64,000 nt of DNA from positions 1 through 64,000 of the forward strand of contig NZ_JZUE01000026.1 in NCBI RefSeq assembly GCF_000969605.1, written 5' to 3'. A model generated the notes under the pieces. The model was not told the DNA's origin, searched no databases, and saw only the letters and a program-made list of their open reading frames with translations. Source of the stretch: Aquincola tertiaricarbonis. Its GTDB lineage: Bacteria; Pseudomonadota; Gammaproteobacteria; Burkholderiales; Burkholderiaceae_C. This document shows, one piece after another, positions 1 through 64,000 of the stretch; position 1 is the first letter of the stretch; each line of letters begins with the position of its first letter. The position numbers and the translations under genes are program-made.

Positions 1-308
1 AGTCCTCCGGCGTCGGCCAGATCAATGCCGCCATGGGCCAGCTCAGCCAGACCACGCAGCTCAATGCATCCAGCTCTGAAGAGTTGGCCGCGACGGCCGA
101 AGAAATGAGCAGCCAAGCCGACCAGCTGCAACGGACCATGGCCTTCTTCCAGCTCAGCCCGGCCCGTGGCCCGCAGGCCGAAGCCGCTGCGCCCACGCGC
201 CAGGCGCTGAAGGTGGCCAGCCGGGCACCAGGCCGCACGCCGCGCGCCACCGCCGCCGCGGCGGTGCGTGCGGCGCCGGTCGATGAACACCACTTCACAT
301 CCTTCTGA
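1..308 (+). CDS. Methyl-accepting chemotaxis protein, C-terminal fragment
   Basis: The window opens inside this gene; its reading frame begins at base 3 and only about 101 residues are visible. They show the end of the signalling helix of a chemoreceptor, with the typical stretches VGQINAAM and SSSEELAATAEEMSSQA, where glutamates near the second stretch would be methylation sites. A proline- and alanine-rich linker of about 45 residues follows and ends in HFTSF. That ending fits the aromatic-x-x-aromatic rule of the C-terminal pentapeptide that tethers CheR and CheB in other receptors. cheW begins 14 bases downstream and cheR and cheB follow, so the receptor belongs to the same operon. Sensor domain and ligand cannot be seen. 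Confidence 0.9.
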   Translation, partial: SSGVGQINAAMGQLSQTTQLNASSSEELAATAEEMSSQADQLQRTMAFFQLSPARGPQAEAAAPTRQALKVASRAPGRTPRATAAAAVRAAPVDEHHFTSF

Positions 309-321
309 CAGGAGACCGCAG

Positions 322-864
322 ATGAACGTGACCACCTCCGCCACGGCGGCCCCGGGCGGTGCGATGCCGGCGATGCTGGCGGCCGAGCCGCAGCAGTACC
401 TCACCTTCATGCTGGGCGGCGAAACCTTTGCGCTGGGCATCCTGGCCATTAAGGAGATCATCGAATACCGCGGCCTGACCGAGGTGCCGATGATGCCGCC
501 CTCCATCCGCGGCGTGATCAACCTGCGTGGCGCGGTGGTGCCGGTGATGGACCTGCAGGCCCGCTTCGGCCGCCCCAGCAGCGACATCACCAAGCGCACC
601 TGCATCGTCATCATCGAGGTGGAGAGCGAAGGCGAGCGCCATGTGCTGGGCGCGGTGGTGGATGCGGTCAACGAGGTGCTGGAGATCGCGCCGGCCGACA
701 TCGAGCCGCCGCCGTCGTTCGGCACCCGCATCCGCAGCGATTTCATCCACGGCATGGGCAAGGTGCGCGGCAAGTTCGTCATCCTGCTGGCGGCCGAGCA
801 GGTGCTGTCGGTGGAAGAGATCGCCGCCGCCGGCCAGGCCGCCGACACCAGCCTGGCGCACTGA
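322..864 (+). CDS. cheW: Chemotaxis coupling protein CheW
   Basis: A 180-residue adaptor that links chemoreceptors to the kinase CheA at the cell pole. The CheW fold spans about residues 25 to 165 and includes the family signature GVINLRGAVVPVMDL near residue 63. The ATG at 322 is chosen because AGGAG lies eight bases upstream; an in-frame ATG at 268 lies inside the receptor gene and would add an atypical tail. The first 22 residues are a low-complexity alanine-rich extension. cheR follows 15 bases later. No CheA is visible and should lie upstream of the window. Confidence 0.95.
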   Translation: MNVTTSATAAPGGAMPAMLAAEPQQYLTFMLGGETFALGILAIKEIIEYRGLTEVPMMPPSIRGVINLRGAVVPVMDLQARFGRPSSDITKRTCIVIIEVESEGERHVLGAVVDAVNEVLEIAPADIEPPPSFGTRIRSDFIHGMGKVRGKFVILLAAEQVLSVEEIAAAGQAADTSLAH

Positions 865-879
865 GGGCGGGGCAGCCAG

Positions 880-1686
880 ATGCAAGCTTCGGCGCTGAGC
901 GACAGCGACTACCGGCGCTTCCAGGCCTTCATCCATGCGGCCGCCGGCATCACGCTGTCGTCCGGGAAGAAGGCGCTGGTGTGCGGCCGGCTGGCCAAGC
1001 GCCTGCAGCACCATGGGCTGGAGCGGTATGCCGACTACCTGGCGCTGCTGGACAGCGGCCGCGCCGAGGGCGAGGTGCAGATCGCGGTGGACCTGCTGAC
1101 CACCAACGAGACCTACTTCTTCCGCGAGCCCAAGCACTTCGCGCTGCTGCGCGAGACGGCCGCCGCCGCGCCGCGTGGACAGGCCTTCCGCATCTGGAGC
1201 GCCGCCTGCTCCAGCGGCGAGGAGCCCTACACCATGGCCATGGTGCTGGCCGACGTGCGCGCCGACAAGCCGTGGGAGGTGTTCGGCTCCGACATCAGCC
1301 TGCGCATGCTGCAGCGCGCCCGCCAGGGCCACTATCCGATGGAGCGCGCGCGCAACATCCCGCCCGAATACCTCAAGCGCTTCTGCCTCAAGGGCACGGG
1401 CGAGCAGGCGGGCACGCTGCTGGTGCAACGGGCCCTGCGCGAGCGGCTGCGGCTGCTGCACGTGAACCTGAACGAGACGCTGCCGGGCGAGCTGTCGGGC
1501 TTCGACATGGTCTTCCTGCGCAACGTGATGATCTATTTCAATGCCGAGACCAAGCGCCAGGTGGTGGAGCGGGTGCTTGGCACGCTGCGGCGCGGAGGCA
1601 TCTTCGTCGTCGGCCATTCCGAGAGCCTCAACGGCATGATGGATGGCGTGCAGCAGGTGTCGCCGTCGGTATACCGCAAGCTGTAA
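880..1686 (+). CDS. cheR: Chemoreceptor glutamate methyltransferase CheR
   Basis: A 268-residue S-adenosylmethionine-dependent methyltransferase that methylates receptor glutamates for adaptation. An N-terminal helical domain (about residues 1 to 75) precedes the catalytic domain, which shows TNETYFFRE (75-83), the SAM-binding loop SAACSSGEEPY (107-117), an acidic residue in FGSDIS (near 138), RNVMIYF (214-220) and GHSESL near 245. Length is normal for the family. It sits between cheW and a receiver-EAL gene. The upstream receptor ends in a pentapeptide-like HFTSF, which suggests tethered action, although the pentapeptide-binding surface of this CheR was not checked. Confidence 0.95.
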   Translation: MQASALSDSDYRRFQAFIHAAAGITLSSGKKALVCGRLAKRLQHHGLERYADYLALLDSGRAEGEVQIAVDLLTTNETYFFREPKHFALLRETAAAAPRGQAFRIWSAACSSGEEPYTMAMVLADVRADKPWEVFGSDISLRMLQRARQGHYPMERARNIPPEYLKRFCLKGTGEQAGTLLVQRALRERLRLLHVNLNETLPGELSGFDMVFLRNVMIYFNAETKRQVVERVLGTLRRGGIFVVGHSESLNGMMDGVQQVSPSVYRKL

Positions 1687-1721
1687 GGGCGGCCGCACGG
1701 GCCGCCGTCTAGGAGACGGTG

Positions 1722-3017
1722 ATGGAATCGCTCAAACCGCCAGCAGTGGAGGCGGTGCGTCATGAAGCGGTGCTGGTGGTGGACGACAGCACCACCCAGC
1801 GCCAGCATGCGGCGGACCTGTGCCGCAGCCTGGGCGTGGCCCGCATCCACGAGGCACGGGACGGCCGCGAGGCGCTGGACCTGCTGGCCGCGCTGCCCGC
1901 GCCGCCCACGCTGATGGTCATCGACCTGGAGATGCCGGTGATGGACGGCTTCGAGCTGATCCAGCAGATGAGCAAGCGCGGCCTGCGCATCCCGTTCATC
2001 GTGGCCTCTGCGCGCGAAGGCGCGCTGGTGCGTGCGGTGGAGGTGATGGCCGCGACGCTGGGTCAGCCGCTGCTCGGCGGCGTGGCCAAGCCCTTGACGG
2101 CCGACGTGCTGGCCGGCGCGCTGGAAGGCAGCCAGGGCGCCGGCGCACCCGCCCTGGCCGCCAGCGTGCCCGGCGCGCAGCCGGCCATCCCGCCGGACAA
2201 GCTGCGCGACGCGCTGGCCCGCGGCCTGGTGGTGCCGCATTACCAGCCCAAGGTGGACATCCGGACCGGCCTGGTGCGCGGGGTGGAGGTGCTGGCCCGC
2301 TGGAACGATGCGCAGCTGGGCGCCGTGCCGCCCGACCGCTTCATCGCCATCGCCGAGCAGCACGACCTGATCCTGCCGCTGACGCAGGCCATTGCCGACC
2401 GGGCGATGGCCCAGGTGGCGCACTGGAATGCCCACGGCATGGTGCTGTCGGTGGCCATCAACCTGTCGCCGCTGCTGCTGCGCACGCCGGGCCTGGTGGA
2501 AGGCGTGTGCAGCCTGCTGTCGCGCCATGGGCTGCCGGCCGGCCAGCTGGTGCTGGAGATCACCGAAGGCTCGGTGGTGGGCTACGACGCGGTGACCATG
2601 GGCGTGCTGGCGCGGCTGCGCATGCGCGGCGTGGGCCTGTCGATCGACGACTACGGCACCGGCTTCTCGTCGATGCAGCAGCTGGCGCGCATCCCGTTCA
2701 CCGAGCTGAAGATCGACCGCTCCTTCGTGCACAACGCGCACCGCCAGTCGCATGTGCGGGTCATCCTGCAATCGGCGCTGGAAATGGCGGGCCGGCTGGG
2801 CCTGGTGTCGGTGGCCGAGGGCGTGGAGACGATGGAGGACTGGCGGCTGCTGCAGCGCTTCGGCTGCACCGTGGGCCAGGGCTTCCTGATCGCACGGCCG
2901 ATGTCCGGCGATGCGCTGCCCCGCTGGATGAAGAGCCACGAGGCCCGCCTGCCCGAGCTGCGCCTGCGCCAGCGGCCGGAGGCGGCCGATTCCACCCTGG
3001 CACCGGAGGCCACATGA
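1722..3017 (+). CDS. Response regulator with receiver and EAL domains
   Basis: A 431-residue protein. A receiver domain (about 15-135) has the acidic pair DD at 21-22, the likely phosphoacceptor D68 in VIDLEMP and a conserved lysine in VAKP near 123. An EAL-type c-di-GMP phosphodiesterase domain (about 165-410) follows. The signature reads EVL, keeping the metal-binding glutamate. The other expected residues are visible: N in INLSP, E in LEITE, DDYGTG, K in LKIDRSF, E in AEGVET and Q in VGQGF. Turnover of c-di-GMP is therefore plausible. A GTG three bases earlier is possible, but AGGAG at 1711 is better spaced for the ATG at 1722. The stop overlaps the cheB start, which implies coupled translation and a link between chemotaxis signalling and c-di-GMP. 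Confidence 0.92.
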
Positions 3018-4099
3018 AACGGATCAAGGTGCTGGTGGTGGACGATTCCGCCGTGGTGCGGCAGGTGCTCACCGGCCTGCTGTCGGAAGCGCCTGGCATC
3101 GAAGTCACGGCCGCCTGCGCCGACCCGATGCTGGCGCAGGAGCGCATGAAGCAGCAGTGGCCCGACGTCATCGTGCTGGACGTGGAGATGCCGAAGATGG
3201 ACGGCATCACCTTCCTGCGCAAGATCATGGACGAGCGGCCGACGCCGGTGGTGATCTGCTCGACGCTGACCGAGAAGGGCGCGCGCACCACGCTGGAGGC
3301 GCTGTCGGCCGGCGCGGTGGCCATCGTCACCAAGCCGAAGCTGGGGCTCAAGCAGTTCCTGGCCGATGCCGCGCAGGAACTGGTGAGCACGGTGCGCACC
3401 GCCGCGCAGGCCAATGTGCGCCGCACCGTCGCGCGGGCCGCCTCGGCGCCGCTGGCGCCCACCGTCAAGCACACCGCCGACGTGATCCTGCCGCCGCAGG
3501 CGCAGGGCGGCCGCGCGATGGCGCAGACCACCGAGCGGGTGGTGATGATCGGCACCTCCACCGGCGGCACGCAGGCGCTGGAGGCGGTGCTGACCGAGCT
3601 GCCGCGGGTGTCGCCGGGCATCGTCATCGTGCAGCACATGCCGGAGAAGTTCACCGCCGCCTTTGCGGCGCGGCTGGACAGCATCTGCCACATCACGGTG
3701 AAGGAAGCCGCCACCGGCGACCGGGTGGTGCCGGGCCAGGCGCTGATCGCGCCGGGCGGCAAGCACACGCTGCTGCGGCGCAGCGGCGCTCAGTACCACG
3801 TGGAGGTGGTGGACGGCCCGCTGGTCAACCGCCACCGGCCGTCGGTGGACGTGCTGTTCCGCTCCGCGGCCAAGTGTGCCGGCGGCAATGCGCTGGGCAT
3901 CATCATGACCGGCATGGGCGACGACGGCGCGGCCGGCCTGCTGGAGATGCGCAATGCCGGCGCGGCCACGCTGGCGCAGGACGAGCAGAGCTGCGTGGTG
4001 TTCGGCATGCCCAAGGAAGCCATCAAGCGCGGCGCGGTGCAGCGCACGCTGCCACTGGGCGGCATGGCGCGCGAGATCGCGGCACTGCAGCGGATCTGA
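3014..4099 (+). CDS. cheB: Chemotaxis methylesterase/deamidase CheB
   Basis: A 361-residue response regulator that removes methyl groups from chemoreceptors when phosphorylated by CheA. The receiver domain has DDS at 10-12, phosphoacceptor D56 in [11 protein letters not shown] and the TKP lysine near 107. A linker of about 50 residues leads to the esterase domain with the catalytic triad visible: S182 in GTSTGGT, H208 in QHMPEKF and an aspartate in [10 protein letters not shown] near 303. The start ATG overlaps the stop of the receiver-EAL gene. The gene ends five bases from the stop of a convergent LacI-family gene and appears to be last in the chemotaxis operon. Confidence 0.97.
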
Positions 4100-4103
4100 G
4101 GCC

Positions 4104-5105
4104 TCAGGCGCTGGCGCGTTCGACGATGGCAAAGCCGATGTCGATCACCCGCTGATCCACCGGCTGGCCTTCGGCGCGCTGCACCAGCAGCTCCGCGGCG
4201 CAGCGGCCGATGCGGGTGCCATCGATGCGCACGGTGGTCAGCGCCGGCTGCAGGTCGGCCGCGAACTCCTGGTCGCCCAGGCCCACCACTGCCATCTGCT
4301 GCGGCACCCGCAGGCCGCGGGCCTGCGCCTCGATCAGCGCCCCCAGCGCCAGCGTGTCGGAGCTGCAGAAGATGGCGCTGGTGCCCGGCGCCTGCTGCAG
4401 CAGCCGCGCCAGCGCGGCGCGGCCGGCCCCCAGCGTGCTGGGCGCGGGCGACAGCAGCTTGTGCACCGGCTGCGCCAGCCCCAGCCGCTCGCCGGCGCGC
4501 TCGAAGCCCTGGGCCCGGGTACGGGCGCGTGGATCGTCGGCGCTGACCAGGCCGATGCGGCGGTGGCCGCGGGCATGCAGGTAGGCCATCACCGACTCGC
4601 CGATCGCGTCGTGCGAGAAGCCCACCAGCATGTCCAGCGGCGTGGGCGTGAGGTCCCAGGTTTCCACCACCGGGATGCCCGAGGCCAGCAGCAGCCGGCG
4701 GCCTTCGTCGCTGTGCTGGATGCCCACCAGCACGATGCCGTCAGGCCGACGGCGGATGACGGCGTCCAGCAGCGCATCCTCGCGGCCCTGGTCGTAGCCG
4801 GTCTGGCCGATCATCAGCTGGTAGCCATGGCCCACCAGCGTCTGGTCGAGCGACTTCACCGTCTCCTGGAACACGGGGCCCACAAGCGTGGGCAGCAGCG
4901 CGGCCACCAGCCGCGCCTTGGAAGAGCGCAGCCCGCGCGCCATCGCATTGGGCACGAAGCCGGTCTGCTTGACCGCCTCCAGCACGCGCTTGAGCGTCTC
5001 CGGGGACACCCGCTCCGGCTGGTTCAGTGCACGCGACACCGTCATGGCCGACACGCCGGCCAGGCGGCCGATGTCGTGCACGGTGAAACGCTGCGGCTTG
5101 TTCAT
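4104..5105 (-). CDS. LacI-family transcriptional regulator (GntR-like)
   Basis: A 333-residue repressor of the LacI/GalR family. The N-terminal helix-turn-helix (about residues 8-27) reads VHDIGRLAGVSAMTVSRALN and is followed by the hinge helix around residue 50. The rest is a periplasmic-binding-protein-like sugar sensor domain. Stretches such as ETWDLTPTPLDMLVGFSH resemble the gluconate repressor subgroup, but no gluconate or other sugar genes are nearby, so the ligand and targets are unknown. It lies convergent to cheB and downstream of ybiB, separated from it by 90 bases. No strong ribosome binding site precedes the ATG. Confidence 0.9.
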   Translation of the reverse strand: MNKPQRFTVHDIGRLAGVSAMTVSRALNQPERVSPETLKRVLEAVKQTGFVPNAMARGLRSSKARLVAALLPTLVGPVFQETVKSLDQTLVGHGYQLMIGQTGYDQGREDALLDAVIRRRPDGIVLVGIQHSDEGRRLLLASGIPVVETWDLTPTPLDMLVGFSHDAIGESVMAYLHARGHRRIGLVSADDPRARTRAQGFERAGERLGLAQPVHKLLSPAPSTLGAGRAALARLLQQAPGTSAIFCSSDTLALGALIEAQARGLRVPQQMAVVGLGDQEFAADLQPALTTVRIDGTRIGRCAAELLVQRAEGQPVDQRVIDIGFAIVERASA

Positions 5106-5195
5106 GGGACAGGGCGGGCGCGTGAAAAAGGCCGTGATTGTGACGGCCGCCGCCGCCCGGGCAGCCGCGTGCCGCGAGCGGGGCCGGGCGCGGCT

Positions 5196-6149
5196 TCAGG
5201 CCGCGCTGTCCACCCGACGTGCGCCGGCCATGGACGCCAGCGTGCGGCGCACCAGCGCCACCTGCGTCTCCAGCGGATCGGGCGCGGGCTTCTCGCCGCT
5301 CATCACCGCCTGGATGTACAGCGCGGTGGTGGCCGCATCGTGCGTGCGCGGCAGCAGCGGCATGGTGGCCAGCACGCCTTCCTGCGCCGGGCAACCCAGC
5401 TCGGGCCGCGGCTGTCCGTCGATCCAGGCCTCGATGCGCGGCTGGCGCCGGGGGTCGGCCACGGCCTCGCCTTCGGTGCCGCGCAGCAGCATCATGCTGG
5501 CGCCACCCTGGCGGGCATAGGCGGCCATCAGCTCGCCAAATTCGGGGTGGGTATAGCTGGCCAGGCGCAGCGCGGGCGCGCCCTGCACCGGGTCCAGCAT
5601 CTTGGCCACGGTGTGGCCGGAATTGCGCAGGCCGATGGTCCAGCGCACGTCCAGCAGCCGCGCCAGCGGCGGGCACAACGCATCCACGCACAGGAAGGCG
5701 GGCTCGCGCCGGGCCCAGGCCTGTTCCACCTCGGCCACGTCATGCGCGATGGGCAGGCCCAGGTCGTGCAGCACGTCTGCGGTGCTGACCCGCTTGGGGT
5801 CGTGGCGGGGGCCGTGCATCAGCACCTGCACGCCTTCCTGGGCCAGCCGCATCGCCAGCAGCGGCGTGAGGTTGGGCAGGCGGCGTGCGCCGTTGTAGGT
5901 GGGCAGCACCACCACCGGCTGCCGGCTGTGCACGTGCACGCAGCGCGCCTGCACCGCGGCCAGGAAGCCGGTGAGCTCGTCCACCGTCTCGCCCTTCATG
6001 CGCATGGCGATGGCAAAGGCGCCGACCTCCAGGTCGGTGGCCTGGCCGTCCAGCACCAGGCCCATCAGGTCCTGGGCCTGCTCGATGCTGAGCGACCGTG
6101 CGCCGGCACTGCCGCGGCCGATCTCCTTGATGTAGTGACTGATGCTCAT
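5196..6149 (-). CDS. ybiB: Anthranilate phosphoribosyltransferase-like protein YbiB (TrpD2)
   Basis: A 317-residue member of the glycosyltransferase family 3 fold related to TrpD. The N-terminal helical part contains LSIEQAQDLMGLVLDGQ and the MRMKGET element. The phosphoribosyl-substrate residues of true TrpD are largely replaced: the GTGGD-type loop is absent and a YNGARRLPN segment is seen instead. Proteins of this group bind nucleic acid in E. coli (YbiB) rather than acting in tryptophan synthesis. AGGAG lies eight bases before the ATG. It follows nasA on the same strand after 67 bases, so it may be the last gene of the nitrate operon; the functional link is not known. Confidence 0.85.
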   Translation of the reverse strand: MSISHYIKEIGRGSAGARSLSIEQAQDLMGLVLDGQATDLEVGAFAIAMRMKGETVDELTGFLAAVQARCVHVHSRQPVVVLPTYNGARRLPNLTPLLAMRLAQEGVQVLMHGPRHDPKRVSTADVLHDLGLPIAHDVAEVEQAWARREPAFLCVDALCPPLARLLDVRWTIGLRNSGHTVAKMLDPVQGAPALRLASYTHPEFGELMAAYARQGGASMMLLRGTEGEAVADPRRQPRIEAWIDGQPRPELGCPAQEGVLATMPLLPRTHDAATTALYIQAVMSGEKPAPDPLETQVALVRRTLASMAGARRVDSAA

Positions 6150-6216
6150 GACGATGTCTCCTGCGCGCAGGTTCGCAAGTTTCGGACCTTTGCGCCGGCG
6201 CCGCGATTGCGCTGGA

Positions 6217-9021
6217 TCATGCCGCCACCGGCTGCGCCACCATGCGGCGCAGCTCGGGCAGGCAGGAGCCGCATTGCGTGCCGCAGCGCAGCTGCGACTG
6301 CAGCTGGGCCAGTCGCTCGGCGGGGCTGCCGCTGCATTGCGCCAGCGTGGCCTCGATGGCCCCCGCGCCCACGTTCAGGCAGGTGCACACCTGGCGGCCG
6401 CGCACGGGCGTGGGCAGCGGCGCCTGGGGCCCGGGGTTGAGCAACTGGCGGCCGTAGGCCTGGGTGGGCAGCTCGTCCTGCAGCAGCGGCTTGAGCCAGG
6501 CCTCGGCCCGTGCGTCACCGGCCAGCAGGAAGCCGTCGAGCCGCCGGTCGTCCTGCACATGGCGCAGCCGCATCGCGCGGCGCTGGCCGCGGCGCGGGTC
6601 CTCGTAGTGCAGCACCGGGGCGTCGTGGCTGCCGTAGGCCAGGCCCAGCAGCGTCTCGATGCGGCGCACCACCGACATCTCCGGCGCGGCCTCCAGCGCG
6701 GCCTTGAACAGCAGGCCGCCGCGCTGGTGGCCGAAGGGCACGCACACCGCATAGCCGAAGGCCTGCATCAGCTGCTGCAAGGCCTTGCGCGCCGGCAGCA
6801 ACTCTTCCTCGGGCAGCCAGGCCATGGCCACCAGCCGCCAGGGCAACTCGGCCTTCAGCAGCTTGACGGCGCAATGCTTGAGCTCGGGCTGCATCGAGCG
6901 CGGGCAGTAGCGCGGCGTGGTCAGTGCATTCACGCCGGCCAGCGGCTGGCCGCGTGCACTGCGGCCGGACATGAATTCCTCGCCCCAGTGCATCGCGATG
7001 AAGGCCTGGGCCGGTGCCATGCCCTCGTCGGCCGCGGCCGGCATCACGATGGAGCCGCGCCGCGAGGTGACGTGCACCAGGTCGCCGGGCTGCAGGCCCA
7101 GGCGCTGCAGCTCGGCCGGATGCAGCGCCACCGAGGGCTCGGGCACCTGGCCGAACAGCCGGCCCACGTTGCCGGTGCGGCTCATGCCGTGCCACTGGTC
7201 GCGCAGGCGGCCGGTGTTCAGGCTGAAGGGATAGCGCACGTCGCGCGGCTCGGCCACCGGCTCGAAGGGCGTGTCGAAGAAGCGCGCGCGGCCGTCGGCG
7301 GTGGGGAACACGCCGTCCTCGTACAGGCGGGCGCGGCCGGTGGCCTGGCCAGCGGGCAGCGGCCATTGCTGCGGGCCTTGCGCATCCAGCATCGGCCAGC
7401 TCAGGCCGGTGATGTCGAGGTCGCGGCCGCGGGTGGTCTCGCGGTGCTCGTTCCACACCTGCTCCGGCGTGGTGTAGGGGAACAGTGCGGCCGCGCCGGC
7501 ACGCAGGCGGGCCTGGAGCCGCTGCGCCAGCTCGGTGGCGATGTGCCAGTCGTGCCGCGCCTGCCCGGGCGGCGGCACCGCCGCGCGCACCCGGCTGATG
7601 CGCCGTTCGCTGTTGGTGACGGTGCCTTCCTTCTCGCCCCAGGTGGTGGCGGGCAGCAGCAGGTCGGCGAAGGCGGCGGTGGCGGTGGTGGAGAAGGCTT
7701 CCTGCACCACGACGAAGTCGCAGCGGCGCAGCGCCTCGCGCACCAGCGCCTGGTCGGGCATGGACTGGGCGGGGTTGGTGCAGGCGATCCAGAGCGCCTT
7801 GATCTGGCCATCGGCCGCGGCCTTGAACATCTCCACCGCGCTCTTGCCGGGCTGGGCGGGCACGTCGCTCACGCCCCAGAAGGCGGCCACCTCGGCCCGG
7901 TGCGCCGGGTTGGCCAGGTCGCGGTGGGCCGACAGCAGGTTGGCCAGGCCGCCCACCTCGCGCCCGCCCATCGCATTGGGCTGGCCGGTGAGCGAGAAGG
8001 GCCCGGCGCCGGGCTTGCCGATCTGGCCGGTGGCCAGGTGCAGGTTGATCAGCGCGGCATTCTTGGCGGTGCCGCTGGCGCTCTGGTTCAGGCCCTGGCA
8101 GTACAGCGAGAGCGTCGGGCTTCGCGCCGGCCCGCCTTCGTCGAGCCCGGCGAACCAGGCGGCGGCCTGCACCAGCGCGGCCTCGCTGATGCCGGTCAGG
8201 CGGCTGGTCTCGCGCGGGGTGTAGTCGCGCACCCGGGCCTTCAGCGCATCGAAGCCGCTGGTGTGCGCGGCGATGTAGGCGGTGTCCAGCCAGCCTTCCC
8301 ACAGCATCAGGTGCAGCATGCCGTGGCACAGGGCCACGTCGCTGCCCGGCAGGAGGGGCAGGTGCAGGTCGGCCGCGGCCGCGGTGTCGGTGCGCCGCGG
8401 GTCCACCACCACCATGCGCAGCCGCGGATTGGCACGCTTGGCGTCCTCGATCCGGCGGTACAGGATGGGGTGCGCATAGGCGGTGTTCGATCCGGTGATG
8501 AACAGCGTGCGTGCATGGCCCAGGTCTTCATAACAGGCCGGCGGTGCATCGGCCCCCAGCGTGGCCTTGTAGCCGGCCACCGCACTGCTCATGCACAGGC
8601 GCGAGTTGGTGTCGACGTTGTTGGTGCCCACCAGGCCCTTGGCCAGCTTGTTGAAGACGTAGTAGTCCTCGGTGAGCAGCTGGCCCGAGAGATAGAAGCC
8701 CACCGCATCGGGCCCGTGCTCGCGGATCACCTGCTCGAAGCGGTCGGTGGCCAGGGTCATCGCCTCGTTCCAGCTCACCGGCTGCGGCGGCGCCTCGCGC
8801 TGCGCGCGCCGCATGGGGAACAGCAACCGGGCATGTTGCTGGATGGGCGCGGTGGCGGTGAGGTGCAGCGTGCTGCCCTTGCTGCACAGGCGGCCGAAGT
8901 TGGCCGGATGGTCCGGGTCGCCGCGCACGCCGGTGATCTGGCCAGCGGCCGATTCGATCACCACGCCGCAGCCCACGCCGCAGTACGGGCAGGTGGATTT
9001 CGTTTCGTGCAAGGCCGTCAT
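6217..9021 (-). CDS. nasA: Assimilatory nitrate reductase catalytic subunit NasA
   Basis: A 934-residue cytoplasmic molybdoenzyme that reduces nitrate to nitrite. The N-terminus carries the 4Fe-4S ligands C11, C14, C18 and C46 (in CPYCGVGCG and RLCSKG). The large middle part has the bis-MGD domains of the DMSO reductase superfamily, and a molydopterin dinucleotide-binding domain follows. The last 60 residues form a BFD-type 2Fe-2S extension with cysteines in CTCLN and CGTQCGSC, as in Klebsiella-type NasA, which lets the enzyme receive electrons without a separate ferredoxin domain. The start directly abuts the nirD stop. It is the third gene of nirB-nirD-nasA. No export signal is visible, as expected for an assimilatory enzyme. 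Confidence 0.96.
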   Translation of the reverse strand: MTALHETKSTCPYCGVGCGVVIESAAGQITGVRGDPDHPANFGRLCSKGSTLHLTATAPIQQHARLLFPMRRAQREAPPQPVSWNEAMTLATDRFEQVIREHGPDAVGFYLSGQLLTEDYYVFNKLAKGLVGTNNVDTNSRLCMSSAVAGYKATLGADAPPACYEDLGHARTLFITGSNTAYAHPILYRRIEDAKRANPRLRMVVVDPRRTDTAAAADLHLPLLPGSDVALCHGMLHLMLWEGWLDTAYIAAHTSGFDALKARVRDYTPRETSRLTGISEAALVQAAAWFAGLDEGGPARSPTLSLYCQGLNQSASGTAKNAALINLHLATGQIGKPGAGPFSLTGQPNAMGGREVGGLANLLSAHRDLANPAHRAEVAAFWGVSDVPAQPGKSAVEMFKAAADGQIKALWIACTNPAQSMPDQALVREALRRCDFVVVQEAFSTTATAAFADLLLPATTWGEKEGTVTNSERRISRVRAAVPPPGQARHDWHIATELAQRLQARLRAGAAALFPYTTPEQVWNEHRETTRGRDLDITGLSWPMLDAQGPQQWPLPAGQATGRARLYEDGVFPTADGRARFFDTPFEPVAEPRDVRYPFSLNTGRLRDQWHGMSRTGNVGRLFGQVPEPSVALHPAELQRLGLQPGDLVHVTSRRGSIVMPAAADEGMAPAQAFIAMHWGEEFMSGRSARGQPLAGVNALTTPRYCPRSMQPELKHCAVKLLKAELPWRLVAMAWLPEEELLPARKALQQLMQAFGYAVCVPFGHQRGGLLFKAALEAAPEMSVVRRIETLLGLAYGSHDAPVLHYEDPRRGQRRAMRLRHVQDDRRLDGFLLAGDARAEAWLKPLLQDELPTQAYGRQLLNPGPQAPLPTPVRGRQVCTCLNVGAGAIEATLAQCSGSPAERLAQLQSQLRCGTQCGSCLPELRRMVAQPVAA

Positions 9022-9354
9022 TCAGCGTCCCGCGGCCAGCTCGTCGGCGTCCAGCGACACCACGCCGTCCTGCACCTGCACCGCGAAGCGCGGCGTGCAG
9101 CCTTCGTCCGGCGCACGGGCGCAGCCGTCGTCCAGGCCGATGGTCCAGTTATGCAGCGGGCAGGCCACGCTGGTGCCGAAGACGATGCCCTGGCTCAGCG
9201 GGCCCTGCTTGTGCGGGCATTCGTCCAGCAGCGCGAACACCTCATCCTGCGCGGTGCGGAACACCGCCACCGCCGGCCCGGCCGCACGGGCCACGCGGCG
9301 CGCGCCCAGCACCGGGATGTCTTCCACGCGGCAGATGGCTTTCCAGTGCGTCAT
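9022..9354 (-). CDS. nirD: Nitrite reductase small subunit NirD
   Basis: A 110-residue Rieske-fold partner of NirB in NADH-dependent nitrite reduction to ammonium. All four Rieske ligands are visible: C46 and H48 in ECPHKQ, and C65 and H68 in ACPLHNW. A 2Fe-2S cluster is therefore expected, whereas some enterobacterial NirD proteins have lost these ligands. The start lies four bases after the nirB stop and the stop abuts nasA, consistent with one polycistronic message. Confidence 0.95.
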   Translation of the reverse strand: MTHWKAICRVEDIPVLGARRVARAAGPAVAVFRTAQDEVFALLDECPHKQGPLSQGIVFGTSVACPLHNWTIGLDDGCARAPDEGCTPRFAVQVQDGVVSLDADELAAGR

Positions 9355-9357
9355 CGT

Positions 9358-11790
9358 TCAGGTTCCCAGGGTCTCGAACTGGCGCAGGTCCACGCCGGCC
9401 TTCTCGAACTCGAACCACGGGTCGGGTTCGCCGTCCAGCGAGAAGGCCAGCCGGTCGTACAGCGCCTTGCGCTGGGCGGCATCGTCCAGCACCTTGGCCT
9501 TGACGTAGTCCAGCCCCACGCGGTTCACGTAGTGCACCGTGCGTTCCAGGTACCAGCCTTCCTCGCGGTACAGCTGCAGGAAGGCGCCCGCGTACTCCAC
9601 CACCTCGGCCGCCGTCTTGAGCTTGCAGAAGAAGTGCGCCACCTCGGTCTTGATGCCGCCGTTGCCGGCGACGTAGATCTCCCAGCCCGAATCGACGCCG
9701 ATGATGCCCACGTCCTTGATGCCGCTCTCGGCGCAGTTGCGCGGGCAGCCGCTGACGGCCAGCTTGACCTTGTGCGGCGCATACATGCGCCACAGCACCC
9801 GCTCCAGCTCGATGCCCAGCGAAGTGGAATCCTGCGTGCCGAAGCGGCACCACTCGCTGCCCACGCAGGTCTTCACCGTGCGCAGCGTCTTGCCGTAGGC
9901 ATGGCCGCTGGGCATGCCCAGGTCGTGCCACACCTTGGGCAGGTCTTCCTTCTTCACGCCCAGCAGGTCGATGCGCTGGCCGCCGGTCACCTTCACCGTC
10001 GGGATCTGGTACTTGTCCACCACGTCGGCGATGCGGCGCAGCTCCGAGCTGTTGGTGGTGCCGCCCCACATGCGCGGCACCACGCTGTAGGTGCCGTCCT
10101 TCTGGATGTTGGCGTGGCTGCGCTCGTTGATGAAGTGGCTCTGCGGATCGTCGCGCGCCTCCTTCGGCCAGGTGCTGATGAGGTAGTAGTTGACTGCCGG
10201 CCGGCAGCTGGCGCAGCCATTGGGCGTGCGCCAGCCCAGGGCCTGGTACGTGTCGGGGATGGTCAGCAGGTGCTGGGCGCGGATGGCCTCGCGCACGTCC
10301 TGGTGGCTGGCGTCGGTGCAGGCGCACATCGCCTTCTTGGTGGGCGGCTTGGAGTAGTCGCCGCCGGCGGTGAACATCAGCAGCTGCTCTACCAGCCCGG
10401 TGCATGAGCCACACGACGCACTGGCCTTGGTGTGCTTGCGCACCTCTTCCAGCGTGAACAGGCCCTTGTCCTTGATGGCCTTGCAGATGGTGCCCTTGTT
10501 CACGCCGTTGCAGCCGCAGACCTCGGCCTCGTCGGGCATGGTGGCGGCCTTGCTGTGGCCCTCGTGGCCGGTGTCGCCGATGTTGCTCTCGCCGAACATC
10601 AGCTTGTCGCGGATGTCGTGGATCTTGCGGCCCTCGCGCAGCAGCTTGAAGTAGTAGCTGCCGTCCACCGTGTCGCCGTACAGGCAGGCGCCCACCAGCT
10701 TGTCGTCCTGGATCACCAGCTTCTTGTACACGCCGCCGAAGGGATCGCTCATCACGATCTCCTCGGTGTCGGCGCCGCCCATGAAGTTGCCGGCCGAGAA
10801 GAGGTCGATGCCGGTGACCTTGAGCTTGGTGCTGGTCTGGCTGCCCAGGTAGCGGCCGATGCCGAACTGCGCCAGGTGCGTGGCGCACACCTTGCCCTGC
10901 TCGAACAGCGGTGCCACCAGGCCATAGGCGATGCCGCGGTGGGCCGCGCATTCGCCCACCGAGTACACCCGCGGGTCGGTCACCGTCTGCAGGGTGTCGC
11001 TCACCACGATGCCGCGCTGGCAGTGGATGCCGATCTTCTCGGCCAGCGCGGTGTTGGGGCGGATGCCGGCCGACATCACCACCAGGTCGGCCGGGATCTC
11101 GCTGCCGTCCTGGAATCGCACGGCCTTCACGCGGCCGTCGTCGCCGCCGGACAGCGACTGCGTCTGCGCACCCAGCTTGAACTGCAGGCCGCGCGCTTCC
11201 AGCGCCTTCTGCAGCAGCTGCGCCGCCGATTCGTCGAGCTGGCGTTCCATCAGCCACCGGCCGATGTGCACCACCGTGACCTGCATGCCGCGCAGCATCA
11301 GGCCGTTGGCGGCCTCCAGTCCCAGCAGGCCGCCGCCGATCACCACCGCATGCCGGTACTTAGTGGCCGCGTCGATCATCGCCTCGGTGTCCGCGATGTC
11401 GCGGTAGGCGATGACGCCCTGCAGGTCCTTGCCGGGAATCGGCGGCACGAAGGGCGTGGAGCCGGTGGCCAGCAGCAGCCGGTCGTACTCGGCCTCGGTG
11501 CCGTCCTCGGCGCGCACGATGCGCCTGCGGCGGTCCACGTCCACCACCTTCCGGCCCAGGTGCAGCGTGATGCCGTGCTCGGCGTACCAGCTCAGCGGGT
11601 TGAGGATGATGTCGGGGATGGTCTGCTCGCCGGCCAGCACCGGCGACAGCAGGATGCGGTTGTAGTTGGGATGCGGCTCGGCGCCGAACACGGTGATGTC
11701 GTAGAGGTCGGGCGCGATCTTCAGCAGCTCTTCCAGCGTGCGCACGCCGGCCATGCCGTTGCCCACCATCACCAGTTTCATCTTCTTCAT
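9358..11790 (-). CDS. nirB: NADH-dependent nitrite reductase large subunit NirB
   Basis: An 810-residue siroheme flavoprotein that reduces nitrite to ammonium in the cytoplasm. An N-terminal FAD/NADH reductase part (about 1-410) with GNGMAG and GGGLLGLEAANGL nucleotide-binding loops leads to two BFD-like 2Fe-2S segments. These have cysteines at 425, 427, 460 and 463 and at 489, 491, 526 and 529. The C-terminal sulfite/nitrite reductase halves hold the siroheme-4Fe-4S ligands C642 and C648 (CVGSEWC) and C682 and C686 (CPRNC). Length is usual. It is first in the operon; a sigma-54 element ends 25 bases upstream of the ATG and AAGGAAG serves as ribosome binding site. Confidence 0.97.
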   Translation of the reverse strand: MKKMKLVMVGNGMAGVRTLEELLKIAPDLYDITVFGAEPHPNYNRILLSPVLAGEQTIPDIILNPLSWYAEHGITLHLGRKVVDVDRRRRIVRAEDGTEAEYDRLLLATGSTPFVPPIPGKDLQGVIAYRDIADTEAMIDAATKYRHAVVIGGGLLGLEAANGLMLRGMQVTVVHIGRWLMERQLDESAAQLLQKALEARGLQFKLGAQTQSLSGGDDGRVKAVRFQDGSEIPADLVVMSAGIRPNTALAEKIGIHCQRGIVVSDTLQTVTDPRVYSVGECAAHRGIAYGLVAPLFEQGKVCATHLAQFGIGRYLGSQTSTKLKVTGIDLFSAGNFMGGADTEEIVMSDPFGGVYKKLVIQDDKLVGACLYGDTVDGSYYFKLLREGRKIHDIRDKLMFGESNIGDTGHEGHSKAATMPDEAEVCGCNGVNKGTICKAIKDKGLFTLEEVRKHTKASASCGSCTGLVEQLLMFTAGGDYSKPPTKKAMCACTDASHQDVREAIRAQHLLTIPDTYQALGWRTPNGCASCRPAVNYYLISTWPKEARDDPQSHFINERSHANIQKDGTYSVVPRMWGGTTNSSELRRIADVVDKYQIPTVKVTGGQRIDLLGVKKEDLPKVWHDLGMPSGHAYGKTLRTVKTCVGSEWCRFGTQDSTSLGIELERVLWRMYAPHKVKLAVSGCPRNCAESGIKDVGIIGVDSGWEIYVAGNGGIKTEVAHFFCKLKTAAEVVEYAGAFLQLYREEGWYLERTVHYVNRVGLDYVKAKVLDDAAQRKALYDRLAFSLDGEPDPWFEFEKAGVDLRQFETLGT

Positions 11791-11814
11791 GAGCGTGCTT
11801 CCTTCGGATTCAAA

Positions 11815-11830
11815 AGCAAGGGAGGTGCCA
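11815..11830 (-). promoter_or_regulatory. Sigma-54 (-24/-12) promoter of nirB-nirD-nasA
   Basis: On the minus strand the sequence reads TGGCACCTCCCTTGCT, matching the sigma-54 consensus TGGCAC-N5-TTGCW at every specified base. Counting from the -12 C (11816), transcription should begin near 11804. That leaves a 14-base leader that starts with the ribosome binding site AAGGAAG. Activator sites such as NtrC boxes would have to lie within the divergent phosphatase-kinase gene and were not identified. Confidence 0.85.
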
Positions 11831-11852
11831 TCCGCGGCCGTGACAATCCGGC

Positions 11853-13580
11853 ATGAGCTTCGACGTCGACATCGGCCTGGCCAGCCAGACCGGGCCCCGC
11901 CGCATCAACGAGGACTTCGCCGGCGTGCGCCGGGGCGATCCGCTCGGCCTTATCGCGGTGATGGCCGATGGCGTGTCCACCGGCGGTGGGGGCCAGGAGG
12001 CCGCGCAGACGGTGGTGCGCGGCCTGCTGGCCGACTACTTCGATGCGCCCGACACCTGGGAGACCACGGTGGTGCTGGACCGCCTGATCCAGGCCCACAG
12101 CCAATGGCTGGCCGACCACAACCGCCGGCGGCAGAACCTGAGCGAACAGGCCGGCGAGCCGCGCACCGCGCTCACCACCGTCACCGCGCTGGTGGTGCAC
12201 GGCCACGGCTTCACCATCGCGCATGCCGGCGACAGCCGCGCCGCGCAGCTGGTGGACGGTGAGCTGGTGCAGCTCACCACCGACCATGTGTTCGGCAACG
12301 TGCACCAGCGCAACCGGCTCACCCGTGCGCTGGGCCTGGACGACATGGTGCGCCTGGACTTCGTGCAGGGCGAGGTGCGCGTGGGCGACTGCTTCGTGCT
12401 CACCACCGACGGCATGCACGGCCTGCTGCCGGCCAGGCGCATGGCACACCTGATGCGCGAGGCGCCGGATGCCCAGGCGGCGGCCGACACGCTGGTGCGT
12501 GCCGCGCTGGAAGCCGGCGGCACCGACAACGCCAGCGCCATCGTGCTGCGCATCCGCGGCCTGGACACCGGCCGACTGGAGGATGCGCTGCTGCGTGGCC
12601 GCCGCCTCGACCCACCGCCGCCGCTGAAGGTGGGCGACGTGCTGGACGGCCTGACCATCACCGCGCGCGTGGCCGACACCGGCGTGCACCGCCTGTACCA
12701 GGCCCGCACCGCCGACCGCCGGCTGGTGGCGGTGAAGACGCTGCACGAGTCGCGCGCCAGCGATCCGGAGGAACGGGCCATGCTGGCGCACGAGGCCTGG
12801 CTGGGCCTGCGCGTGGGCGAGAGCGGCGCGCCCGGCTTCGTGCAGGTGCACGAGGTGGCCGCGCCCAGCGCGCTGTACACGGTGTTCGACTGGCATGGCG
12901 GCCACACGCTCGAACAATTGCTTGCACAACGCACCCGTTTCGGGGTGGCCGATGTGGTGCAGGCCGGCATCGCCATCGGGCGTGCGCTGGGCCGGCTGCA
13001 CCGGCTGGGCGTGGTGCACCGCGACGTGAAGCCCGGCAACCTGCACCGTGGCGACGACGGCCATTGGCGGCTGCTGGACCTGGGCGTGGCCATCTCGGGT
13101 CGCGAGCCCGCGGTGCAGCGCCAGCTGCATGCCGGTACGCCCAGCTACATGAACCCCGAGCAGTGGGACGGCGCCGCGGCCGATGCCGGCAGCGACCTGT
13201 TCGCCCTGGGCGTCACGCTGTACCAGTGGCTGGGCGGCCGGCTGCCCTACGGCGAGATCGAACCCTGGCAGGCCGGCCGCTACCGGCGCGACCCGCGTGC
13301 GCTGTCGCGCCTGCGGCCCGAGGTGCCGATGTGGCTGGACCACCTGGTGCTCAAGGCCGTGGCGCGCGATCCGCGCCAGCGCTTCGAGACCGCCGAGGAA
13401 CTGGTGCTGGCGCTGGAGCGCGGCGCCGCCCGCAGCGCCGGCGGCGGCAGCCATCTCGGCGCGCCGCCGGCCACGCCGCTGGCCCTGCGCGACCCCGCGG
13501 CGCTGTGGATGGCGGCCTTCTGGATCTCGGCCCTGTTCAACATCGCGCTGGTGGCCTGGCTGCTGTTCCTGCCACGCTGA
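11853..13580 (+). CDS. PP2C phosphatase-Ser/Thr kinase fusion with C-terminal membrane anchor
   Basis: A 575-residue protein. Residues 1 to about 240 form a PP2C phosphatase with its metal-binding aspartates in ADGVSTGG (D39), TTDGMHG (D186) and GTDNAS (D225). Residues from about 260 to 525 form a Hanks-type kinase with VAVKTL (K295), the catalytic loop HRDVKPGN (D391), DLG in place of DFG (D409) and GTPSYMNPEQW. A hydrophobic stretch near 550-572 would anchor it in the inner membrane with both domains in the cytoplasm. It is divergent from nirB by 62 bases and convergent with the nitrate transporter, so its substrates may belong to nitrate assimilation; that is inference from position. Confidence 0.9.
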   Translation: MSFDVDIGLASQTGPRRINEDFAGVRRGDPLGLIAVMADGVSTGGGGQEAAQTVVRGLLADYFDAPDTWETTVVLDRLIQAHSQWLADHNRRRQNLSEQAGEPRTALTTVTALVVHGHGFTIAHAGDSRAAQLVDGELVQLTTDHVFGNVHQRNRLTRALGLDDMVRLDFVQGEVRVGDCFVLTTDGMHGLLPARRMAHLMREAPDAQAAADTLVRAALEAGGTDNASAIVLRIRGLDTGRLEDALLRGRRLDPPPPLKVGDVLDGLTITARVADTGVHRLYQARTADRRLVAVKTLHESRASDPEERAMLAHEAWLGLRVGESGAPGFVQVHEVAAPSALYTVFDWHGGHTLEQLLAQRTRFGVADVVQAGIAIGRALGRLHRLGVVHRDVKPGNLHRGDDGHWRLLDLGVAISGREPAVQRQLHAGTPSYMNPEQWDGAAADAGSDLFALGVTLYQWLGGRLPYGEIEPWQAGRYRRDPRALSRLRPEVPMWLDHLVLKAVARDPRQRFETAEELVLALERGAARSAGGGSHLGAPPATPLALRDPAALWMAAFWISALFNIALVAWLLFLPR

Positions 13581-13591
13581 GGCGCCGTGCT

Positions 13592-14872
13592 TCATGCCGG
13601 GGCCTTCTTCGAGCGGCCGGCTGGCGTGCCGGCCTGGCGGCCGCCGGCGGTGGCCGGCGTGGGCACGATGCGGGCCCGGCCGCCGCGCTCGGCCCAGGTG
13701 CGGGTCCAGCGGATCTGCACGATGCGCAGCATCGCCAGCATCCCCAGCGCCAGCACGGTGAAGGCCACGAAGCCCCACAGGTAGCTGCCGCTGTACTGCT
13801 TGGACAGTCCCATCGCGTTGGGCAGGAAGCCGCCGCCCAAGGCGCCCACCTCGCCGATCATCGAGCCGGCCACCGCGGTGGTGAGCGGCCAGCGCAGCGG
13901 CACCAGTTGGAACAGCGCGCCATTGCCCGCGCCCAGGGCCGCGAAGCACAGCATGAACAGCAGCGTGGTCACCGGCAGCGAAGCACCGGCGAAGCCGCAG
14001 GCCAGCAAGGTGATGGCCACCAGCACCAGCACGCCCGACAGCGTGGTGATGCCGCCCAGCCGGTCCGACAGCGCGCCGCCGATCACCCGCACGCCCGAGC
14101 CCATCAGCGTGGCCAGCATGGTCAGCTGGCCGGCCTGCACCTTGGTGACGCCGAACTGGTCGTGGAAGTAGGTGGGCAGGAAGCTGGCCAGGCCGATGAA
14201 GCCGCCGAATGTCACGACGTAGATCAGGCTGAAGGCCCAGCCGTCCTTCTCGAACAGGCAGGCGGTGTGCTCGCGCAGCGTCTGGTGCTCGCGGTCGGGC
14301 GGCTCCTTGGCGGCCAGCCACATCACCGCCAGCGGCAGCAGCATGGTCAGCGCGGCCAGGCCGTACACCGCCTGCCAGCCGAACTTCATCGCCAGCGGCG
14401 GCGCGAACAGCACCGCCAGCACGGTGCCGCTGTTGCCGGCACCGGCGATGCCCATGGCCAGCCCCTTGTACTGCGGCGGGAACCAGCCGCTGCCCAGGCT
14501 CAGCGCCACGCCGAAGCTGGCGCCGGCGATGCCCAGCAGCACGCCCATGGCGAGCACGCCGTCGTAGCTGTCGACGAAGTAATAGCCGAAGCCCAGGGCC
14601 AGGATGATGAGCGCCATCTCCACCATCGCCGCGTTCTTGCGGCCGATGTACTGCGACAGCACGCCCAGCGGAAAGCGCATCAGTGCGCCGGCCAGGATGG
14701 GCACCGAGACCATGAAGCCCTTCTGCGCGGCGTCCAGGCCGTAGGTCTCGCTGATGAAGGGACCCATGGCGCCGTTGAGCACCCAGACGGCGAAGCAGAA
14801 ATCGAAGTAGAGGAAGGAAGCCGCCAGCGTGGGCCAGTGGCCCGCGCGCAGGAAGGTCTTGAAGCCGGCCAT
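13592..14872 (-). CDS. Nitrate/nitrite MFS transporter (NarK/NasA type)
   Basis: A 426-residue membrane protein of the major facilitator superfamily, nitrate-nitrite porter branch, with about twelve hydrophobic segments. The family signature region GIAGAGNSGTVLAVLFAPPL is present and contains the glycine-rich nitrate motif. The ATG at 14872 is chosen because MAGFKTFLRAGHWPT is the usual N-terminus; an upstream TTG at 14995 would add an arginine-rich tail. The ATG has no ribosome binding site of its own. A short frame with a strong site ends five bases before it, so translation may be coupled. The C-terminal tail is basic and proline/threonine-rich. It should import nitrate for NasA. Confidence 0.92.
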   Translation of the reverse strand: MAGFKTFLRAGHWPTLAASFLYFDFCFAVWVLNGAMGPFISETYGLDAAQKGFMVSVPILAGALMRFPLGVLSQYIGRKNAAMVEMALIILALGFGYYFVDSYDGVLAMGVLLGIAGASFGVALSLGSGWFPPQYKGLAMGIAGAGNSGTVLAVLFAPPLAMKFGWQAVYGLAALTMLLPLAVMWLAAKEPPDREHQTLREHTACLFEKDGWAFSLIYVVTFGGFIGLASFLPTYFHDQFGVTKVQAGQLTMLATLMGSGVRVIGGALSDRLGGITTLSGVLVLVAITLLACGFAGASLPVTTLLFMLCFAALGAGNGALFQLVPLRWPLTTAVAGSMIGEVGALGGGFLPNAMGLSKQYSGSYLWGFVAFTVLALGMLAMLRIVQIRWTRTWAERGGRARIVPTPATAGGRQAGTPAGRSKKAPA

Positions 14873-14877
14873 GGCGT

Positions 14878-14982
14878 TCAGTACCCGGACCCGGCGGCGC
14901 GATGCGGCCGGTCGGCGAAGGAAGTGGGGATGCGGGCGGACCGCGCGGGCAGGGCCCGGTTCAGTGGCAGCGACAGACGCAC
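14878..14982 (-). CDS. Candidate 34-codon leader frame ahead of the nitrate transporter
   Basis: A GTG at 14982 is preceded by GGAGGAG (14987-14993) with a four-base spacer, the best ribosome binding site in the region. It opens a 34-codon frame with an arginine-, serine- and proline-rich product. The stop TGA at 14878-14880 lies five bases before the transporter ATG, which lacks its own site, so translational coupling is plausible. The site fits no start codon in the transporter frame. The peptide resembles no family I know, and there is no run of regulatory codons. It may be a coupling device only. Confidence 0.4.
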   Translation of the reverse strand: MRLSLPLNRALPARSARIPTSFADRPHRAAGSGY

Positions 14983-15122
14983 GATGCTCCTCCAAGAGCG
15001 ACGACGAACGGCAGGCCTGGGGCTTGCCGGGGGAGGGTCATGGCTGCGCACGCCGGTGTGCACGGCAATCGTGCACGGAGTGCACGATCGGGGCGCATCT
15101 GCGCGCCTTGGGCAGCGTTGTT
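14983..15122 (-). promoter_or_regulatory. 5' leader of the nitrate transporter mRNA with nested hairpins
   Basis: This stretch lies between the predicted start site (about 15112) and the leader frame. It holds a GGCGC/GCGCC hairpin (15092-15107), a perfect inverted repeat with nine-base arms (15068-15088, ATCGTGCAC and its complement around GGA) and a third hairpin at 15046-15063. The third has stem GTGCAC/GTGCGC and hexaloop ACCGGC, whose A1 and G4 match the ANTAR loop rule. GTGCAC occurs three times (15058, 15071, 15080). A further CGGCA/TGCCG hairpin follows near 15011-15031 but lacks a clear U run, so a terminator is not established. Confidence 0.45.
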
Positions 15123-15138
15123 TGCAGCATTCGTGCCA
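15123..15138 (-). promoter_or_regulatory. Sigma-54 (-24/-12) promoter of the nitrate transporter
   Basis: The minus strand reads TGGCACGAATGCTGCA, one mismatch from TGGCACG-N4-TTGCA (C for the first T of the -12 box). The GG and GC dinucleotides that matter most are both present at the proper spacing. The -12 C at 15124 predicts transcription from about 15112, giving a leader of about 240 bases before the transporter ATG. An inverted repeat lies 18 bases upstream. Confidence 0.7.
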
Positions 15139-15155
15139 GTGCGCCGCACTGACAA

Positions 15156-15173
15156 TGAACCGGCATCGGTTCA
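15156..15173. repeat. Inverted repeat TGAACCG-N4-CGGTTCA, possible operator
   Basis: Two perfectly complementary seven-base arms are separated by GCAT. The element lies in the intergenic region between the sigma-54 promoter of the nitrate transporter and the divergent GGDEF-like gene, so it could bind a regulator of either. It does not match the NtrC consensus built on GCAC and GTGC half-sites. The remaining stretch 15174-15286 shows no other clear element and no convincing sigma-70 promoter. Confidence 0.4.
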
Positions 15174-15286
15174 AGCTAGGGAGAATACGCAGCGCCGTGG
15201 CCGGCCCGCTTGCCTCGACTGCAACGGCCCCTCACCATAGAACGTCCGCTTGCCCGTCGTTTACACGCGGCTTGCAAAATGTCTCG

Positions 15287-16333
15287 ATGGATTTATCCAG
15301 TCACCGCTCCAACAACCAAGCATTCACGGTGTTGCCCACTCTCACCTCCGCCGATTCCGCGCTGGAAGCCGCCTTCGCCCTGCTGTTGCCGGCGCTGGCC
15401 GAGCGGCAGGGCGTCCTGCTGGCCGTCAAGGACGCCGCCAGCGGCAGTTACCTGTGGGTGAACGAGGCCATGGCCCGTTGGCTGCACCTGGAGCCCGCCG
15501 AGGTGCCGGGCCGCACCGACGCCGAGCTGCTGGACCCCACGCTGGTGACCACCCTGCGTGCCGCCGAGCACACCGCCATGTCGCAAGGCCAGCCGCTGAC
15601 CAGCGAGCACCGCTTCGAGCGCGATGGCGACAAGCACGACTACCGGGTGCTGCGCCTGCTGACGCCGCCCGACGCCGAGGGCCGCCGCCTGCTGTGCAGC
15701 GCCTGGACCGACCAGGCGGCGCAGAAGGCCAAGGACGCCCAGCTGCGCGCCGCGCTGGAGCAACTGGAACAGCTGCAGCGCAGCATCGAGACGCTGCGCC
15801 GCGAGCTGCAGGACCATTCGCTGCGCGACACCCGCACCGGCCTCTACACCCGCGCCCACTTCGACGACCAGCTTCGCCGCGAGGTGGACCTGTCCTCGCG
15901 GGAGCACCGCGAGTTCGCCCTGGTGGCCATCGCGGTCGATCCGCCCACGCCGCGCGTGGCCGAGCTGGGCCAGCCCGCCCACACCCGCATCGTCGAGACG
16001 CTGGGCCGGCTGCTGCGCGGCAACACCCGCGCGATGGATGCGTCCTGCCGGGTGGACGACAGCCGCTTCGCGGTGCTGCTGTCGGGCGTGGGCCTGGCCA
16101 CCGCGCATGCGCGGGTGGAAAGCCTGCGCCGCGAATGCGCCACGCAGATCGTGGTGCTGGATGGCGAGGAGCTGCGCTTCTCGGTCTCGATGGGCGTGGC
16201 CAGCTATCCGCACACCGCGCACAGCCAGGAGGAGCTGCGCGAGGCCTGCGATTCGGCCCTGGCCGAGGCCCAGCGCCGCGGCGGCAACGTGGTCACGCTG
16301 GCCGGCATCCGCTTCGAGCGGTCCGACGACTGA
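15287..16333 (+). CDS. PAS-GGDEF family protein with degenerate active site
   Basis: A 348-residue protein. Residues about 25-135 look like a PAS domain (ends in LLCSAWTDQ), residues 138-168 are a glutamine/leucine-rich coiled coil, and about 172-340 form a GGDEF fold beginning with DTRTGLYTRAHFDDQL. The catalytic signature is lost: the slot that should read GGDEF is VDDSR at residues 256-260. Diguanylate cyclase activity is therefore unlikely, and a sensory or scaffold role is more probable. The ATG at 15287 is used; the frame stays open upstream but without a good start. The stop is convergent with the TauE-like gene, seven bases apart. Confidence 0.85.
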   Translation: MDLSSHRSNNQAFTVLPTLTSADSALEAAFALLLPALAERQGVLLAVKDAASGSYLWVNEAMARWLHLEPAEVPGRTDAELLDPTLVTTLRAAEHTAMSQGQPLTSEHRFERDGDKHDYRVLRLLTPPDAEGRRLLCSAWTDQAAQKAKDAQLRAALEQLEQLQRSIETLRRELQDHSLRDTRTGLYTRAHFDDQLRREVDLSSREHREFALVAIAVDPPTPRVAELGQPAHTRIVETLGRLLRGNTRAMDASCRVDDSRFAVLLSGVGLATAHARVESLRRECATQIVVLDGEELRFSVSMGVASYPHTAHSQEELREACDSALAEAQRRGGNVVTLAGIRFERSDD

Positions 16334-16339
16334 AGCCGG

Positions 16340-17152
16340 TCAGCGGGCCGTGATGCCGCGCCACAGCATGTAGCCGGCCAGCAGGTACAGCACCAGCGCG
16401 AACACCCGCTTGAGCTTGCGCACGTCCAGCGCATGCGCCACGCGCGCGCCCACCGGCGCCATCACCACGCTCACCGCGGCCACCACGGCCAGTGCGGGCA
16501 GGTACAGGTAGCCGAAGGCGCCGGGCAGGGCGGGTGGCAGGTTCCAGCCGCCCACCACATAGCCCACGGTGTTGGCCAGCGCAATGGGAAAACCCAGCGC
16601 CGCGCTGGTGGCCACCGCGTTGTGCATGGCCACGTTGCACCAGGTCATGAAGGGCACCGACACGAAGCCGCCGCCCGCGCCCACCAGCCCCGACAGGAAG
16701 CCGATGACGCCGCCGGCCGCGGTGGTGCCCGCGGCACCCGGCAGCTGGCGCGTGGGCTGGGGCTTGCGGTCCAGCAGCATCTGCGTGGCCGAGAAGCCGA
16801 CGAAGCCCGCGAAGAACAGGGCCAGCGCCGCGCCCTTGAGCACCGCGAACACGCCGGCCCCGGCCAGCAGGCCGCCCAGCACGATGCCGGGCGCCAGCCG
16901 GCGCACGATGTCCCAGCGCACCGCACCGCGCCGGTGGTGCGCACGCACGCTGGACAGCGAGGTGAAAAGGATGGTGGCCATCGAGGTGGCGATGGCCATC
17001 TTCACTGCCACGCCAGGCGGCACGCCGCGCGCAGCCAGCAGGTGGGTGAGGAAGGGCACGATCATCATGCCGCCGCCCACGCCCAGCAGCCCGGCCATGA
17101 AGCCGGTGGCCGTGCCCACCAGCAGCAGGGAGACGATGAAGGCGGCGTCCAT
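16340..17152 (-). CDS. TauE/SafE-family membrane permease
   Basis: A 270-residue polytopic inner-membrane protein with about seven to eight hydrophobic segments. The glycine-rich motif GLLGVGGGMMIVPFL lies in the first repeat and GLVGAGGGFVSVPFM in the second, which is the hallmark of the TauE/SafE sulfite-exporter fold. Substrates in this family are small organic or inorganic sulfur anions; nothing here fixes the substrate. It lies 13 bases downstream of the EVE-domain gene on the same strand and is probably co-transcribed with it. Confidence 0.9.
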   Translation of the reverse strand: MDAAFIVSLLLVGTATGFMAGLLGVGGGMMIVPFLTHLLAARGVPPGVAVKMAIATSMATILFTSLSSVRAHHRRGAVRWDIVRRLAPGIVLGGLLAGAGVFAVLKGAALALFFAGFVGFSATQMLLDRKPQPTRQLPGAAGTTAAGGVIGFLSGLVGAGGGFVSVPFMTWCNVAMHNAVATSAALGFPIALANTVGYVVGGWNLPPALPGAFGYLYLPALAVVAAVSVVMAPVGARVAHALDVRKLKRVFALVLYLLAGYMLWRGITAR

Positions 17153-17165
17153 CCGGCGGGCGCCC

Positions 17166-17624
<459 letters not shown>

Positions 17625-17667
17625 GTGGGGGAGGTGCGCGCAGGGCGCGCCAGGCAAGAAGGGTGGG

Positions 17668-17850
17668 GTGTCCGCCGCAAGCCGCGAGCCGCATTCCCGA
17701 ACCCCAAAGGGAAGTTCAGGTGGGCGAGGTCAGCAAGGCTTCGGGTTCATCTGACGCGAGACGATCACACCAGCCGAGCGATGTTCCAAGCCCTTGGTCA
17801 TAGACCATCGGTTCGAGGAAATATAGGACCCGCGCGAATGCGACGGACGA
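17668..17850 (-). ncRNA. ssrS: 6S RNA
   Basis: This gene-free stretch follows zapA on the same strand, the classic position of 6S RNA. The ends pair: TCCGTCGCA (17839-17847) with TGCGGCGGA (17671-17679), nine base pairs with one G-U, so the closed RNA is about 177 to 183 nt, the usual size. The distal part on the minus strand, TGAACTTCCCTTTGGGGTTC then TGCGGCTCGCGGCTTGCGGCGG, parallels the TTGAACC...GGTTCA and CCTGCGGCGG parts of the E. coli RNA. A -10 hexamer TAGAAT lies at 17855-17860. 6S RNA binds sigma-70 RNA polymerase in stationary phase. Confidence 0.85.
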
Positions 17851-17921
17851 ATTCATTCTAAGGCCGGGTGCTGCCGCGGGCCGTAGGAAAAGGCCGGCAT
17901 TTCCATGGCGGGCGGCGGGTC

Positions 17922-18227
17922 TCAGAACAGTTGGCCGTCGTCGCCCAGCGCATGGTCGATGCGGCGCACCAGCGCGCCGACGTCCACCGGCGGCGGCACC
18001 GGCTGGCCTTCGGCCGGCGGGGCGGGCGGGCGCTCGGCCAACTGGTAGGCCAGGTTGAGCGCGGCCAGCACCGCGATGCGCTCGCGGGCCTTCACGCGGC
18101 CGGCATCGCGGATGGCGCTCATCTCGCGGTCCACGCTGGCCACGGCGGCCATCAGCGAGCTTTCGCCGCCTTCGGGGCAGCCGAGGATGTAGCTCTGGCC
18201 GAGGATGGTGACTTCCATCTGTTTCAT
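17922..18227 (-). CDS. zapA: Cell division protein ZapA
   Basis: A 101-residue cytoplasmic protein that bundles FtsZ filaments at the division ring. The N-terminal ZapA domain reads MKQMEVTILGQSYILGCPEG, then a helix with ARERIAVLAALNLAYQL, the conserved coiled-coil part. The region from residue 67 to 80 is proline-rich. The start overlaps the stop of the upstream coiled-coil gene (ATGA), and the 6S RNA gene lies 72 bases downstream. Confidence 0.93.
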   Translation of the reverse strand: MKQMEVTILGQSYILGCPEGGESSLMAAVASVDREMSAIRDAGRVKARERIAVLAALNLAYQLAERPPAPPAEGQPVPPPVDVGALVRRIDHALGDDGQLF

Positions 18228-18430
18228 CGGGTGTCGCCTCCGTTGGCGGGCAGGCGGTCGAGCAGGGCGTCGATGCGGGCGCGGGCAGCATTCAGGCGCG
18301 AGCGCATCTGGTCGCGCTCCAGCGTGACGGCTTCGACCTGCTGCACGAGCAGGGCGTTGGTGCGCTTGAGTTCCTCGTGTCGAAGCACGAGGCGTTCGAT
18401 CCGCTCGGCAAGATCTTCGAGGGTGGACAT
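18224..18430 (-). CDS. Small coiled-coil protein, ZapB-like
   Basis: A 68-residue protein that is one continuous predicted coiled coil (LEDLAERIERLVLRHEELKR, then QVEAVTLERDQMRSRL). Proteins of this size directly upstream of zapA in Burkholderiales are annotated as ZapB-like division factors; the link rests on this position and the helical pattern rather than on catalytic residues. Its stop overlaps the zapA ATG. The ATG at 18430 is the first in the frame after a gap to the cobalamin riboswitch, which lies on the other strand. Confidence 0.8.
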   Translation of the reverse strand: MSTLEDLAERIERLVLRHEELKRTNALLVQQVEAVTLERDQMRSRLNAARARIDALLDRLPANGGDTR

Positions 18431-18486
18431 GGCGTTGGCGATCGGTGGGCGACCCTGATTGTAGGCGGGGGGCTGGTAGCATCCGG

Positions 18487-18716
18487 GCCGTTGGTGCCTG
18501 GGTTGCGCTTCGTTGCAGCCCGGGGTAAACGGGAAGCAGGAAGGCACGGCCCCACGGGCCACGCCCAACCTGCGCTGCCCCCGCAACGGTAAGCGGACTG
18601 GATGGTTGATCCGATCAACCATCCCGCGGCGATGCCCTCTGCCACTGGGTTGCCGGCTCATGAGCCTGGCCTGGGAAGGCTGCATCGCCGAATCCGCCAG
18701 CCCGGATACCGGCCAA
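18487..18716 (+). promoter_or_regulatory. Cobalamin (AdoCbl) riboswitch
   Basis: The conserved parts of a B12 riboswitch occur in order: TTGGTGCCTGGG (from 18491), GGGTAAACGGGAAGCAGG (18523-18540), the B12-box core GCTGCCCCCGCAACGGTAAG (from 18574), GCCACTGGGTTGCCGG (from 18641), GGGAAGGCTGC (from 18673) and the closing AGCCCGGATACCGGCC (18699-18714). It lies upstream of btuB on the same strand, so cobalamin should repress btuB and the co-transcribed genes. A GCCATCC/GGGTGGC hairpin follows at 18726-18743 and may be part of the expression platform; no U run is seen, so control of translation is more likely. Confidence 0.93.
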
Positions 18717-18802
18717 CGAGCGGCAGCCATCCTCCAGGGTGGCGGCCATGTCGCAGACGCCCGCGGGGAAGCAGGCGGCTGCCCTTGTCGTTGTGCCCTT
18801 CC

Positions 18803-20689
18803 ATGACTCGTTTGATTTCCGCGCCTGCCGCGCGACCGGTGTCGCTGACGCTGCGCCTGGCCCTGGCCGCCTGTTTCGTTTCCTCCGCCACCGCGCAAAC
18901 GGTGGTGGTCACCGGCAGCCGCGAGCCGCTGCCGCTGGACCGCGTGACCTCCGACGTGGTGCTGATCGATGCCGAGCGCATCCGCGCCAGCACCGCCGAT
19001 TCGGTGGAAGACCTGCTGCGCCGCGAGGCCGGCGTGCAGGTGTCGCGCAACGGCGGCACCGGCAAGAGCGCCTCGGTGTTCATCCGCGGCGCCGGCTCCA
19101 GCAACACCGTGGTGCTGATCGACGGCGTGCGCATCGGCTCCGGCACGCTGGGGCAGGTGGAGTTCGAGGCGCTGTCGCTGTCGCAGATCGAGCGCATCGA
19201 GGTACTGCGCGGGCCCGGCTCCAGCCTGTATGGCGCAGATGCGGTGGGCGGCGTGATCCAGATCTTCACCCGCACCGGGAAGTCGGGCGCCGGCACCACC
19301 TTCGACGCCGATGCGGCCGTGGGCGGCTATGGCGCGCGCAAGGGCAGCGTGGCCGTCACCGGCGCCAGCGGCCTGTTCGACTATGCGGCCTCGCTGGGCC
19401 ATGAGCGCGACGAGGGCGTGTCGTCGCTGCGCGAGGGCGACCGCTTCGGCAACTACAACCCCGACCGCGACGGCCACCGCCGCACCAGCGGCACGCTCAA
19501 GCTGGGCATCACGCCGGTGGAAGGCCACCGGGTGGGCCTGCTGGTGACCGACACGCGCCTGCGCTCGCAGTACGACGGCAGCGAATACCTGGCGCCCGAC
19601 TTCGCCCAGGACGCCAGCGGCGACATGCGCAACCACCTGGACACCCGCGTGGTGTCGCTGGACTACCGCGGCCGCCTCGGCGCGGCCTGGACCACCTCGG
19701 TGCAGATCGCCCACAGCGACGACGACCTGCGCAGCGGCGACCGAGCGCCCGACCGCTACCGCACCCGCCGCAACCAGCTCACCTGGCAGAACGCCTGGAC
19801 GCCCGACGGCGACACCCAGGTGGTCGTCGCCTTCGAGCGCCTGGTGGAAAAGGCCGATGCCAGCACCTACCTGGGCAGCGAGCGCCGCAGCAACAACGCG
19901 CTGGTGCTGGGCTGGTCGGGCCGCTTCGGTGCCCACACGCTGCAGGCCGACCTGCGGCATGACGACAGCTCCGTCTACGGCGGCAACAGCACCGGCCGCC
20001 TGGGCTGGCGCATGAGCCTGGCGCCCGCCTGGAGCGTGCGGGCGCTGGCCGGCACCACCTTCCGCGCGCCGAGCTTCAACGACCTGTACTACCCCGACTA
20101 CGGCGTGCCCACCATCGAGGCCGAGCGCGGTCGCAGCATCGAGGCCGGCGTGGAATGGCGACGCAACGGCAGCGAGGCCGGGCTGACCGTCTACCGCAAC
20201 CGGGTGAAGAACCTCGTGGCCTACCAGCCCGACGCGGCCTTCTGCCCGCCCGGCCCGGGCTACCAGTACGGCTGCGCCGGCAACGTGGGCCGTGCCACGC
20301 TGGAAGGCGCCACGCTCACCGCGGCGCACCGCCTGGGCGCGCTGCAGCTGCGCGCCACGGTGGACTTCCTGGATGCGATCGACGACGGCACCGGCAACCG
20401 GCTCACGCGCCGCGCCGCGCACCAGGAAAGCCTGTCGGCCGACCTGGACCTGGGCCGCTGGGCCTTCGGCGCCTCGCTGCTGTCGGTGGGCGCGCGGCCG
20501 GACGGCAACGTCAACCTCGGCGCCTATGCGCTGCTCGACCTCAGCGCCCGCTGGCGCTTCGCGCCGCAGTGGCAGCTGGAAGCCAAGGTGCTCAACGCCA
20601 CCGACAAGCAGTACGAGCCGGCGCGCGAGTACCAGGCGCTGGGCCGCCAGGCCTGGATCGGCCTGCGCTACAGCGCGAAGATGCTGTGA
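18803..20689 (+). CDS. btuB: TonB-dependent vitamin B12 receptor BtuB
   Basis: A 628-residue outer-membrane receptor for cobalamin. An N-terminal signal peptide (about 1-32, ending SSATAQ) is followed by the TonB box TVVVTGSR, a plug domain (about 45-160, with RGAGSSNTVVLIDGVRI and RGPGSSLYGADAVGGVI) and a 22-strand barrel. The protein ends with IGLRYSAKML instead of an aromatic last residue. The ATG at 18803 is chosen as it begins the signal peptide; the frame is open upstream into the riboswitch. No good ribosome binding site is visible. It leads the cobalamin operon. Confidence 0.93.
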   Translation: MTRLISAPAARPVSLTLRLALAACFVSSATAQTVVVTGSREPLPLDRVTSDVVLIDAERIRASTADSVEDLLRREAGVQVSRNGGTGKSASVFIRGAGSSNTVVLIDGVRIGSGTLGQVEFEALSLSQIERIEVLRGPGSSLYGADAVGGVIQIFTRTGKSGAGTTFDADAAVGGYGARKGSVAVTGASGLFDYAASLGHERDEGVSSLREGDRFGNYNPDRDGHRRTSGTLKLGITPVEGHRVGLLVTDTRLRSQYDGSEYLAPDFAQDASGDMRNHLDTRVVSLDYRGRLGAAWTTSVQIAHSDDDLRSGDRAPDRYRTRRNQLTWQNAWTPDGDTQVVVAFERLVEKADASTYLGSERRSNNALVLGWSGRFGAHTLQADLRHDDSSVYGGNSTGRLGWRMSLAPAWSVRALAGTTFRAPSFNDLYYPDYGVPTIEAERGRSIEAGVEWRRNGSEAGLTVYRNRVKNLVAYQPDAAFCPPGPGYQYGCAGNVGRATLEGATLTAAHRLGALQLRATVDFLDAIDDGTGNRLTRRAAHQESLSADLDLGRWAFGASLLSVGARPDGNVNLGAYALLDLSARWRFAPQWQLEAKVLNATDKQYEPAREYQALGRQAWIGLRYSAKML

Positions 20690-20690
20690 C

Positions 20691-21251
20691 ATGCATGAGC
20701 TGATCCTCGGCGGCCAGAAGAGCGGCAAGTCGCGCTGCGCGGAAGCGCGGGCCGCGGCCTGGCTGCAGGCCGCGCCGGCGCATGAGGCGGTGCTCATCGC
20801 CACCGCCCTGGCCGGCGATGGGGAGATGGCCTCGCGCATCCAGCGCCACCGCCAGGAGCGCGCGGCGCGGGTGCCCGGGCTGGCCACGGTGGAGGAACCG
20901 CAGGCGCTGGCCGAGGCGGTGCGGCGGCTGTCCGCACCCGGCCGGCTGCTGGTGGTGGACTGCCTGACGCTGTGGCTCACCCAGCAGGCGATGCCGCTGC
21001 AGGGCGTGCCGGCCGACGAGGCGGCGCTGGCCGCGCAGCGCGCCGCGCTGTGCGGCGCCCTGGCCGCCGCGCCGGGGCCGGTGGTGCTGGTGTCCAACGA
21101 AATCGGCCTGGGCGTGGCGCCGATGTCGGCGGACGCGCGCCGCTTCATCGATGCGCTGGGCCTGCTGCACCAGGCGGTGGCCGCGGCCTGCATGCGGGTG
21201 ACGCTGATGGTGGCCGGCTGCCCGGTGCGGGTGAAGGGGCCGGCGGCATGA
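20691..21251 (+). CDS. cobU: Adenosylcobinamide kinase/guanylyltransferase CobU
   Basis: A 186-residue bifunctional enzyme that phosphorylates adenosylcobinamide and transfers GMP to give adenosylcobinamide-GDP. The P-loop GGQKSGKS is at residues 7-14, LVVDCLTLWLT near 87 is the Walker B-like segment, and VLVSNEIGLGVAP with DARRFIDALG completes the family pattern. The ATG begins one base after the btuB stop codon, and the stop overlaps the btuF start. Confidence 0.95.
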   Translation: MHELILGGQKSGKSRCAEARAAAWLQAAPAHEAVLIATALAGDGEMASRIQRHRQERAARVPGLATVEEPQALAEAVRRLSAPGRLLVVDCLTLWLTQQAMPLQGVPADEAALAAQRAALCGALAAAPGPVVLVSNEIGLGVAPMSADARRFIDALGLLHQAVAAACMRVTLMVAGCPVRVKGPAA

Positions 21252-22141
21252 GGGCCGGCGCCCGGTGGCCGACCCTGCTGGGCCTGCTGGCCCTGCTGGC
21301 CCTGCTGGCCGGCGCGGCCGTCGCCGCGCCCGAGGCGCTGGACGACCGTGGCCGCCCGCTGCCGCTGGAGGCGCCGCCGCCGCAGCGCATCGTCTCGCTG
21401 CTGCCTTCGCTCACCGAGACGGTCTGCGCGCTGGACGCCTGCGACCGGCTGGTGGGCGTGGATCGCTTTTCCAACTGGCCCGAGTCGGTGCGGCGCCTGC
21501 CGCAGGTCGGCGGGCTGGAGGATGCACAGATCGAGCGCATCGTCGCGCTGCGGCCGGACCTGGTGCTGGCCGCGGCCTCGTCGCGCGCGGTCGAGCGGCT
21601 GGAAGGCCTGGGCCTGCGCGTGGTGGTGCTGGAGCCGCGCACCCACGACAGCGCCCGGCGCACCATGGAAACCGTGGCGCGGCTGCTGGGCCGGCCGGGT
21701 GCCGGGCAGGCGCTGTGGGCCCGCGTCGACCAGCGCATCGGCGCCGCCGCGGCCCGCGTGCCGCCGGCGCTGCGCGGGCAGCGGGTGTACTTCGAGGTGG
21801 GCAGCGGGCCCTATGCGGCCGGCGAGTCGTCCTTCGTCGGCGAGACGCTGCAGCGCCTGGGCCTGGGCAACGTGGTGCCGGCGTCGCTGGGGCCGTTTCC
21901 CAAGCTCAATCCCGAATACATCGTGCGTGCGCGGCCCGACATCGTGATGGCGCCGCGGGCCACCCTGGACGAGCTGCCGCGCCGCCCGGGCTGGTCCGCC
22001 GTGCCCGCCGTGGCCGGCCGCCGCTGGTGCGGCTTCGACCCGCAGGTGTACGACGTGCTGGTGCGCCCCGGTCCGCGGCTGGGCGAAGCCGCCGAGCAGA
22101 TGGCCGGCTGCCTGCAGGCGCTGGCAGGCCGGGCGCCATGA
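21248..22141 (+). CDS. btuF: Cobalamin ABC transporter substrate-binding protein BtuF
   Basis: A 297-residue periplasmic protein. A signal peptide (about 1-26, leucine/alanine-rich core, ending AAVAA) precedes a helical-backbone binding fold with PQRIVSLLPSLTETVCAL, the common N-terminal pattern of BtuF. The later segments VGVDRFSNWP and LRPDLVLA are typical of the family. It should deliver corrinoid to BtuC-BtuD, whose genes follow with ATGA overlaps on both sides. Confidence 0.93.
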   Translation: MRAGARWPTLLGLLALLALLAGAAVAAPEALDDRGRPLPLEAPPPQRIVSLLPSLTETVCALDACDRLVGVDRFSNWPESVRRLPQVGGLEDAQIERIVALRPDLVLAAASSRAVERLEGLGLRVVVLEPRTHDSARRTMETVARLLGRPGAGQALWARVDQRIGAAAARVPPALRGQRVYFEVGSGPYAAGESSFVGETLQRLGLGNVVPASLGPFPKLNPEYIVRARPDIVMAPRATLDELPRRPGWSAVPAVAGRRWCGFDPQVYDVLVRPGPRLGEAAEQMAGCLQALAGRAP

Positions 22142-23124
22142 GTGCCGGCGCCCGCCGCCTGGGCGCGGCCATGGCGTTGGTGTGCCTGCTGCTGGTGGCC
22201 GCGGGCCTGGCCGCGGGCAGCGAGGGCTGGTCCTTCGCCTGGGCCGAGGAATGGGTGCTGGTCGAAGGCATCCGCGCGCCGCGCACGCTGGGCGCGCTGC
22301 TGGCCGGTGCGCTGCTGGGCCTGGCCGGTGCGCTGGCGCAGGGCCTGTTCCGCAATCCGCTGGCCGATCCCTACCTGCTGGGCTCGGCCGCCGGCGCCGG
22401 GCTGGGCGTGGTGATGGTGCTGGCCACCGGCGGCCTGTTCGGCGCCACGCTGGGCCTGGCGGGCGTGGGCTGGCTGCTCAAGCTGGGGCTGGTGGGCGCC
22501 GCCTTTGCCGGTGCGCTGGGCGGCGTGTGCCTCACACTGCTGCTGGCGCGCGGGGCCGGGCAGCCGCTGCAGCTGCTGCTGTCCGGCGTGGTGGTGGGCG
22601 TGCTGCTGGGGGCGCTGGCCGACGTGGTGCTGCTGCTGTCGCCCGAGGCGCTGCGCGGCAAGCAGGTGTTCCTGCTGGGCACCACCGGCTTCCTGGACTG
22701 GCCCAGCGTGCTGGTGCTGGGCGGCGCGCTGGCGCTGGCGCTGCCGCTGGCCATGCGCTTCGCCCGGGCGCTGGACGCGCTGGTGCTGGGCGAGGCCAGC
22801 GCGGCCAGCCTGGGCCTGGTGCTGCCGCGCCTGCGGCTGCTGCTGGTGGCCTTGATGGCGCTGGCCACCGGCACCGCCGTGGCCCAGGCCGGGCTGGTGG
22901 CCTTCGTGGGGCTGGTGTCGCCGCACCTGGTGCGGCGCTGCGTGGTGGTCACGCATGGGGCGCTGCTGGCGCTGTCGGCGCTGGCCGGCGGCATGCTGCT
23001 GTTGGCCGCCGACGTGCTGGCGCGCAGCCTGATCGCGCCGCAGGAACTGCCGGTGGGCGTGCTCACCGCGGTGGTGGGCGGCATGTACCTGATGGTGCTG
23101 CTGCGGCGGCGGGCCGGCGCATGA
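22138..23124 (+). CDS. btuC: Cobalamin ABC transporter permease BtuC
   Basis: A 328-residue FecCD-family permease with about ten transmembrane helices. The conserved stretch IRAPRTLGALLAGALLGLAG lies near residue 42, NPLADPYLLG follows, and the loop GLVAFVGLVSPHLVRR (about 255-270) forms the contact with the ATPase. Start and stop overlap btuF and btuD respectively, so the three transporter parts should be made in similar amounts. Confidence 0.94.
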   Translation: MSAGARRLGAAMALVCLLLVAAGLAAGSEGWSFAWAEEWVLVEGIRAPRTLGALLAGALLGLAGALAQGLFRNPLADPYLLGSAAGAGLGVVMVLATGGLFGATLGLAGVGWLLKLGLVGAAFAGALGGVCLTLLLARGAGQPLQLLLSGVVVGVLLGALADVVLLLSPEALRGKQVFLLGTTGFLDWPSVLVLGGALALALPLAMRFARALDALVLGEASAASLGLVLPRLRLLLVALMALATGTAVAQAGLVAFVGLVSPHLVRRCVVVTHGALLALSALAGGMLLLAADVLARSLIAPQELPVGVLTAVVGGMYLMVLLRRRAGA

Positions 23125-23900
23125 CGGCGCGGCTGCAGGCCCGGGATCTGCACCTGCGGCGCGGCGGCCGCACGGTGGTGCAGGGGCTGTCGCTGGCGCT
23201 GCAGCCGAGGCAGTGGCTGGCCATCGTGGGGCCCAATGGCGCGGGCAAGAGCAGCCTGCTCGCCGCGCTGGCCGGCCTGCTGCCCCCCGCGGCCGGCGAG
23301 CTGCTGCTGGACGGTCGTCCGCTGGCCCAGTGGCCGGCGCGCGAGCGGGCGCGCCGCGTGGCCTGGCTGTCGCAGCAGGGCGAGGCCAGCGGCGACATCG
23401 CGGTGCGCGACGTGGTGCGCCTGGGACGGCTGCCGCACCAGGGCCTGTTCGGCGCGCCCGGCCCGCAGGACGAAGCCGCGGTCGATGCCGCGATGGCGGA
23501 GACCGAATGCGGCCCGCTGGAAGGCCGCCGGCTGGACCAGCTCTCCGGCGGCGAACGCCAGCGGGTGCTGCTGGCCCGCGCGCTGGCGGTGCAGGCGCCG
23601 GTGCTGCTGCTGGACGAGCCCACCACCCACCTGGATGCACCGCACCAGCAGGCCCTGGTGCGCAGCCTGGTGGCCCATGCGCGTGCCGGGGCGGCGGTGG
23701 CCGCGGTGCTGCACGAGATCACGCTGGCCCTGGCCGCCGACCGCCTGCTGGTGATGCAGGCCGGCCGCCTGCGCGCCGAAGGCCCGCCGGACAGCACCGA
23801 GGTGCGCGCGGCGCTGGCCGAGGTGTTCGGCCATGCCTTCACCATCGAGCGCATCCCCAGCCCCGCTGGCGCGCGCTGGGTGGCCGTGCCGGTGCCCTGA
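23121..23900 (+). CDS. btuD: Cobalamin ABC transporter ATPase BtuD
   Basis: A 259-residue ATP-binding subunit. Walker A GPNGAGKS is at 37-44, the signature LSGGERQ begins at 141 and Walker B LLLDEPTTH lies at 162-170; a histidine near 194 in VLHEITLA is the switch residue. The segment VAWLSQQGEASGDIAVRDVV is typical of iron-siderophore and B12 importers. The start overlaps the btuC stop, and cbiB follows after 14 bases. Confidence 0.94.
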   Translation: MTARLQARDLHLRRGGRTVVQGLSLALQPRQWLAIVGPNGAGKSSLLAALAGLLPPAAGELLLDGRPLAQWPARERARRVAWLSQQGEASGDIAVRDVVRLGRLPHQGLFGAPGPQDEAAVDAAMAETECGPLEGRRLDQLSGGERQRVLLARALAVQAPVLLLDEPTTHLDAPHQQALVRSLVAHARAGAAVAAVLHEITLALAADRLLVMQAGRLRAEGPPDSTEVRAALAEVFGHAFTIERIPSPAGARWVAVPVP

Positions 23901-23914
23901 GCCGTGACACCGAC

Positions 23915-24871
23915 ATGACACCCGCCGCCGCCTGCCTGCTGCCGCCGCTGGCCATCGCCGTGGCGCTGCTCGCCGACCGCCTGTTCGGCGAGCCGCCGGC
24001 CCGCTGGCATCCGGTGGTATGGATCGGCCGCTACCTGGGCTGGGCCGGCCGCCGGCTGCCGGATCTGCCGCCGCGCCGTGCGCTGGCCGGCGGCCTGCTG
24101 GCCTGGTGGGCCGGCGCGCTGCCCGTGGTGGGACTGGCGGTGCTGCTGGAGGTGGCGTTGCACCGCTGGCTGCTGCCTCAAGGCGGCGCCGGCGTGGCCG
24201 CGGCGGCCCTGGCCACCGGGCTGCTGCTCAAGCCGATGCTGAGCTGGCGCCTGTTGCGCGAGGAGGTGGCCGCGGTGGACAGCGCGCTGGCCCGCGGCAT
24301 CGACGCCGGTCGCGACCGCATCGCCCGCCTGGCCAGCCGCGACACCACCCGGCTGCAGCCGGCCGAGGTGCGCGAGACGGCCATCGAGACCCTGGCCGAG
24401 AACCTGAACGATTCGGTGGTGGCGCCGCTGCTGTGGTTCGCGCTGGCCGGCCTGCCGGGCGCGGTGCTCTTCCGCTATGCCAACACCGCCGATGCGATGT
24501 GGGGCTACCGTGGCCGCTGGGAGTGGGCCGGCAAGTTCGCCGCGCGGGCCGACGACGTGCTGGCCTGGCTGCCGGCCCGCCTGGCCGCCCGGGCGCTGTT
24601 GCCGCGCGGCCTGCGCTGGCGGCTGCTGGCGGCGCAGGCGCGGCGCACGCCGTCGCCCAACGGCGGCTGGCCGATGGCCGCGATGGCGCTGGCCCTGGGC
24701 GTGCGGCTGCGCAAGCCGGGTGTGTATGCGCTCCATGCAGGCGCGCCGGAGCCCGGCAGCGCCCACGTCATGCAGGCGATCGGGCACGCCGGTCGCGCGC
24801 TGGCGCTGTGCACCGGGCTGCTGATGGCGCTGTCGGCCGCGGTGGCGCTGGCGCGGGGCATCGGCGCATGA
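23915..24871 (+). CDS. cbiB: Adenosylcobinamide-phosphate synthase CbiB
   Basis: A 318-residue inner-membrane enzyme that attaches aminopropanol phosphate to adenosylcobyric acid. The family patterns [19 protein letters not shown] (about residue 20), [19 protein letters not shown] (about 150), [14 protein letters not shown] and [13 protein letters not shown] are clear. Several hydrophobic helices are present. The cobQ start overlaps its stop. No threonine-phosphate decarboxylase gene, which would supply the aminopropanol arm, is found in the operon. Confidence 0.95.
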
Positions 24872-26367
24872 AACGGCCGGCGCGCGCGGTGATGGTGCTG
24901 GGCTGCACCAGCGGTGCCGGCAAGAGCTGGCTGGCCACGGCGCTGTGCCGCTGGTATGCACGCCAGGGCCTGAAGGTGGCGCCCTTCAAGGCGCAGAACA
25001 TGAGCAACCATGCCCGGGTGGTGCCGGCGGCCGCGGGCCGGCCAGCCGGCGAGATCGGCAGCGCGCAGTACTTCCAGGCGCTGGCCGCCCGTGCCGAGCC
25101 CGACGTGCGCATGAACCCGGTGCTGCTCAAGCCCGAGGCCGACACCCGCAGCCAGGTGGTGCTGATGGGCCAGGTGCGGCCGGAGCTCACCACCATGCCC
25201 TGGCGCGAACGCAGCCAGCACCTGTGGCCGGCCGCGCTGGCCGCGCTGCAGTCGCTGCGCGAGGAAGTGGACGTGCTGGTGATCGAAGGCGCCGGCTCGC
25301 CAGCCGAGATCAACCTGGCCACCAGCGACTACGTCAACACCCGCACTGCGCGCGCCGCCGAGGCCGCCTGCCTGCTGGTGGCCGACATCGACCGCGGCGG
25401 TGCCTTCGCCCACCTGTACGGCACCCATGCGCTGATGGACGCCCAGGTGGCGCGCCAGCTGCGCGGCTTCGTGCTCAACCGCTTCCGGGGCGATGCCACG
25501 CTGCTGGCCCCCGCGCCGGCGCAGCTGCAGCAGCTGACCGGCGTGCCCACGGTGGCGGTGGTGCCGATGCAGCACGACCATGGCCTGCCGGAGGAAGACG
25601 CGGTGCCCGCCGCCCATGCCGCCGCCACCGGCCCGCGGGTGGTGGTGCTGGCCACGCCGCATGCCAGCAACCTGGACGAATTCGAGCCGCTGCGCCAGGC
25701 CGGCGTGGCCGTGAGCTTCAGCCGCGATGCCGAGACGCTGCGCGCGGCGGACTGGCTGGTGCTGCCCGGCAGCAAGCACACCCGGGCGGATGCGCAATGG
25801 CTGCAGGCGCAGGGCCTGGCCGCGCTGGTGCAGGCCCATGCCGCCTCCGGCCGCCCGCTGCTGGCCGTCTGCGGCGGGCTGCAGGTGCTGGGCGAGCAGC
25901 TGCACGATCCGCAAGGCCTGGAAGGCGGCCAGCCGGGCAGCACCGCCGGCCTGGGCGTGCTGCCGCTGGCCACCCGCTTCCAGCCGGCCAAGCAACTGCA
26001 GCGCCGTGGCTACCGCTTCGGTTTGCTGCAGGGCGTGTGGGCGCCGCTGTCGCAGCTGTCCTTCGAGGGCTACGAGATCCACCTGGGCGACAGCCAGCTG
26101 CTGCCACGCCCGGGCGGCATGCCGCCGCAGCCCGCCCTGGCCGGCTCCCCAGGCCTGGGCTGGCAGCACGGCAGCGTGCTGGCGCTGTACCTGCACGGGC
26201 TGCTGGAAAACCCCGCCGTGCTGCAGGCGCTGTTCGGCCGCCGCCCGCGCCCGCTGGACGCAGTGTTCGACGGCCTGGCCGACACGGTGGACGCCGCCTT
26301 CCAGCCCGGCGTGCTGCGGTCCCTGCTGGACCCGCCGAACTTCACCCCATCACCCGACACCGCATGA
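24868..26367 (+). CDS. cobQ: Cobyric acid synthase CobQ
   Basis: A 499-residue glutamine-dependent amidase that amidates four side chains of the corrin ring. The N-terminal ATP-binding domain has the P-loop [10 protein letters not shown] (12-21) and [10 protein letters not shown]. The C-terminal glutamine amidotransferase domain (about 255-450) holds the nucleophile cysteine in [12 protein letters not shown] (near 335) and the partner histidine in YEIHLGD. Start and stop overlap cbiB and cobT. Confidence 0.95.
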
Positions 26368-27410
26368 GCGACACCTTGCTTCTTCCCACCGTGCAATCCA
26401 CCGCCGACGCGGCGCTGGCCGCCCGGCTGCAGCAGCGCATCGACCGCAAGACCAAGCCGCTGGGTGCGCTCGGCCAGCTGGAGCGGCTGGCGCTGCAGCT
26501 GGGCCTGGTGCAGCGCACCGAGGCGCCGGTGCTGCAGTCGCCGCAGCTGCTGGTCTTTGCCGGCGACCATGGCCTGGCCCGCCGCGGCGTGTCTGCCTAT
26601 CCGCAGGACGTGACCTGGCAGATGGTGGAAAACATGCTGGCCGGCGGTGCCGCCGTCAGCGTGTTCGCGCGCCGCGCCGGCCTGCCGGTGACGGTGGTGG
26701 ATGTCGGCGTGGCGCACGACTTCGCGCCGCGCCCGGGCCTGCTGCTGCACAAGGTGGCGGCCGGCACCGCCGACGCCAGCCAGGGCCCCGCGATGAGCGA
26801 TGCGCAGTGCCAGGCCGCACTGGCCGCCGGCGCGCAGGCGATGCGCGGCCTGCCCGGCAACGCGGTGCTGCTGGGCGAGATGGGCATCGGCAACACCAGC
26901 AGCGCCGCCATGCTGCTGGCCCGCCTGGCCGACGTGCCGCTGGAAGCCGCGGTGGGCCGCGGCACCGGCCTGGACGCCGCCGGCGTGGCCCGTAAGCGGG
27001 CGCTGCTGGCCGAGGCGCTGGCCCGCCATGCCGCGCTGCGCCAGCCGCTGGCGCTGCTGGCTGCGCTCGGCGGCTTCGAGATCGCCGGCCTGGTGGGCGC
27101 CATGCTGCAGGCCGCCCACGAGCGGCGGCTGATCCTGGTGGACGGCTTCATCGTCGGTGCGGCCGCGCTGGTGGCCTGCGCCGTGGCCCCGGCGGTGCGC
27201 GACTACTGCGTCTTCGCCCATGTCGGCGCCGAGGCCGGCCATGCCGCGCTGCTGCGCGCGCTGCAGGCGCAGCCGCTGCTGGCGCTGGACATGCGGCTGG
27301 GCGAGGGCTCCGCCGCCGCGCTGGCCTGGCCGCTGGTGGAGGCCGCGGCGCTGATGCTCACGCAGATGGCCAGCTTCGAATCGGCCGGCGTGTCCGACAG
27401 CGCAGGCTGA
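26364..27410 (+). CDS. cobT: Nicotinate-nucleotide-dimethylbenzimidazole phosphoribosyltransferase CobT
   Basis: A 348-residue enzyme that makes alpha-ribazole phosphate from dimethylbenzimidazole and nicotinate mononucleotide. Conserved parts include [16 protein letters not shown] (about 55), [14 protein letters not shown] (about 170), [19 protein letters not shown] and the catalytic glutamate in [11 protein letters not shown] near 313. Length is typical. The start overlaps cobQ and cobS begins four bases after the stop. Confidence 0.96.
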
Positions 27411-27414
27411 AGCC

Positions 27415-28233
27415 ATGCAGCGGCTGGTGCACGAATGGCGGCTGCTGCTGGTGGCGGTGCAGTTCCTCACCCGGGTGCCGGTGCGCATCCCGCTGCAGCA
27501 GGGCCGCTTCGACCCGGGCTGGCTGCATGCCAGCGCCAGGCACTTTCCGCTGGTGGGGGCGGCGGTGGGGGTGGCCGGGGCGCTGGTGCTGTGCGCCGCC
27601 GCGGCGCTGTGGCCGGCGCCCGCGGCCATCGCGGTGCTGCTGTCGATGGCGGCCACCGTCTGGCTCACCGGCGGGTTCCATGAAGACGGCCTGGCCGACA
27701 CCTGCGACGGCCTGGGCGGCGCGGTGGACCGTGAGCGCGCGCTGGAGATCATGAAGGACTCGCGCCTGGGCAGCTATGGCGCGCTGGGCCTGCTGCTCAC
27801 GCTGGCGCTCAAGGCGGCGGCACTGTGCGCGCTGCTGGCTGCCGCCGGGCCGCTGGCCACCGGTGTGGCGATGGTGCTGGCGCATGGCCTGTCCCGCGCA
27901 GCGACGGTCGTCCTGCTGGTGGTGCTGCCCTACGGCGGCGACCCGGCGCATGCCAAGGCCAAGCCGCTGGCCCAGCAGGTGGGCGGCGCCAGCCTGGCGG
28001 TGGCGCTGGCCTGGGCGCTGCTGCTGGCCACCGGCGCGGTGGCGGCGGGCTGGCCCCCGGTGCGGGTGGCCGCGCTGGCCGCCGCGATGGCGACGGTGGC
28101 GGCCGTATGCGCCCGCTGGCTGCGGCGCCGGCTGGGTGGCTACACCGGGGACGGCCTGGGCGCCACCCAGCAATGGACCGAGCTGGCCGGCTACCTGGCG
28201 CTGGCCGCCGCCTGGCCGGCCGGGGCGCCATGA
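27415..28233 (+). CDS. cobS: Adenosylcobinamide-GDP ribazoletransferase (cobalamin synthase) CobS
   Basis: A 272-residue membrane enzyme that joins adenosylcobinamide-GDP to alpha-ribazole phosphate. The N-terminal QFLTRVPV, the metal-binding acidic segment FHEDGLADTCDGLGG (about 85-100) and the following EIMKDSRLGSYGALGL are the CobS hallmarks. Hydrophobic helices fill the remainder. The cobC start overlaps its stop. Confidence 0.95.
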   Translation: MQRLVHEWRLLLVAVQFLTRVPVRIPLQQGRFDPGWLHASARHFPLVGAAVGVAGALVLCAAAALWPAPAAIAVLLSMAATVWLTGGFHEDGLADTCDGLGGAVDRERALEIMKDSRLGSYGALGLLLTLALKAAALCALLAAAGPLATGVAMVLAHGLSRAATVVLLVVLPYGGDPAHAKAKPLAQQVGGASLAVALAWALLLATGAVAAGWPPVRVAALAAAMATVAAVCARWLRRRLGGYTGDGLGATQQWTELAGYLALAAAWPAGAP

Positions 28234-28883
28234 GCTCCCGCCTGCAGCCGCACGCCGCGCCCGAGGCGACGGCCGACGCCTTGTGGATCTGGCGCCATCC
28301 GCGCCCGCGCGCCGCCGAGGGCCGCTGCATCGGCCGCACCGACCTGCCGCTGGACCCCCGCCGCGCCCGGCGACTGGCGCGCCAGATGCACCAGGCCGCG
28401 CTGCGACACGGCTTGCCGCGGCAGGTGCATACCTCGCCGCTGCAACGCTGCGCCGACGTGGGCCGTGCGCTGGCCCGCCTGGGCTACCGGCACCGGGTGG
28501 ACGCCCGGCTGCTGGAGCTGGACTTCGGCCGCTGGGACGGCCTGCCGTGGTCGCGGCTGTTCGCCGCCGACTTCGCCGGCTGGGATGCCGACTTCGAGCA
28601 CCATCCGCCTGGCGGTGGCGAGCCCGTGGCGGCGCTGCGGGCGCGGGTGCTCTCATTCCTGGAGTCGCTGCCGCCCGGGCCGGCCCTGGTGGTGGGGCAT
28701 GCCGGCTGGATCAATGCGCTGCGCCTGGTGCGGCAGCCAGGACCGCTCACCGCCGCCGACTGGCCGCGGCCGCCGGCCTATGGGCAGCGGCTGGTCATCC
28801 CCAATCCGTGTCGTTCCATGCCCGGCCTTCCCGCGGACGGCGGTACGCCACCCCCATCGCCAGGCTCGCCTCGCGCAGCGTGA
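28230..28883 (+). CDS. cobC: Histidine phosphatase family protein, probable alpha-ribazole phosphatase
   Basis: A 217-residue member of the histidine phosphatase superfamily. The catalytic segment reads WIWRHPRPRAAEGRCIGRTD, with arginine and histidine kept and proline in place of the usual glycine, as is common in Burkholderiales copies near cob genes. The second histidine is in VVGHAGWIN near 172, and ELDFGRWDG is typical. It is last in the operon and probably removes the 5' phosphate in the final step of B12 synthesis. Its last 89 bases overlap the end of the opposite-strand GAF gene; the tail after residue 190 is proline-rich and may not be important. Confidence 0.82.
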   Translation: MSSRLQPHAAPEATADALWIWRHPRPRAAEGRCIGRTDLPLDPRRARRLARQMHQAALRHGLPRQVHTSPLQRCADVGRALARLGYRHRVDARLLELDFGRWDGLPWSRLFAADFAGWDADFEHHPPGGGEPVAALRARVLSFLESLPPGPALVVGHAGWINALRLVRQPGPLTAADWPRPPAYGQRLVIPNPCRSMPGLPADGGTPPPSPGSPRAA

Positions 28884-29376
28884 GGCCGGCGCGGCTGACG
28901 AGCTGCCGCACCGTCTGCAGTTGGCGGGCCGACCAGGTACAGGGCGCGCCCAGCTGCTCGCAGGTGACCACGCCGAACAGTTCGCCGTTGACGGAATGGC
29001 ACACGTCCAGCAGCGAATGCACGTCCTGCGGCACCAGGTATTCGGCCGCGAAGCTGGCGCTGGCCGGATGGTGGCGGGCATCGTCGGCCACCACGCAGCC
29101 TTCGGCCAGCAGGGTGGCGAAGTACTGCGGATGGTCGGCGCTGAGGATGTCGGTGGGCAGCTCGCCGCTGCGGTGCGGCACGCCGGCATCGGCCATGGCC
29201 ACGCAGTGCAGCGCCGGGCCGTCGTCGGTGTCGACGAAGGTCCACAGGCCCGCGCGGGAGCAGCCCACCCAGCGCGTGATCAGCTGCGCCATCTGCTCCA
29301 GGTAGCCGCGGGCATCGATCTCGCGGTCGGCCAGGCGCAGGGCCAGGGTGTGCAACAGGCCGCGGTCGATCAACAT
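28795..29376 (-). CDS. GAF-domain protein
   Basis: A 193-residue cytoplasmic protein with one GAF domain (about residues 20-165) and no output domain. Segments such as AQLITRWVGCSRAGLWTFVD, HSLLDVCHSVNGELFGVVTCEQ and the following WSARQLQTVRQLVSRAG are those of light/redox/ligand-sensing GAF folds. AAAGGTG before the ATG is a good ribosome binding site. The start overlaps the end of nth by seven bases, and rsxB lies before nth, so the three form one unit. Ligand unknown. Confidence 0.82.
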   Translation of the reverse strand: MLIDRGLLHTLALRLADREIDARGYLEQMAQLITRWVGCSRAGLWTFVDTDDGPALHCVAMADAGVPHRSGELPTDILSADHPQYFATLLAEGCVVADDARHHPASASFAAEYLVPQDVHSLLDVCHSVNGELFGVVTCEQLGAPCTWSARQLQTVRQLVSRAGLTLREASLAMGVAYRRPREGRAWNDTDWG

Positions 29377-30032
29377 GGGGCACCTTTCGTGGCAAGCCGG
29401 CGGTCCAGCGTCCGGCCGTAGTCGCACCAGGGTCGCACCTGGCAGGCCTCGCACAGCGGCCGGCGCGCCTGGCACACGTAGCGCCCGTGCAGGATGAGCC
29501 AGTGGTGCGCATCCGGCAAGTACAGCGGCGGCACCCGGGCCAGCAGCTTCAGCTCCACCGCCAGCGGCGTCTTGCCCGGCGCCAGCCCGGTGCGGTTGCT
29601 GACGCGGAAGATGTGCGTGTCCACCGCCATCGTCGGTTCGCCGAAGGCCACGTTCAGCACCACGTTGGCCGTCTTGCGGCCCACGCCGGGCAGGGCCTCC
29701 AGCGCCTCGCGGGTGCGCGGCACCTGGCCGCCGTGCTGCTCCACCAGCAGCCGGCAGGTCTCGAGCAGGTTCTTCGCCTTGGTGCGGAACAGGCCGATGG
29801 TGCGGATGTATTCGGTCACCTGCTCCAGGCCCAGTGCCAGCATCTTGCGCGGCGTGTTGGCCACCGGGAACAGCCGCCGCGTGGCCTTGTTGACGCCCAC
29901 GTCGGTGGCCTGCGCCGACAGCAGCACCGCGGCCAGCAGCTCGAAGGTGTTGGTGTACTCCAGCTCGGTGTTGGGCTGGGGGTTGGCGGCCTTCAGCGTG
30001 GCGAAGAAGGGTTCGATGTCGGCGGTCTTCAT
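29370..30032 (-). CDS. nth: Endonuclease III
   Basis: A 220-residue DNA glycosylase/AP lyase that removes oxidised pyrimidines. The helix-hairpin-helix [18 protein letters not shown] (about 114-131) contains the catalytic lysine, and [11 protein letters not shown] contains the catalytic aspartate. The C-terminal 4Fe-4S ligands are visible as C-x6-C-x2-C-x5-C in [18 protein letters not shown]. The start overlaps the rsxB stop and the end overlaps the GAF gene. The pairing with an RsxB-type iron-sulfur protein is frequent in betaproteobacteria. Confidence 0.96.
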
Positions 30033-30724
30033 GCGCGGTCGGGCCCCTGCTGGCGTTGACGGGCGCGGGCCAGGGCGGCCTCGATCACCGCGCGCTTGCG
30101 GTCCAGCGCGGCGGGATCCGTCAGGCGGCTGGCGGCAGGCAGGTCGGCCAGCTTGGCCTGCGCCTTGGCGGCCAGGCGGGCCTCGTTCTCGCGCGCGGCA
30201 CGTGCGGTGCGCAGCTGGTGGAAGGCGTAGCGCTCGCGGGCCTCCTCGGCCTGCGCGATGCTCCAGGCGGACCAGCCGGTGCGCTCGCCGCTCACGCTGA
30301 CCAGCGAGATGCAGTCCACCGGGCAGGCGGGCACGCACAGCTCGCAGCCGGTGCACTGCTCGGCCACCACGGTGTGCATCTGCTTGGGCGCGCCCACGAT
30401 GCAGTCCACCGGGCAGGCGGTGATGCACAAGGTGCAGCCGATGCACCAGGCCTCGTCGATCACCGCGCGCAGCAGCGGGCCTTCGGCGCCGCAGGCCGGG
30501 TCCAGCGGAAGGGCCGGGCAGCCGGTGAGGGCGGCCAGTCGCTGCACGCCCTCGGTGCCGCCGGGCGGGCAGCGGTTGATGTCGGCCTGGCCTGCAGCGA
30601 TGGCCTCGGCATAGCGCCGGCAGTCGGGGTAGCCGCAGCGGGTGCACTGCGTTTGCGGCAGCAGCGCGTCGATCGCGTCGGGGGACGGTAGGTCGGACAA
30701 GACAGCGGGTGGGTGGGTACTCAC
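30029..30724 (-). CDS. rsxB: RnfB/RsxB-type iron-sulfur protein, soluble form
   Basis: A 231-residue protein. An N-terminal Fe-S domain has cysteines in [16 protein letters not shown] and NRCPPGG. A double 4Fe-4S ferredoxin domain follows with [15 protein letters not shown] and [15 protein letters not shown]. The C-terminal 80 residues are a charged alanine-rich helix. The N-terminal membrane anchor of Rnf-complex subunit B is missing, and no other rnf/rsx genes are present, so it is probably a stand-alone electron carrier. The start is GTG at 30724 with a weak upstream site. The overlap with nth suggests a shared role, perhaps in iron-sulfur supply or reduction; this is inference. Confidence 0.85.
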
Positions 30725-30778
30725 CGCAAGATTATCCGGCCCGGCGCCGCAGGGGCACCGGGCCGGAGGCCGGGTCTG

Positions 30779-32122
30779 TCAGGCCGCGCTGCGGCGGGCG
30801 CGGGCAACGGCCTTGCGCGCGGCCGGGCGCGCCGGCTCGTCGGCCGGCACGCGGTCGTCGCCGAGCAGCGCCGGAGCGCTGCTGGGGGCGAAGCGGGCGA
30901 TGAAGTCGCGCACCTCGGGATACACCTTCTCGCGCCAGCGGCGGCCCGAGAAGATGCCGTAGTGCCCGGCGCCGATCACGTCGTAATGGAACTGCCGCTC
31001 CTTGCCGATGCCGGTGCACAGGTCGTGTGCGGCGCGGGTCTGGCCGGCACCGGAGATGTCGTCCAGCTCGCCTTCGATGGTCAGCAGCGCCGGCACGGTG
31101 ATGTCCTGCGGCCGCACCAGCTGGCCGCGCACCTGCCAGGTGCCGTTGACCAGCGCGAAGTCCTGGAACACCGTCTTGATGGTTTCCAGGTAGTACTCGG
31201 CCGGCAGGTCCAGCACGGCGTTGTACTCGTCGTAGAAGCCGCGGTGGCTCTCGGCGCTTTCATCGTCGCCGCGCACCAGGTCCAGGAAGAAGTCGTAGTG
31301 CGAGGTGAGGTGGCGGTCCGGGTTCATCGCCACGAAGCCGGTGTGCTGCAGGAAGCCCGGGTACACCCGGCGGCCGGCGCCCGGATAGTTCACCGGCACC
31401 CGGTGGATCACGTTGTTCTCGAACCACTCGTAGCTCTTGTTCATCGCCAGGTTGTTCACCGCGGTGGGCGAACGGCGGGCGTCGATGGGGCCCCCCATCA
31501 TCGTCATCGTGCGCGGCACGGTGCGGCCCAGGGTGGACTGCAGCGACACCGCGGCCAGCACCGGCACCGTGGGCTGGCACACCGAGATCACGTTCACGTC
31601 AGGGCCGATGTACTCGATGAACTCCTGCACGTAGGCCACGTAGTCGTCCAGGTGGAACGGGCCCACGTCCGCCGGCACCATGCGCGCGTCGGTCCAATCG
31701 GTGATGTACACCTTGTGGTCCTGCAGCAGGCTGCGCACCGTGTCGCGCAGCAGCGTGGAGTGATGGCCCGACAGCGGCGCCACGACCAGCACGGTCGGCT
31801 GGGCCTTCATGCGGTCCAGCACCGGGCCTTCGTCGGTAAAGCGCTTGAAGCGCAGCAGCCGGCAGAAGGGCTTGGTGACCGCCACCTGCTCCTGGATGGC
31901 CACTTCGACGCCGGCCACCGTCACCGAGGAGATGTTGAACGGCGGCTTCTCGTATTCCTTGGACAGCCGGTGCAGCAGTTCGAAGCCGGCGGAGATGCGG
32001 TGCGCCAGCGGCGTATGGGTGAAGGGCGACAGCGGGTGGTCGTACAGCTTGGACGACGCGCTGGCGAACTCGGAGAACGGGGCCAGCAGCGCCCGTTGCG
32101 ATTCATAGAGCTGATAGAGCAT
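30779..32122 (-). CDS. phaZ: Intracellular polyhydroxyalkanoate depolymerase
   Basis: A 447-residue cytoplasmic enzyme that degrades native PHB granules. The N-terminus MLYQLYESQRALLAPFSEFA is the family start, which decides the ATG at 32122 over a frame open further upstream. The nucleophile is a cysteine, C182 in VISVCQPTVPVLA, as in the Ralstonia PhaZa1 enzyme, with the acid in IEGELDDISG and the histidine in IGAGHYGIFSG. The C-terminus is lysine/arginine-rich. No other pha genes lie nearby. A GGCCCGG/CCGGGCC hairpin in the short gap to rsxB (about 30737-30763) may end transcription but has no clear U run. Confidence 0.93.
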   Translation of the reverse strand: MLYQLYESQRALLAPFSEFASASSKLYDHPLSPFTHTPLAHRISAGFELLHRLSKEYEKPPFNISSVTVAGVEVAIQEQVAVTKPFCRLLRFKRFTDEGPVLDRMKAQPTVLVVAPLSGHHSTLLRDTVRSLLQDHKVYITDWTDARMVPADVGPFHLDDYVAYVQEFIEYIGPDVNVISVCQPTVPVLAAVSLQSTLGRTVPRTMTMMGGPIDARRSPTAVNNLAMNKSYEWFENNVIHRVPVNYPGAGRRVYPGFLQHTGFVAMNPDRHLTSHYDFFLDLVRGDDESAESHRGFYDEYNAVLDLPAEYYLETIKTVFQDFALVNGTWQVRGQLVRPQDITVPALLTIEGELDDISGAGQTRAAHDLCTGIGKERQFHYDVIGAGHYGIFSGRRWREKVYPEVRDFIARFAPSSAPALLGDDRVPADEPARPAARKAVARARRSAA

Positions 32123-32201
32123 CTGGAGCAACCTCGGTGAGATCCGGACTGTGGGACTGCAATCCACGCATTGTCACGCCTGCGGCAAAACCCGCGCCCA
32201 C

Positions 32202-32227
32202 GAAAAAGGCCCGGCAAGCCGGGCCTG
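32202..32227 (-). terminator. Intrinsic terminator of the aromatic aminotransferase
   Basis: On the minus strand, AGGCCCGGC pairs with GCCGGGCCT around a tiny loop and is followed by TTTTT. It begins about 20 bases after the aminotransferase stop. It is the clearest Rho-independent terminator on the minus strand between this gene and phaZ. Confidence 0.85.
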
Positions 32228-32248
32228 TGTCCGAATGGCGCGCGGGCC

Positions 32249-33445
32249 TCAGGCCACGGCGGCCATGGCCGAAGCCACGGCGTCGATGTTGCGGCTGTTC
32301 AGTGCGGCCACGCAGATGCGGCCCGAATCGACGCCATAGACGCCGAATTCATCGCGCAGCCGCACCATCTGGTCCTTGTTCAGGCCGGAGTAGCTGAACA
32401 TGCCTTGCTGGCGGGTGATGTAGCTCAGGTCGCCCTGGAAGCCGGCGGCGGTGAGCTTGTCGACCAGCGCGGTGCGCATCAGCTTGATGCGTGCGCGCAT
32501 GCCGGCCAGCTCTTCCTCCCACATGCGGCGCAGCTCGGGCGTGGTCAGCACCGTGGCCACCACCTGCGCGCCGTGCGTCGGCGGGTTGGAATAGTTGGTG
32601 CGGATCACGATCTTCAGCTGGCTGAGCACGCGGCCGGCTTCCTCGGCGCTGCCGCACACCACCGACAGCGCGCCCACGCGCTCGCCGTACAGCGAGAAGC
32701 TCTTGCTGAAGGAGGTGGAGACGAAGAAGTCGATGCCCGCCGCCAGGAACTGCTGCACCACCGCGCCGTCCTCGGCGATGCCCTGGCCGAAGCCCTGGTA
32801 GGCCATGTCCAGGAACGGCACCAGGCCGCGCGACTTCACCACATCGATCACCTGCTGCCATTGCGCCGGCGTGATGTCGTAGCCGGTGGGGTTGTGGCAG
32901 CAGGCATGCAGCACGACGATGGTGCCCGCGTCGGCGGTGTCGAGCGCGCCCAGCATCGCATCGAAGGCCACGCCGCGGCGCTCGGCGTCGTAGTAGGGAT
33001 AGGTGTCGACCGGAAAGCCCGCATTGGTGAACAGCGCGCGGTGGTTCTCCCAGCTCGGGTCGCTGATCAGCACCTTGGCGCCGGGGTTCAGGCGCTTGAG
33101 GAAATCGGCGCCGATCTTCAGGCCGCCGGTGCCGCCCACGGCCTGCACGGTGGCCACGCGGCCGGCCTTCACCACGTCACTCTCGGCGCCGAACACCAGG
33201 CCCTGCACCGCCTTGTCATAGGCGGCGATGCCGTCGATGGGCAGGTAGCCGCGGGCCTTGGGCGCCTCGACCATCTGCTTCTCGGCCTGGGCCACGCAGG
33301 CCAGCAGCGGCAGCTTGCCGTTGTCGTCGTAGTACACGCCCACGCCCAGGTTGACCTTGTTCGGGTTCGGGTCGGCATTGAACTGTTCCGACAGACCCAG
33401 GATGGGGTCCCGCGGGGCCATTTCTACTTTGGCGAAGAGCGACAT
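32249..33445 (-). CDS. tyrB: Aromatic amino acid aminotransferase (class I, TyrB-like)
   Basis: A 398-residue PLP enzyme of aminotransferase class I, subgroup of aspartate/aromatic enzymes. Seen are [27 protein letters not shown] with the asparagine-proline-threonine-glycine motif, the PLP-lysine segment [18 protein letters not shown] (lysine near 247) and an R-containing C-terminus. It should transaminate aromatic amino acids and aspartate; the exact preference cannot be read. It is divergent from uvrB by 117 bases. A terminator-like hairpin lies in its leader. Confidence 0.9.
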
Positions 33446-33457
33446 TGTGTTTTCCTG

Positions 33458-33479
33458 AAAAGGCCCGATCTCTTCGGGC
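33458..33479 (-). promoter_or_regulatory. Terminator-like hairpin in the aminotransferase leader
   Basis: On the minus strand GCCCGA-AGAGA-TCGGGC is followed directly by CTTTTC, 12 bases before the aminotransferase ATG. A six-base-pair stem with a short U run could act as an attenuator for this gene. No alternative antiterminator pairing or leader peptide was found, so the role is open. A 12-base perfect palindrome ACCCTGCAGGGT at 33506-33517 lies in the same divergent region and could be an operator for either gene. Confidence 0.4.
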
Positions 33480-33562
33480 TGCATCGTGCGAAGCCTTGCT
33501 GCTGTACCCTGCAGGGTTGGCCGTGTGGCGTGTACCGCACCCGGCATTTTAGGAGATGGCCC

Positions 33563-35665
33563 ATGACCGCATTGGCGGAAACCGAAGCCTCCACCCCGGC
33601 GGCGGGTGAGTTCATCAGTTATCCCGGCTCCCCTTTCCAGCTCTTCCAGCCGTATCCGCCGGCCGGCGACCAGCCGAAGGCGATCGAGCAGCTGGTCGAA
33701 GGCGTGAACGACGGCCTGGCGTTCCAGACCCTGCTCGGGGTCACCGGCTCGGGCAAGACCTTCACGATGGCCAACGTGATCGCGCGGCTGGGCCGCCCGG
33801 CCATCGTGTTCGCGCCCAACAAGACGCTGGCGGCACAGTTGTACTCCGAGTTCCGCGAGTTCTTCCCGAAGAACGCGGTGGAGTACTTCGTCAGCTATTA
33901 CGACTACTACCAGCCCGAGGCCTACGTGCCTCAGCGCGACCTGTTCATCGAGAAGGACAGCTCGATCAACGAGCACATCGAGCAGATGCGCCTGAGTGCC
34001 ACCAAGAGCGTGCTGGAGCGGCGCGACGTGGTGATCGTGGCCAGCGTGAGCGCCATCTACGGCATCGGCAAGCCCGAGGACTACACGCAGATGCGCTTCA
34101 TCGTGCGGGTGGGCGACAAGATCGGCCAGCGCGACGCCATCGCGCAGCTGATCCGCATGCAGTACAAGCGCAACGAGACCGACTTCTCGCGCGGCAGCTT
34201 CCGCGTGCGCGGCGACCGCATCGATGTGTTCCCGGCCGAGCACTCCGAGCTGGCGATCCGGCTGGAGCTGTTCGACGACGAGATCGAGTCGCTGTCGCTG
34301 TTCGACCCGCTGACCGGCGCCATCCGCCAGAAGATCCCGCGCTTCGTCATCTACCCGTCGAGCCACTACGTGACGCCGCGCGAGAGCGTGCTGCGCGCCA
34401 TCGAGGGCATCAAGGAAGAGCTGCGCTGGCGGCTGGACGAGCTGGTCAAGGCGGGCAAGCTGGTGGAGGCGCAGCGGCTGGAGCAGCGCACCCGCTTCGA
34501 CCTGGAGATGCTCACCGAGGTGGGCCACTGCAAGGGCATCGAGAACTACACGCGCCACCTGTCGGGCGCCGCGCCGGGCGATCCGCCGCCCACGCTGGTG
34601 GACTACATGCCCAAGGACGCGGTGATGTTCTTCGACGAGTCGCATGTGCTGATTGGCCAGTTCGGCGGCATGTACAACGGCGACCGCGCCCGCAAGAGCA
34701 CGCTGGTGGACTACGGCTTCCGCCTGCCCAGCGCGATGGACAACCGGCCGCTGAAGTTCGACGAGTTCGAGCGCAAGGTGCGGCAGGCGGTGTTCGTCTC
34801 GGCCACGCCCGCGGCCTACGAGCAGCAGCATGCCGGCCAGGTGGTGGAGCAGCTGGTGCGCCCCACCGGCCTGATCGACCCGGTGGTGGAAGTGCGGCCC
34901 GCGCAGCAGCAGGTGGACGACGTGCTGCAGGAGATCCGCGACCGCGTGGTGATCGGCGAGCGGGTGCTCATCACCACGCTGACCAAGCGCATGGCCGAGC
35001 AGCTGACCGACTACCTGAGCGACAACGGCGTCAAGGTGCGCTACATGCACTCCGACATCGACACGGTGGAGCGGGTGGAGATCCTGCGCGACCTGCGGCT
35101 GGGCGTGTTCGACGTGCTGGTGGGCATCAACCTGCTGCGCGAAGGCCTGGACATTCCCGAGGTGTCGCTGGTGGCCATCCTGGACGCCGACAAGGAAGGT
35201 TTTCTGCGGGCCGAGCGCAGCCTGATCCAGACCATCGGCCGGGCGGCGCGCAACCTCAATGGCCGCGCCATCCTTTACGCCGACCGCATCACCGAATCGA
35301 TGCGCAAGGCGATCGACGAGACCGAGCGTCGCCGGGCCAAGCAGATCGCGCACAACCTGGCGATGGGCATCACGCCGCGCAGCCTGAACAAGAAGGTGCG
35401 CGAGCTGATCGACGGCGTGGTCAGCGACAAGACCGCCAAGGACGACCTGAAGAATGCGCAGGCCGCCGCCGAGGTGGAGGCGATGAGCGAGAAGGACTTG
35501 GGCAAGCGCATCAAGCTGCTGGAAAAGCAGATGCTGGAACACGCCCGCAATCTCGAGTTCGAGAAGGCGGCGCGGGTGCGCGACCAGCTGGCGGTGCTGC
35601 GCGAGCAGGCCTTCGGCGCGGCGGGGCACGACACCAACGTGATCCCGCTGGTGGGCAAGGGCTGA
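33563..35665 (+). CDS. uvrB: Excinuclease ABC subunit B
   Basis: A 700-residue DNA repair helicase-like subunit of UvrABC. Walker [18 protein letters not shown] (about 50), the beta-hairpin region with [12 protein letters not shown], Walker B FFDESH (about 353), motif [11 protein letters not shown] and a C-terminal UVR domain (about 650-685, [20 protein letters not shown]) are all visible. AGGAG precedes the ATG by seven bases. The first 25 residues are an N-terminal extension relative to E. coli. A low-molecular-weight phosphatase follows 12 bases later. Confidence 0.98.
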
Positions 35666-35677
35666 GGGCGCCGCGGC

Positions 35678-36241
35678 ATGGTCATCCGCTTTGCCAAGGC
35701 ATTGCTCGGCCAGCGCGGCCGCGATGAAGCCGCGGTGCGCTACCGGGTGCTGATGGTGTGCCTGGGCAACATCTGCCGCTCGCCCACCGCCGAGGGCGTG
35801 CTGCGCGCCAAGCTGGCGGCCGCCGGCCTGGGCGACGTGGTGCAGGTGGATTCGGCCGGCACCAGCGGTTACCACGCGGGGCAGAAGCCGGATGCCCGGG
35901 CGGTCAAGCATGCGCAGCAACGCGGCTACAGCCTGTCGGCGCTGCGTGCCCGGCAGGTGACGGTCGAGGACTTCCACCGCTTCGACCTCATCCTGGCGAT
36001 GGACGATGAGAACCTGCGTGACCTGCGCCGCCTGCGCCCGCAGGACGCCACCGCCGAACTGGTGCTGTTGCTGGAGCACGCCACGGACCCGCAGCGCCCG
36101 CGCGGCGACGGCCGGGTGCCCGATCCGTACTACGGGCCGGCCGGCGGCTTCGAGCATGTGCTCGACCTCATCGAGCACGGCTGCGACGGCGTGGTGGCCC
36201 ACATCCGCCAGCGGCTGGAAGCGGCGCCCGTCAGCAACTGA
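35678..36241 (+). CDS. Low-molecular-weight protein-tyrosine phosphatase
   Basis: A 187-residue phosphatase. The P-loop CLGNICRS (28-35) has the nucleophile cysteine and arginine, and the acid loop is VPDPYYG near 147. Both match the family that removes phosphate from tyrosine (or arginine) in proteins. An N-terminal extension of about 20 residues precedes the fold. It sits between uvrB and iscR; in betaproteobacteria the phosphatase gene next to iscR is a common arrangement, but a functional tie to iron-sulfur assembly is not shown. Confidence 0.92.
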   Translation: MVIRFAKALLGQRGRDEAAVRYRVLMVCLGNICRSPTAEGVLRAKLAAAGLGDVVQVDSAGTSGYHAGQKPDARAVKHAQQRGYSLSALRARQVTVEDFHRFDLILAMDDENLRDLRRLRPQDATAELVLLLEHATDPQRPRGDGRVPDPYYGPAGGFEHVLDLIEHGCDGVVAHIRQRLEAAPVSN

Positions 36242-36283
36242 CGCGGCGGGCGCACGGCGCCTGCGGAACTTCGGCCCGCAATC

Positions 36284-36333
36284 TCGACCGAAACACTCAA
36301 CTTACGATATACTTGAGTAACCCACTCGGAATC
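36284..36333 (+). promoter_or_regulatory. isc promoter with overlapping IscR-type site
   Basis: A -35 box TCGACC (36284-36289) and a -10 box TATACT (36308-36313) are 18 bases apart. A partial dyad ATACTTGAGTAACCCACTCG begins at 36309 and overlaps the -10 box; its GAGT and ACTC arms and spacing resemble the type 1 IscR site of E. coli, which has GACT and AGTC at these places. Feedback repression by holo-IscR is therefore likely, giving a leader of about 95 bases to the iscR ATG. Confidence 0.6.
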
Positions 36334-36415
36334 AGTCGAGGGTTATCCCAGGTCAGGCCCCCCAGCCCGGCGGATAGCCCGGCCGGCAGGTTTTCCGAAG
36401 CAACAGGAGTCATCC

Positions 36416-36949
36416 ATGCGTCTCACCACCAAAGGCCGTTTTGCCGTCACCGCGATGATCGATCTGGCCCTGCGGTCGAACAACGGCCCGGTGGCACTCG
36501 CGGCCATCAGCCAGCGCCAGCAGATCTCGCTGTCCTACCTCGAGCAGCTGTTCGGCAAGCTGCGCCGCCATGAGCTGGTCGAGAGCACCCGCGGCCCGGG
36601 CGGCGGTTATTCGCTCGGCCGCAAGTCCGACGAGATCACCGTCGCCGACATCATCGTCGCGGTGGACGAGCCGATCGACGCCACCGGCTGCGCGGGCAAG
36701 GAGAACTGCATGGGCGACGACTCGGGCCGCTGCATGACCCACGACCTGTGGGCCAGCCTGAACACCAAGATGATCGAATTCCTCGACTCCATCACCTTGA
36801 AGAAGCTGGTCGAGGACCAGATCGCCAAGGGCGTGTCGATCGAGGAAGCGCCGGTCAAGCGCGCGATCTCCAGCGTGCCGGTGGTCAAGCCGATCAAGGT
36901 CACGGCGCCGAACTCGGTGTTCGCCCTCGGCTCCGCCTTCTCCAAGTAA
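36416..36949 (+). CDS. iscR: Iron-sulfur cluster regulator IscR
   Basis: A 177-residue Rrf2-family regulator. The winged helix (about 1-75) includes [19 protein letters not shown] and [13 protein letters not shown]. The cluster ligands are C92, C98 and C106 with a histidine at 109 in CMTHDLW; the spacing between the second and third cysteine is two residues longer than in E. coli. AACAGGAG before the ATG is a strong ribosome binding site. It is first in the isc operon and should repress it when it carries a 2Fe-2S cluster. Confidence 0.96.
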
Positions 36950-37015
36950 GCCAGCAACTTCAACGATCCAACCGGCAGGCCTGCCGCGCAAGCGGTGGCC
37001 GCCCAGCATCCCGCC

Positions 37016-38236
37016 ATGGACATGACCCCGCATTTCCCGATCTACATGGACTACGGCGCGACGACGCCGTGCGACCCGCGCGTCGTCGACGCGATGGTGC
37101 CCTGGCTGCGCGAGCACTTCGGCAATCCGGCGTCGCGCAGCCATGCCTGGGGCTGGGAAGCGGAAGAGGCGGTCGAGAAGGCGCGCCAGCAGGTGGCCGA
37201 TCTGGTGGGTGCCGATCCGCGCGAGATCGTGTGGACCTCGGGCGCCACCGAGTCGATCAATCTGGCGCTCAAGGGCGCGGCCAACTTCTACAAGACCCGT
37301 GGCAAGCACATCATCACGGTGAAGACCGAGCACAAGGCCGTGCTCGACACCGTGCGCGAGCTGGAGCGCCAGGGCTTCGACGCCACCTACCTCGACGTCG
37401 AGGAAGACGGCATGCTGGACCTGGAGAAGTTCAAGGCCGCGCTGCGGCCCGACACCATCCTGGTCTCGGTGATGTACGTCAACAACGAGATCGGCGTCAT
37501 CCAGGACATCCCGGCCATCGGCAACCTGTGCCGGGAGAAGGGCATCATCTTCCACGTCGATGCGGCGCAGGCCACCGGCAAGATCCAGATCGACCTGGCC
37601 AACCTGCCCATCGACCTGATGAGCCTGGCCTCGCACAAGACCTACGGCCCCAAGGGCATCGGCGCGCTGTACGTACGCCGCAAGCCGCGGGTGCGCATCG
37701 AGGCACAGATGCACGGTGGCGGCCATGAGCGCGGCATGCGCTCGGGCACGCTGCCCACCCACCAGATCGTCGGCATGGGCGAGGCCTACCGCATTGCCCG
37801 CGAGGAGATGGGTGCCGAGAACGAACGCATCCGCATGCTGCAGCAGCGGCTGATCAACGGCCTGAAGGACATCGAGCAGACCTTCCTGAACGGCCACGCC
37901 GAAAAGCGCGTGCCCCACAACGTGAACATCTCGTTCAACTTCGTGGAGGGCGAGTCGCTGATCATGGGCGTCAAGGGCCTGGCGGTGAGCTCCGGCTCGG
38001 CCTGCACCTCGGCCAGCCTGGAACCCAGCTACGTGCTGCGCGCCCTCGGCCGCAGCGACGAGCTGGCGCACTCGAGCCTGCGCATGACGATCGGCCGCTT
38101 CACCACGCAGGAAGAGATCGACTACGCGGTGGCCACGCTGAAGGACCGCGTGGCCAAGCTGCGCGAGCTGTCCCCCCTGTGGGAAATGTTCAAGGACGGT
38201 GTGGACCTGAGCACCATCCAGTGGTCCGCACATTGA
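37016..38236 (+). CDS. iscS: Cysteine desulfurase IscS
   Basis: A 406-residue PLP enzyme that removes sulfur from cysteine and passes it to Isc[17 protein letters not shown] opens the fold; the PLP-lysine is in [17 protein letters not shown] (near 207) and the persulfide cysteine in [21 protein letters not shown] (near 329). The start may be ATG 37016 or ATG 37022; neither has a strong site, and a GTG at 36995 is also in frame. iscU follows 19 bases later. Confidence 0.96.
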
Positions 38237-38255
38237 GAACCTGAGGAGAACCGAC

Positions 38256-38639
38256 ATGGCATACAGCGAAAAGGTCATCGACCACTACGAGAACCCCCGC
38301 AACGTCGGCGGCTTCGACAAGGGTGACGACACCGTGGGCACCGGCATGGTGGGCGCCCCGGCCTGCGGCGACGTGATGAAGCTGCAGATCAAGGTCAACC
38401 CCGCCACCGGCCTGATCGAGGACGCCAAGTTCAAGACCTACGGCTGCGGCTCGGCCATCGCTTCCAGCTCGCTGGTCACCGAATGGGTGAAGGGCAAGTC
38501 GCTGGACGAGGCGATGTCGATCAAGAACACCCAGATCGCGCAGGAGCTGGCGCTGCCGCCGGTGAAGATCCACTGCTCGATCCTGGCGGAAGACGCGATC
38601 AAGGCCGCCGTCGAGGACTACCGCAAGAAAGTGCAGTAA
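38256..38639 (+). CDS. iscU: Iron-sulfur scaffold protein IscU
   Basis: A 127-residue scaffold on which 2Fe-2S and 4Fe-4S clusters are built. The three cluster cysteines are in GAPACGDVM (near 37), YGCGSAIASSS (near 63) and IHCSILAEDA (near 106), and the partner aspartate is next to the first. The HscA recognition motif LPPVKIHCS is present, as expected with hscA downstream. GAGGAG lies ahead of the ATG. Confidence 0.98.
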   Translation: MAYSEKVIDHYENPRNVGGFDKGDDTVGTGMVGAPACGDVMKLQIKVNPATGLIEDAKFKTYGCGSAIASSSLVTEWVKGKSLDEAMSIKNTQIAQELALPPVKIHCSILAEDAIKAAVEDYRKKVQ

Positions 38640-38648
38640 GGGCGCACG

Positions 38649-38972
38649 ATGGCTGTCACGCTGACCGAAGCCGCCGCGCGGCACGTCACCAAGTACCTGG
38701 CCCGACGCGGCAAGGGCGTGGGCGTGCGGCTCGGCGTCAAGACCACCGGCTGCTCGGGCCTGGCCTACAAGCTGGAGTACGCGGACGACATGGCGCCGGA
38801 AGACATCGTCTTCGAAGGCCATGGCGTCAAGGTGCTGATCGACCCGAAGAGCCTGCCGTACATCGATGGCACCGAACTCGACTTCGTGCGCGAAGGCCTG
38901 AACGAAGGCTTCAAGTTCCACAACCCGCGCGAGAAGGATCGATGCGGCTGTGGCGAGTCGTTCCGCGTCTGA
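38649..38972 (+). CDS. iscA: Iron-sulfur A-type carrier IscA
   Basis: A 107-residue A-type carrier that delivers clusters to targets. The three conserved cysteines are in TTGCSGLAY (near 38) and the C-terminal CGCGESF (near 101 and 103). Length and spacing are canonical. It follows iscU by nine bases and is followed directly by a strong terminator. Confidence 0.97.
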
Positions 38973-38986
38973 TACCTGGCTTCCAC

Positions 38987-39020
38987 GAGCGCGCGGCTGT
39001 CATCGGCCGCGCTTTTTTTT
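38987..39020 (+). terminator. Strong intrinsic terminator inside the isc gene cluster
   Basis: AGCGCGCGGC pairs with GGCCGCGCT around TGTCATC, with one bulge, and is followed by eight consecutive T residues. It begins 15 bases after the iscA stop and ends a few bases before the next start codon. It separates iscRSUA from the genes for the acetyltransferase, hscB, hscA and fdx. Confidence 0.85.
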
Positions 39021-39024
39021 GACC

Positions 39025-39507
39025 GTGAACGACATCCACATCCGCCCCACACGCCCCGACCATCCGCAGGTGGTGGCGCTGCTGGCCGCGCTGGACGACT
39101 ACCTGGCCAGCCTGTATGCCCCGGAGGACAACCACATCCTCGACGTGCAGGCCTTGCTGGCGCCGGAGGTGCACTTCCTGGCGGCCTGGCAGGGCGATCG
39201 CATCGTGGGCTGCGGCGCAGTGCGTCGCATGCCGGCGGAGCCCGAGACCGCGGGCGCGCCGTATGGCGAGATCAAGCGCATGTACGTGGATCCGGAACTG
39301 CGTGGCCGGCGGCTTGCCGAGCGCTTGCTGCAGGCGCTGGAAGACGTGCTGGTGGCCGAGGGCATCGGGCAGGCGCTGCTCGAGACCGGCAGCGACCAGC
39401 ATGCCGCGGTGCGGCTGTACGAGCGCTGCGGCTATGTGCGGCGCGGCCCGTTCGGCGGCTATCCCGACAATGGCCTGAGCGTGTTCTACGGAAAGCGGGT
39501 GAACTGA
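39025..39507 (+). CDS. GNAT-family N-acetyltransferase
   Basis: A 160-residue acetyl-CoA-dependent acetyltransferase. MYVDPELRGRRLAERLLQAL (about 85-105) is the acetyl-CoA binding motif A, and AAVRLYERCGYVRRGPFGGY is motif B. The GTG at 39025 is the best start after the terminator; upstream in-frame sequence lies in iscA. The ribosome binding site is weak (the U run lies in that position). It sits between iscA and hscB, a place not usual in isc operons. Substrate unknown. Confidence 0.85.
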   Translation: MNDIHIRPTRPDHPQVVALLAALDDYLASLYAPEDNHILDVQALLAPEVHFLAAWQGDRIVGCGAVRRMPAEPETAGAPYGEIKRMYVDPELRGRRLAERLLQALEDVLVAEGIGQALLETGSDQHAAVRLYERCGYVRRGPFGGYPDNGLSVFYGKRVN

Positions 39508-39520
39508 TGGGCAGGGCGGC

Positions 39521-40048
39521 ATGAACCTGGGCGACGACGACTTCACGCTGTTCGGCCTGCCGCAGCGCTTTGCGCTCGACCGGGCCGACCTGGACCAGCG
39601 CTGGCGCCGGCTGCAGGGCCAGGTGCATCCCGACCGCTTCGCCGCCGAGGGCGGCGCGGCGCAGCGCGTGGCGATGCAGTGGTCGGTGCGGGTGAACGAG
39701 GCCTATGGCCGGCTGAAGCAGCCGCTGCAGCGCGCCGCCTACCTGTGCGAGCTGCGCGGCGCGCCGATCGAGGCCGAGAACAACACGGCCATGCCCGCGG
39801 CCTTCCTGATGCAGCAGATGGAGTGGCGCGAAGCGCTGGACGACGCACGCGACGTGGCTTCGGTGGAGGCGCTGGACGCCGAGGTGCGGCAGGCCGAAGC
39901 GGCATTGATCGCCGAGCTCGACACGCTGCTGGCCGAGAACGCCGACGCGGCGGCTGCGAAGCAGGCCGCGCAGCGGGTCAGAGCCCTCATGTTCGTCGCG
40001 CGCTTTCGTGATGACATCGACCGCCGCCTGGACGGCTTGGGACAATAA
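39521..40048 (+). CDS. hscB: Fe-S assembly co-chaperone HscB
   Basis: A 175-residue J-domain co-chaperone that brings IscU to HscA. The N-terminal J domain (about 8-75) contains the HPD motif in QVHPDRFA, and the C-terminal three-helix domain (about 90-170) binds Isc[14 protein letters not shown] at the start is typical. It follows the GNAT gene by 13 bases and precedes hscA by eight. Confidence 0.95.
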
Positions 40049-40056
40049 GAACACTT

Positions 40057-41916
40057 ATGGCATTGCTCCAGATCTCCGAACCGGGCCAGGCGCCCGACCC
40101 CCACCAGCGTCGCATCGCAGTGGGCATCGACCTCGGCACCACGCATTCGCTGGTGGCCGCCGTGCGCCACGGCGTGGCCGAGTGCCTGCCCGACGGCCAG
40201 GGCCGCGCGATCCTGCCTTCAGCGGTGCGCTACCTCGAAGGCAACGGCCGCCAGATCGGCGCCGCCGCGCTGGCCGCACAGGCCGAGGACCCGGAGAACA
40301 CCATCGTCTCCGTCAAGCGCTTCATGGGCCGGTCGCTGTCCGACATCGAGGGCCATGCCAAGCTGCCGTACCGCTTCGTCGACCAGCCGGGCATGGTGGC
40401 CCTCGAGACGCGTGCCGGCATCAAGTCGCCGGTGGAGGTGTCGGCCGAGATCCTGGCCACGCTGCGCCAGCGCGCGGAAGACACCTTCGACGCCGACGAG
40501 ATCTTCGGCGCGGTAATCACCGTGCCGGCCTACTTCGACGATGCCCAGCGCCAGGCCACCAAGGACGCGGCGCAGCTGGCCGGCCTGAACGTGCTGCGGC
40601 TCATCAACGAGCCCACTGCTGCCGCCGTGGCCTACGGCCTGGACAACGGCAGCGAAGGCCTGTACGCGGTGTACGACCTGGGCGGCGGCACCTTCGACAT
40701 CTCGCTGCTGCGCCTGGCGCGCGGTGTGTTCGAGGTGGTGGCCACCGGCGGCGATGCGGCCCTGGGCGGCGACGACTTCGACGGCGCCCTGGCCGACTGG
40801 GCGCTGCAGCAGGCCGGCCGCAGCGCTGCCAGCGCGCAGGACAAGCGGGCGCTGCTGGTGGCCGCCCGCGCCGCGAAGGAGCGCCTGACCGACGCGCCGC
40901 AGGCCACGCTGTCTGCCACGCTGGCCGACGGCCCGCTGGCGGTGGAGGTCAGCCGCGCGCAGTTCGACGTGCTCACCCGGCCGCTGATCGACCGCACGCT
41001 GGCCTCGGTCAAGCGCGTGCTGCGCGATGCCCGGGTGCAGCGCGACGAAGTGCAGGGCGTGGTGCTGGTGGGCGGCTCCACCCGCATGCCGTCGGTGCGT
41101 GCGGCGGTGGCCGAGGCCTTCGGCCGCGAGCCGCTGACCAACGTCAATCCCGACGAAGTGGTGGCCATCGGCGCGGCGCTGCAGGCCAACCAGCTGGCCG
41201 GCAATGCGCCGGACGGCGAGATCCTGCTGCTGGACGTGATCCCGCTGTCCCTGGGCCTGGAAACCATGGGCGGCCTGGTGGAGCGCGTGATCGAGCGCAA
41301 CAGCACCATCCCGACTGCCAAGGCGCAGGAGTTCACCACCTACCAGGACGGCCAGACCGCCATGGCCATCCATGTGGTGCAGGGCGAGCGCGAACTGGTG
41401 AGCGACTGCCGCTCGCTGGCGCGCTTCGAGCTGCGCGGCATACCGCCGATGGTGGCTGGCGCGGCGCGCATCCGCGTCACCTTCGAGGTGGATGCGGACG
41501 GGCTGCTGAACGTCTCTGCCAAGGAGATGCACTCGGGCGTGGAAGCCGCCATCGTCGTCAAGCCCAGCTACGGCCTGGCCGACGACGACATCGCCCGCAT
41601 GCTCAGCGAAGGCTTCGCGCAGGCCGAGACCGACATGGCCGCCCGCGCGCTGCGCGAATCGCGGGTGGAGGCCGACCGCATGCTGCTGGCCACCCGCTCG
41701 GCGCTGGACGCCGATGGCGACCTGCTGAGCGGCGCCGAGCGCACCGAGATCGAGCACCTGATGCAGCGTGTGCGCGACATCGCCACGCAGGACCACCACC
41801 ACGACATCGACGCCGCCGTGGAAGCGCTGGCCCAGGGCACCGAAGCCTTTGCGGCCATGCGCATGAACCGCGGCATCCGCCAGGCGCTGGCGGGCCGCAA
41901 CATCGACGACGTCTGA
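40057..41916 (+). CDS. hscA: Hsp70-type Fe-S chaperone HscA
   Basis: A 619-residue Hsp70 homologue specialised for transferring clusters from IscU. The ATPase domain has [12 protein letters not shown] (about 27-38), [15 protein letters not shown] (about 206) and [14 protein letters not shown] (about 340). The C-terminal substrate-binding part begins near 400 with [14 protein letters not shown]. HscA rather than DnaK is indicated by the hscB-hscA-fdx order and by the absence of a charged EEVD-like tail. Confidence 0.97.
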
Positions 41917-41936
41917 AGAACGAGACCGCCACCGCC

Positions 41937-42275
41937 ATGCCCGTCATCAAGATCCTGCCGCACGCCGAACTCTGCCCCGAAGGCCGCGCCATCGAGGCGC
42001 CCGCGGGCACCTCGGTGTGCGAGGCGCTGCTGGAAAACGGCATCGAGATCGAGCACGCCTGCGAGATGAGTTGCGCCTGCACCACCTGCCACGTGGTGGT
42101 GCGTGAAGGCTATGCCTCGCTCGGCGAGCCCGACGAGAGCGAGGAAGACCTGCTGGACCGCGCCTGGGGCCTGGAGCCGCAGTCGCGCCTGTCCTGCCAG
42201 GCCATCCTGGCGGCCACCGACGTGACGATCGAGATCCCGAAGTACACGATCAACCACGCGCGCGAGAAGCATTGA
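41937..42275 (+). CDS. fdx: ISC-type 2Fe-2S ferredoxin
   Basis: A 112-residue adrenodoxin-type ferredoxin that supplies electrons for cluster assembly. The ligands are C42, C48 and C51 in ACEMSCACTTCHVVV and a fourth cysteine in RLSCQAIL near 87. It is the last recognised isc gene; iscX was not found after it. The start is 20 bases after the hscA stop. Confidence 0.97.
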   Translation: MPVIKILPHAELCPEGRAIEAPAGTSVCEALLENGIEIEHACEMSCACTTCHVVVREGYASLGEPDESEEDLLDRAWGLEPQSRLSCQAILAATDVTIEIPKYTINHAREKH

Positions 42276-42323
42276 GCGGCGTGCCGCACTAAAGTGGGTG
42301 CGGCCTCGCCCCGCCACGGGGCG

Positions 42324-42351
42324 AAAAAAAACCTCCCGGGTGAGCGGGAGG
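42324..42351 (-). terminator. Intrinsic terminator of the nrtABD operon
   Basis: On the minus strand, CCTCCCG pairs with CGGGAGG (extended by two A-T pairs) around a six-base loop, followed by eight T residues. It lies about 140 bases after the nrtD stop. A second perfect hairpin CGCCCCG-CCA-CGGGGCG sits at 42307-42323 next to it; in the plus direction it follows fdx by 31 bases and may end that transcript, although it is followed by A residues. The rest of 42352-42492 shows nothing recognisable. Confidence 0.8.
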
Positions 42352-42492
42352 TTGGACAAAACGGGCTCCTGTGCCCTGCTGAGGAGATAGACAGACACCG
42401 CGAGGTGTCGACCTACCCGAAAGCAACGTGCGTGCCAGCGTTGTGTGCCCCAACCAGCAAGGGATCGGGGACTTGCGCAGGCGACGCGGTTA

Positions 42493-43293
42493 TCAGGCCG
42501 CAGCCTTCTCGACGTGGCCGTGCCGCGTGTACAGGAAGTCCAGCACCTGCTTGCGGTAGTGCACGTATTCCGCGTTCTCGGCCAGCGCCACCCGGTCGCG
42601 CGGGCGCGGCAGGGCGATGGACAGGATCTCGCCGATGGTGGCGGCCGGGCCGTTGGTCATCATCACGATGCGGTCGGACAGCAGCACCGCCTCGTCCACG
42701 TCGTGCGTCACCATCACCACGGTGCTGCGGGTGCGCGCCACGATCTTCAGCAGCTCGTCCTGCAGGTGGGCGCGGGTCAGCGCGTCCAGCGCGCCGAAGG
42801 GCTCGTCCATCAGCAGCACCTTGGGCTCCATGGCCAGCGCACGGGCGATGCCCACGCGCTGCTTCATGCCGCCGCTGATCTCGTGCGGGCGCTTGGCCGT
42901 GGCGTGGGCCATGCCCACCAGTTCCAGCGCCGCCTGGGCACGGGCCTGCAGCTGCGCCTTGGTCTCGCGGCCGCCGAACACCCGCTCCACGCCCAGGTGC
43001 ACGTTCTCCTGGCAGGTGAGCCAGGGCAGCAGCGAATGGTTCTGGAACACCACCGCGCGTTCCGGACCCGGCGCGGCGATCTCGCGGCCGTCGCAGATCA
43101 GCGCGCCGGCGCTGGGCTTGGTCAGCCCGGCGATCAGGTTCAGCAGCGTGCTCTTGCCGCAACCGGAATGGCCGATCAGCGTGATGAACTCGCCCTGGGC
43201 GACCTGCAGGTTGATGTCGCGCAGCGCGTGGAAGCGGCCCTTGCGGGTGTCGAAGACCATCTCGGCCTGTTCCACCTGGATGAATGCGGTCAT
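42493..43293 (-). CDS. nrtD: Nitrate ABC transporter ATP-binding protein
   Basis: A 266-residue ATPase. Walker A GHSGCGKST (near 41), the signature ISGGMKQRVGIARAL (near 140) and Walker B VLLMDEPFGALDALTR are clear. The sequence falls in the nitrate/taurine/sulfonate import branch, and MVTHDVDEAVLLSDRIVMMTNGP is the nitrate type. It has no C-terminal NrtA-like domain, so it is the NrtD rather than NrtC form. It is third in nrtA-nrtB-nrtD. Confidence 0.93.
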   Translation of the reverse strand: MTAFIQVEQAEMVFDTRKGRFHALRDINLQVAQGEFITLIGHSGCGKSTLLNLIAGLTKPSAGALICDGREIAAPGPERAVVFQNHSLLPWLTCQENVHLGVERVFGGRETKAQLQARAQAALELVGMAHATAKRPHEISGGMKQRVGIARALAMEPKVLLMDEPFGALDALTRAHLQDELLKIVARTRSTVVMVTHDVDEAVLLSDRIVMMTNGPAATIGEILSIALPRPRDRVALAENAEYVHYRKQVLDFLYTRHGHVEKAAA

Positions 43294-43309
43294 GGCGATG
43301 GCTCCGGTG

Positions 43310-44188
43310 TCAGTGGTCGAAGGAGAAGCGCCGGGCCACCGCCATCAGCAGCTGCTCCAGCAGCAGGCCCACGATGCCGATGACGAAGATGGCGATCAGG
43401 ATGTGCTGAACGTTGAGGTTGTTCCACTCGTCCCACACCCAGAAGCCGATGCCCACGCCGCCGGTCAGCATCTCGGCCGCGACGATCACCAGCCAGGCGG
43501 TGCCCACCGACAGCCGCACGCCGGTGAGCATGTACGGCAGCACGGCCGGGAACAGGATGCGGGTGACCACCTTCCACTCGCTCAGGTCCAGCACCCGAGC
43601 GACGTTCAGGTAGTCCTGCGGCACCCGCTGCACGCCCACCGCGGTGTTGATCACCATCGGCCAGATGGAGCAGATGAAGATGGTCCAGATCGCGGCCGGG
43701 TTGGCGGCCTTGAACACCAGCAGGCCGATGGGCAGCCAGGCCAGCGGCGATACCGGCCGCAGCAGGCTGATCAGCGGGTTGACCATGCGGTTGAGGAACT
43801 CGAAGCGGCCGATGAGAAAGCCCAGCGGAATGCCCACCAGCGCCGCCAGGCCGAAGCCCACGCCCACCCGCTCCAGCGAGAACAGGATGTTCCAGCCGAT
43901 GCCCTGGTCGTTGGGCCCGTTGCTGTAGAACGGGTCGGCGAACAACTTGACCGCCGCCTCGAAGGTGGCCAGCGGCGTGGGAAAGGTGGTGCTGCCCTGG
44001 GTGAGCAAGCCCCACACGCCCACCAGCAGGGCGATGCCCACCACCGGCGGCAGCACCGTCATCCACAGCGCGCGGAAGTCGAACGGCGCGCGCGGCGGGG
44101 CCGGCGGGCGGGCCGGGGCGGATGGCGGCTGGGTGGCCGCCGCAGGAGCGGCTTCCGCCGAAGGCGAATGGAAAACGGCACTGACCAT
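43310..44188 (-). CDS. nrtB: Nitrate ABC transporter permease
   Basis: A 292-residue inner-membrane permease with about six helices of the BPD_transp_1 type and the EAA-like loop in VARVLDLSEWKVVTRILFPAVLP. The N-terminal 40 residues are alanine/proline-rich and cytoplasmic. The ATG at 44188 is chosen because AAGGAAG lies directly upstream; a further in-frame ATG at 44266 would run into nrtA. It pairs with the ATPase gene 16 bases downstream. Confidence 0.93.
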   Translation of the reverse strand: MVSAVFHSPSAEAAPAAATQPPSAPARPPAPPRAPFDFRALWMTVLPPVVGIALLVGVWGLLTQGSTTFPTPLATFEAAVKLFADPFYSNGPNDQGIGWNILFSLERVGVGFGLAALVGIPLGFLIGRFEFLNRMVNPLISLLRPVSPLAWLPIGLLVFKAANPAAIWTIFICSIWPMVINTAVGVQRVPQDYLNVARVLDLSEWKVVTRILFPAVLPYMLTGVRLSVGTAWLVIVAAEMLTGGVGIGFWVWDEWNNLNVQHILIAIFVIGIVGLLLEQLLMAVARRFSFDH

Positions 44189-44208
44189 GATGCTTCCTTG
44201 GTGACCGC

Positions 44209-45468
44209 TCACGCGGCCTTGATCTTGAAGCCGTCGGCGTACTTGGCCGGCTCCTTGCCATCCCACACCACGCCGTCGATCAGCTTGCTGCTGCGCATGG
44301 CGTCCTTGGGCACGCTGATCTTCATCGCGCTGGCCACTTGCCTATACAAGTCGACCTGGTTGATCTGCTTGGCCACGCCCAGGTAGTCCGGGTGCTCGCG
44401 CAGCAGGCCCCAGCGCTTGTGCTGGGTGAGGAACCACATGCCGTCCGACAGGTACGGGAAGTTCACCGCGCCGTCGTTGAAGAACTTCATGTGGTTGGGG
44501 TCGTCCCAGGTCTTGCCCATGCCGTCCTGGTAGCGGCCCAGGATGCGCTGGTTGATCGCGTCGACATTGGTGTTGACGTAGCTCTTGTCGGCCACGGTCT
44601 CGGCCATCTTCAGCTTGTTCTGCAGGCTGGCGTCGATCCAGCGGCTGGCTTCCAGCACGGCCATCATCACCGCGCGGGTGGTGTTGGGGTACTTCTTGGT
44701 GAACTCGCCGGTGGTGCCCAGCACCTTCTCCGGGTGGTCCTTCCAGATGTCCTGCGTGGTCACGGCGGTGATGCCGATGCCGTCCATGATGGCGCGGTGG
44801 CCCCAGGGCTCGCCCACGCAGTAGCCGTCCATGTTGCCCACGCGCATGTTGGCCACCATCTGCGGCGGCGGCACGGTGATGACCTTGGCGTCCTTCATGG
44901 GGTTGATGCCCACGCTGGCCATCCAGTAGTACAGCCACATGGCGTGGGTGCCGGTGGGGAAGGTCTGCGCGAAGGTGTAGTCGCGCTTTTCCGCCGCCAT
45001 GGCCTTGGCCAGCGAGGCGCCGTCCACCGCGCCCTTGTCGGCCAGCTTCTTCGACAGCGTGATGGCCTGGCCGTTGTTGTTCAGGGTCATGAGCACGGCC
45101 ATGTCCTTGCCCTTGTTGCCCGGCATGCCCACGCCCAGGTGCACGCCGTAGATCAGGCCGTACAGCACATGCGCCATGTCCAGCTCGCCGTTGACCAGCT
45201 TGTCGCGCACGCCCGCCCAGGAGGCTTCCTTGGTGGGGATGATCTTCACGCCGTACTTCTTGTCGAAGCCCAGCACCGAGGCCATCACCACCGACGCGCA
45301 GTCGGTCAGCGGGATGAAGCCGATGCGCACTTCCTCCTTCTCGGGCTTGTCGGAGCCCTGCGCGTACACGGCGGTGTTGAGGCCGGGCACGACGCCCGCG
45401 GCCGTGGTGGCTGCGGCGGCGGCGACGAGGTTGCGGCGTCCCATGTTGATCTGATCCTTGGCTGGCAT
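44209..45468 (-). CDS. nrtA: Nitrate ABC transporter substrate-binding protein
   Basis: A 419-residue binding protein of the NrtA/CmpA family. A signal sequence with twin arginines (MGRRNLVAAAAATTAAG, R11-R12) suggests Tat-type export to the periplasm. The mature part has IGFIPLTDCASVVMA, FPTGTHAMWLYYWMAS, MDGYCVGEPWGHRAI and WKDHPEKVLGTTGEF, the typical nitrate/bicarbonate binding-protein segments. The exported form argues for transport rather than for the cytoplasmic sensor NasS. A long leader with a sigma-54 promoter and antitermination elements precedes it. Confidence 0.93.
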   Translation of the reverse strand: MPAKDQINMGRRNLVAAAAATTAAGVVPGLNTAVYAQGSDKPEKEEVRIGFIPLTDCASVVMASVLGFDKKYGVKIIPTKEASWAGVRDKLVNGELDMAHVLYGLIYGVHLGVGMPGNKGKDMAVLMTLNNNGQAITLSKKLADKGAVDGASLAKAMAAEKRDYTFAQTFPTGTHAMWLYYWMASVGINPMKDAKVITVPPPQMVANMRVGNMDGYCVGEPWGHRAIMDGIGITAVTTQDIWKDHPEKVLGTTGEFTKKYPNTTRAVMMAVLEASRWIDASLQNKLKMAETVADKSYVNTNVDAINQRILGRYQDGMGKTWDDPNHMKFFNDGAVNFPYLSDGMWFLTQHKRWGLLREHPDYLGVAKQINQVDLYRQVASAMKISVPKDAMRSSKLIDGVVWDGKEPAKYADGFKIKAA

Positions 45469-45502
45469 GTGGTCCCCGATGCTGACAGGCTGAAAGGCAA
45501 AA

Positions 45503-45556
45503 CAAAAAGGCGTCCCTCACAGGCCCCGGGCTTCGCCTCGGGGTGTGGGGGACGCC
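45503..45556 (-). terminator. Leader terminator (attenuator) ahead of nrtA
   Basis: On the minus strand, GGCGTCC pairs with GGACGCC across a larger structured loop containing CCCCGAGGCG and CCCGGGGCC, and is followed by TTTTTGTTTTG. It lies 34 bases before the nrtA ATG, so it would stop transcription unless antitermination occurs. Together with the two upstream hexaloop hairpins this is the standard layout of a NasT- or NasR-controlled leader. Confidence 0.8.
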
Positions 45557-45575
45557 TTCGTCCTTGTCTCGTGCC

Positions 45576-45625
45576 GCGCCAACGCTGGCGCACCACGATG
45601 TGTTCAGGAGATCGCCGTTGACCTC
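45576..45625 (-). promoter_or_regulatory. ANTAR-target RNA: two hexaloop hairpins in the nrtA leader
   Basis: Hairpin 1 (45608-45625, minus strand) is GAGGTC-AACGGC-GATCTC and hairpin 2 (45576-45591) is GCGCC-AGCGTT-GGCGC. Both loops have six bases with A at position 1 and G at position 4, the feature described for RNAs recognised by ANTAR proteins. A 16-base linker joins them, and the terminator begins 19 bases further on. Hairpin 1 starts about six bases after the predicted sigma-54 start site. Binding of NasT should allow read-through into nrtABD. Confidence 0.8.
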
Positions 45626-45641
45626 TTGCTGCGCTACAAAA

Positions 45642-45657
45642 CGCAAGCGCCGTGCCA
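45642..45657 (-). promoter_or_regulatory. Sigma-54 (-24/-12) promoter of nrtABD
   Basis: The minus strand reads TGGCACGGCGCTTGCG, matching TGGCACG-N4-TTGC fully. It lies just after the nasT stop, and the -12 C at 45643 predicts a start near 45631. nrtABD therefore has its own nitrogen-controlled promoter although nasT is upstream on the same strand. Activator binding sites would fall within nasT and were not identified. Confidence 0.85.
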
Positions 45658-45697
45658 GCGAAATCGCCCCGGCTTGGTGCCGCAGCGGCTTGCTTGT

Positions 45698-46336
45698 CTA
45701 GCCAAGCAGGTCGGACACGTCGACGATGCGCTGGGCCACGTCGGCCAGCTTCAGGCCCTTGTCCATCGCCGTCTTGCGCAGCCGCGCATAGGCTTCTTCC
45801 TCGGGGATGCCCTGGCGCTTCATCAGGATGCCCTTGGCCCGCTCGATCACCTTGCGCTCGCTGAGCTGGCTGCGGGCTTCGGCCAGGTCCTGGCGCAGGC
45901 GCTCCTCATGCTCGAAGCGCGCCAGCGCGATGTCGAGCACCGGCTTGATGCGCTCGGACGCCAGCCCGGCCACCACGTAGGCGGTGACGCCGGCGGCAAT
46001 GGCGTCGCGCACATGGGTGGTGTCCTCGTCGTCGGTGAACAGCACGATGGGCCGGCGGGCATCGCGCGTGGCCATCACCACGTGCTCCAGCGTGTCGCGG
46101 GCCTGGCTCTCGGCATCCACCACGATCATGTCGGGCTGGATCTGGGCCAGCCGGTCGGGGAGGAAGACGTCCACCGGCAGCACCGCCACGATGTTGTAGC
46201 CCGCCTCCAGCAGGCCGATGCGCAGGCTGCGCGAGCGCTCGGCCTCCCACCAGGCATCCACGTCGTTCGGCTCGGGAGACAGCGACTCCGGCGCGACGAT
46301 GACGATGCGCAAGGGCGACGGGGGCGGCGACGGCAT
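45698..46336 (-). CDS. nasT: ANTAR-domain antiterminator NasT
   Basis: A 212-residue response-regulator-like protein. A pseudo-receiver domain (about 10-140, with [14 protein letters not shown] in the place of the phosphorylated aspartate) is joined to a C-terminal ANTAR RNA-binding domain (about 150-212). The ANTAR part reads [20 protein letters not shown], then [20 protein letters not shown]. NasT reads through leader terminators of nitrate genes when not held by NasS. The gene is directly upstream of an nrt leader with matching hairpins. It is divergent from tsaD by 57 bases. No nasS is visible. Confidence 0.92.
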
Positions 46337-46393
46337 GGGGGCTTGGCGAGCAAGGTTCGCGCCACCCGACGGGCGCTGACTACACTGGGCGGC

Positions 46394-47428
46394 ATGAATG
46401 TACTCGGCATCGAATCGTCCTGCGACGAGACCGGTGTGGCCCTGGTCGCGAGCAAAGGCACCGGTGTGCCGCGCCTTCTTTCCCATGCGTTGCACAGCCA
46501 GATCGACATGCACCAGGCCTATGGCGGCGTGGTGCCGGAACTGGCCTCGCGCGACCACATCCGCCGCGTGCTGCCCCTGGCCCGGCAGGTGATGGCCGAG
46601 GCCGGCCTGGGCTTCAAGGACGTGGACCTGGTGGCCTTCACCCGCGGCCCCGGCCTGGCCGGCGCGCTGCTGGTGGGCGCGGGCGTGGCCTGTGCGCTGG
46701 CCGCCGCGCTCGACCGGCCGACGCTGGGCGTGCACCACCTGGAAGGGCATCTACTGTCGCCCTTCCTGTCGGCCGATCCGCCGCGCTTTCCGTTCGTGGC
46801 GCTGCTGGTGTCCGGCGGGCATACGCAGCTGATGCACGTGGCCGGCGTGGGCGAGTACGAGATGCTGGGCGAGACCATCGACGACGCCGCCGGCGAGGCC
46901 TTCGACAAGTCGGCCAAGCTGCTCGGCCTCGGCTACCCGGGCGGGCCGGCGCTGTCGCGCATGGCGGCCTTCGGCGATGCCACGGCATTCGCGCTGCCGC
47001 GGCCGGTGCTGCACAACGGCAACCTGGACTTCAGCTTCGCCGGCCTGAAGACGGCGGTGCTCACCCAGGTGCGCAAGCTGGGCAGCAATGTGTGCGAGCA
47101 GGACCGGGCCAACCTGGCCGCCAGCACCCAGGCCGCCATCGTGGAAGTGCTGGTGAAGAAGTCGATGCGCGCGCTGCGCGAGGCAGGCGCGGACCGGCTG
47201 GTGGTGGCCGGCGGCGTGGGCGCCAACGGCGAGCTGCGCGCCCAGCTGAATGCGGCCTGCCAGAAGGCACGGGTGCGGGTGCACTACCCGGAGCTGGACC
47301 TGTGCACCGACAACGGCGCCATGATCGCGATGGCGGCGGCGATGCGGCTGCAGGCCGGCCGCGCCGTGCCGTCACACGACTATGCCTTCGACGTGCGGCC
47401 GCGCTGGCCGCTGCAGTCGGTCGAGTGA
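46394..47428 (+). CDS. tsaD: tRNA N6-threonylcarbamoyladenosine transferase TsaD
   Basis: A 344-residue enzyme that transfers threonylcarbamoyl to A37 of ANN-decoding tRNAs. The ASKHA fold is seen in [14 protein letters not shown], the metal-binding histidines in [13 protein letters not shown] (near 114), then [22 protein letters not shown] and [12 protein letters not shown]. Length is canonical. It is divergent from nasT and stands alone; the partner genes tsaB, tsaC and tsaE are not in the window. Confidence 0.97.
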
Positions 47429-47454
47429 GGCCGGCGATTCCGGGCGGGCCGCGC

Positions 47455-47790
47455 TCAGCGGCCGCCGTCCAGCGTGTGCAACGAGGCGGTGTCGCGGGCG
47501 GCGCCTGCTCGGTCCACTTCGCGCACCTCCACGTCCACCACCTCGCCCTGGCGGAGCTGCCGGCCGAAGGCGGCGCCGCGGCGCTGGGCGAAGGCCGCCG
47601 CGAGGTCGATCGTGGGCTGGCGGCCGCGCAGCTTCTGCCAGCCCCACCAGCCGAAGAAGGCCACTGCGCCCACGAACAGCGTGGCCCACAGCAGCAGCAT
47701 GCCGGCCACCGCCATCAAGCCGGCCAGCACCAGCGTCAGGCCTCGGGCGAGGCCGCTGCCGCGGCCGGGGAATGCAAACTTGGTGTTCAT
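47455..47790 (-). CDS. Small membrane protein of unknown function
   Basis: A 111-residue protein with one or two hydrophobic helices in residues 14-52 (LARGLTLVLAGLMAVAGMLL and the following tryptophan-rich WATLFVGAVAFFGWWGW). A charged C-terminal half follows with VVDVEVREVD. I do not recognise a family. It lies convergent to tsaD and downstream of another small gene on the same strand. Codon use is like that of its neighbours and the frame is open with a normal ATG, so it is probably real. Confidence 0.65.
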   Translation of the reverse strand: MNTKFAFPGRGSGLARGLTLVLAGLMAVAGMLLLWATLFVGAVAFFGWWGWQKLRGRQPTIDLAAAFAQRRGAAFGRQLRQGEVVDVEVREVDRAGAARDTASLHTLDGGR

Positions 47791-47859
47791 GGGTGTGTGA
47801 GGGCCGGCCGGCGGCCGAGTTCCGCCGCCAAGGCGCGCCGCAGGTTTCGCTTGTGCAAA

Positions 47860-48120
47860 TCAGGGCAGCCGCCGGTCCTCGGCGTCGATGTACAGCGTGG
47901 CGCAGTCGTAGCCGAAGTCGAAGGCCTCCTGCAGGCTGCGCAGCTGGATCTGCGGCAGCGGCACGCTGACCTCGGCCTCGCTCTCCGACCCGCGCACGCC
48001 CACATGCAGCGGCCACATCTGGCCGGCCAACGGCTCGGTGGTGGACAGGCGGATGCGGTAGCCGCTGTGCGCACCGTAGCCTTCGATGCGGCGGCCCTTG
48101 CGTGTGATCTCGTATTTCAT
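47860..48120 (-). CDS. Conserved small protein of unknown function
   Basis: An 86-residue soluble protein beginning MKYEITRKGRRIEGYGAHSG. No signal peptide, membrane segment or catalytic motif is visible; the alternating pattern suggests a small beta fold. The ATG at 48120 is chosen over an in-frame ATG at 48165, which lies inside the divergent promoter region. It is divergent from the secreted nuclease gene and 69 bases upstream of the small membrane-protein gene. Confidence 0.65.
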   Translation of the reverse strand: MKYEITRKGRRIEGYGAHSGYRIRLSTTEPLAGQMWPLHVGVRGSESEAEVSVPLPQIQLRSLQEAFDFGYDCATLYIDAEDRRLP

Positions 48121-48170
48121 CGTGGGCAGGATGGCAGGCAAGCAGCCCGCAGCGGGGTGGAGCAATCGAC

Positions 48171-49913
48171 GTGCCCTTGACGCTGCGCGGGCTTGGGGCA
48201 GCGGGCCTGGCCGCGGCCTGCGTGCTGGCCCAGGCGGCCGATCGGCCGATCGCGGCCATCCAGGGCAGCGGCGCTGCCAGTCCGCTGCAAGGGCAGGTGG
48301 TCAGCACCACCGGCGTGGTGACGGCGGTGCTGGCCGGCAGCTTCCACCTGCAGGACCCGGTGGGCGACGGCGATGCCCGCACCTCCGAAGGCCTGCAGGT
48401 GCATGCCCGGGCCCGCCAGGGCCTGGTGCCTGGCATGCGGGTGCGCGTCACCGGCCGGGTGGTGGAGTGGGCGCCGCGCGGCGCAGCGCCGGGCACCGGC
48501 ACCACGCAGCTGGACGAGGTGAGCGGCATCGAGCTGCTGGGTCCGGCCCCGCGGCCGGTGGAGCCGCTCGCCTTGCGGCTCCCGCTGCCCGCCGGCCACG
48601 ACCTGGAGCGGCATGAAGGCATGCTGGTGCGGCTGCTGGGCCCGCTCACCGTGCTGCGGAACGACCTGCTGGGCCGGTACGGCCAGCTCACGCTCGCGGC
48701 CGGCGGCCGCCAGCAGATCCCCACCGACCTGCAGCGCCCCGGCCCGGCCGCGCTGCGCCTGGCCCGGCAGCAGGCTGCGCTGCGCATCGTGCTGGACGAT
48801 GGCCGCAGCAGCACCCATCCGTCGCCGGTGCCGTTCCTCCATGCCGATGGCACGCTGCGCGCAGGCGAGACCACGGCCGAGGTGGTGGGCGTGCTGGACC
48901 AGGGCCCCATCGGCCTGCAGGCCGGCGGTGCGCAGGGCTGGCGGCTGCAGGCGGTGCAGCCGCCGGTTTTCCAGCGTCCGCAGCCGCGCCCGGGCACGCC
49001 GCCGGCCGTGGGCGGCGAGCTGCGGGTGGCCAGCTTCAACCTGCTCAACTACTTCACCCGGCCCAACCCGCAGCGCGGTGCCGACAACGCCGAGGAACTG
49101 GCCCGACAGCAGGCCAAGCTGGTGGCGGCGCTGCAGGCCATCGGTGCCGACGTGCTGGGGCTGATGGAGATCGAGAACCACCCGCAGGCGCCGCAGCACC
49201 TGGCCGATGCGCTGAATGCGGTGATGGGCGCGGGCACCTATGCGGCCGTTCCCCAGGCCGCCTTCACCGGCACCGATGCCATCCAGGTGGCGCTGCTGTA
49301 CCGCCCGGCACGGCTGCGGCGGCTGGGCGCGCCCGCCACCGATGCCGACCCGGTGCACCACCGCCCGCCCCTGGCCCAGCGCTTCCAGCCGGTGGACGGC
49401 GGCGAGCCATTCACCGTGATCGTCAACCACTTCAAGAGCAAGCGCTGCGGCGATGCCCAGGGCGCCGACGCCGACCAGGCGGACGGCCAGGGCTGCTTCA
49501 GTGCCCGCCGCGTGGCGCAGGCGCGGGCGCTGGCGGGCTTCGTGCAGCGGCAGGGGCCGCAGGCGCTGGTGATCGGCGACCTCAATGCCTATGCGCAGGA
49601 AGACCCGCTGCAGCGGCTGCGCCAGGCCGGTCTGGTGGACCTGCTGCAGCAGCATGCGCCCGGTGCCCACACCTATGTGCACGACGGCGCGGCCGGCCGG
49701 CTGGACCATGCGCTGGCGTCGCCGGCGCTGGCGCCGCGGGTGGCCGGCGCGGCGGTGTGGCACATCAATGCCGACGAGCCGGCGCTGCTGGACTACAACC
49801 TGGAAGGCCGGGCGCCGGGCTGCAGCCGCTGCGCACCGGACGCCTGGCGGCCCGATGCCTTCCGGTCGTCCGACCACGATCCGGTGATCGTCGGCCTGCG
49901 CCGCCGGCGCTGA
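48171..49913 (+). CDS. Secreted endonuclease/exonuclease/phosphatase-family nuclease (ExeM/NucH-like)
   Basis: A 580-residue protein with a signal peptide (about 1-23, LGAAGLAAACVLAQAA), an OB-fold-like N-terminal domain (about 30-200) and a DNase I-type EEP domain (about 280-575). The nuclease domain shows LRVASFNLLNYFTRPNPQRG, LMEIENH, IVNHFKSKRCGD, VIGDLNAYAQEDP and SSDHDPVIVGL, with the usual catalytic asparagine, aspartate and histidine residues. The start is GTG at 48171 with a weak site. It should degrade extracellular or periplasmic nucleic acid. Confidence 0.88.
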   Translation: MPLTLRGLGAAGLAAACVLAQAADRPIAAIQGSGAASPLQGQVVSTTGVVTAVLAGSFHLQDPVGDGDARTSEGLQVHARARQGLVPGMRVRVTGRVVEWAPRGAAPGTGTTQLDEVSGIELLGPAPRPVEPLALRLPLPAGHDLERHEGMLVRLLGPLTVLRNDLLGRYGQLTLAAGGRQQIPTDLQRPGPAALRLARQQAALRIVLDDGRSSTHPSPVPFLHADGTLRAGETTAEVVGVLDQGPIGLQAGGAQGWRLQAVQPPVFQRPQPRPGTPPAVGGELRVASFNLLNYFTRPNPQRGADNAEELARQQAKLVAALQAIGADVLGLMEIENHPQAPQHLADALNAVMGAGTYAAVPQAAFTGTDAIQVALLYRPARLRRLGAPATDADPVHHRPPLAQRFQPVDGGEPFTVIVNHFKSKRCGDAQGADADQADGQGCFSARRVAQARALAGFVQRQGPQALVIGDLNAYAQEDPLQRLRQAGLVDLLQQHAPGAHTYVHDGAAGRLDHALASPALAPRVAGAAVWHINADEPALLDYNLEGRAPGCSRCAPDAWRPDAFRSSDHDPVIVGLRRRR

Positions 49914-49934
49914 GGGCGGCGAGGAGGGTATGTG

Positions 49935-50855
49935 ATGGATGCGGTGTCCGACCTGGCGTTCTTCGTGATGCTGTCGCAGCGCGGCAGCCTGGCTGCCTGC
50001 GCGCAGGAGCTGGGCGTCACGCCGCCCACCGTCAGCAAGCGGCTGGCCGCATTGGAAAGGCGGCTGGGCGTGCGGCTGCTCAACCGCACCACGCGCCGCA
50101 TGGCGCTCACCGCCGAAGGCGAGGCCTACGTGGCCGAAGGCAGCCGGCTGATCGCCGAGCTGGCGCAGCTGGAGCAGCGGGTGGCCGCCGCCCGGGGCAC
50201 GCCGCGCGGGCTGCTGCGGGTGCATGCCACGCTGGGCTTCGGCCGGCGCTACATCGCGCCGCTGGTCTCGCGCTTCATGCAGCAGCATGCCGACGTGGAC
50301 GTGCTGCTGCAGCTGAGCGACAAGCCGCCCGGCCGCGACGAGGGCCACTTCGACGTGATGGTGCGCGTGGGCGAGCTGCGCGACGCGCGGCTGAACGCCC
50401 GACGGCTGGCGCCCAACCGGCGGCTGCTGGTGGCCTCGCCGCTGTACTTGAAGCAGGCGGGCGAGCCGCGCACACCGGCCGAGCTGCATGCGCATGGCTG
50501 CATCGTCATCCGGCAGGACGAGGAGACCTTCGGCAGCTGGCAGCTGCGCCAGGGCAGCCGCAGCGAGACGGTGAAGGTGCGCGGCCGCTGCAGCACCAAT
50601 GACGGCGAGACCGCGATGGCCTGGGCGCTGGACGGCCACGGCATCCTGCTGCGCTCGGAGTGGGACGCGGCGCCCTACCTGCGCTCGGGCCGGCTGCAGC
50701 AGGTGCTGCCGGGCTGGACGGTGCCCTCGGCCGACATCCATGCGGTGTACCCCACCCAGCACAACCTGGCCGCCCGCACGCGTGCCTTCATCGACTTCCT
50801 GGCCGAAGGCCTGGCCGACAGGCGCCCGACCCGGCGCGGCGCGGGCGGGTGGTAA
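49935..50855 (+). CDS. LysR-family transcriptional regulator
   Basis: A 306-residue LysR protein. The N-terminal winged helix (about 1-60) reads DLAFFVMLSQRGSLAACAQE, then VTPPTVSKRLAALERRLGVRL. A substrate-binding sensor domain follows (about 90-295). AGGAGG is placed seven bases before the ATG at 49935, preferred to a GTG at 49932. It is convergent with the Bug-receptor gene downstream; targets and effector are unknown. Confidence 0.92.
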   Translation: MDAVSDLAFFVMLSQRGSLAACAQELGVTPPTVSKRLAALERRLGVRLLNRTTRRMALTAEGEAYVAEGSRLIAELAQLEQRVAAARGTPRGLLRVHATLGFGRRYIAPLVSRFMQQHADVDVLLQLSDKPPGRDEGHFDVMVRVGELRDARLNARRLAPNRRLLVASPLYLKQAGEPRTPAELHAHGCIVIRQDEETFGSWQLRQGSRSETVKVRGRCSTNDGETAMAWALDGHGILLRSEWDAAPYLRSGRLQQVLPGWTVPSADIHAVYPTQHNLAARTRAFIDFLAEGLADRRPTRRGAGGW

Positions 50856-50882
50856 GCTGGGCTCGCCTGACCGCGTGCCGCG

Positions 50883-51881
50883 TCAAGGTCTCAGGTTGGC
50901 GGCCTTGATGGCCGGCGCCCAGTCGTTCACCTGCTTGCCCACGAAGCCCGCGAAGGCTTCGCCGTTGAGCTTCATCGGCGTGATGCCCAGTTCCTCGAAG
51001 CGCTTGACGATGGCCGGCTGTGCCGCCACGTCGGCCAGGGCGGTGGCCAGCTTGTCGGTCACGTCCTTCGGCAGCCCGGCGGGGCCGGAGATGCCGAAGT
51101 AGTTGTCGGCCACCAGGTCGGCATAGCCCAGCTCCACCACCGTGGGCACTTCTGGCGCCAGCGGCGAGCGGCTGCGCGAGGTGACGGCCAGGCCCTTGAT
51201 CTGCCCGCTCTTGAGCATCGGCACGTAGGCGGTGATCACGTCGATGCCCAGCGGGATCTGCCCGGCGATCAGGTCGGTGGTCATCGGCGCGCCGCCGCGG
51301 TAGGGCACGTGCGTCATGTCCAGCTTCATGTCGACCTTGATCATCTCGCCGACGATCTGGCCGATGGAGCCGGGCCCGCCGCTGCCGAAGCTGATGTTGC
51401 CCTTGGCGGCGGCCACGGCCTTGGGCAGGTCCTTCAGCGTGGCCATGCCGGCCTGCGGATTGGCCATCACCAGCACCGGCGCCACGCCCAGCATCGCCAC
51501 ATGGGTGAACTGCCTGACCGGGTCGTAGGGCGGCTTGGCCAGCGTGAAGGGGCCGATCGACAGCGGCGTGCTGTTCGACAGCATCAGCGTGTAGCCATCG
51601 GGGGCGGAGCGTGCCACCTCGGCGCCGCCGATGGTGCCGCCGGCACCCGGCTTGTTGTCCACCACCACCGTCTGGCCCAGGGCCTTGCCCAGCGGGCCGG
51701 CGATCTCGCGCGCCACGATGTCGCTGGCGCCGCCGGCGGCGAAGGTGACGACGATGCGGATCGGCTTGTCGGGCCAGGCGGCCTGCACCGCGCTGGCGCC
51801 CGCGGCCAGCGCCAGCGCGGCCAGCAGCGACAGGACGCGGCGCGGGCCGCGGGGCGAGGAGGGGGTCAGGGCAGGGCGCAT
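50883..51881 (-). CDS. Tripartite tricarboxylate transporter receptor (TctC/Bug family)
   Basis: A 332-residue periplasmic binding protein. A signal peptide (about 1-35) precedes WPDKPIRIVVTFAAGGASDI, the standard Bug start; VVDNKPGAGGTIGGAEVARSAPDGYT and LMLSNSTPLS follow. No TctA or TctB membrane genes are nearby, as is usual for Bug proteins in Burkholderiales. It lies 63 bases downstream of uraD on the same strand, so a purine-degradation-related ligand is possible but not shown. Confidence 0.93.
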   Translation of the reverse strand: MRPALTPSSPRGPRRVLSLLAALALAAGASAVQAAWPDKPIRIVVTFAAGGASDIVAREIAGPLGKALGQTVVVDNKPGAGGTIGGAEVARSAPDGYTLMLSNSTPLSIGPFTLAKPPYDPVRQFTHVAMLGVAPVLVMANPQAGMATLKDLPKAVAAAKGNISFGSGGPGSIGQIVGEMIKVDMKLDMTHVPYRGGAPMTTDLIAGQIPLGIDVITAYVPMLKSGQIKGLAVTSRSRSPLAPEVPTVVELGYADLVADNYFGISGPAGLPKDVTDKLATALADVAAQPAIVKRFEELGITPMKLNGEAFAGFVGKQVNDWAPAIKAANLRP

Positions 51882-51944
51882 GGGCGGCTCCGGTACGGGC
51901 GGGTGGATCGACGGCAGGAACAGGGGCGGCGTGCGGGTGGCCGC

Positions 51945-52469
51945 TCAGGCGGCTTCATGCACGCGCTGGGCCAGCCGCAGCCGGGAGATGGCGGCGATCT
52001 CGTCGAGCGCATGCCGCAGCTCGGTGTCGCGTGTGTTGTGCAACCGCTGCAGGAAGGCCTGCAGCGCACTGGCCCGGTCGTGCCGGCGGATGCACAGGAT
52101 GAAGGGGAAGCCGAAACGCTTGCGGTAGGCGGTGTTGAGCGCATCCCATTGCGCGGCCTCGTCGGCGGCCAGCGCCTGCAGCGCCAGGCTGCCCTGCTCG
52201 TCGGCCGAATCGGCGGTCATGGTGCCGGCGCGGGCGGCGCTGCCGGCCAGTTCCGGGTGCCCGCGCAGCAGGGCCAGCAGCGCGGGCTCGGGCAGCGCCT
52301 GCAGCACGGCCATCATGGCCGCATGCAGCGCATCGACGCTGCGGAAGGGGCGGGCGGGCAGCGCGGCTTCGGCCACCCAGGGCGCATGCTCGAACACGGT
52401 GCCCAGCACCGTGAGGAAGCGTTCCGGCGGGCAGCTGTTCAGCTCGGCGAGGGTGGGCGGCAGGTCCAT
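51945..52469 (-). CDS. uraD: OHCU decarboxylase
   Basis: A 174-residue helical enzyme that decarboxylates 2-oxo-4-hydroxy-4-carboxy-5-ureidoimidazoline to S-allantoin in uric acid breakdown. LLRGHPELAGSAARAGTM, TADSADEQGSLALQAL and AYRKRFGFPFILCIRRH are the family motifs; the histidine in GHPELAG is the expected catalytic residue. It is divergent from a LysR gene by 85 bases and upstream of a Bug receptor. No other urate or allantoin genes are in the window. Confidence 0.94.
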   Translation of the reverse strand: MDLPPTLAELNSCPPERFLTVLGTVFEHAPWVAEAALPARPFRSVDALHAAMMAVLQALPEPALLALLRGHPELAGSAARAGTMTADSADEQGSLALQALAADEAAQWDALNTAYRKRFGFPFILCIRRHDRASALQAFLQRLHNTRDTELRHALDEIAAISRLRLAQRVHEAA

Positions 52470-52554
52470 GCAGGCATGCTAGGCAGCGGCTGCATTGCCG
52501 TCCATCAGCATCGAGGCAATACTGCGTGCTCCAAATCAGTACGCAGGAGCCGCC

Positions 52555-53514
52555 GTGCGCCACTCGCTGTTGCCCACCGTGCTGCGCTACATCGACCAGG
52601 TGGCCCGCTCCGGCTCGGTGCAGGGCGCCGCGCGCGAGCTGCATGTGGCCGCCTCGGCAGTCAACCGCCAGGTGCTGCAGCTGGAGGAGGAGCTGGGCGT
52701 GGCGCTGTTCGAGCGGCTGCCGCGCGGCATGCGGCTGACCTCGGCCGGCGATGCGGTGGTGGCGCTGGCCCGCCGCTGGCGCCATGACGAACGCCGGCTG
52801 GTGGCCGACATCCGGCAGATGCAGGGCGTGTTCCAGGGCAGGGTGCGCATCGTGGCGATGGACAGCCACAGCACCAGCGTGCTGCCGGCGCTGGTGGAGC
52901 GGCTGGGCGCCGAGCATCCGCGCATCTCGCTGGACATCGACATCCGCAGCACCGACGAGGCGGTGGCCGCGCTGCTGGCCGGCCAGGCCGACGTGGTGGC
53001 CGGCTTCAACCTCAGCCCGCGGCGCGAGCTGCTGGCGCTGTGGCAGGCCACGCTGCCGCTGGGCTGCGTGGTGGCGCCGGGGCATGCGCTGGCCGGCCTG
53101 CCCAGCGTCAGCCTGCAGGAGGTGGGCGCCCATCCCATCGTGCTGCAGAGCAAGGCGCTGCTGATCCGCCGCTACCTGGAGGCGCATTACCACTGGCTGT
53201 TCGCCGACAGCCGCACGCGGGTGGAGACCAACTCGCTGCAGCTGGTGAAGATGCTGGCGCGCCAGGGCCGGCATGTGGCGCTCACCTCGGAGCTGGACGC
53301 GGCGCCGGAGCTGATTGCCGGCACGCTGTGCTTCGTGCCGGTGCGCGACCAGGGCGCCGAGCCGCAGACGGTGGCCGTGGCCATCGACGCCGGCAAGCCG
53401 CCGGGGCCGATCGTGAAGACGGTGGCCACGGTGCTGGCCGAGTGCATCGCGGCCTGCCTGGAGGAAGTGCGGCGCGTGGCCGCGGCCAGCGGCCTCAGCC
53501 GCCCGCTTTCCTGA
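52555..53514 (+). CDS. LysR-family transcriptional regulator, divergent from uraD
   Basis: A 319-residue LysR protein. The winged helix (about 5-62) includes GSVQGAARELHVAASAVNRQ and LGVALFERLPRGMRLT, and the sensor domain covers about 90-290. The GTG at 52555 is chosen because AGGAG (52545-52549) precedes it by five bases; the frame is open further upstream to a TTG. The divergent arrangement suggests it controls uraD and itself, with a purine degradation intermediate as a possible effector (inference). Its 3' end overlaps the opposite-strand SUI1 gene by 20 bases. Confidence 0.9.
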   Translation: MRHSLLPTVLRYIDQVARSGSVQGAARELHVAASAVNRQVLQLEEELGVALFERLPRGMRLTSAGDAVVALARRWRHDERRLVADIRQMQGVFQGRVRIVAMDSHSTSVLPALVERLGAEHPRISLDIDIRSTDEAVAALLAGQADVVAGFNLSPRRELLALWQATLPLGCVVAPGHALAGLPSVSLQEVGAHPIVLQSKALLIRRYLEAHYHWLFADSRTRVETNSLQLVKMLARQGRHVALTSELDAAPELIAGTLCFVPVRDQGAEPQTVAVAIDAGKPPGPIVKTVATVLAECIAACLEEVRRVAAASGLSRPLS

Positions 53515-53881
53515 CGGTGTAGCCGGCCGCCTGCAGGTGGGCGACGACCTTGTCGCGGTGGTCGCCCTGGATTTCGATCACGCCGTCCTTCGCGGTGCCG
53601 CCGCTGCCGCACAGGGTCTTGAGCCGCGTGCCCATGGCCGACAGCGCCGCAGGCTCCAGCGGCAGGCCGCGCACGATCGTCATCGCCTTGCCGCCGCGGC
53701 CCTTGGTCTCGCGGCCCACGCGCAGGATGCCGTCGGCGGCGGCCAGCTTCTGCTGCGCGGCCAGCGCGGCGCACTGGCACCGGGCCAGCGGCTGCCGGCA
53801 TTGCGGGCACATCCGGCCGGCGTCGGTGGAATAGACCAGGCCGCCGCTGGCGGCCGGTGAGGAGGAAGCGCGGGATTTCAT
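53495..53881 (-). CDS. yciH: SUI1/YciH-family translation factor-like protein
   Basis: A 128-residue protein. An N-terminal cysteine cluster CPQCRQPLARCQC (about 25-37) could bind zinc, and the C-terminal SUI1 domain (about 50-128) includes GRGGKAMTIVRGLPL, LKTLCGSGGTAKDG and IEIQGDHRDKVVAHLQAAGY. It is related to eukaryotic eIF1, and bacterial YciH influences initiation fidelity in vitro. It is divergent from an RlmN-family gene by 87 bases. Confidence 0.92.
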   Translation of the reverse strand: MKSRASSSPAASGGLVYSTDAGRMCPQCRQPLARCQCAALAAQQKLAAADGILRVGRETKGRGGKAMTIVRGLPLEPAALSAMGTRLKTLCGSGGTAKDGVIEIQGDHRDKVVAHLQAAGYTVRKAGG

Positions 53882-53968
53882 GGCAGCAGGTTAAGCCCTG
53901 CAGACCGCTTCGCCCCCGCGCGGCTGCCTACACTCCCGGCCTTCGCCGCCGCTTCATCCTGCCGTTCC

Positions 53969-55006
53969 ATGCGCATCGACCAGCTCCGCCAACGCCTGCG
54001 CGCCCTGGGCGCCAAGCCCACCCACGAGGCGCGGCTGCTGCGCCAGTGGGTGCAGGCGCGTGCGCTGGAGGGCGGCCGCAGCCAGGCCGAGCACTTCCTG
54101 CCGCGGGCCATCCGCCAGGCGCTGCCGGCCCTGGGCGCGGAGCTGGCCGGCCTGGCCACGATCAGGTCGGCCCATCCGGCCGAAGACGGCGCCGAGCGGC
54201 TGCTGGTGGCGCTGGCCGATGGCCAGGCGGTGGAAAGCGTGCTGCTGCCGCGCGACGGCGTGTGCGTGTCCACCCAGGTGGGCTGCGCGGTGGGCTGCGT
54301 GTTCTGCATGACCGGCCGCGACGGCCTGTTGCGCCAGGTGAGCAGCGCGGAGATCGTGGCCCAGGTGGTGCTGGCCCGCCAGCGCCGGCCGGTGAAGAAG
54401 GTGGTGTTCATGGGCATGGGCGAGCCCGCGCACAACCTGGACAACGTGATGCAGGCCATCGAGCTGCTTGGGCAGGAAGGCGGCATCGGCCACAAGCAGC
54501 TGGTGTTCTCCACCGTGGGCGACGAACGGGTGTTCGAGCGGCTGCCGCAGGGCCCGGTGAAGCCGGCGCTGGCACTGTCGCTGCACAGCACCTTCGCCGC
54601 CAAGCGGGCCGAACTGCTGCCGCGCGCGCCGCGCTTCGACCCCGCCGCGCTGGTGGAGGCCGGCGAGCGCTATGCCCGCGCCACCGGCTACCCGATCCAG
54701 TACCAGTGGACGCTGCTGGCCGGCATCAACGACGGCGACGACGAGCTGGACCGCATCGCCACGCTGCTGCAGGGCCGCTACGCGATGATGAACTTCATCC
54801 CCTACAACACCAACGAGGGCCTGCCGTTCCGCCGGCCCGATGGCGAGCGCGCGGCCGAGATGGCGCGGGCATTGAACCGCCGCGGCGTGCTGACGCGGCT
54901 GCGCTGGTCGGCCGGCCAGGACATCGACGGCGGCTGCGGTCAGCTGCGCGCGCGGGAGGCCGTGCCGCGGCGCACGGCGCGCAGCATCCCCATCGCCGCG
55001 GCCTGA
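53969..55006 (+). CDS. Radical SAM RNA methyltransferase, RlmN/Cfr family paralogue
   Basis: A 345-residue radical SAM enzyme. The 4Fe-4S ligands C106, C110 and C113 are in GCAVGCVFCMTG, the SAM site is GMGEP (149-153), and a C-terminal cysteine near 323 in GGCGQLRAR matches the resolving cysteine of RlmN; the other methyl-carrying cysteine equivalent could not be assigned. It is shorter than typical RlmN and lies beside a SUI1 gene rather than in the usual ndk-pilF neighbourhood, so it is more likely a second family member than the main RlmN. Target base unknown. Confidence 0.85.
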   Translation: MRIDQLRQRLRALGAKPTHEARLLRQWVQARALEGGRSQAEHFLPRAIRQALPALGAELAGLATIRSAHPAEDGAERLLVALADGQAVESVLLPRDGVCVSTQVGCAVGCVFCMTGRDGLLRQVSSAEIVAQVVLARQRRPVKKVVFMGMGEPAHNLDNVMQAIELLGQEGGIGHKQLVFSTVGDERVFERLPQGPVKPALALSLHSTFAAKRAELLPRAPRFDPAALVEAGERYARATGYPIQYQWTLLAGINDGDDELDRIATLLQGRYAMMNFIPYNTNEGLPFRRPDGERAAEMARALNRRGVLTRLRWSAGQDIDGGCGQLRAREAVPRRTARSIPIAAA

Positions 55007-55025
55007 AGGCGCCGCGGGCCGGTAT

Positions 55026-56360
55026 TCAACGGGCGGCGGTCACCCGCCAGATGATGTTGCCCACGTCGTCGGCCACCAGCAGGCCGCCCTTCTTGTCGAT
55101 GGCCACGCCCACCGGCCGGCCCTGGGCCTTGTCCTCGGCATTGATGAAGCCGGTGAGCACCTCCACCGGTGCGCCGGCCGGCTTGCCGCCCTGGAAGGGC
55201 ACGAAGATCACCCGGTAGCCGCTGCGCGGCTTGCGGTTCCAGCTGCCGTGCTGGCCCACGAACATGCCGTTGGCAAAGGCCGGCGGCAGGCTGTTGCCGG
55301 CCGACCAGGCCAGGCCCAGCGAGGCGGTGTGCGGGCCCAGCGCGTAGTCGGGCTTGATGGCCTTGGCCACCAGGTCCGGGCGCGGCGGCTGCACCCGCTC
55401 GTCCACGTTCTGGCCGTAGTAGCTGTAGGGCCAGCCGTAGAAGCCGCCGTCCTGCACCGAGGTCATGTAGTCCGGCACCAGGTCGCTGCCGATCTCGTCG
55501 CGCTCGTTGACCGCGGTCCACAGCATCTTGCTGTCGGGCTGCCAGGCAAGGCCCACCGGGTTGCGCAGGCCGGAGGCATACACCCGCTGCGCGCCGCTGG
55601 CTGCGTCGATCTCCAGGATGGCGGCGCGGCGCTCCTCCTCGGCCATGCCGTGCTCGGCGACGTTGCTGTTGCTGCCCACGCCCACGTAGAGCTTGCTGCC
55701 GTCGGCGCTGGCGATCAGGCTCTTGGTCCAGTGGTGGTTGCGGCCGGCCGGCAGGTCGGCGATTTTGGTGCCGTTGCCTTCGATCCTCGGCGCGCCGGCC
55801 TTGTAGTCGAAGCGCACCAGCGCGTCGGCATTGGCCACGTAGAACTTGTCGCCCACCAGCGCCATGCCGAAGGGCGACATCAGGTTCTCCAGGAAGACCG
55901 AGCGCTGCTCGGCCACGCCGTCGCCATCGGCATCGCGCAGCAGCGTGATGCGGTTGGCGCTGGGCACGCCGGCGCCGGCCTTGGCCATCACCTTCTTCAT
56001 CACCCAGCCCTTGATGCCGCCGCTCTTGTCCTCCGGCTTGGGCGGGGCATTGGTCTCGGCCACCAGCACGTCGCCGTTGGGCAGCACGTACAGCCAGCGC
56101 GGATGGTCCAGGCCTTCGGCGAAGCGGGCCACGGTGGTGCCCTGCGCGGCCTGGGGCGCGGCGCCGGCCGGCCAGGCGCTGGCCTCGGCCACGTTCACCG
56201 TCGGGATCAGCGACTTGTTGGGCGCCGGCAGCTTGGGATCGGGGCCGATGCCGTCCTGCACCTGCAGGCTGGCGGTGTCGCCGCAGCCGGCCAGGGCCAG
56301 CAGCAGGGCGGCCGATCCGGCGGCCAGCACGGGTCGGTAGGTTCGGTGGGCAGGGCGCAT
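55026..56360 (-). CDS. PQQ-dependent sugar dehydrogenase-like lipoprotein
   Basis: A 444-residue six-bladed propeller of the glucose/sorbosone dehydrogenase family. A lipoprotein signal ends in LALAGC (C26), so the protein is probably tethered to the outer membrane. [54 protein letters not shown] and [18 protein letters not shown] are family motifs. The ATG at 56360 is used because GGAG stands six bases upstream. No PQQ genes are in the window, and catalytic substrate is unknown. Confidence 0.88.
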
Positions 56361-56548
56361 GGCGGTCTCCGGAAAAGGGATGCCGCCTCGTGCGCGGGCG
56401 GCCCGGCCGGGCGGCAACGGCCGTACCTGCGCATGATCTTGTCAGACAACGCCTCATGCGGCGGTGGGACTTGCGCGCGATGCGCCGCCGGCCGCTTCAC
56501 AGGGGCAGGGCGCGCGCGTAGCCTTGGCGGCAATGCCAGGAGCAAGAG

Positions 56549-56800
56549 ATGTCCGCACTGCGTTCCGATAGCCGCCCGCCCGTCCGATACAACCGCATGC
56601 CTGTGGCGCCGCGTCCCGCGCTGCGGTCGGTGCCCTTCCACCTGCCGCAGCCGCGGCCTGCGCTGGAAGAGGATGACAACCTCGCGCCGTGGCTCACCGT
56701 CTATGCCGACGAGGACGAGCCCGGCAGCGACGAGGAACTGCTGCTGGAGCAGCCCGACCTGGCGCGCCAGCCGATGCGTCCGGGCAGCGCTGCCGCCTGA
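56549..56800 (+). CDS. Small acidic protein of unknown function
   Basis: An 83-residue protein with a basic N-terminal third, a proline-rich middle and an acidic end (EEDDNLAPWLTVYADEDEPG). It looks largely disordered and matches no family I know. AGGAG lies eight bases before the ATG, which supports expression. It is 35 bases upstream of another unrecognised gene on the same strand. The 188-base stretch between it and the divergent lipoprotein gene shows nothing specific. Confidence 0.6.
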   Translation: MSALRSDSRPPVRYNRMPVAPRPALRSVPFHLPQPRPALEEDDNLAPWLTVYADEDEPGSDEELLLEQPDLARQPMRPGSAAA

Positions 56801-56835
56801 CACGCCAGCCGCGGGGCGGCCGGTACCATGCCGGC

Positions 56836-57345
56836 ATGAATGCTTCGCTCAACGACCCGCACGCCCAGGAAGACAGCCCCGAAGACACCGCCATCCACGA
56901 GCCGCGCCTGTGGCGCGACAACGGCTGGACGGCCCGCGTCATCAAGAACGAGGACGACGACGGCTGGGCGGTGGAGATGGTCAAGCAGGGCGAGCCCGAG
57001 CCCGCGCTGGTCGGCCCCTGGACCATGGGCCGCGACAAGAAGAACCCCAAGCCGCTGGACACCGCCGCCTTCAACACCCTGGTCAAGACCGCCAGCGAGG
57101 TGCTGCGCCGGCATGAGCAGCAGCTGCATGCGCTGCTGCACCAGCAGCTCACCGTCACCGCGGCCCAGGGACCGGTGAGCGTCACGCTGGACATCATGCC
57201 CGACGACGATGATCCGCATGCCCTGCTCACCGCCGAGGACGAAGCCGGCGAGCAGCTGGCCCAGGTGCGCGTGGCCGCCGGCTTCAAGCTCAACCGTGCC
57301 AGCGCCACCGCCTGGATCGACAGCGGCTTCGCCAAGCCGCGCTGA
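56836..57345 (+). CDS. Conserved cytoplasmic protein of unknown function
   Basis: A 169-residue acidic soluble protein. Recognisable stretches are WTARVIKNEDDDGWAVEMVK, VGPWTMGRDKKNPKPLD, a helical segment around LVKTASEVLRRHEQQLHALL and a C-terminal half with VTLDIMPDDDDPHALL. No signal, membrane helix or catalytic motif is visible. Similar proteins seem restricted to Burkholderiales, from memory. It is convergent with the YgjP-like gene, 15 bases apart. Confidence 0.7.
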   Translation: MNASLNDPHAQEDSPEDTAIHEPRLWRDNGWTARVIKNEDDDGWAVEMVKQGEPEPALVGPWTMGRDKKNPKPLDTAAFNTLVKTASEVLRRHEQQLHALLHQQLTVTAAQGPVSVTLDIMPDDDDPHALLTAEDEAGEQLAQVRVAAGFKLNRASATAWIDSGFAKPR

Positions 57346-57360
57346 GACGCGCGGGCCGGC

Positions 57361-57861
57361 TCAGCCGGTGGGCGCCTCCAGCTCCATTGCGGTCAACCAC
57401 AGGCGCACGTCGAACTCCAGCTGGTGGTAGGCCGGCTCCATGTGGGTGCACAGGGCATAGAAGGCCTTGTCGTGCTCGCGCTCCTTCAGGTGCGCCAGCT
57501 CATGCACCACGATCATGCGCAAGAAGGGCGCCGGTGCTTCCTTGAACAGGCTGGCCACGCGGATCTCGCGCTTGGCCTTGAGCTTGTTGCCCTGCACCCG
57601 CGACACCGTGGTGTGCGTGCCCAGCGCATGCTGGATGACCTTGAGCTTGTTGTCGTAGGCCACCTTGCTGAGCGGGGCCGCATTGCGCAGGTACTGCGCG
57701 CGCAGCTCGCCGACGTAGTCGTACAGCGCGCGGTCGGTGCGCACCTCGTGCGGCTCGGGATACCGGCGCGCCAGGCTGGGGCCCAGCTCACCGGCATCGA
57801 TGGCCCGCTGCACCTGGGCGATCAGCTCGGGCGCATAGCCGGTGAGGTACTTCAGGGTCAA
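57361..57861 (-). CDS. YgjP-family metallopeptidase-like protein
   Basis: A 166-residue protein with the zinc motif HELAHLKEREH (H120, E121, H124 and H130), typical of the YgjP/DUF45 group. The N-terminal MTLKYLTGYAPELIAQV and ALYDYVGELRAQYLR are also of that family. The start appears to be TTG at 57861, as the family N-terminus is close to this position and no ATG is available. It lies three bases after the stop of the SnoaL-like lipoprotein gene on the same strand. Peptidase activity has not been established for this family. Confidence 0.88.
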   Translation of the reverse strand: MTLKYLTGYAPELIAQVQRAIDAGELGPSLARRYPEPHEVRTDRALYDYVGELRAQYLRNAAPLSKVAYDNKLKVIQHALGTHTTVSRVQGNKLKAKREIRVASLFKEAPAPFLRMIVVHELAHLKEREHDKAFYALCTHMEPAYHQLEFDVRLWLTAMELEAPTG

Positions 57862-57864
57862 GGG

Positions 57865-58743
57865 TCAGCCCGGGTAGGAGAAGGGATCGTTGGTGTTGAG
57901 CGAGGTGCCCGTCATCGATTCCAGCACATCCCAGTGTTCGACGATGCGGCCCTGGGCATCGAAGCGGAACAGGTCCATCGCGCCGGTGCCCGGGTCGTTC
58001 GGCACGCTGGTGTCCACCACCTGCGAATGCACCAGCACCATGTCGCCATAGGCGATGGTCTTGGCCACCCGGGTGCGCGAGCGGTAGCCGGCGTCCCGCA
58101 GGCCGGCCAGCATCTGCAGGAAGGCCTGCTTGCCGTCGGCCACCGTGGGGTTGTGCTGGATGTAGGCCTCGGACACGAAGTCCTGCACCGGCGACAGGTC
58201 GGCCAGGTTGTCGAACACCTGCAGCACCGCCAGCGCGCGGGCGCGGTTGCGCTCCAGGTCCTGCGGCGCACGCGGATCGGCGTCGGGGCCGGCATGCATC
58301 GTGTTGCCGTTGGCCGCGGTGGCCGGCACGTTCTGAAACTGGTCCCAGTGCTCCACCAGCTTGCCGTTCTCGATGCGCCACACGTCCACGTACAGCACCT
58401 GCTGCGTGCCGATGGTCCACAGCGAATGCAGCGCGGCGTACGGGCCTTCGGCCACCACACGCAGGATCTGCACCTGGTTGCTGCTGGCCGCATGGGCGGT
58501 GAGTTCATCGCGCAGCGGCTGCACGCCGTCGGCATAGCCGGTGGCGTGCTGCAGGTAGCTGCTGCCCACGTAGGCATCGAAGCGCGCCAGGTTGCGATCG
58601 ACGATCACCTCCTGGTAGAAGCCGCGGGCGATGCGTGCCGAGCGCTCGGATTCGTCATGGCCGTGGCCATCGCTGCCAAGGCAGCCGGTCAGCACGAAGG
58701 CGGCGGCCAGTGCCAGCAGCGCGGTCTTGATGAGTCGGTTCAT
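57865..58743 (-). CDS. Lipoprotein with two SnoaL-like domains
   Basis: A 292-residue exported protein. The signal ends in the lipobox LTGC (C21). Two consecutive SnoaL-like NTF2 folds follow (about 35-140 and 165-285). Each has the asparagine- or tyrosine-centred YLQHATGYADG or YIQHNPTVADG segment and ends with a histidine-tryptophan-aspartate element (EHWDQFQNVP and EHWDVLESMT). Such folds bind small polar molecules; the ligand is not known. It follows the nitroreductase gene by eight bases. Confidence 0.83.
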   Translation of the reverse strand: MNRLIKTALLALAAAFVLTGCLGSDGHGHDESERSARIARGFYQEVIVDRNLARFDAYVGSSYLQHATGYADGVQPLRDELTAHAASSNQVQILRVVAEGPYAALHSLWTIGTQQVLYVDVWRIENGKLVEHWDQFQNVPATAANGNTMHAGPDADPRAPQDLERNRARALAVLQVFDNLADLSPVQDFVSEAYIQHNPTVADGKQAFLQMLAGLRDAGYRSRTRVAKTIAYGDMVLVHSQVVDTSVPNDPGTGAMDLFRFDAQGRIVEHWDVLESMTGTSLNTNDPFSYPG

Positions 58744-58751
58744 GGCGCGCC

Positions 58752-59342
58752 TCAGGCCAGCACGGCGGCTTGTTCGAACGACAGGCGCGGGCCGCGCGGG
58801 TAGTTGCCCGTGGCGTCGCCGTAGCCCAGGTTGATCAGGAAGTTGACTTTCCAGCGGCTGTCGGCGAAGAACGCCGCGTTGACCTTGCCGGGATCGAAGC
58901 CGCTCATCGGGCCGCAATCCAGGCCGAGCTGGCGGGCCGCGATCATCAGGTACGCGCCCTGCAGCGAGCTGTTGCGCAGGGCGGTGGTGTCGGCCAGCGC
59001 GGCATTGCCTTCGAACATCGGCTTGGCATCCACCGCCGGGAACTGCTCGGGCAGGTGGTCGTAGAAGCGCGTGTCCGACGCCACGATCACAGTGACCGGC
59101 GCGGCCAGCGTCTTGGCGGCGTTGCCGGGCGCCATCGCCACGGCCAGCCGGGCCTTGGCCTCGGCGCTGCGCGCGAACACGAAGCGTGCCGGCTGGCTGT
59201 TCATCGAGGTCGGGCCCCACTTGGCCAGCTCGTACAGCTGCTGCAGCGTGTCGTCGGTCACTGGCTGGTCGGTGAACTGGTTGAAGGTGCGGGCGTGCAG
59301 GAATGTTTGTTCTAGGGCGGCGGCAGGCAGGGGGCGGGACAT
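58752..59342 (-). CDS. Nitroreductase-family protein, RutE/HadB-like
   Basis: A 196-residue FMN enzyme of the RutE subgroup (malonic semialdehyde reductase-like). [38 protein letters not shown] and [20 protein letters not shown] are typical of that group. The ATG at 59342 gives the standard length; an ATG further up at 59456 would add an unlikely tail. The other rut genes are absent, so the role may differ from pyrimidine degradation. It is first in a unit with the SnoaL-like lipoprotein and YgjP-like genes. Confidence 0.88.
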
Positions 59343-59360
59343 GGTGCGTCGGTCTGGAAA

Positions 59361-59711
59361 GTGGATGACCGGGCCAGTGTGTTCAGTGCCGGCCACCGGA
59401 TAAAGCGGCCGTTGCGGGCATGTCTGTTGCGCGGCGCGGGCAGGTCGGCTGCGCACGGGCCGTGCTCGGGCGGGTCCTGTGCAGCGTCAGCATTCACCAA
59501 GGCCATCGACAGGCTCGGTGCGCCCACAGGCGACCGCAGCCGCCTGCTGGAACAACTGGCGCGACCGGGTGGCACGCGCGCATGGTGGGTGGCGATCGCG
59601 CCGCTGCTGGTGGTGTGCCTGAGCGGCGTCGCCGCCGGGATCGCGGTGCCGATGTACCAGGACGCTGCCACGCGCCAGCAGATGCGGCAGGCTGCCGAGC
59701 CGGGTCGCTGA
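59361..59711 (+). CDS. Possible small membrane protein
   Basis: A 116-codon frame whose second half reads like a protein: [15 protein letters not shown], then a hydrophobic helix [21 protein letters not shown] and a polar tail. The first 45 residues are arginine/cysteine-rich and less convincing, so the true start may be internal, but no good start codon with a ribosome site is evident. It overlaps no other gene and is divergent from the nitroreductase. No family is recognised. Confidence 0.35.
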
Positions 59712-60323
59712 TCAGGTCGCCGGCCGGCCCCAGGCCAGCGCCAGGTTGTTGGCCGGCATGTCGAAGCGGCGCTGCAGCTGCAGCCCGGCTGCGGCGGCTT
59801 CGGCCTGCACCTCGTGCAGCCAGCGGATGCCCCAGGCGGCGTTGCGCTGCTTCAGGTCGGCGTCGAAGGCCAGGTTGCCGGGCGAGGGTGGCTCGCCCTG
59901 CACGAAGTAGGGCCCGTAGGTCAGCAGCAGGCCGCCGGCGCGCAGGTGCCGGGCCGTGCCCTGCATCAGCGCCCGGGTGGTGGCCCAGGGCGAGATGTGG
60001 ATCATGTTGGCGCAGAACACCAGGTCCACCTCGCTGGGCACGCCGGTCCAGTCGGGCGACATCACGTCCAGCTGCAGCGGCGGCTGCACGTTGCCGATGC
60101 CTTCGCACCACGCGGCGGTGGACTGCAAGGCCTCGGCCTGCGGATCGCTGGGCCACCACTGCCATCCCGGCAGCGCCGGCGCGAAATGGGCCGCATGCTG
60201 GCCGGTGCCGCAGGCAATCTCCAGGGCGGTGCCCTGCGGCGGCAGCAGCTGCAGCAGCACGTCGAGGATGGGGCCGCGGTTGCGTTCGCTCGCGGGGCTG
60301 AAGGGGCGGTGGTCGGTGGACAT
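59712..60323 (-). CDS. SAM-dependent methyltransferase-like protein, DUF938 family
   Basis: A 203-residue class I methyltransferase fold of the DUF938 (UPF0585) family. The N-terminus DHRPFSPASERNRGPILDVL is diagnostic, the SAM loop is ALEIACGTGQHAAHFAPALP (about 33-52), and FCANMIHISPW and LLTYGPYFVQGE follow. The substrate is not known for this family in bacteria. It is nine bases downstream of the RIO-kinase gene on the same strand and may belong to that unit. Confidence 0.9.
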   Translation of the reverse strand: MSTDHRPFSPASERNRGPILDVLLQLLPPQGTALEIACGTGQHAAHFAPALPGWQWWPSDPQAEALQSTAAWCEGIGNVQPPLQLDVMSPDWTGVPSEVDLVFCANMIHISPWATTRALMQGTARHLRAGGLLLTYGPYFVQGEPPSPGNLAFDADLKQRNAAWGIRWLHEVQAEAAAAGLQLQRRFDMPANNLALAWGRPAT

Positions 60324-60332
60324 GCGTCCAGT

Positions 60333-61175
60333 CTAGAAACCCATGCGTTGCTGGCGCGCGACTTCCTCGTCGCGGGCATCGTCGATCTCGCGCATCACCG
60401 CGCGCAGGTCCACCGCGCCGCGCACCGGCTCGAAGCGGCCGGTCAGCGGCGTGTCCACCGTCAGCAGGCCCTTCTCGTACAGCGTCCACATCTCGGGGCC
60501 GTATTCGGTGGCGCGCAGCTCGGGCGCGAAGCGGCCGAAGAAGTGCCGCAGGTTGCCCACGTCGCGCAGCAGCATGCGGGCCGCGTGGTTGTTGCCGGCG
60601 GCATCCACCGCCTGCGGCAGGTCGATGATCACCGGGCCGTCGGCGGCCAGCAGGATGTTGAATTCCGACAGGTCGCCGTGCACCACGCCCGCGCACAGCA
60701 TGCGCACCGCCTCCTTCAGCAGCGTGGCGTGGTGGGCGCGTGCCTCCTCCGGCGTGAACACCACGTCGTTCAGCCGCGGCGCGGCATCGCCGTCGGCATC
60801 GGCCACCAGCTCCATCAGCAGCACGCCGTCATGGAAGTTGTAGGGCGTGGGCACGCGCACGCCGGCGGCGGCCAGGCGGTACAGCGCATCCACCTCCGCG
60901 CTCTGCCAGGCCTCTTCCTGCGCCTGGCGGCCGTAGCGGGTGCCCTTGGCCATCGCGCGGGCCTGGCGGCTGTTCTTCACCTTGCGGTTCTCGGTGTAGT
61001 CCACCGCCTGGCGGAAGCTGCGCTGCGTGGCTTCCTTGTAGACCTTGGCGCAGCGGGTGTCGTCGCCCACGCGCACCACGTACACCGTGGCTTCCTTGCC
61101 GCTCATCAGCTGCCGCACCACGCTGTCGATCAGGCCTTCGTCGATCAGCGGCTGCAGCCGCTTCGGGGCTTTCAT
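60333..61175 (-). CDS. RIO-family protein kinase
   Basis: A 280-residue kinase of the RIO family (RIO1/RIO3-like). Visible motifs are the nucleotide loop SGKEATVYVV (25-34), the lysine K44 in CAKVYKE, a hinge MELV (121-124), the catalytic loop HGDLSEFNILL (D168) and the metal loop VIIDLPQAVD (D185). In eukaryotes and archaea RIO kinases act in ribosome small-subunit maturation; the bacterial role is unsettled. The start overlaps the stop of the SUV3-like helicase gene by four bases (ATGA), so the two are translationally coupled. Confidence 0.92.
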   Translation of the reverse strand: MKAPKRLQPLIDEGLIDSVVRQLMSGKEATVYVVRVGDDTRCAKVYKEATQRSFRQAVDYTENRKVKNSRQARAMAKGTRYGRQAQEEAWQSAEVDALYRLAAAGVRVPTPYNFHDGVLLMELVADADGDAAPRLNDVVFTPEEARAHHATLLKEAVRMLCAGVVHGDLSEFNILLAADGPVIIDLPQAVDAAGNNHAARMLLRDVGNLRHFFGRFAPELRATEYGPEMWTLYEKGLLTVDTPLTGRFEPVRGAVDLRAVMREIDDARDEEVARQQRMGF

Positions 61176-63454
61176 CGTGCGCTGCGCTGGCGGCGCTGCT
61201 GGGCCAGCGGCCGCTTGCCCTTGAGCTGGCGCTCGATGCCGTCGTTGAGCCGGCTGCGCAGGTCCACCACCTCGTCCACATGGCCGTACACGCCAGGAAA
61301 GCGCAGGTCCAGCCACAGCCACAGCGTGCAGCTGCGCAGGGCCTGCTCCATGCGGTCGAGCCGGCTGTGGCTGTCCACCTCTTCCAGGAACCAGGGCTTG
61401 CCAGCCACGCCGCCCACCGCATGGTTGTGCGCCCAATCGAGGTACAGCTGCACCTGCGAAGGGGTGCGGCTGTCCACCGGCGCCTGGGCATAGATGAAGC
61501 GTTCCTTCAGCGTGAGCTGGCCGGCATGCTGGTCCAGCTGCTCGGCCAGCTCCAGCATCTGTTCCAGCTCGGCCACGGCGAAGTGGGCATCGTCCAGCTT
61601 GAGCTGTTCCATGAACACCCCCAGCACCTCCCGCAGCCGGTTCTTCTTCATGCGGCTGGCAATGGTGTCCACATGCCAACCGTTGGGCGCCACCGGCGCC
61701 TTGAAGTCGCGCGGCGCCCGCGGCGCCTTGGGCAGCAGCTCCTTCAGCACCCGGGTGGCGCTGGGTTCGGCGTCCTTCAGCACGCCGACGAAGCCTTCCT
61801 CGTGGATGCCGAAGCGCCCGGCGCGGCCGGCGATCTGGTGCACTTCCGACTCGGTCAGCGTGCGGTCGCCCTGTCCGTCGAACTTCGTCATGGTCGAGAA
61901 CAGCACCCGGCGGATCGGCAGGTTCAGCCCCATGCCGATGGCGTCGGTGGCCACCAGGATGTGCGACTCGCCCTGCGCGAAGCGCTCGGCCTCGCGCCGG
62001 CGCACTTCGGGCGGCAGCGCACCGTAGATCACGCTCACCGGATGGCCGTTGGCGGCGATCTGGTCGCGCAGCATCAGCACCTCGCGGCGGCTGAAGGCCA
62101 CCACCGCGTCGCCCAGCTTCAAGGAGGGCAGCGGCACCGGCTGCGGCAGCAGCTGCACATGCTGCTTGCGCTCGAACTCGCGCACGGTGCAGCGCTCGCC
62201 GCACAGGCCCAGCAGGTTCTCGATCGCGGGCACCGCATAGGCCGAGCAGATGATGATCACCTCGTTGGCCGGCACCGCCACGATGGCCTGCGTCCAGGCC
62301 CAGCCGCGGGCGCTGTCGAAGATCATCTGCGCCTCGTCGATCACCGCCACGTCGATCGGCTGGCGGGTGTTCACCATCTCGATGGTGCTGGAGACGGCGC
62401 GGGCCTCGGGCGCGGGCACGTTCTCCTCGCCGGTCAGCAGCGAACAGGGCACGCCGCGCGCGACCAGCCGGTCGCGGCCTTCCAGCGCCAGCAGCCGCAG
62501 CGGCGCCAGGTAGGCGCCGTCATGCGCCTGGGCCAGCCGCTCGAAGGCCGCATGGGTCTTGCCGCTGTTGGGCGGGCCCACGTACAGCGTGACGCTGCGC
62601 TGCAGCCGGCGCGCGATCTCGAAGGTGTCGGGGTAGCCCTGGAAGGCCAGCTCGGTGTTCAGGCCTTCCAGCGTGTCCAGCTCGGCGGCCTGGTGCTCCC
62701 AGCGCTCCTGCGCGCGGTTGAAGGCGGTCTTCAGCTCGGCCAGCGGCTGCGGCGTGGCGCCTTCGGCCTGCAGCCGCGGCAGCAGCGAATCGAGGTGCCG
62801 CGGGCTCAGCTGCCGGCTGCGTTCCACCAGGCCGTGCAGGTGGGCCAGCAGCTCCGGCGCGTTCGGGTGCTGCGGCGCCGGGCCCAGCGCGGCCAGCAGC
62901 GCCTCGCGGTCGCCGGTGCGGTAGAAGGTCCACACCGCATCCGCATTCACCGGGATGCGGAACAGCACCGGCACCGTCCACGGCGCCTGCGGCTCGGGCT
63001 GCGGCAGCCGGAAGGTGTGGCGGATCAGGCGCGTCCATTCACCCGCGCGGCGGGCCACGCCCAGGCTGTCCAGCACGGTGCTGCGCTCGATCATCAGCGG
63101 CCGTATGTCGGGCCCGGTGCCCACGGCGGCGAGGTGCGCCAGCGCCGAGTCCATCAGCGCCGGGTGGATCCACCGGCTGGGCCGGGCACCGGCGGCCGGC
63201 TTGGCCAGCAGCACGTAGCCCAGCTTGTCCAGGTGCTGCTCGAAGCCGGGGCTGCGCTCTTCCAGGAAGTCCGCCGGCTTGACCACCTGCGGCAGCGCAT
63301 AGGCATGGTTGCGGATGGCCGCGAACTCGGTCTTGCCGATGTGCGCGGGCAGCCGCCCGGCATGTTTCGGGTTGGGCAGGTTCGGCGTGTTGCGGCTGTC
63401 GGCGCTGGAAGCGGCCGCCGTTTCGTCTTGCGTGGGGGCAGGGGAGTTCGACAT
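61172..63454 (-). CDS. SUV3-like RNA helicase
   Basis: A 760-residue superfamily 2 helicase closest to mitochondrial SUV3. Walker A is GPPNSGKT (293-300), motif II is DEAQ (373-376), VIYGALPP (475-482) and VATDAIGMGLNLPIRRVLF (501-519) are SUV3 patterns, and motif VI is QIAGRAGRFG (530-539). The C-terminal helical region (about 640-725, with RFIYAQAPVDSR and ending near LWLWLDLRFPG) matches the SUV3 C-terminal part. The N-terminal 280 residues carry no catalytic motif. ATG 63454 is used, a TTG precedes it. It is divergent from dbpA by 57 bases. Confidence 0.9.
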   Translation of the reverse strand: MSNSPAPTQDETAAASSADSRNTPNLPNPKHAGRLPAHIGKTEFAAIRNHAYALPQVVKPADFLEERSPGFEQHLDKLGYVLLAKPAAGARPSRWIHPALMDSALAHLAAVGTGPDIRPLMIERSTVLDSLGVARRAGEWTRLIRHTFRLPQPEPQAPWTVPVLFRIPVNADAVWTFYRTGDREALLAALGPAPQHPNAPELLAHLHGLVERSRQLSPRHLDSLLPRLQAEGATPQPLAELKTAFNRAQERWEHQAAELDTLEGLNTELAFQGYPDTFEIARRLQRSVTLYVGPPNSGKTHAAFERLAQAHDGAYLAPLRLLALEGRDRLVARGVPCSLLTGEENVPAPEARAVSSTIEMVNTRQPIDVAVIDEAQMIFDSARGWAWTQAIVAVPANEVIIICSAYAVPAIENLLGLCGERCTVREFERKQHVQLLPQPVPLPSLKLGDAVVAFSRREVLMLRDQIAANGHPVSVIYGALPPEVRRREAERFAQGESHILVATDAIGMGLNLPIRRVLFSTMTKFDGQGDRTLTESEVHQIAGRAGRFGIHEEGFVGVLKDAEPSATRVLKELLPKAPRAPRDFKAPVAPNGWHVDTIASRMKKNRLREVLGVFMEQLKLDDAHFAVAELEQMLELAEQLDQHAGQLTLKERFIYAQAPVDSRTPSQVQLYLDWAHNHAVGGVAGKPWFLEEVDSHSRLDRMEQALRSCTLWLWLDLRFPGVYGHVDEVVDLRSRLNDGIERQLKGKRPLAQQRRQRSAR

Positions 63455-63511
63455 CAAATGGAATTCAGGCAGGCCCCGAGTGTCTCAGGCCCGGGCTGCC
63501 GATAATCGCGC

Positions 63512-64000
63512 ATGAACGCAACCCCCGATCCGGCCACCGATTTCTCGCGCCTGCCGCTGCCGCCGGCCGCGCTGGAGAACCTGCAGCGCCTGGGCTACAC
63601 GGCCATGACGCCGATCCAGGCCGCCACCCTGCCGCTGGCGCTCGCCGGCCACGACCTCATCGCCCAGGCCAAGACCGGCAGCGGCAAGACCGCCGCCTTC
63701 GCGCTGGCGCTGCTGGCCAACCTGAATCCGCGCCGCTTCGCGGTGCAGTCGCTGGTGCTGTGCCCCACGCGCGAGCTGGCCGAGCAGGTGACGCAGGAGG
63801 TGCGGCGCCTGGCCCGCGCGGAAGACCACATCAAGGTGCTGACGCTGTGCGGCGGCAGCACCATGCGGCCGCAGCTGGCCAGCCTGGAGCATGGCGCGCA
63901 CATCGTGGTGGGCACGCCGGGCCGCATCATGGACCACCTGGAACGCGGCAGCCTCGACCTGGAGGCGCTGAACACGCTGGTGCTCGACGAAGCCGACCGC
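63512..64000 (+). CDS. dbpA: DEAD-box RNA helicase DbpA, N-terminal part
   Basis: The first 163 residues of a DEAD-box helicase cut by the window edge. The Q motif (GYTAMTPIQ), Walker A AQAKTGSGKTAAFALALL (about 48-65), motif Ia PTRELAEQV, GG, VVGTPGR and the DEAD box (LDEADR at the end) are visible. The context RFAVQSLVLCPTRELAEQV and IKVLTLCGGSTMRPQ resembles DbpA more than RhlE, so action on 23S rRNA during 50S assembly is likely. Whether the C-terminal RNA-binding domain is present cannot be seen. Confidence 0.88.
   Translation, partial: MNATPDPATDFSRLPLPPAALENLQRLGYTAMTPIQAATLPLALAGHDLIAQAKTGSGKTAAFALALLANLNPRRFAVQSLVLCPTRELAEQVTQEVRRLARAEDHIKVLTLCGGSTMRPQLASLEHGAHIVVGTPGRIMDHLERGSLDLEALNTLVLDEADR

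Follow-up and report, generated by a model that had tools for sequence, protein, structure and literature searches.

The minus-strand gap between the nasT stop codon, which ends at position 45698, and the nrtA start at 45468 most probably contains an ANTAR antitermination leader with a sigma-54 promoter that controls the nrtA-ntrB-nrtD operon. Read from its sequence, this leader would be bound by the ANTAR protein at two hairpins (H1 and H2), with a third (H3) competing against an intrinsic terminator. All positions refer to the window, the whole stretch of 64,000 nucleotides that was analyzed.

Pfam and NCBIfam profiles confirmed the gene identities at this locus, where all four genes lie on the minus strand. 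The nasT gene (45698-46336, with an inferred start codon) encodes a 212-aa pseudo-receiver and ANTAR RNA-binding protein (Pfam ANTAR, E 1.1e-22), and nrtA (44209-45468) a nitrate-type ABC substrate-binding protein (Pfam NMT1_2, E 6.7e-100) whose N terminus, MGRRNLVAAAA, resembles a Tat signal by eye. They are accompanied by ntrB (43310-44266, start codon uncertain), a nitrate ABC permease (TIGR01183, 251.6 bits), and nrtD (42493-43293), a nitrate ABC ATPase (TIGR01184, 343 bits), both scoring above the model cut-off. Elsewhere the window holds a cobalamin riboswitch (18475-18731, plus strand; 68.7 bits, above the Rfam gathering score); Rfam matches to ctRNA_p42d, P11 and mir-608 were below threshold and were taken as chance.

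The predicted promoter gate is a sigma-54 element, TGGCACGGCGCTTGCG (45642-45657, minus strand), which begins 40 nt past the end of the nasT stop and carries the GG and GC elements at the correct spacing. Sigma-54 is present in the genome, which has three Sigma54_DBD genes. The TGGCA and the -12 GC of the box are invariant in 19 aligned leaders, for which the box was a row selection criterion. From this box, transcription is predicted to start near 45631, putting H1 at about +7. A candidate enhancer, the NtrC-type half-site GCACCAA (45674-45680, minus strand), starts 23 nt before the box. When TTGGTGC, GCACCAA and their one-base shifts are counted, 57 of 101 related leaders carry a half-site no more than 150 nt ahead of the box, against 6.1 expected from shuffles, and these upstream motifs suggest NtrC activation of the nrtA operon.

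Downstream of the box, the minus strand encodes three hairpins and a terminator. H1, GAGGTC[AACGGC]GATCTC (45608-45625), and H2, GCGCC[AGCGTT]GGCGC (core 45591-45576), are identified by sequence and covariation, and both have A1/G4 loops on C-G closing pairs. An outer stem, CGTG/CACG, extends H2 to 45570-45597 and leaves it clear of the terminator. H3, GGAC[GAAGGC]GTCC (45550-45563), has G1 in place of A1 and overlaps the 5' arm of the terminator (45558-45507, with a U tract to 45501); both elements are identified by folding and covariation. Since the right arm of H3 is part of the left arm of the terminator, the two cannot coexist. When the leader is cut at H3, all three hairpins fold (pair probabilities 0.98-1.0); at full length it folds as H1, H2 and the terminator, with H3 replaced. 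The leader fold is more stable than that of shuffled sequence (z -4.8). One prediction counts against our best explanation, namely the A1-U6 closure that the folding program gives for the H2 loop AGCGTT.

The leader can be compared with the ANTAR class, in which the second hexaloop overlaps the terminator (PMC3369931; PMC8934654) and, in the dual-hexaloop leaders of the Enterococcus faecalis eut genes described by Ramesh 2012, linkers measure 5-12 nt. It has a C-G-closed A1/G4 hexaloop pair (H1 AACGGC, H2 AGCGTT), in agreement with the NasR SELEX consensus of C-G closing pairs and A1/G4 loops (PMC7496416). Its H1-H2 (10 nt) and H2-H3 (6 nt) linkers are short as in that class, whereas H1 and H3 alone are 44 nt apart. 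The terminator is overlapped by H3, with its G1 instead of A1, and not by H2. Because the published rule has the second hexaloop overlapping the terminator, H3 takes the positional role of P2, which makes H2 an additional linker hairpin. The genome has three ANTAR genes, one of them adjoining the leader.

An earlier note, made from the window alone, had listed the sigma-54 element at 45642-45657, hairpins with loops AACGGC (45608-45625) and AGCGTT (45576-45591), a terminator at 45503-45556 and NasT encoded directly upstream, and each of these elements is indeed there, the terminator with the bounds given above and nasT confirmed by its ANTAR profile match. Its hairpin list was incomplete, with H3 (45563-45550), the hairpin that overlaps the terminator, overlooked. 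Its appeal to the rule of a hexaloop pair plus terminator was right about the type of leader, but its second hairpin, H2, misses the terminator and is not the P2 of that rule.

We propose the following mechanism. Under nitrogen limitation, an NtrC-type activator would start transcription at the sigma-54 box, near 45631, and RNA polymerase would produce H1, H2 and H3 one after the other. The default outcome would be a folded terminator and a stop to transcription. Active NasT, or another ANTAR protein such as a NIT-ANTAR protein resembling NasR, would bind the emerging hexaloops of H1 and H2 and stay beside the polymerase; H3 would then form in place of the terminator, allowing read-through into nrtABD. 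With H2 as an additional hexaloop, neighboring hairpins would be 6-10 nt apart instead of being separated by the full H1-H3 distance. In the clade of the window, A1 of H3 would have given way to G1 and a G1-C6 pair would close the loop, leaving H3 with terminator competition only. Recognition therefore probably falls on H1 and H2, because G1 of H3 can pair with C6.

Comparative evidence for the leader is far stronger than anything the window statistics offer. From an alignment of 19 related leaders of the window's clade (A1) we derived a covariance model (R1); alignment and model include 19 of the 20 leaders with G1 in H3, L114 being excluded by choice. R1 scores the window leader at 114.3 bits and the rest of the 6.3-Mb genome at 22 bits or less, and a pattern of box plus H1 has a single match in the genome, the window leader. 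Candidates for a second leader in this genome were rejected: weak R1 matches at C24 (22 bits) and C5 (11.9 bits) occur without hexaloops and terminator, a third weak match is the other strand of the terminator, and the region before the genome's own nirB-nasR has a weak box, one weak hexaloop and no terminator. Among 250 family genomes, R1 matches 118, of which 85 also have a NasT match (some of these being NIT-ANTAR-like frames), and, counting against the best explanation, 43 of the 128 NasT-positive family genomes are without an R1 match. A covariance search for ANTAR RNAs had been suggested as a check on the leader, and it came out in its favor: the stems covary, and among 80 nasT loci from named genomes 78 have an R1 match, which lies downstream of nasT at a median of 113 nt (at most 251 nt in 76 loci, 585 and 1247 nt in the two others). 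These 80 loci were fetched separately and carry names including Methylibium, Azohydromonas, Caldimonas, Rhizobacter, Rubrivivax, Herminiimonas, Herbaspirillum and Undibacterium; some R1 training genomes are also in the 250-genome and 80-locus test sets.

On A1, the three hairpins together have 96.3% of cells paired and double-sided changes in 9 of 15 pairs, compared with 36-53% paired and at most 4 such pairs in a slid-partner control. With the terminator swapped for H3, 91.4% of cells are paired and 11 of 21 pairs have changed on both sides. Taken singly, H1 is paired in 93% of cells (double-sided changes in 3 of 6 pairs) and H3 in 100% (2 of 4 pairs, with G4 invariant in the 19 rows), and the terminator shows double-sided changes in 4 of 10 pairs. 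H2 is the fairest test, because our leader parser demanded the stems of H1 and H3 and not that of H2: its core is 97.6% paired, 4 of 5 pairs have changed on both sides, and the C-G closing pair is kept in 19 of 19 rows. Of two alphaproteobacterial reference loci, L182 has a sigma-54 box and terminator in its nasS-nrtA gap, together with hairpins that resemble H1, H2 and H3 by eye, and a scan of the nasS-nrtA gap of L183 gave no such leader.

Parsing a wider set of leaders revealed two linker classes. The set held 149 leaders, from 119 NasT loci and 30 narK-RNA loci. To be parsed, a leader had to show a sigma-54 box and a terminator, an H1 carrying A1/G4 with 4 or more pairs, and an H3 carrying G4 with 3 or more pairs and a set 5' arm ending; H2 was optional. 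These criteria bias the pairing figures of H1 and H3 upward. They yielded 102 parsed leaders (76 of the 119 NasT loci and 26 of the 30 narK loci); the 47 that did not fit count against the best explanation. Linker length between H1 and H3 is bimodal across the 102, with 0-20 nt in 37 leaders, 27-68 nt in 65 and none between. Three duplicate pairs (L045/L080, L046/L089 and L060/L074) are all short-linker, and removing the repeats reduces the short class to 34 of 99. H1 has a C-G closing pair in all 102 parsed leaders, which the parser did not demand. The best hairpin of the long linker is of the A1/G4 hexaloop type in 49 of 65 leaders, against a mean of 1.2 and a maximum of 4 in mononucleotide shuffles, and any such hairpin is present in 52 of 65; the 16 whose best hairpin is not A1/G4 count against the best explanation, and of these L168-L170 and L172 have a wholly different loop.

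The first base of the H3 loop varies as well. In many relatives H3 reads GGAC[AAAGGC]GTCC at the same place. G1 occurs in 20 of 102 leaders, all 20 of them long-linker, whereas the A1 leaders are long in 45 of 82 (Fisher 4.5e-5, uncorrected for kinship and the three repeats). On the NasT tree (76 rows) the first base of H3 needs at least five changes and the linker class seven, and only 2-3 supported independent pairs are left, too few to carry the association beyond kinship, which counts against the best explanation. Because all 20 G1 loops end in C6, each can close to a tetraloop, and folding gives -6.0 kcal/mol for the closed H3 against -4.0. EutV is described as making base-specific contact to G4 only and none to A1, whose suggested role is to hold the loop open (PMC8934654); this suggests that H3 in the window's clade is no longer a recognition hexaloop, and that H1 and H2 may be the true recognition site there, with H3 predicted to be closed by G1. 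The same source describes a 20-nt longer linker as abolishing EutV antitermination (PMC8934654), which fits a need for H2.

These data also bear on a simpler reading, which we regard as rather unlikely, that H1 and H3 form the binding site as an ordinary dual motif, H2 being a mere spacer that folds the linker and G1 being tolerated because only G4 is read. The restriction of EutV contact to G4 would suit it, as would the presence of H3 in all 19 aligned rows with complete pairing and an invariant G4, albeit for a hairpin that the parser demanded, and the linker hairpins without A1/G4 in some relatives (e.g., L112 and L168-L172). However, a pure spacer needs neither the A1/G4 hexaloop that H2 shows so far above the shuffle mean nor the C-G closing pair found throughout the alignment, and the G1-C6 pair is possible in 20 of 20 G1 leaders, turning the hexaloop into the more stable tetraloop. 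We retain H1 and H2 as the probable bound pair.

By sequence, the NasT of the window matches the solved ANTAR proteins 6wsh (E 2.4e-17), 4akk and 1qo0, which are EutV, NasR and AmiR. In an alignment read by eye, the EutV residues that hold G4 (Arg142, Lys149, Glu160 and Tyr164) and the Met172 plug, as named in the structure paper (PMC8934654), are identical in the window NasT, and Lys147 is replaced by Arg. Counting against our best explanation, EutV Asn173, Arg175 and Arg177 correspond to Asp, Gly and Lys, and their joint change to alanine is described as abolishing EutV binding (PMC8934654). The receiver-like domain has a 16-residue insert after its first beta strand, common to several relatives and missing from others; the idea that the insert accompanies NasS loss was rejected, as in L035 a NasT with the insert has a NasS-like neighbor.

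NasS is described as keeping NasT inactive until nitrate is present (PMC3795266), and at the window locus there is none. Genome-wide, only two proteins match NMT1_2 above 60 bits: NrtA itself and, on contig 7, the binding protein of another transporter. By eye both look exported, and no NasS was found in this search. By comparison, nasS sits between nasT and nrtA in the two alphaproteobacterial reference loci, and NasS-like genes adjoin nasT in L035, L053 and L058, from other families. In the stretches of 3.1-8.6 kb covering the 80 named nasT loci, NasS is the best match of just two ORFs, both starting with a Tat-like signal; NasS-like ORFs behind nrtA in L124, L139, L167, L171, L250 and L283 were rejected as NasS on their export-signal-like N termini. 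The earlier note had predicted a double gate of NtrC-type activation and NasT read-through. An ANTAR-type leader behind a sigma-54 promoter, and with it two-gate control, is supported by sequence and comparison. With NasS missing from the locus and apparently from the genome, NasT read-through would lack its known nitrate sensor here, which counts against the best explanation.

Nitrate sensing could instead be supplied by a second candidate regulator, a NasR-like NIT-ANTAR protein encoded behind nirB on contig 6. One could go further and suppose that this protein, and not the adjacent NasT lacking a sensor partner, is the main reader of the leader, a reading we consider unlikely. In its favor, the protein has both domains (NIT, E 1.9e-44, plus ANTAR), and NasS is absent here. 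The ANTAR search took in 80 of the 118 NasT-negative genomes, comprising all 33 that are R1-positive and 47 of the 85 others. In the R1-positive group, 30 of 33 family genomes have an ANTAR gene, in 20 within 700 bp of the leader, and a NIT domain precedes ANTAR in 8 of 8 proteins checked. NIT-ANTAR proteins thus plausibly read the same leader, which appears to serve ANTAR proteins of two kinds. Against their being the main reader here, the adjacent gene is nasT, most R1-positive genomes have a NasT match (85 of 118, some of them NIT-ANTAR-like frames), and ANTAR genes are frequent even where the leader is missing, occurring in 24 of the 47 R1-negative, NasT-negative genomes. In this organism the reader may be NasT, the NIT-ANTAR protein or both. 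Two further observations concern these proteins. On contig C6 of the genome itself, L027 (4037-8443, plus strand) has a nirB-type nitrite reductase gene with the NIT-ANTAR regulator gene behind it and no recognizable ANTAR leader upstream. In several family genomes, among them G510, G448, G557, G584 and G587, a second NasT-like match (about 31-40% identical) shares the contig with nasT at a distance of 12-36 kb; the frames concerned, 430-560 aa long, are possibly NIT-ANTAR.

Within the window, A1/G4 hexaloop pairs (stems of at least 5 bp, gap of at most 45) number 2, against 0.15 per dinucleotide shuffle in 20 shuffles. A hexaloop pair with a strict sigma-54 box, the terminator not being demanded, occurs once against 0.05 (1 of 20 shuffles). 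Strict boxes by themselves number 6 against 1.85 expected, and the window alone is therefore moderate evidence only. That the gap is a chance mix of a nasT terminator and an unrelated nrtA promoter before or after it is scarcely credible, for while a terminator between two same-strand genes and a box that is one of six strict matches would allow it, the order, covariation and adjacency are conserved and the terminator lies downstream of the promoter, within the nrtA leader.

The same architecture appears to underlie the Rfam family narK RNA (RF03032), which on sequence grounds appears to be a sigma-54 promoter with ANTAR hairpins. The family presumably stems from a comparative RNA-motif study. 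Its consensus holds GGCaCA...UUGCU, that is, the sigma-54 box, and a hairpin with the hexaloop AACGGC; it also holds ACGACAAAGACGUCGC, an H3-like CGAC[AAAGAC]GUCG hexaloop that is left unpaired in the Rfam structure. The model is without the H2-bearing linker of the window leader, which scores 25.6 bits against RF03032, short of the 43.2 bits set for gathering, and was rejected as a member. Searched across the order, narK RNA occurs in 45 of 399 genomes at E 0.001, three of them above the gathering score. All 45 have an ANTAR gene, 14 by NasT match and 31 by the ANTAR model, compared with 8 of 19 controls lacking a narK match; gene and match are no more than 700 bp apart in 29 of 45 and no more than 7 kb apart in 11 others, and in the last 5 the gene is elsewhere. 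Among the 150 genomes searched for NasT, it is present in 14 of 15 narK-positive against 43 of 135 narK-negative genomes. We fetched and read 30 of the 45 matches by eye, and they precede nrtA, nirB and narK genes and a few others. No paper naming RF03032 was found in the literature searched, and a paper beyond that scope may already draw the Rfam link.

A broader picture, to which we give somewhat less than even confidence, would apply to a whole class of nitrate leaders in Burkholderiales: a three-hexaloop relay in which the middle hairpin takes over ANTAR recognition and H3 becomes a tetraloop, operated by a NasT without NasS, with or without a NIT-ANTAR protein, and in which RF03032 would be a sigma-54 promoter with ANTAR hexaloops and not a ligand-binding RNA.

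ANTAR antitermination behind a sigma-54 promoter is itself known. The Klebsiella oxytoca nasF leader is sigma-54-dependent. Like the window leader, nasF serves nitrate assimilation and has, ahead of an intrinsic terminator, an ANTAR site of two hairpins whose A1/G4 loops are closed by C:G pairs (PMC7496416), and it is described as under general nitrogen control by NtrC (PMC5424462). Its NasR has its own nitrate sensor, NIT, whereas the window leader has an adjacent NasT and a third hairpin. The Paracoccus denitrificans nasA leader likewise has a NasT-type ANTAR gene just upstream, and its hairpins are described as needed for expression (PMC3795266, PMC5424462). There, nasS follows nasT; the window locus has no nasS and a NasT with the receiver insert. 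Of the NasS-NasT system, the genome searched has a NasT with its ANTAR domain and yielded no NasS, the cytoplasmic sensor that resembles NrtA. The E. faecalis eut leaders resemble the window leader in hexaloop hairpins of which the last overlaps the terminator, and in the G4-binding residues of EutV (PMC3369931, PMC8934654), but have two hexaloops, both A1, whereas the window leader has three hairpins and G1 in the one that overlaps. In Bradyrhizobium diazoefficiens, NasT hairpins have already been predicted in print in the narK leader, as well as those of nirA, coxS and bjgb (PMC6759348). Deletion of nasT there is described as raising narK expression, not lowering it, and the available text of that paper shows no link to the Rfam narK RNA (PMC6759348). 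The narK result counts against our best explanation and, with the changed Asn173, Arg175 and Arg177 positions, slightly lowers our confidence in it. As far as our searches show, what is new is the three-hexaloop long-linker class, the altered H3, a NasT without NasS and an explanation for the Rfam family.

A model of handover from recruitment to antitermination hairpin has been proposed from the EutV structure (PMC8934654), and the two- and three-hexaloop classes amount to a natural experiment on that handover by the ANTAR dimer. NasT without NasS raises the testable question of how nitrate is sensed. The narK-RNA link offers a function and a protein partner for an unexplained Rfam family, and with narK RNA tied to ANTAR its matches become usable for mapping nitrate regulons; genes seen behind such leaders are nrtA, nirB, narK and a formate/nitrite transporter. 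The last is found in L222 (1420-2408, plus strand; congener G473), where a second leader with a sigma-54 box, AAAGGC hairpin and terminator precedes the transporter gene (Form_Nir_trans, E 3.3e-63). L226 (G581) has three leaders within 10 kb, at about 1165, 4517 and 7849 on the plus strand; the genes behind them, judged by eye, are nrtA, one for a NarK-like transporter, and nirB. Outside nitrate uptake, leaders of the narK-RNA type lie before a frame resembling an EAL-type signaling protein in L087 (1470-2880, plus strand) and before a short frame resembling a winged-helix regulator in L068 (minus strand), both judged by eye.
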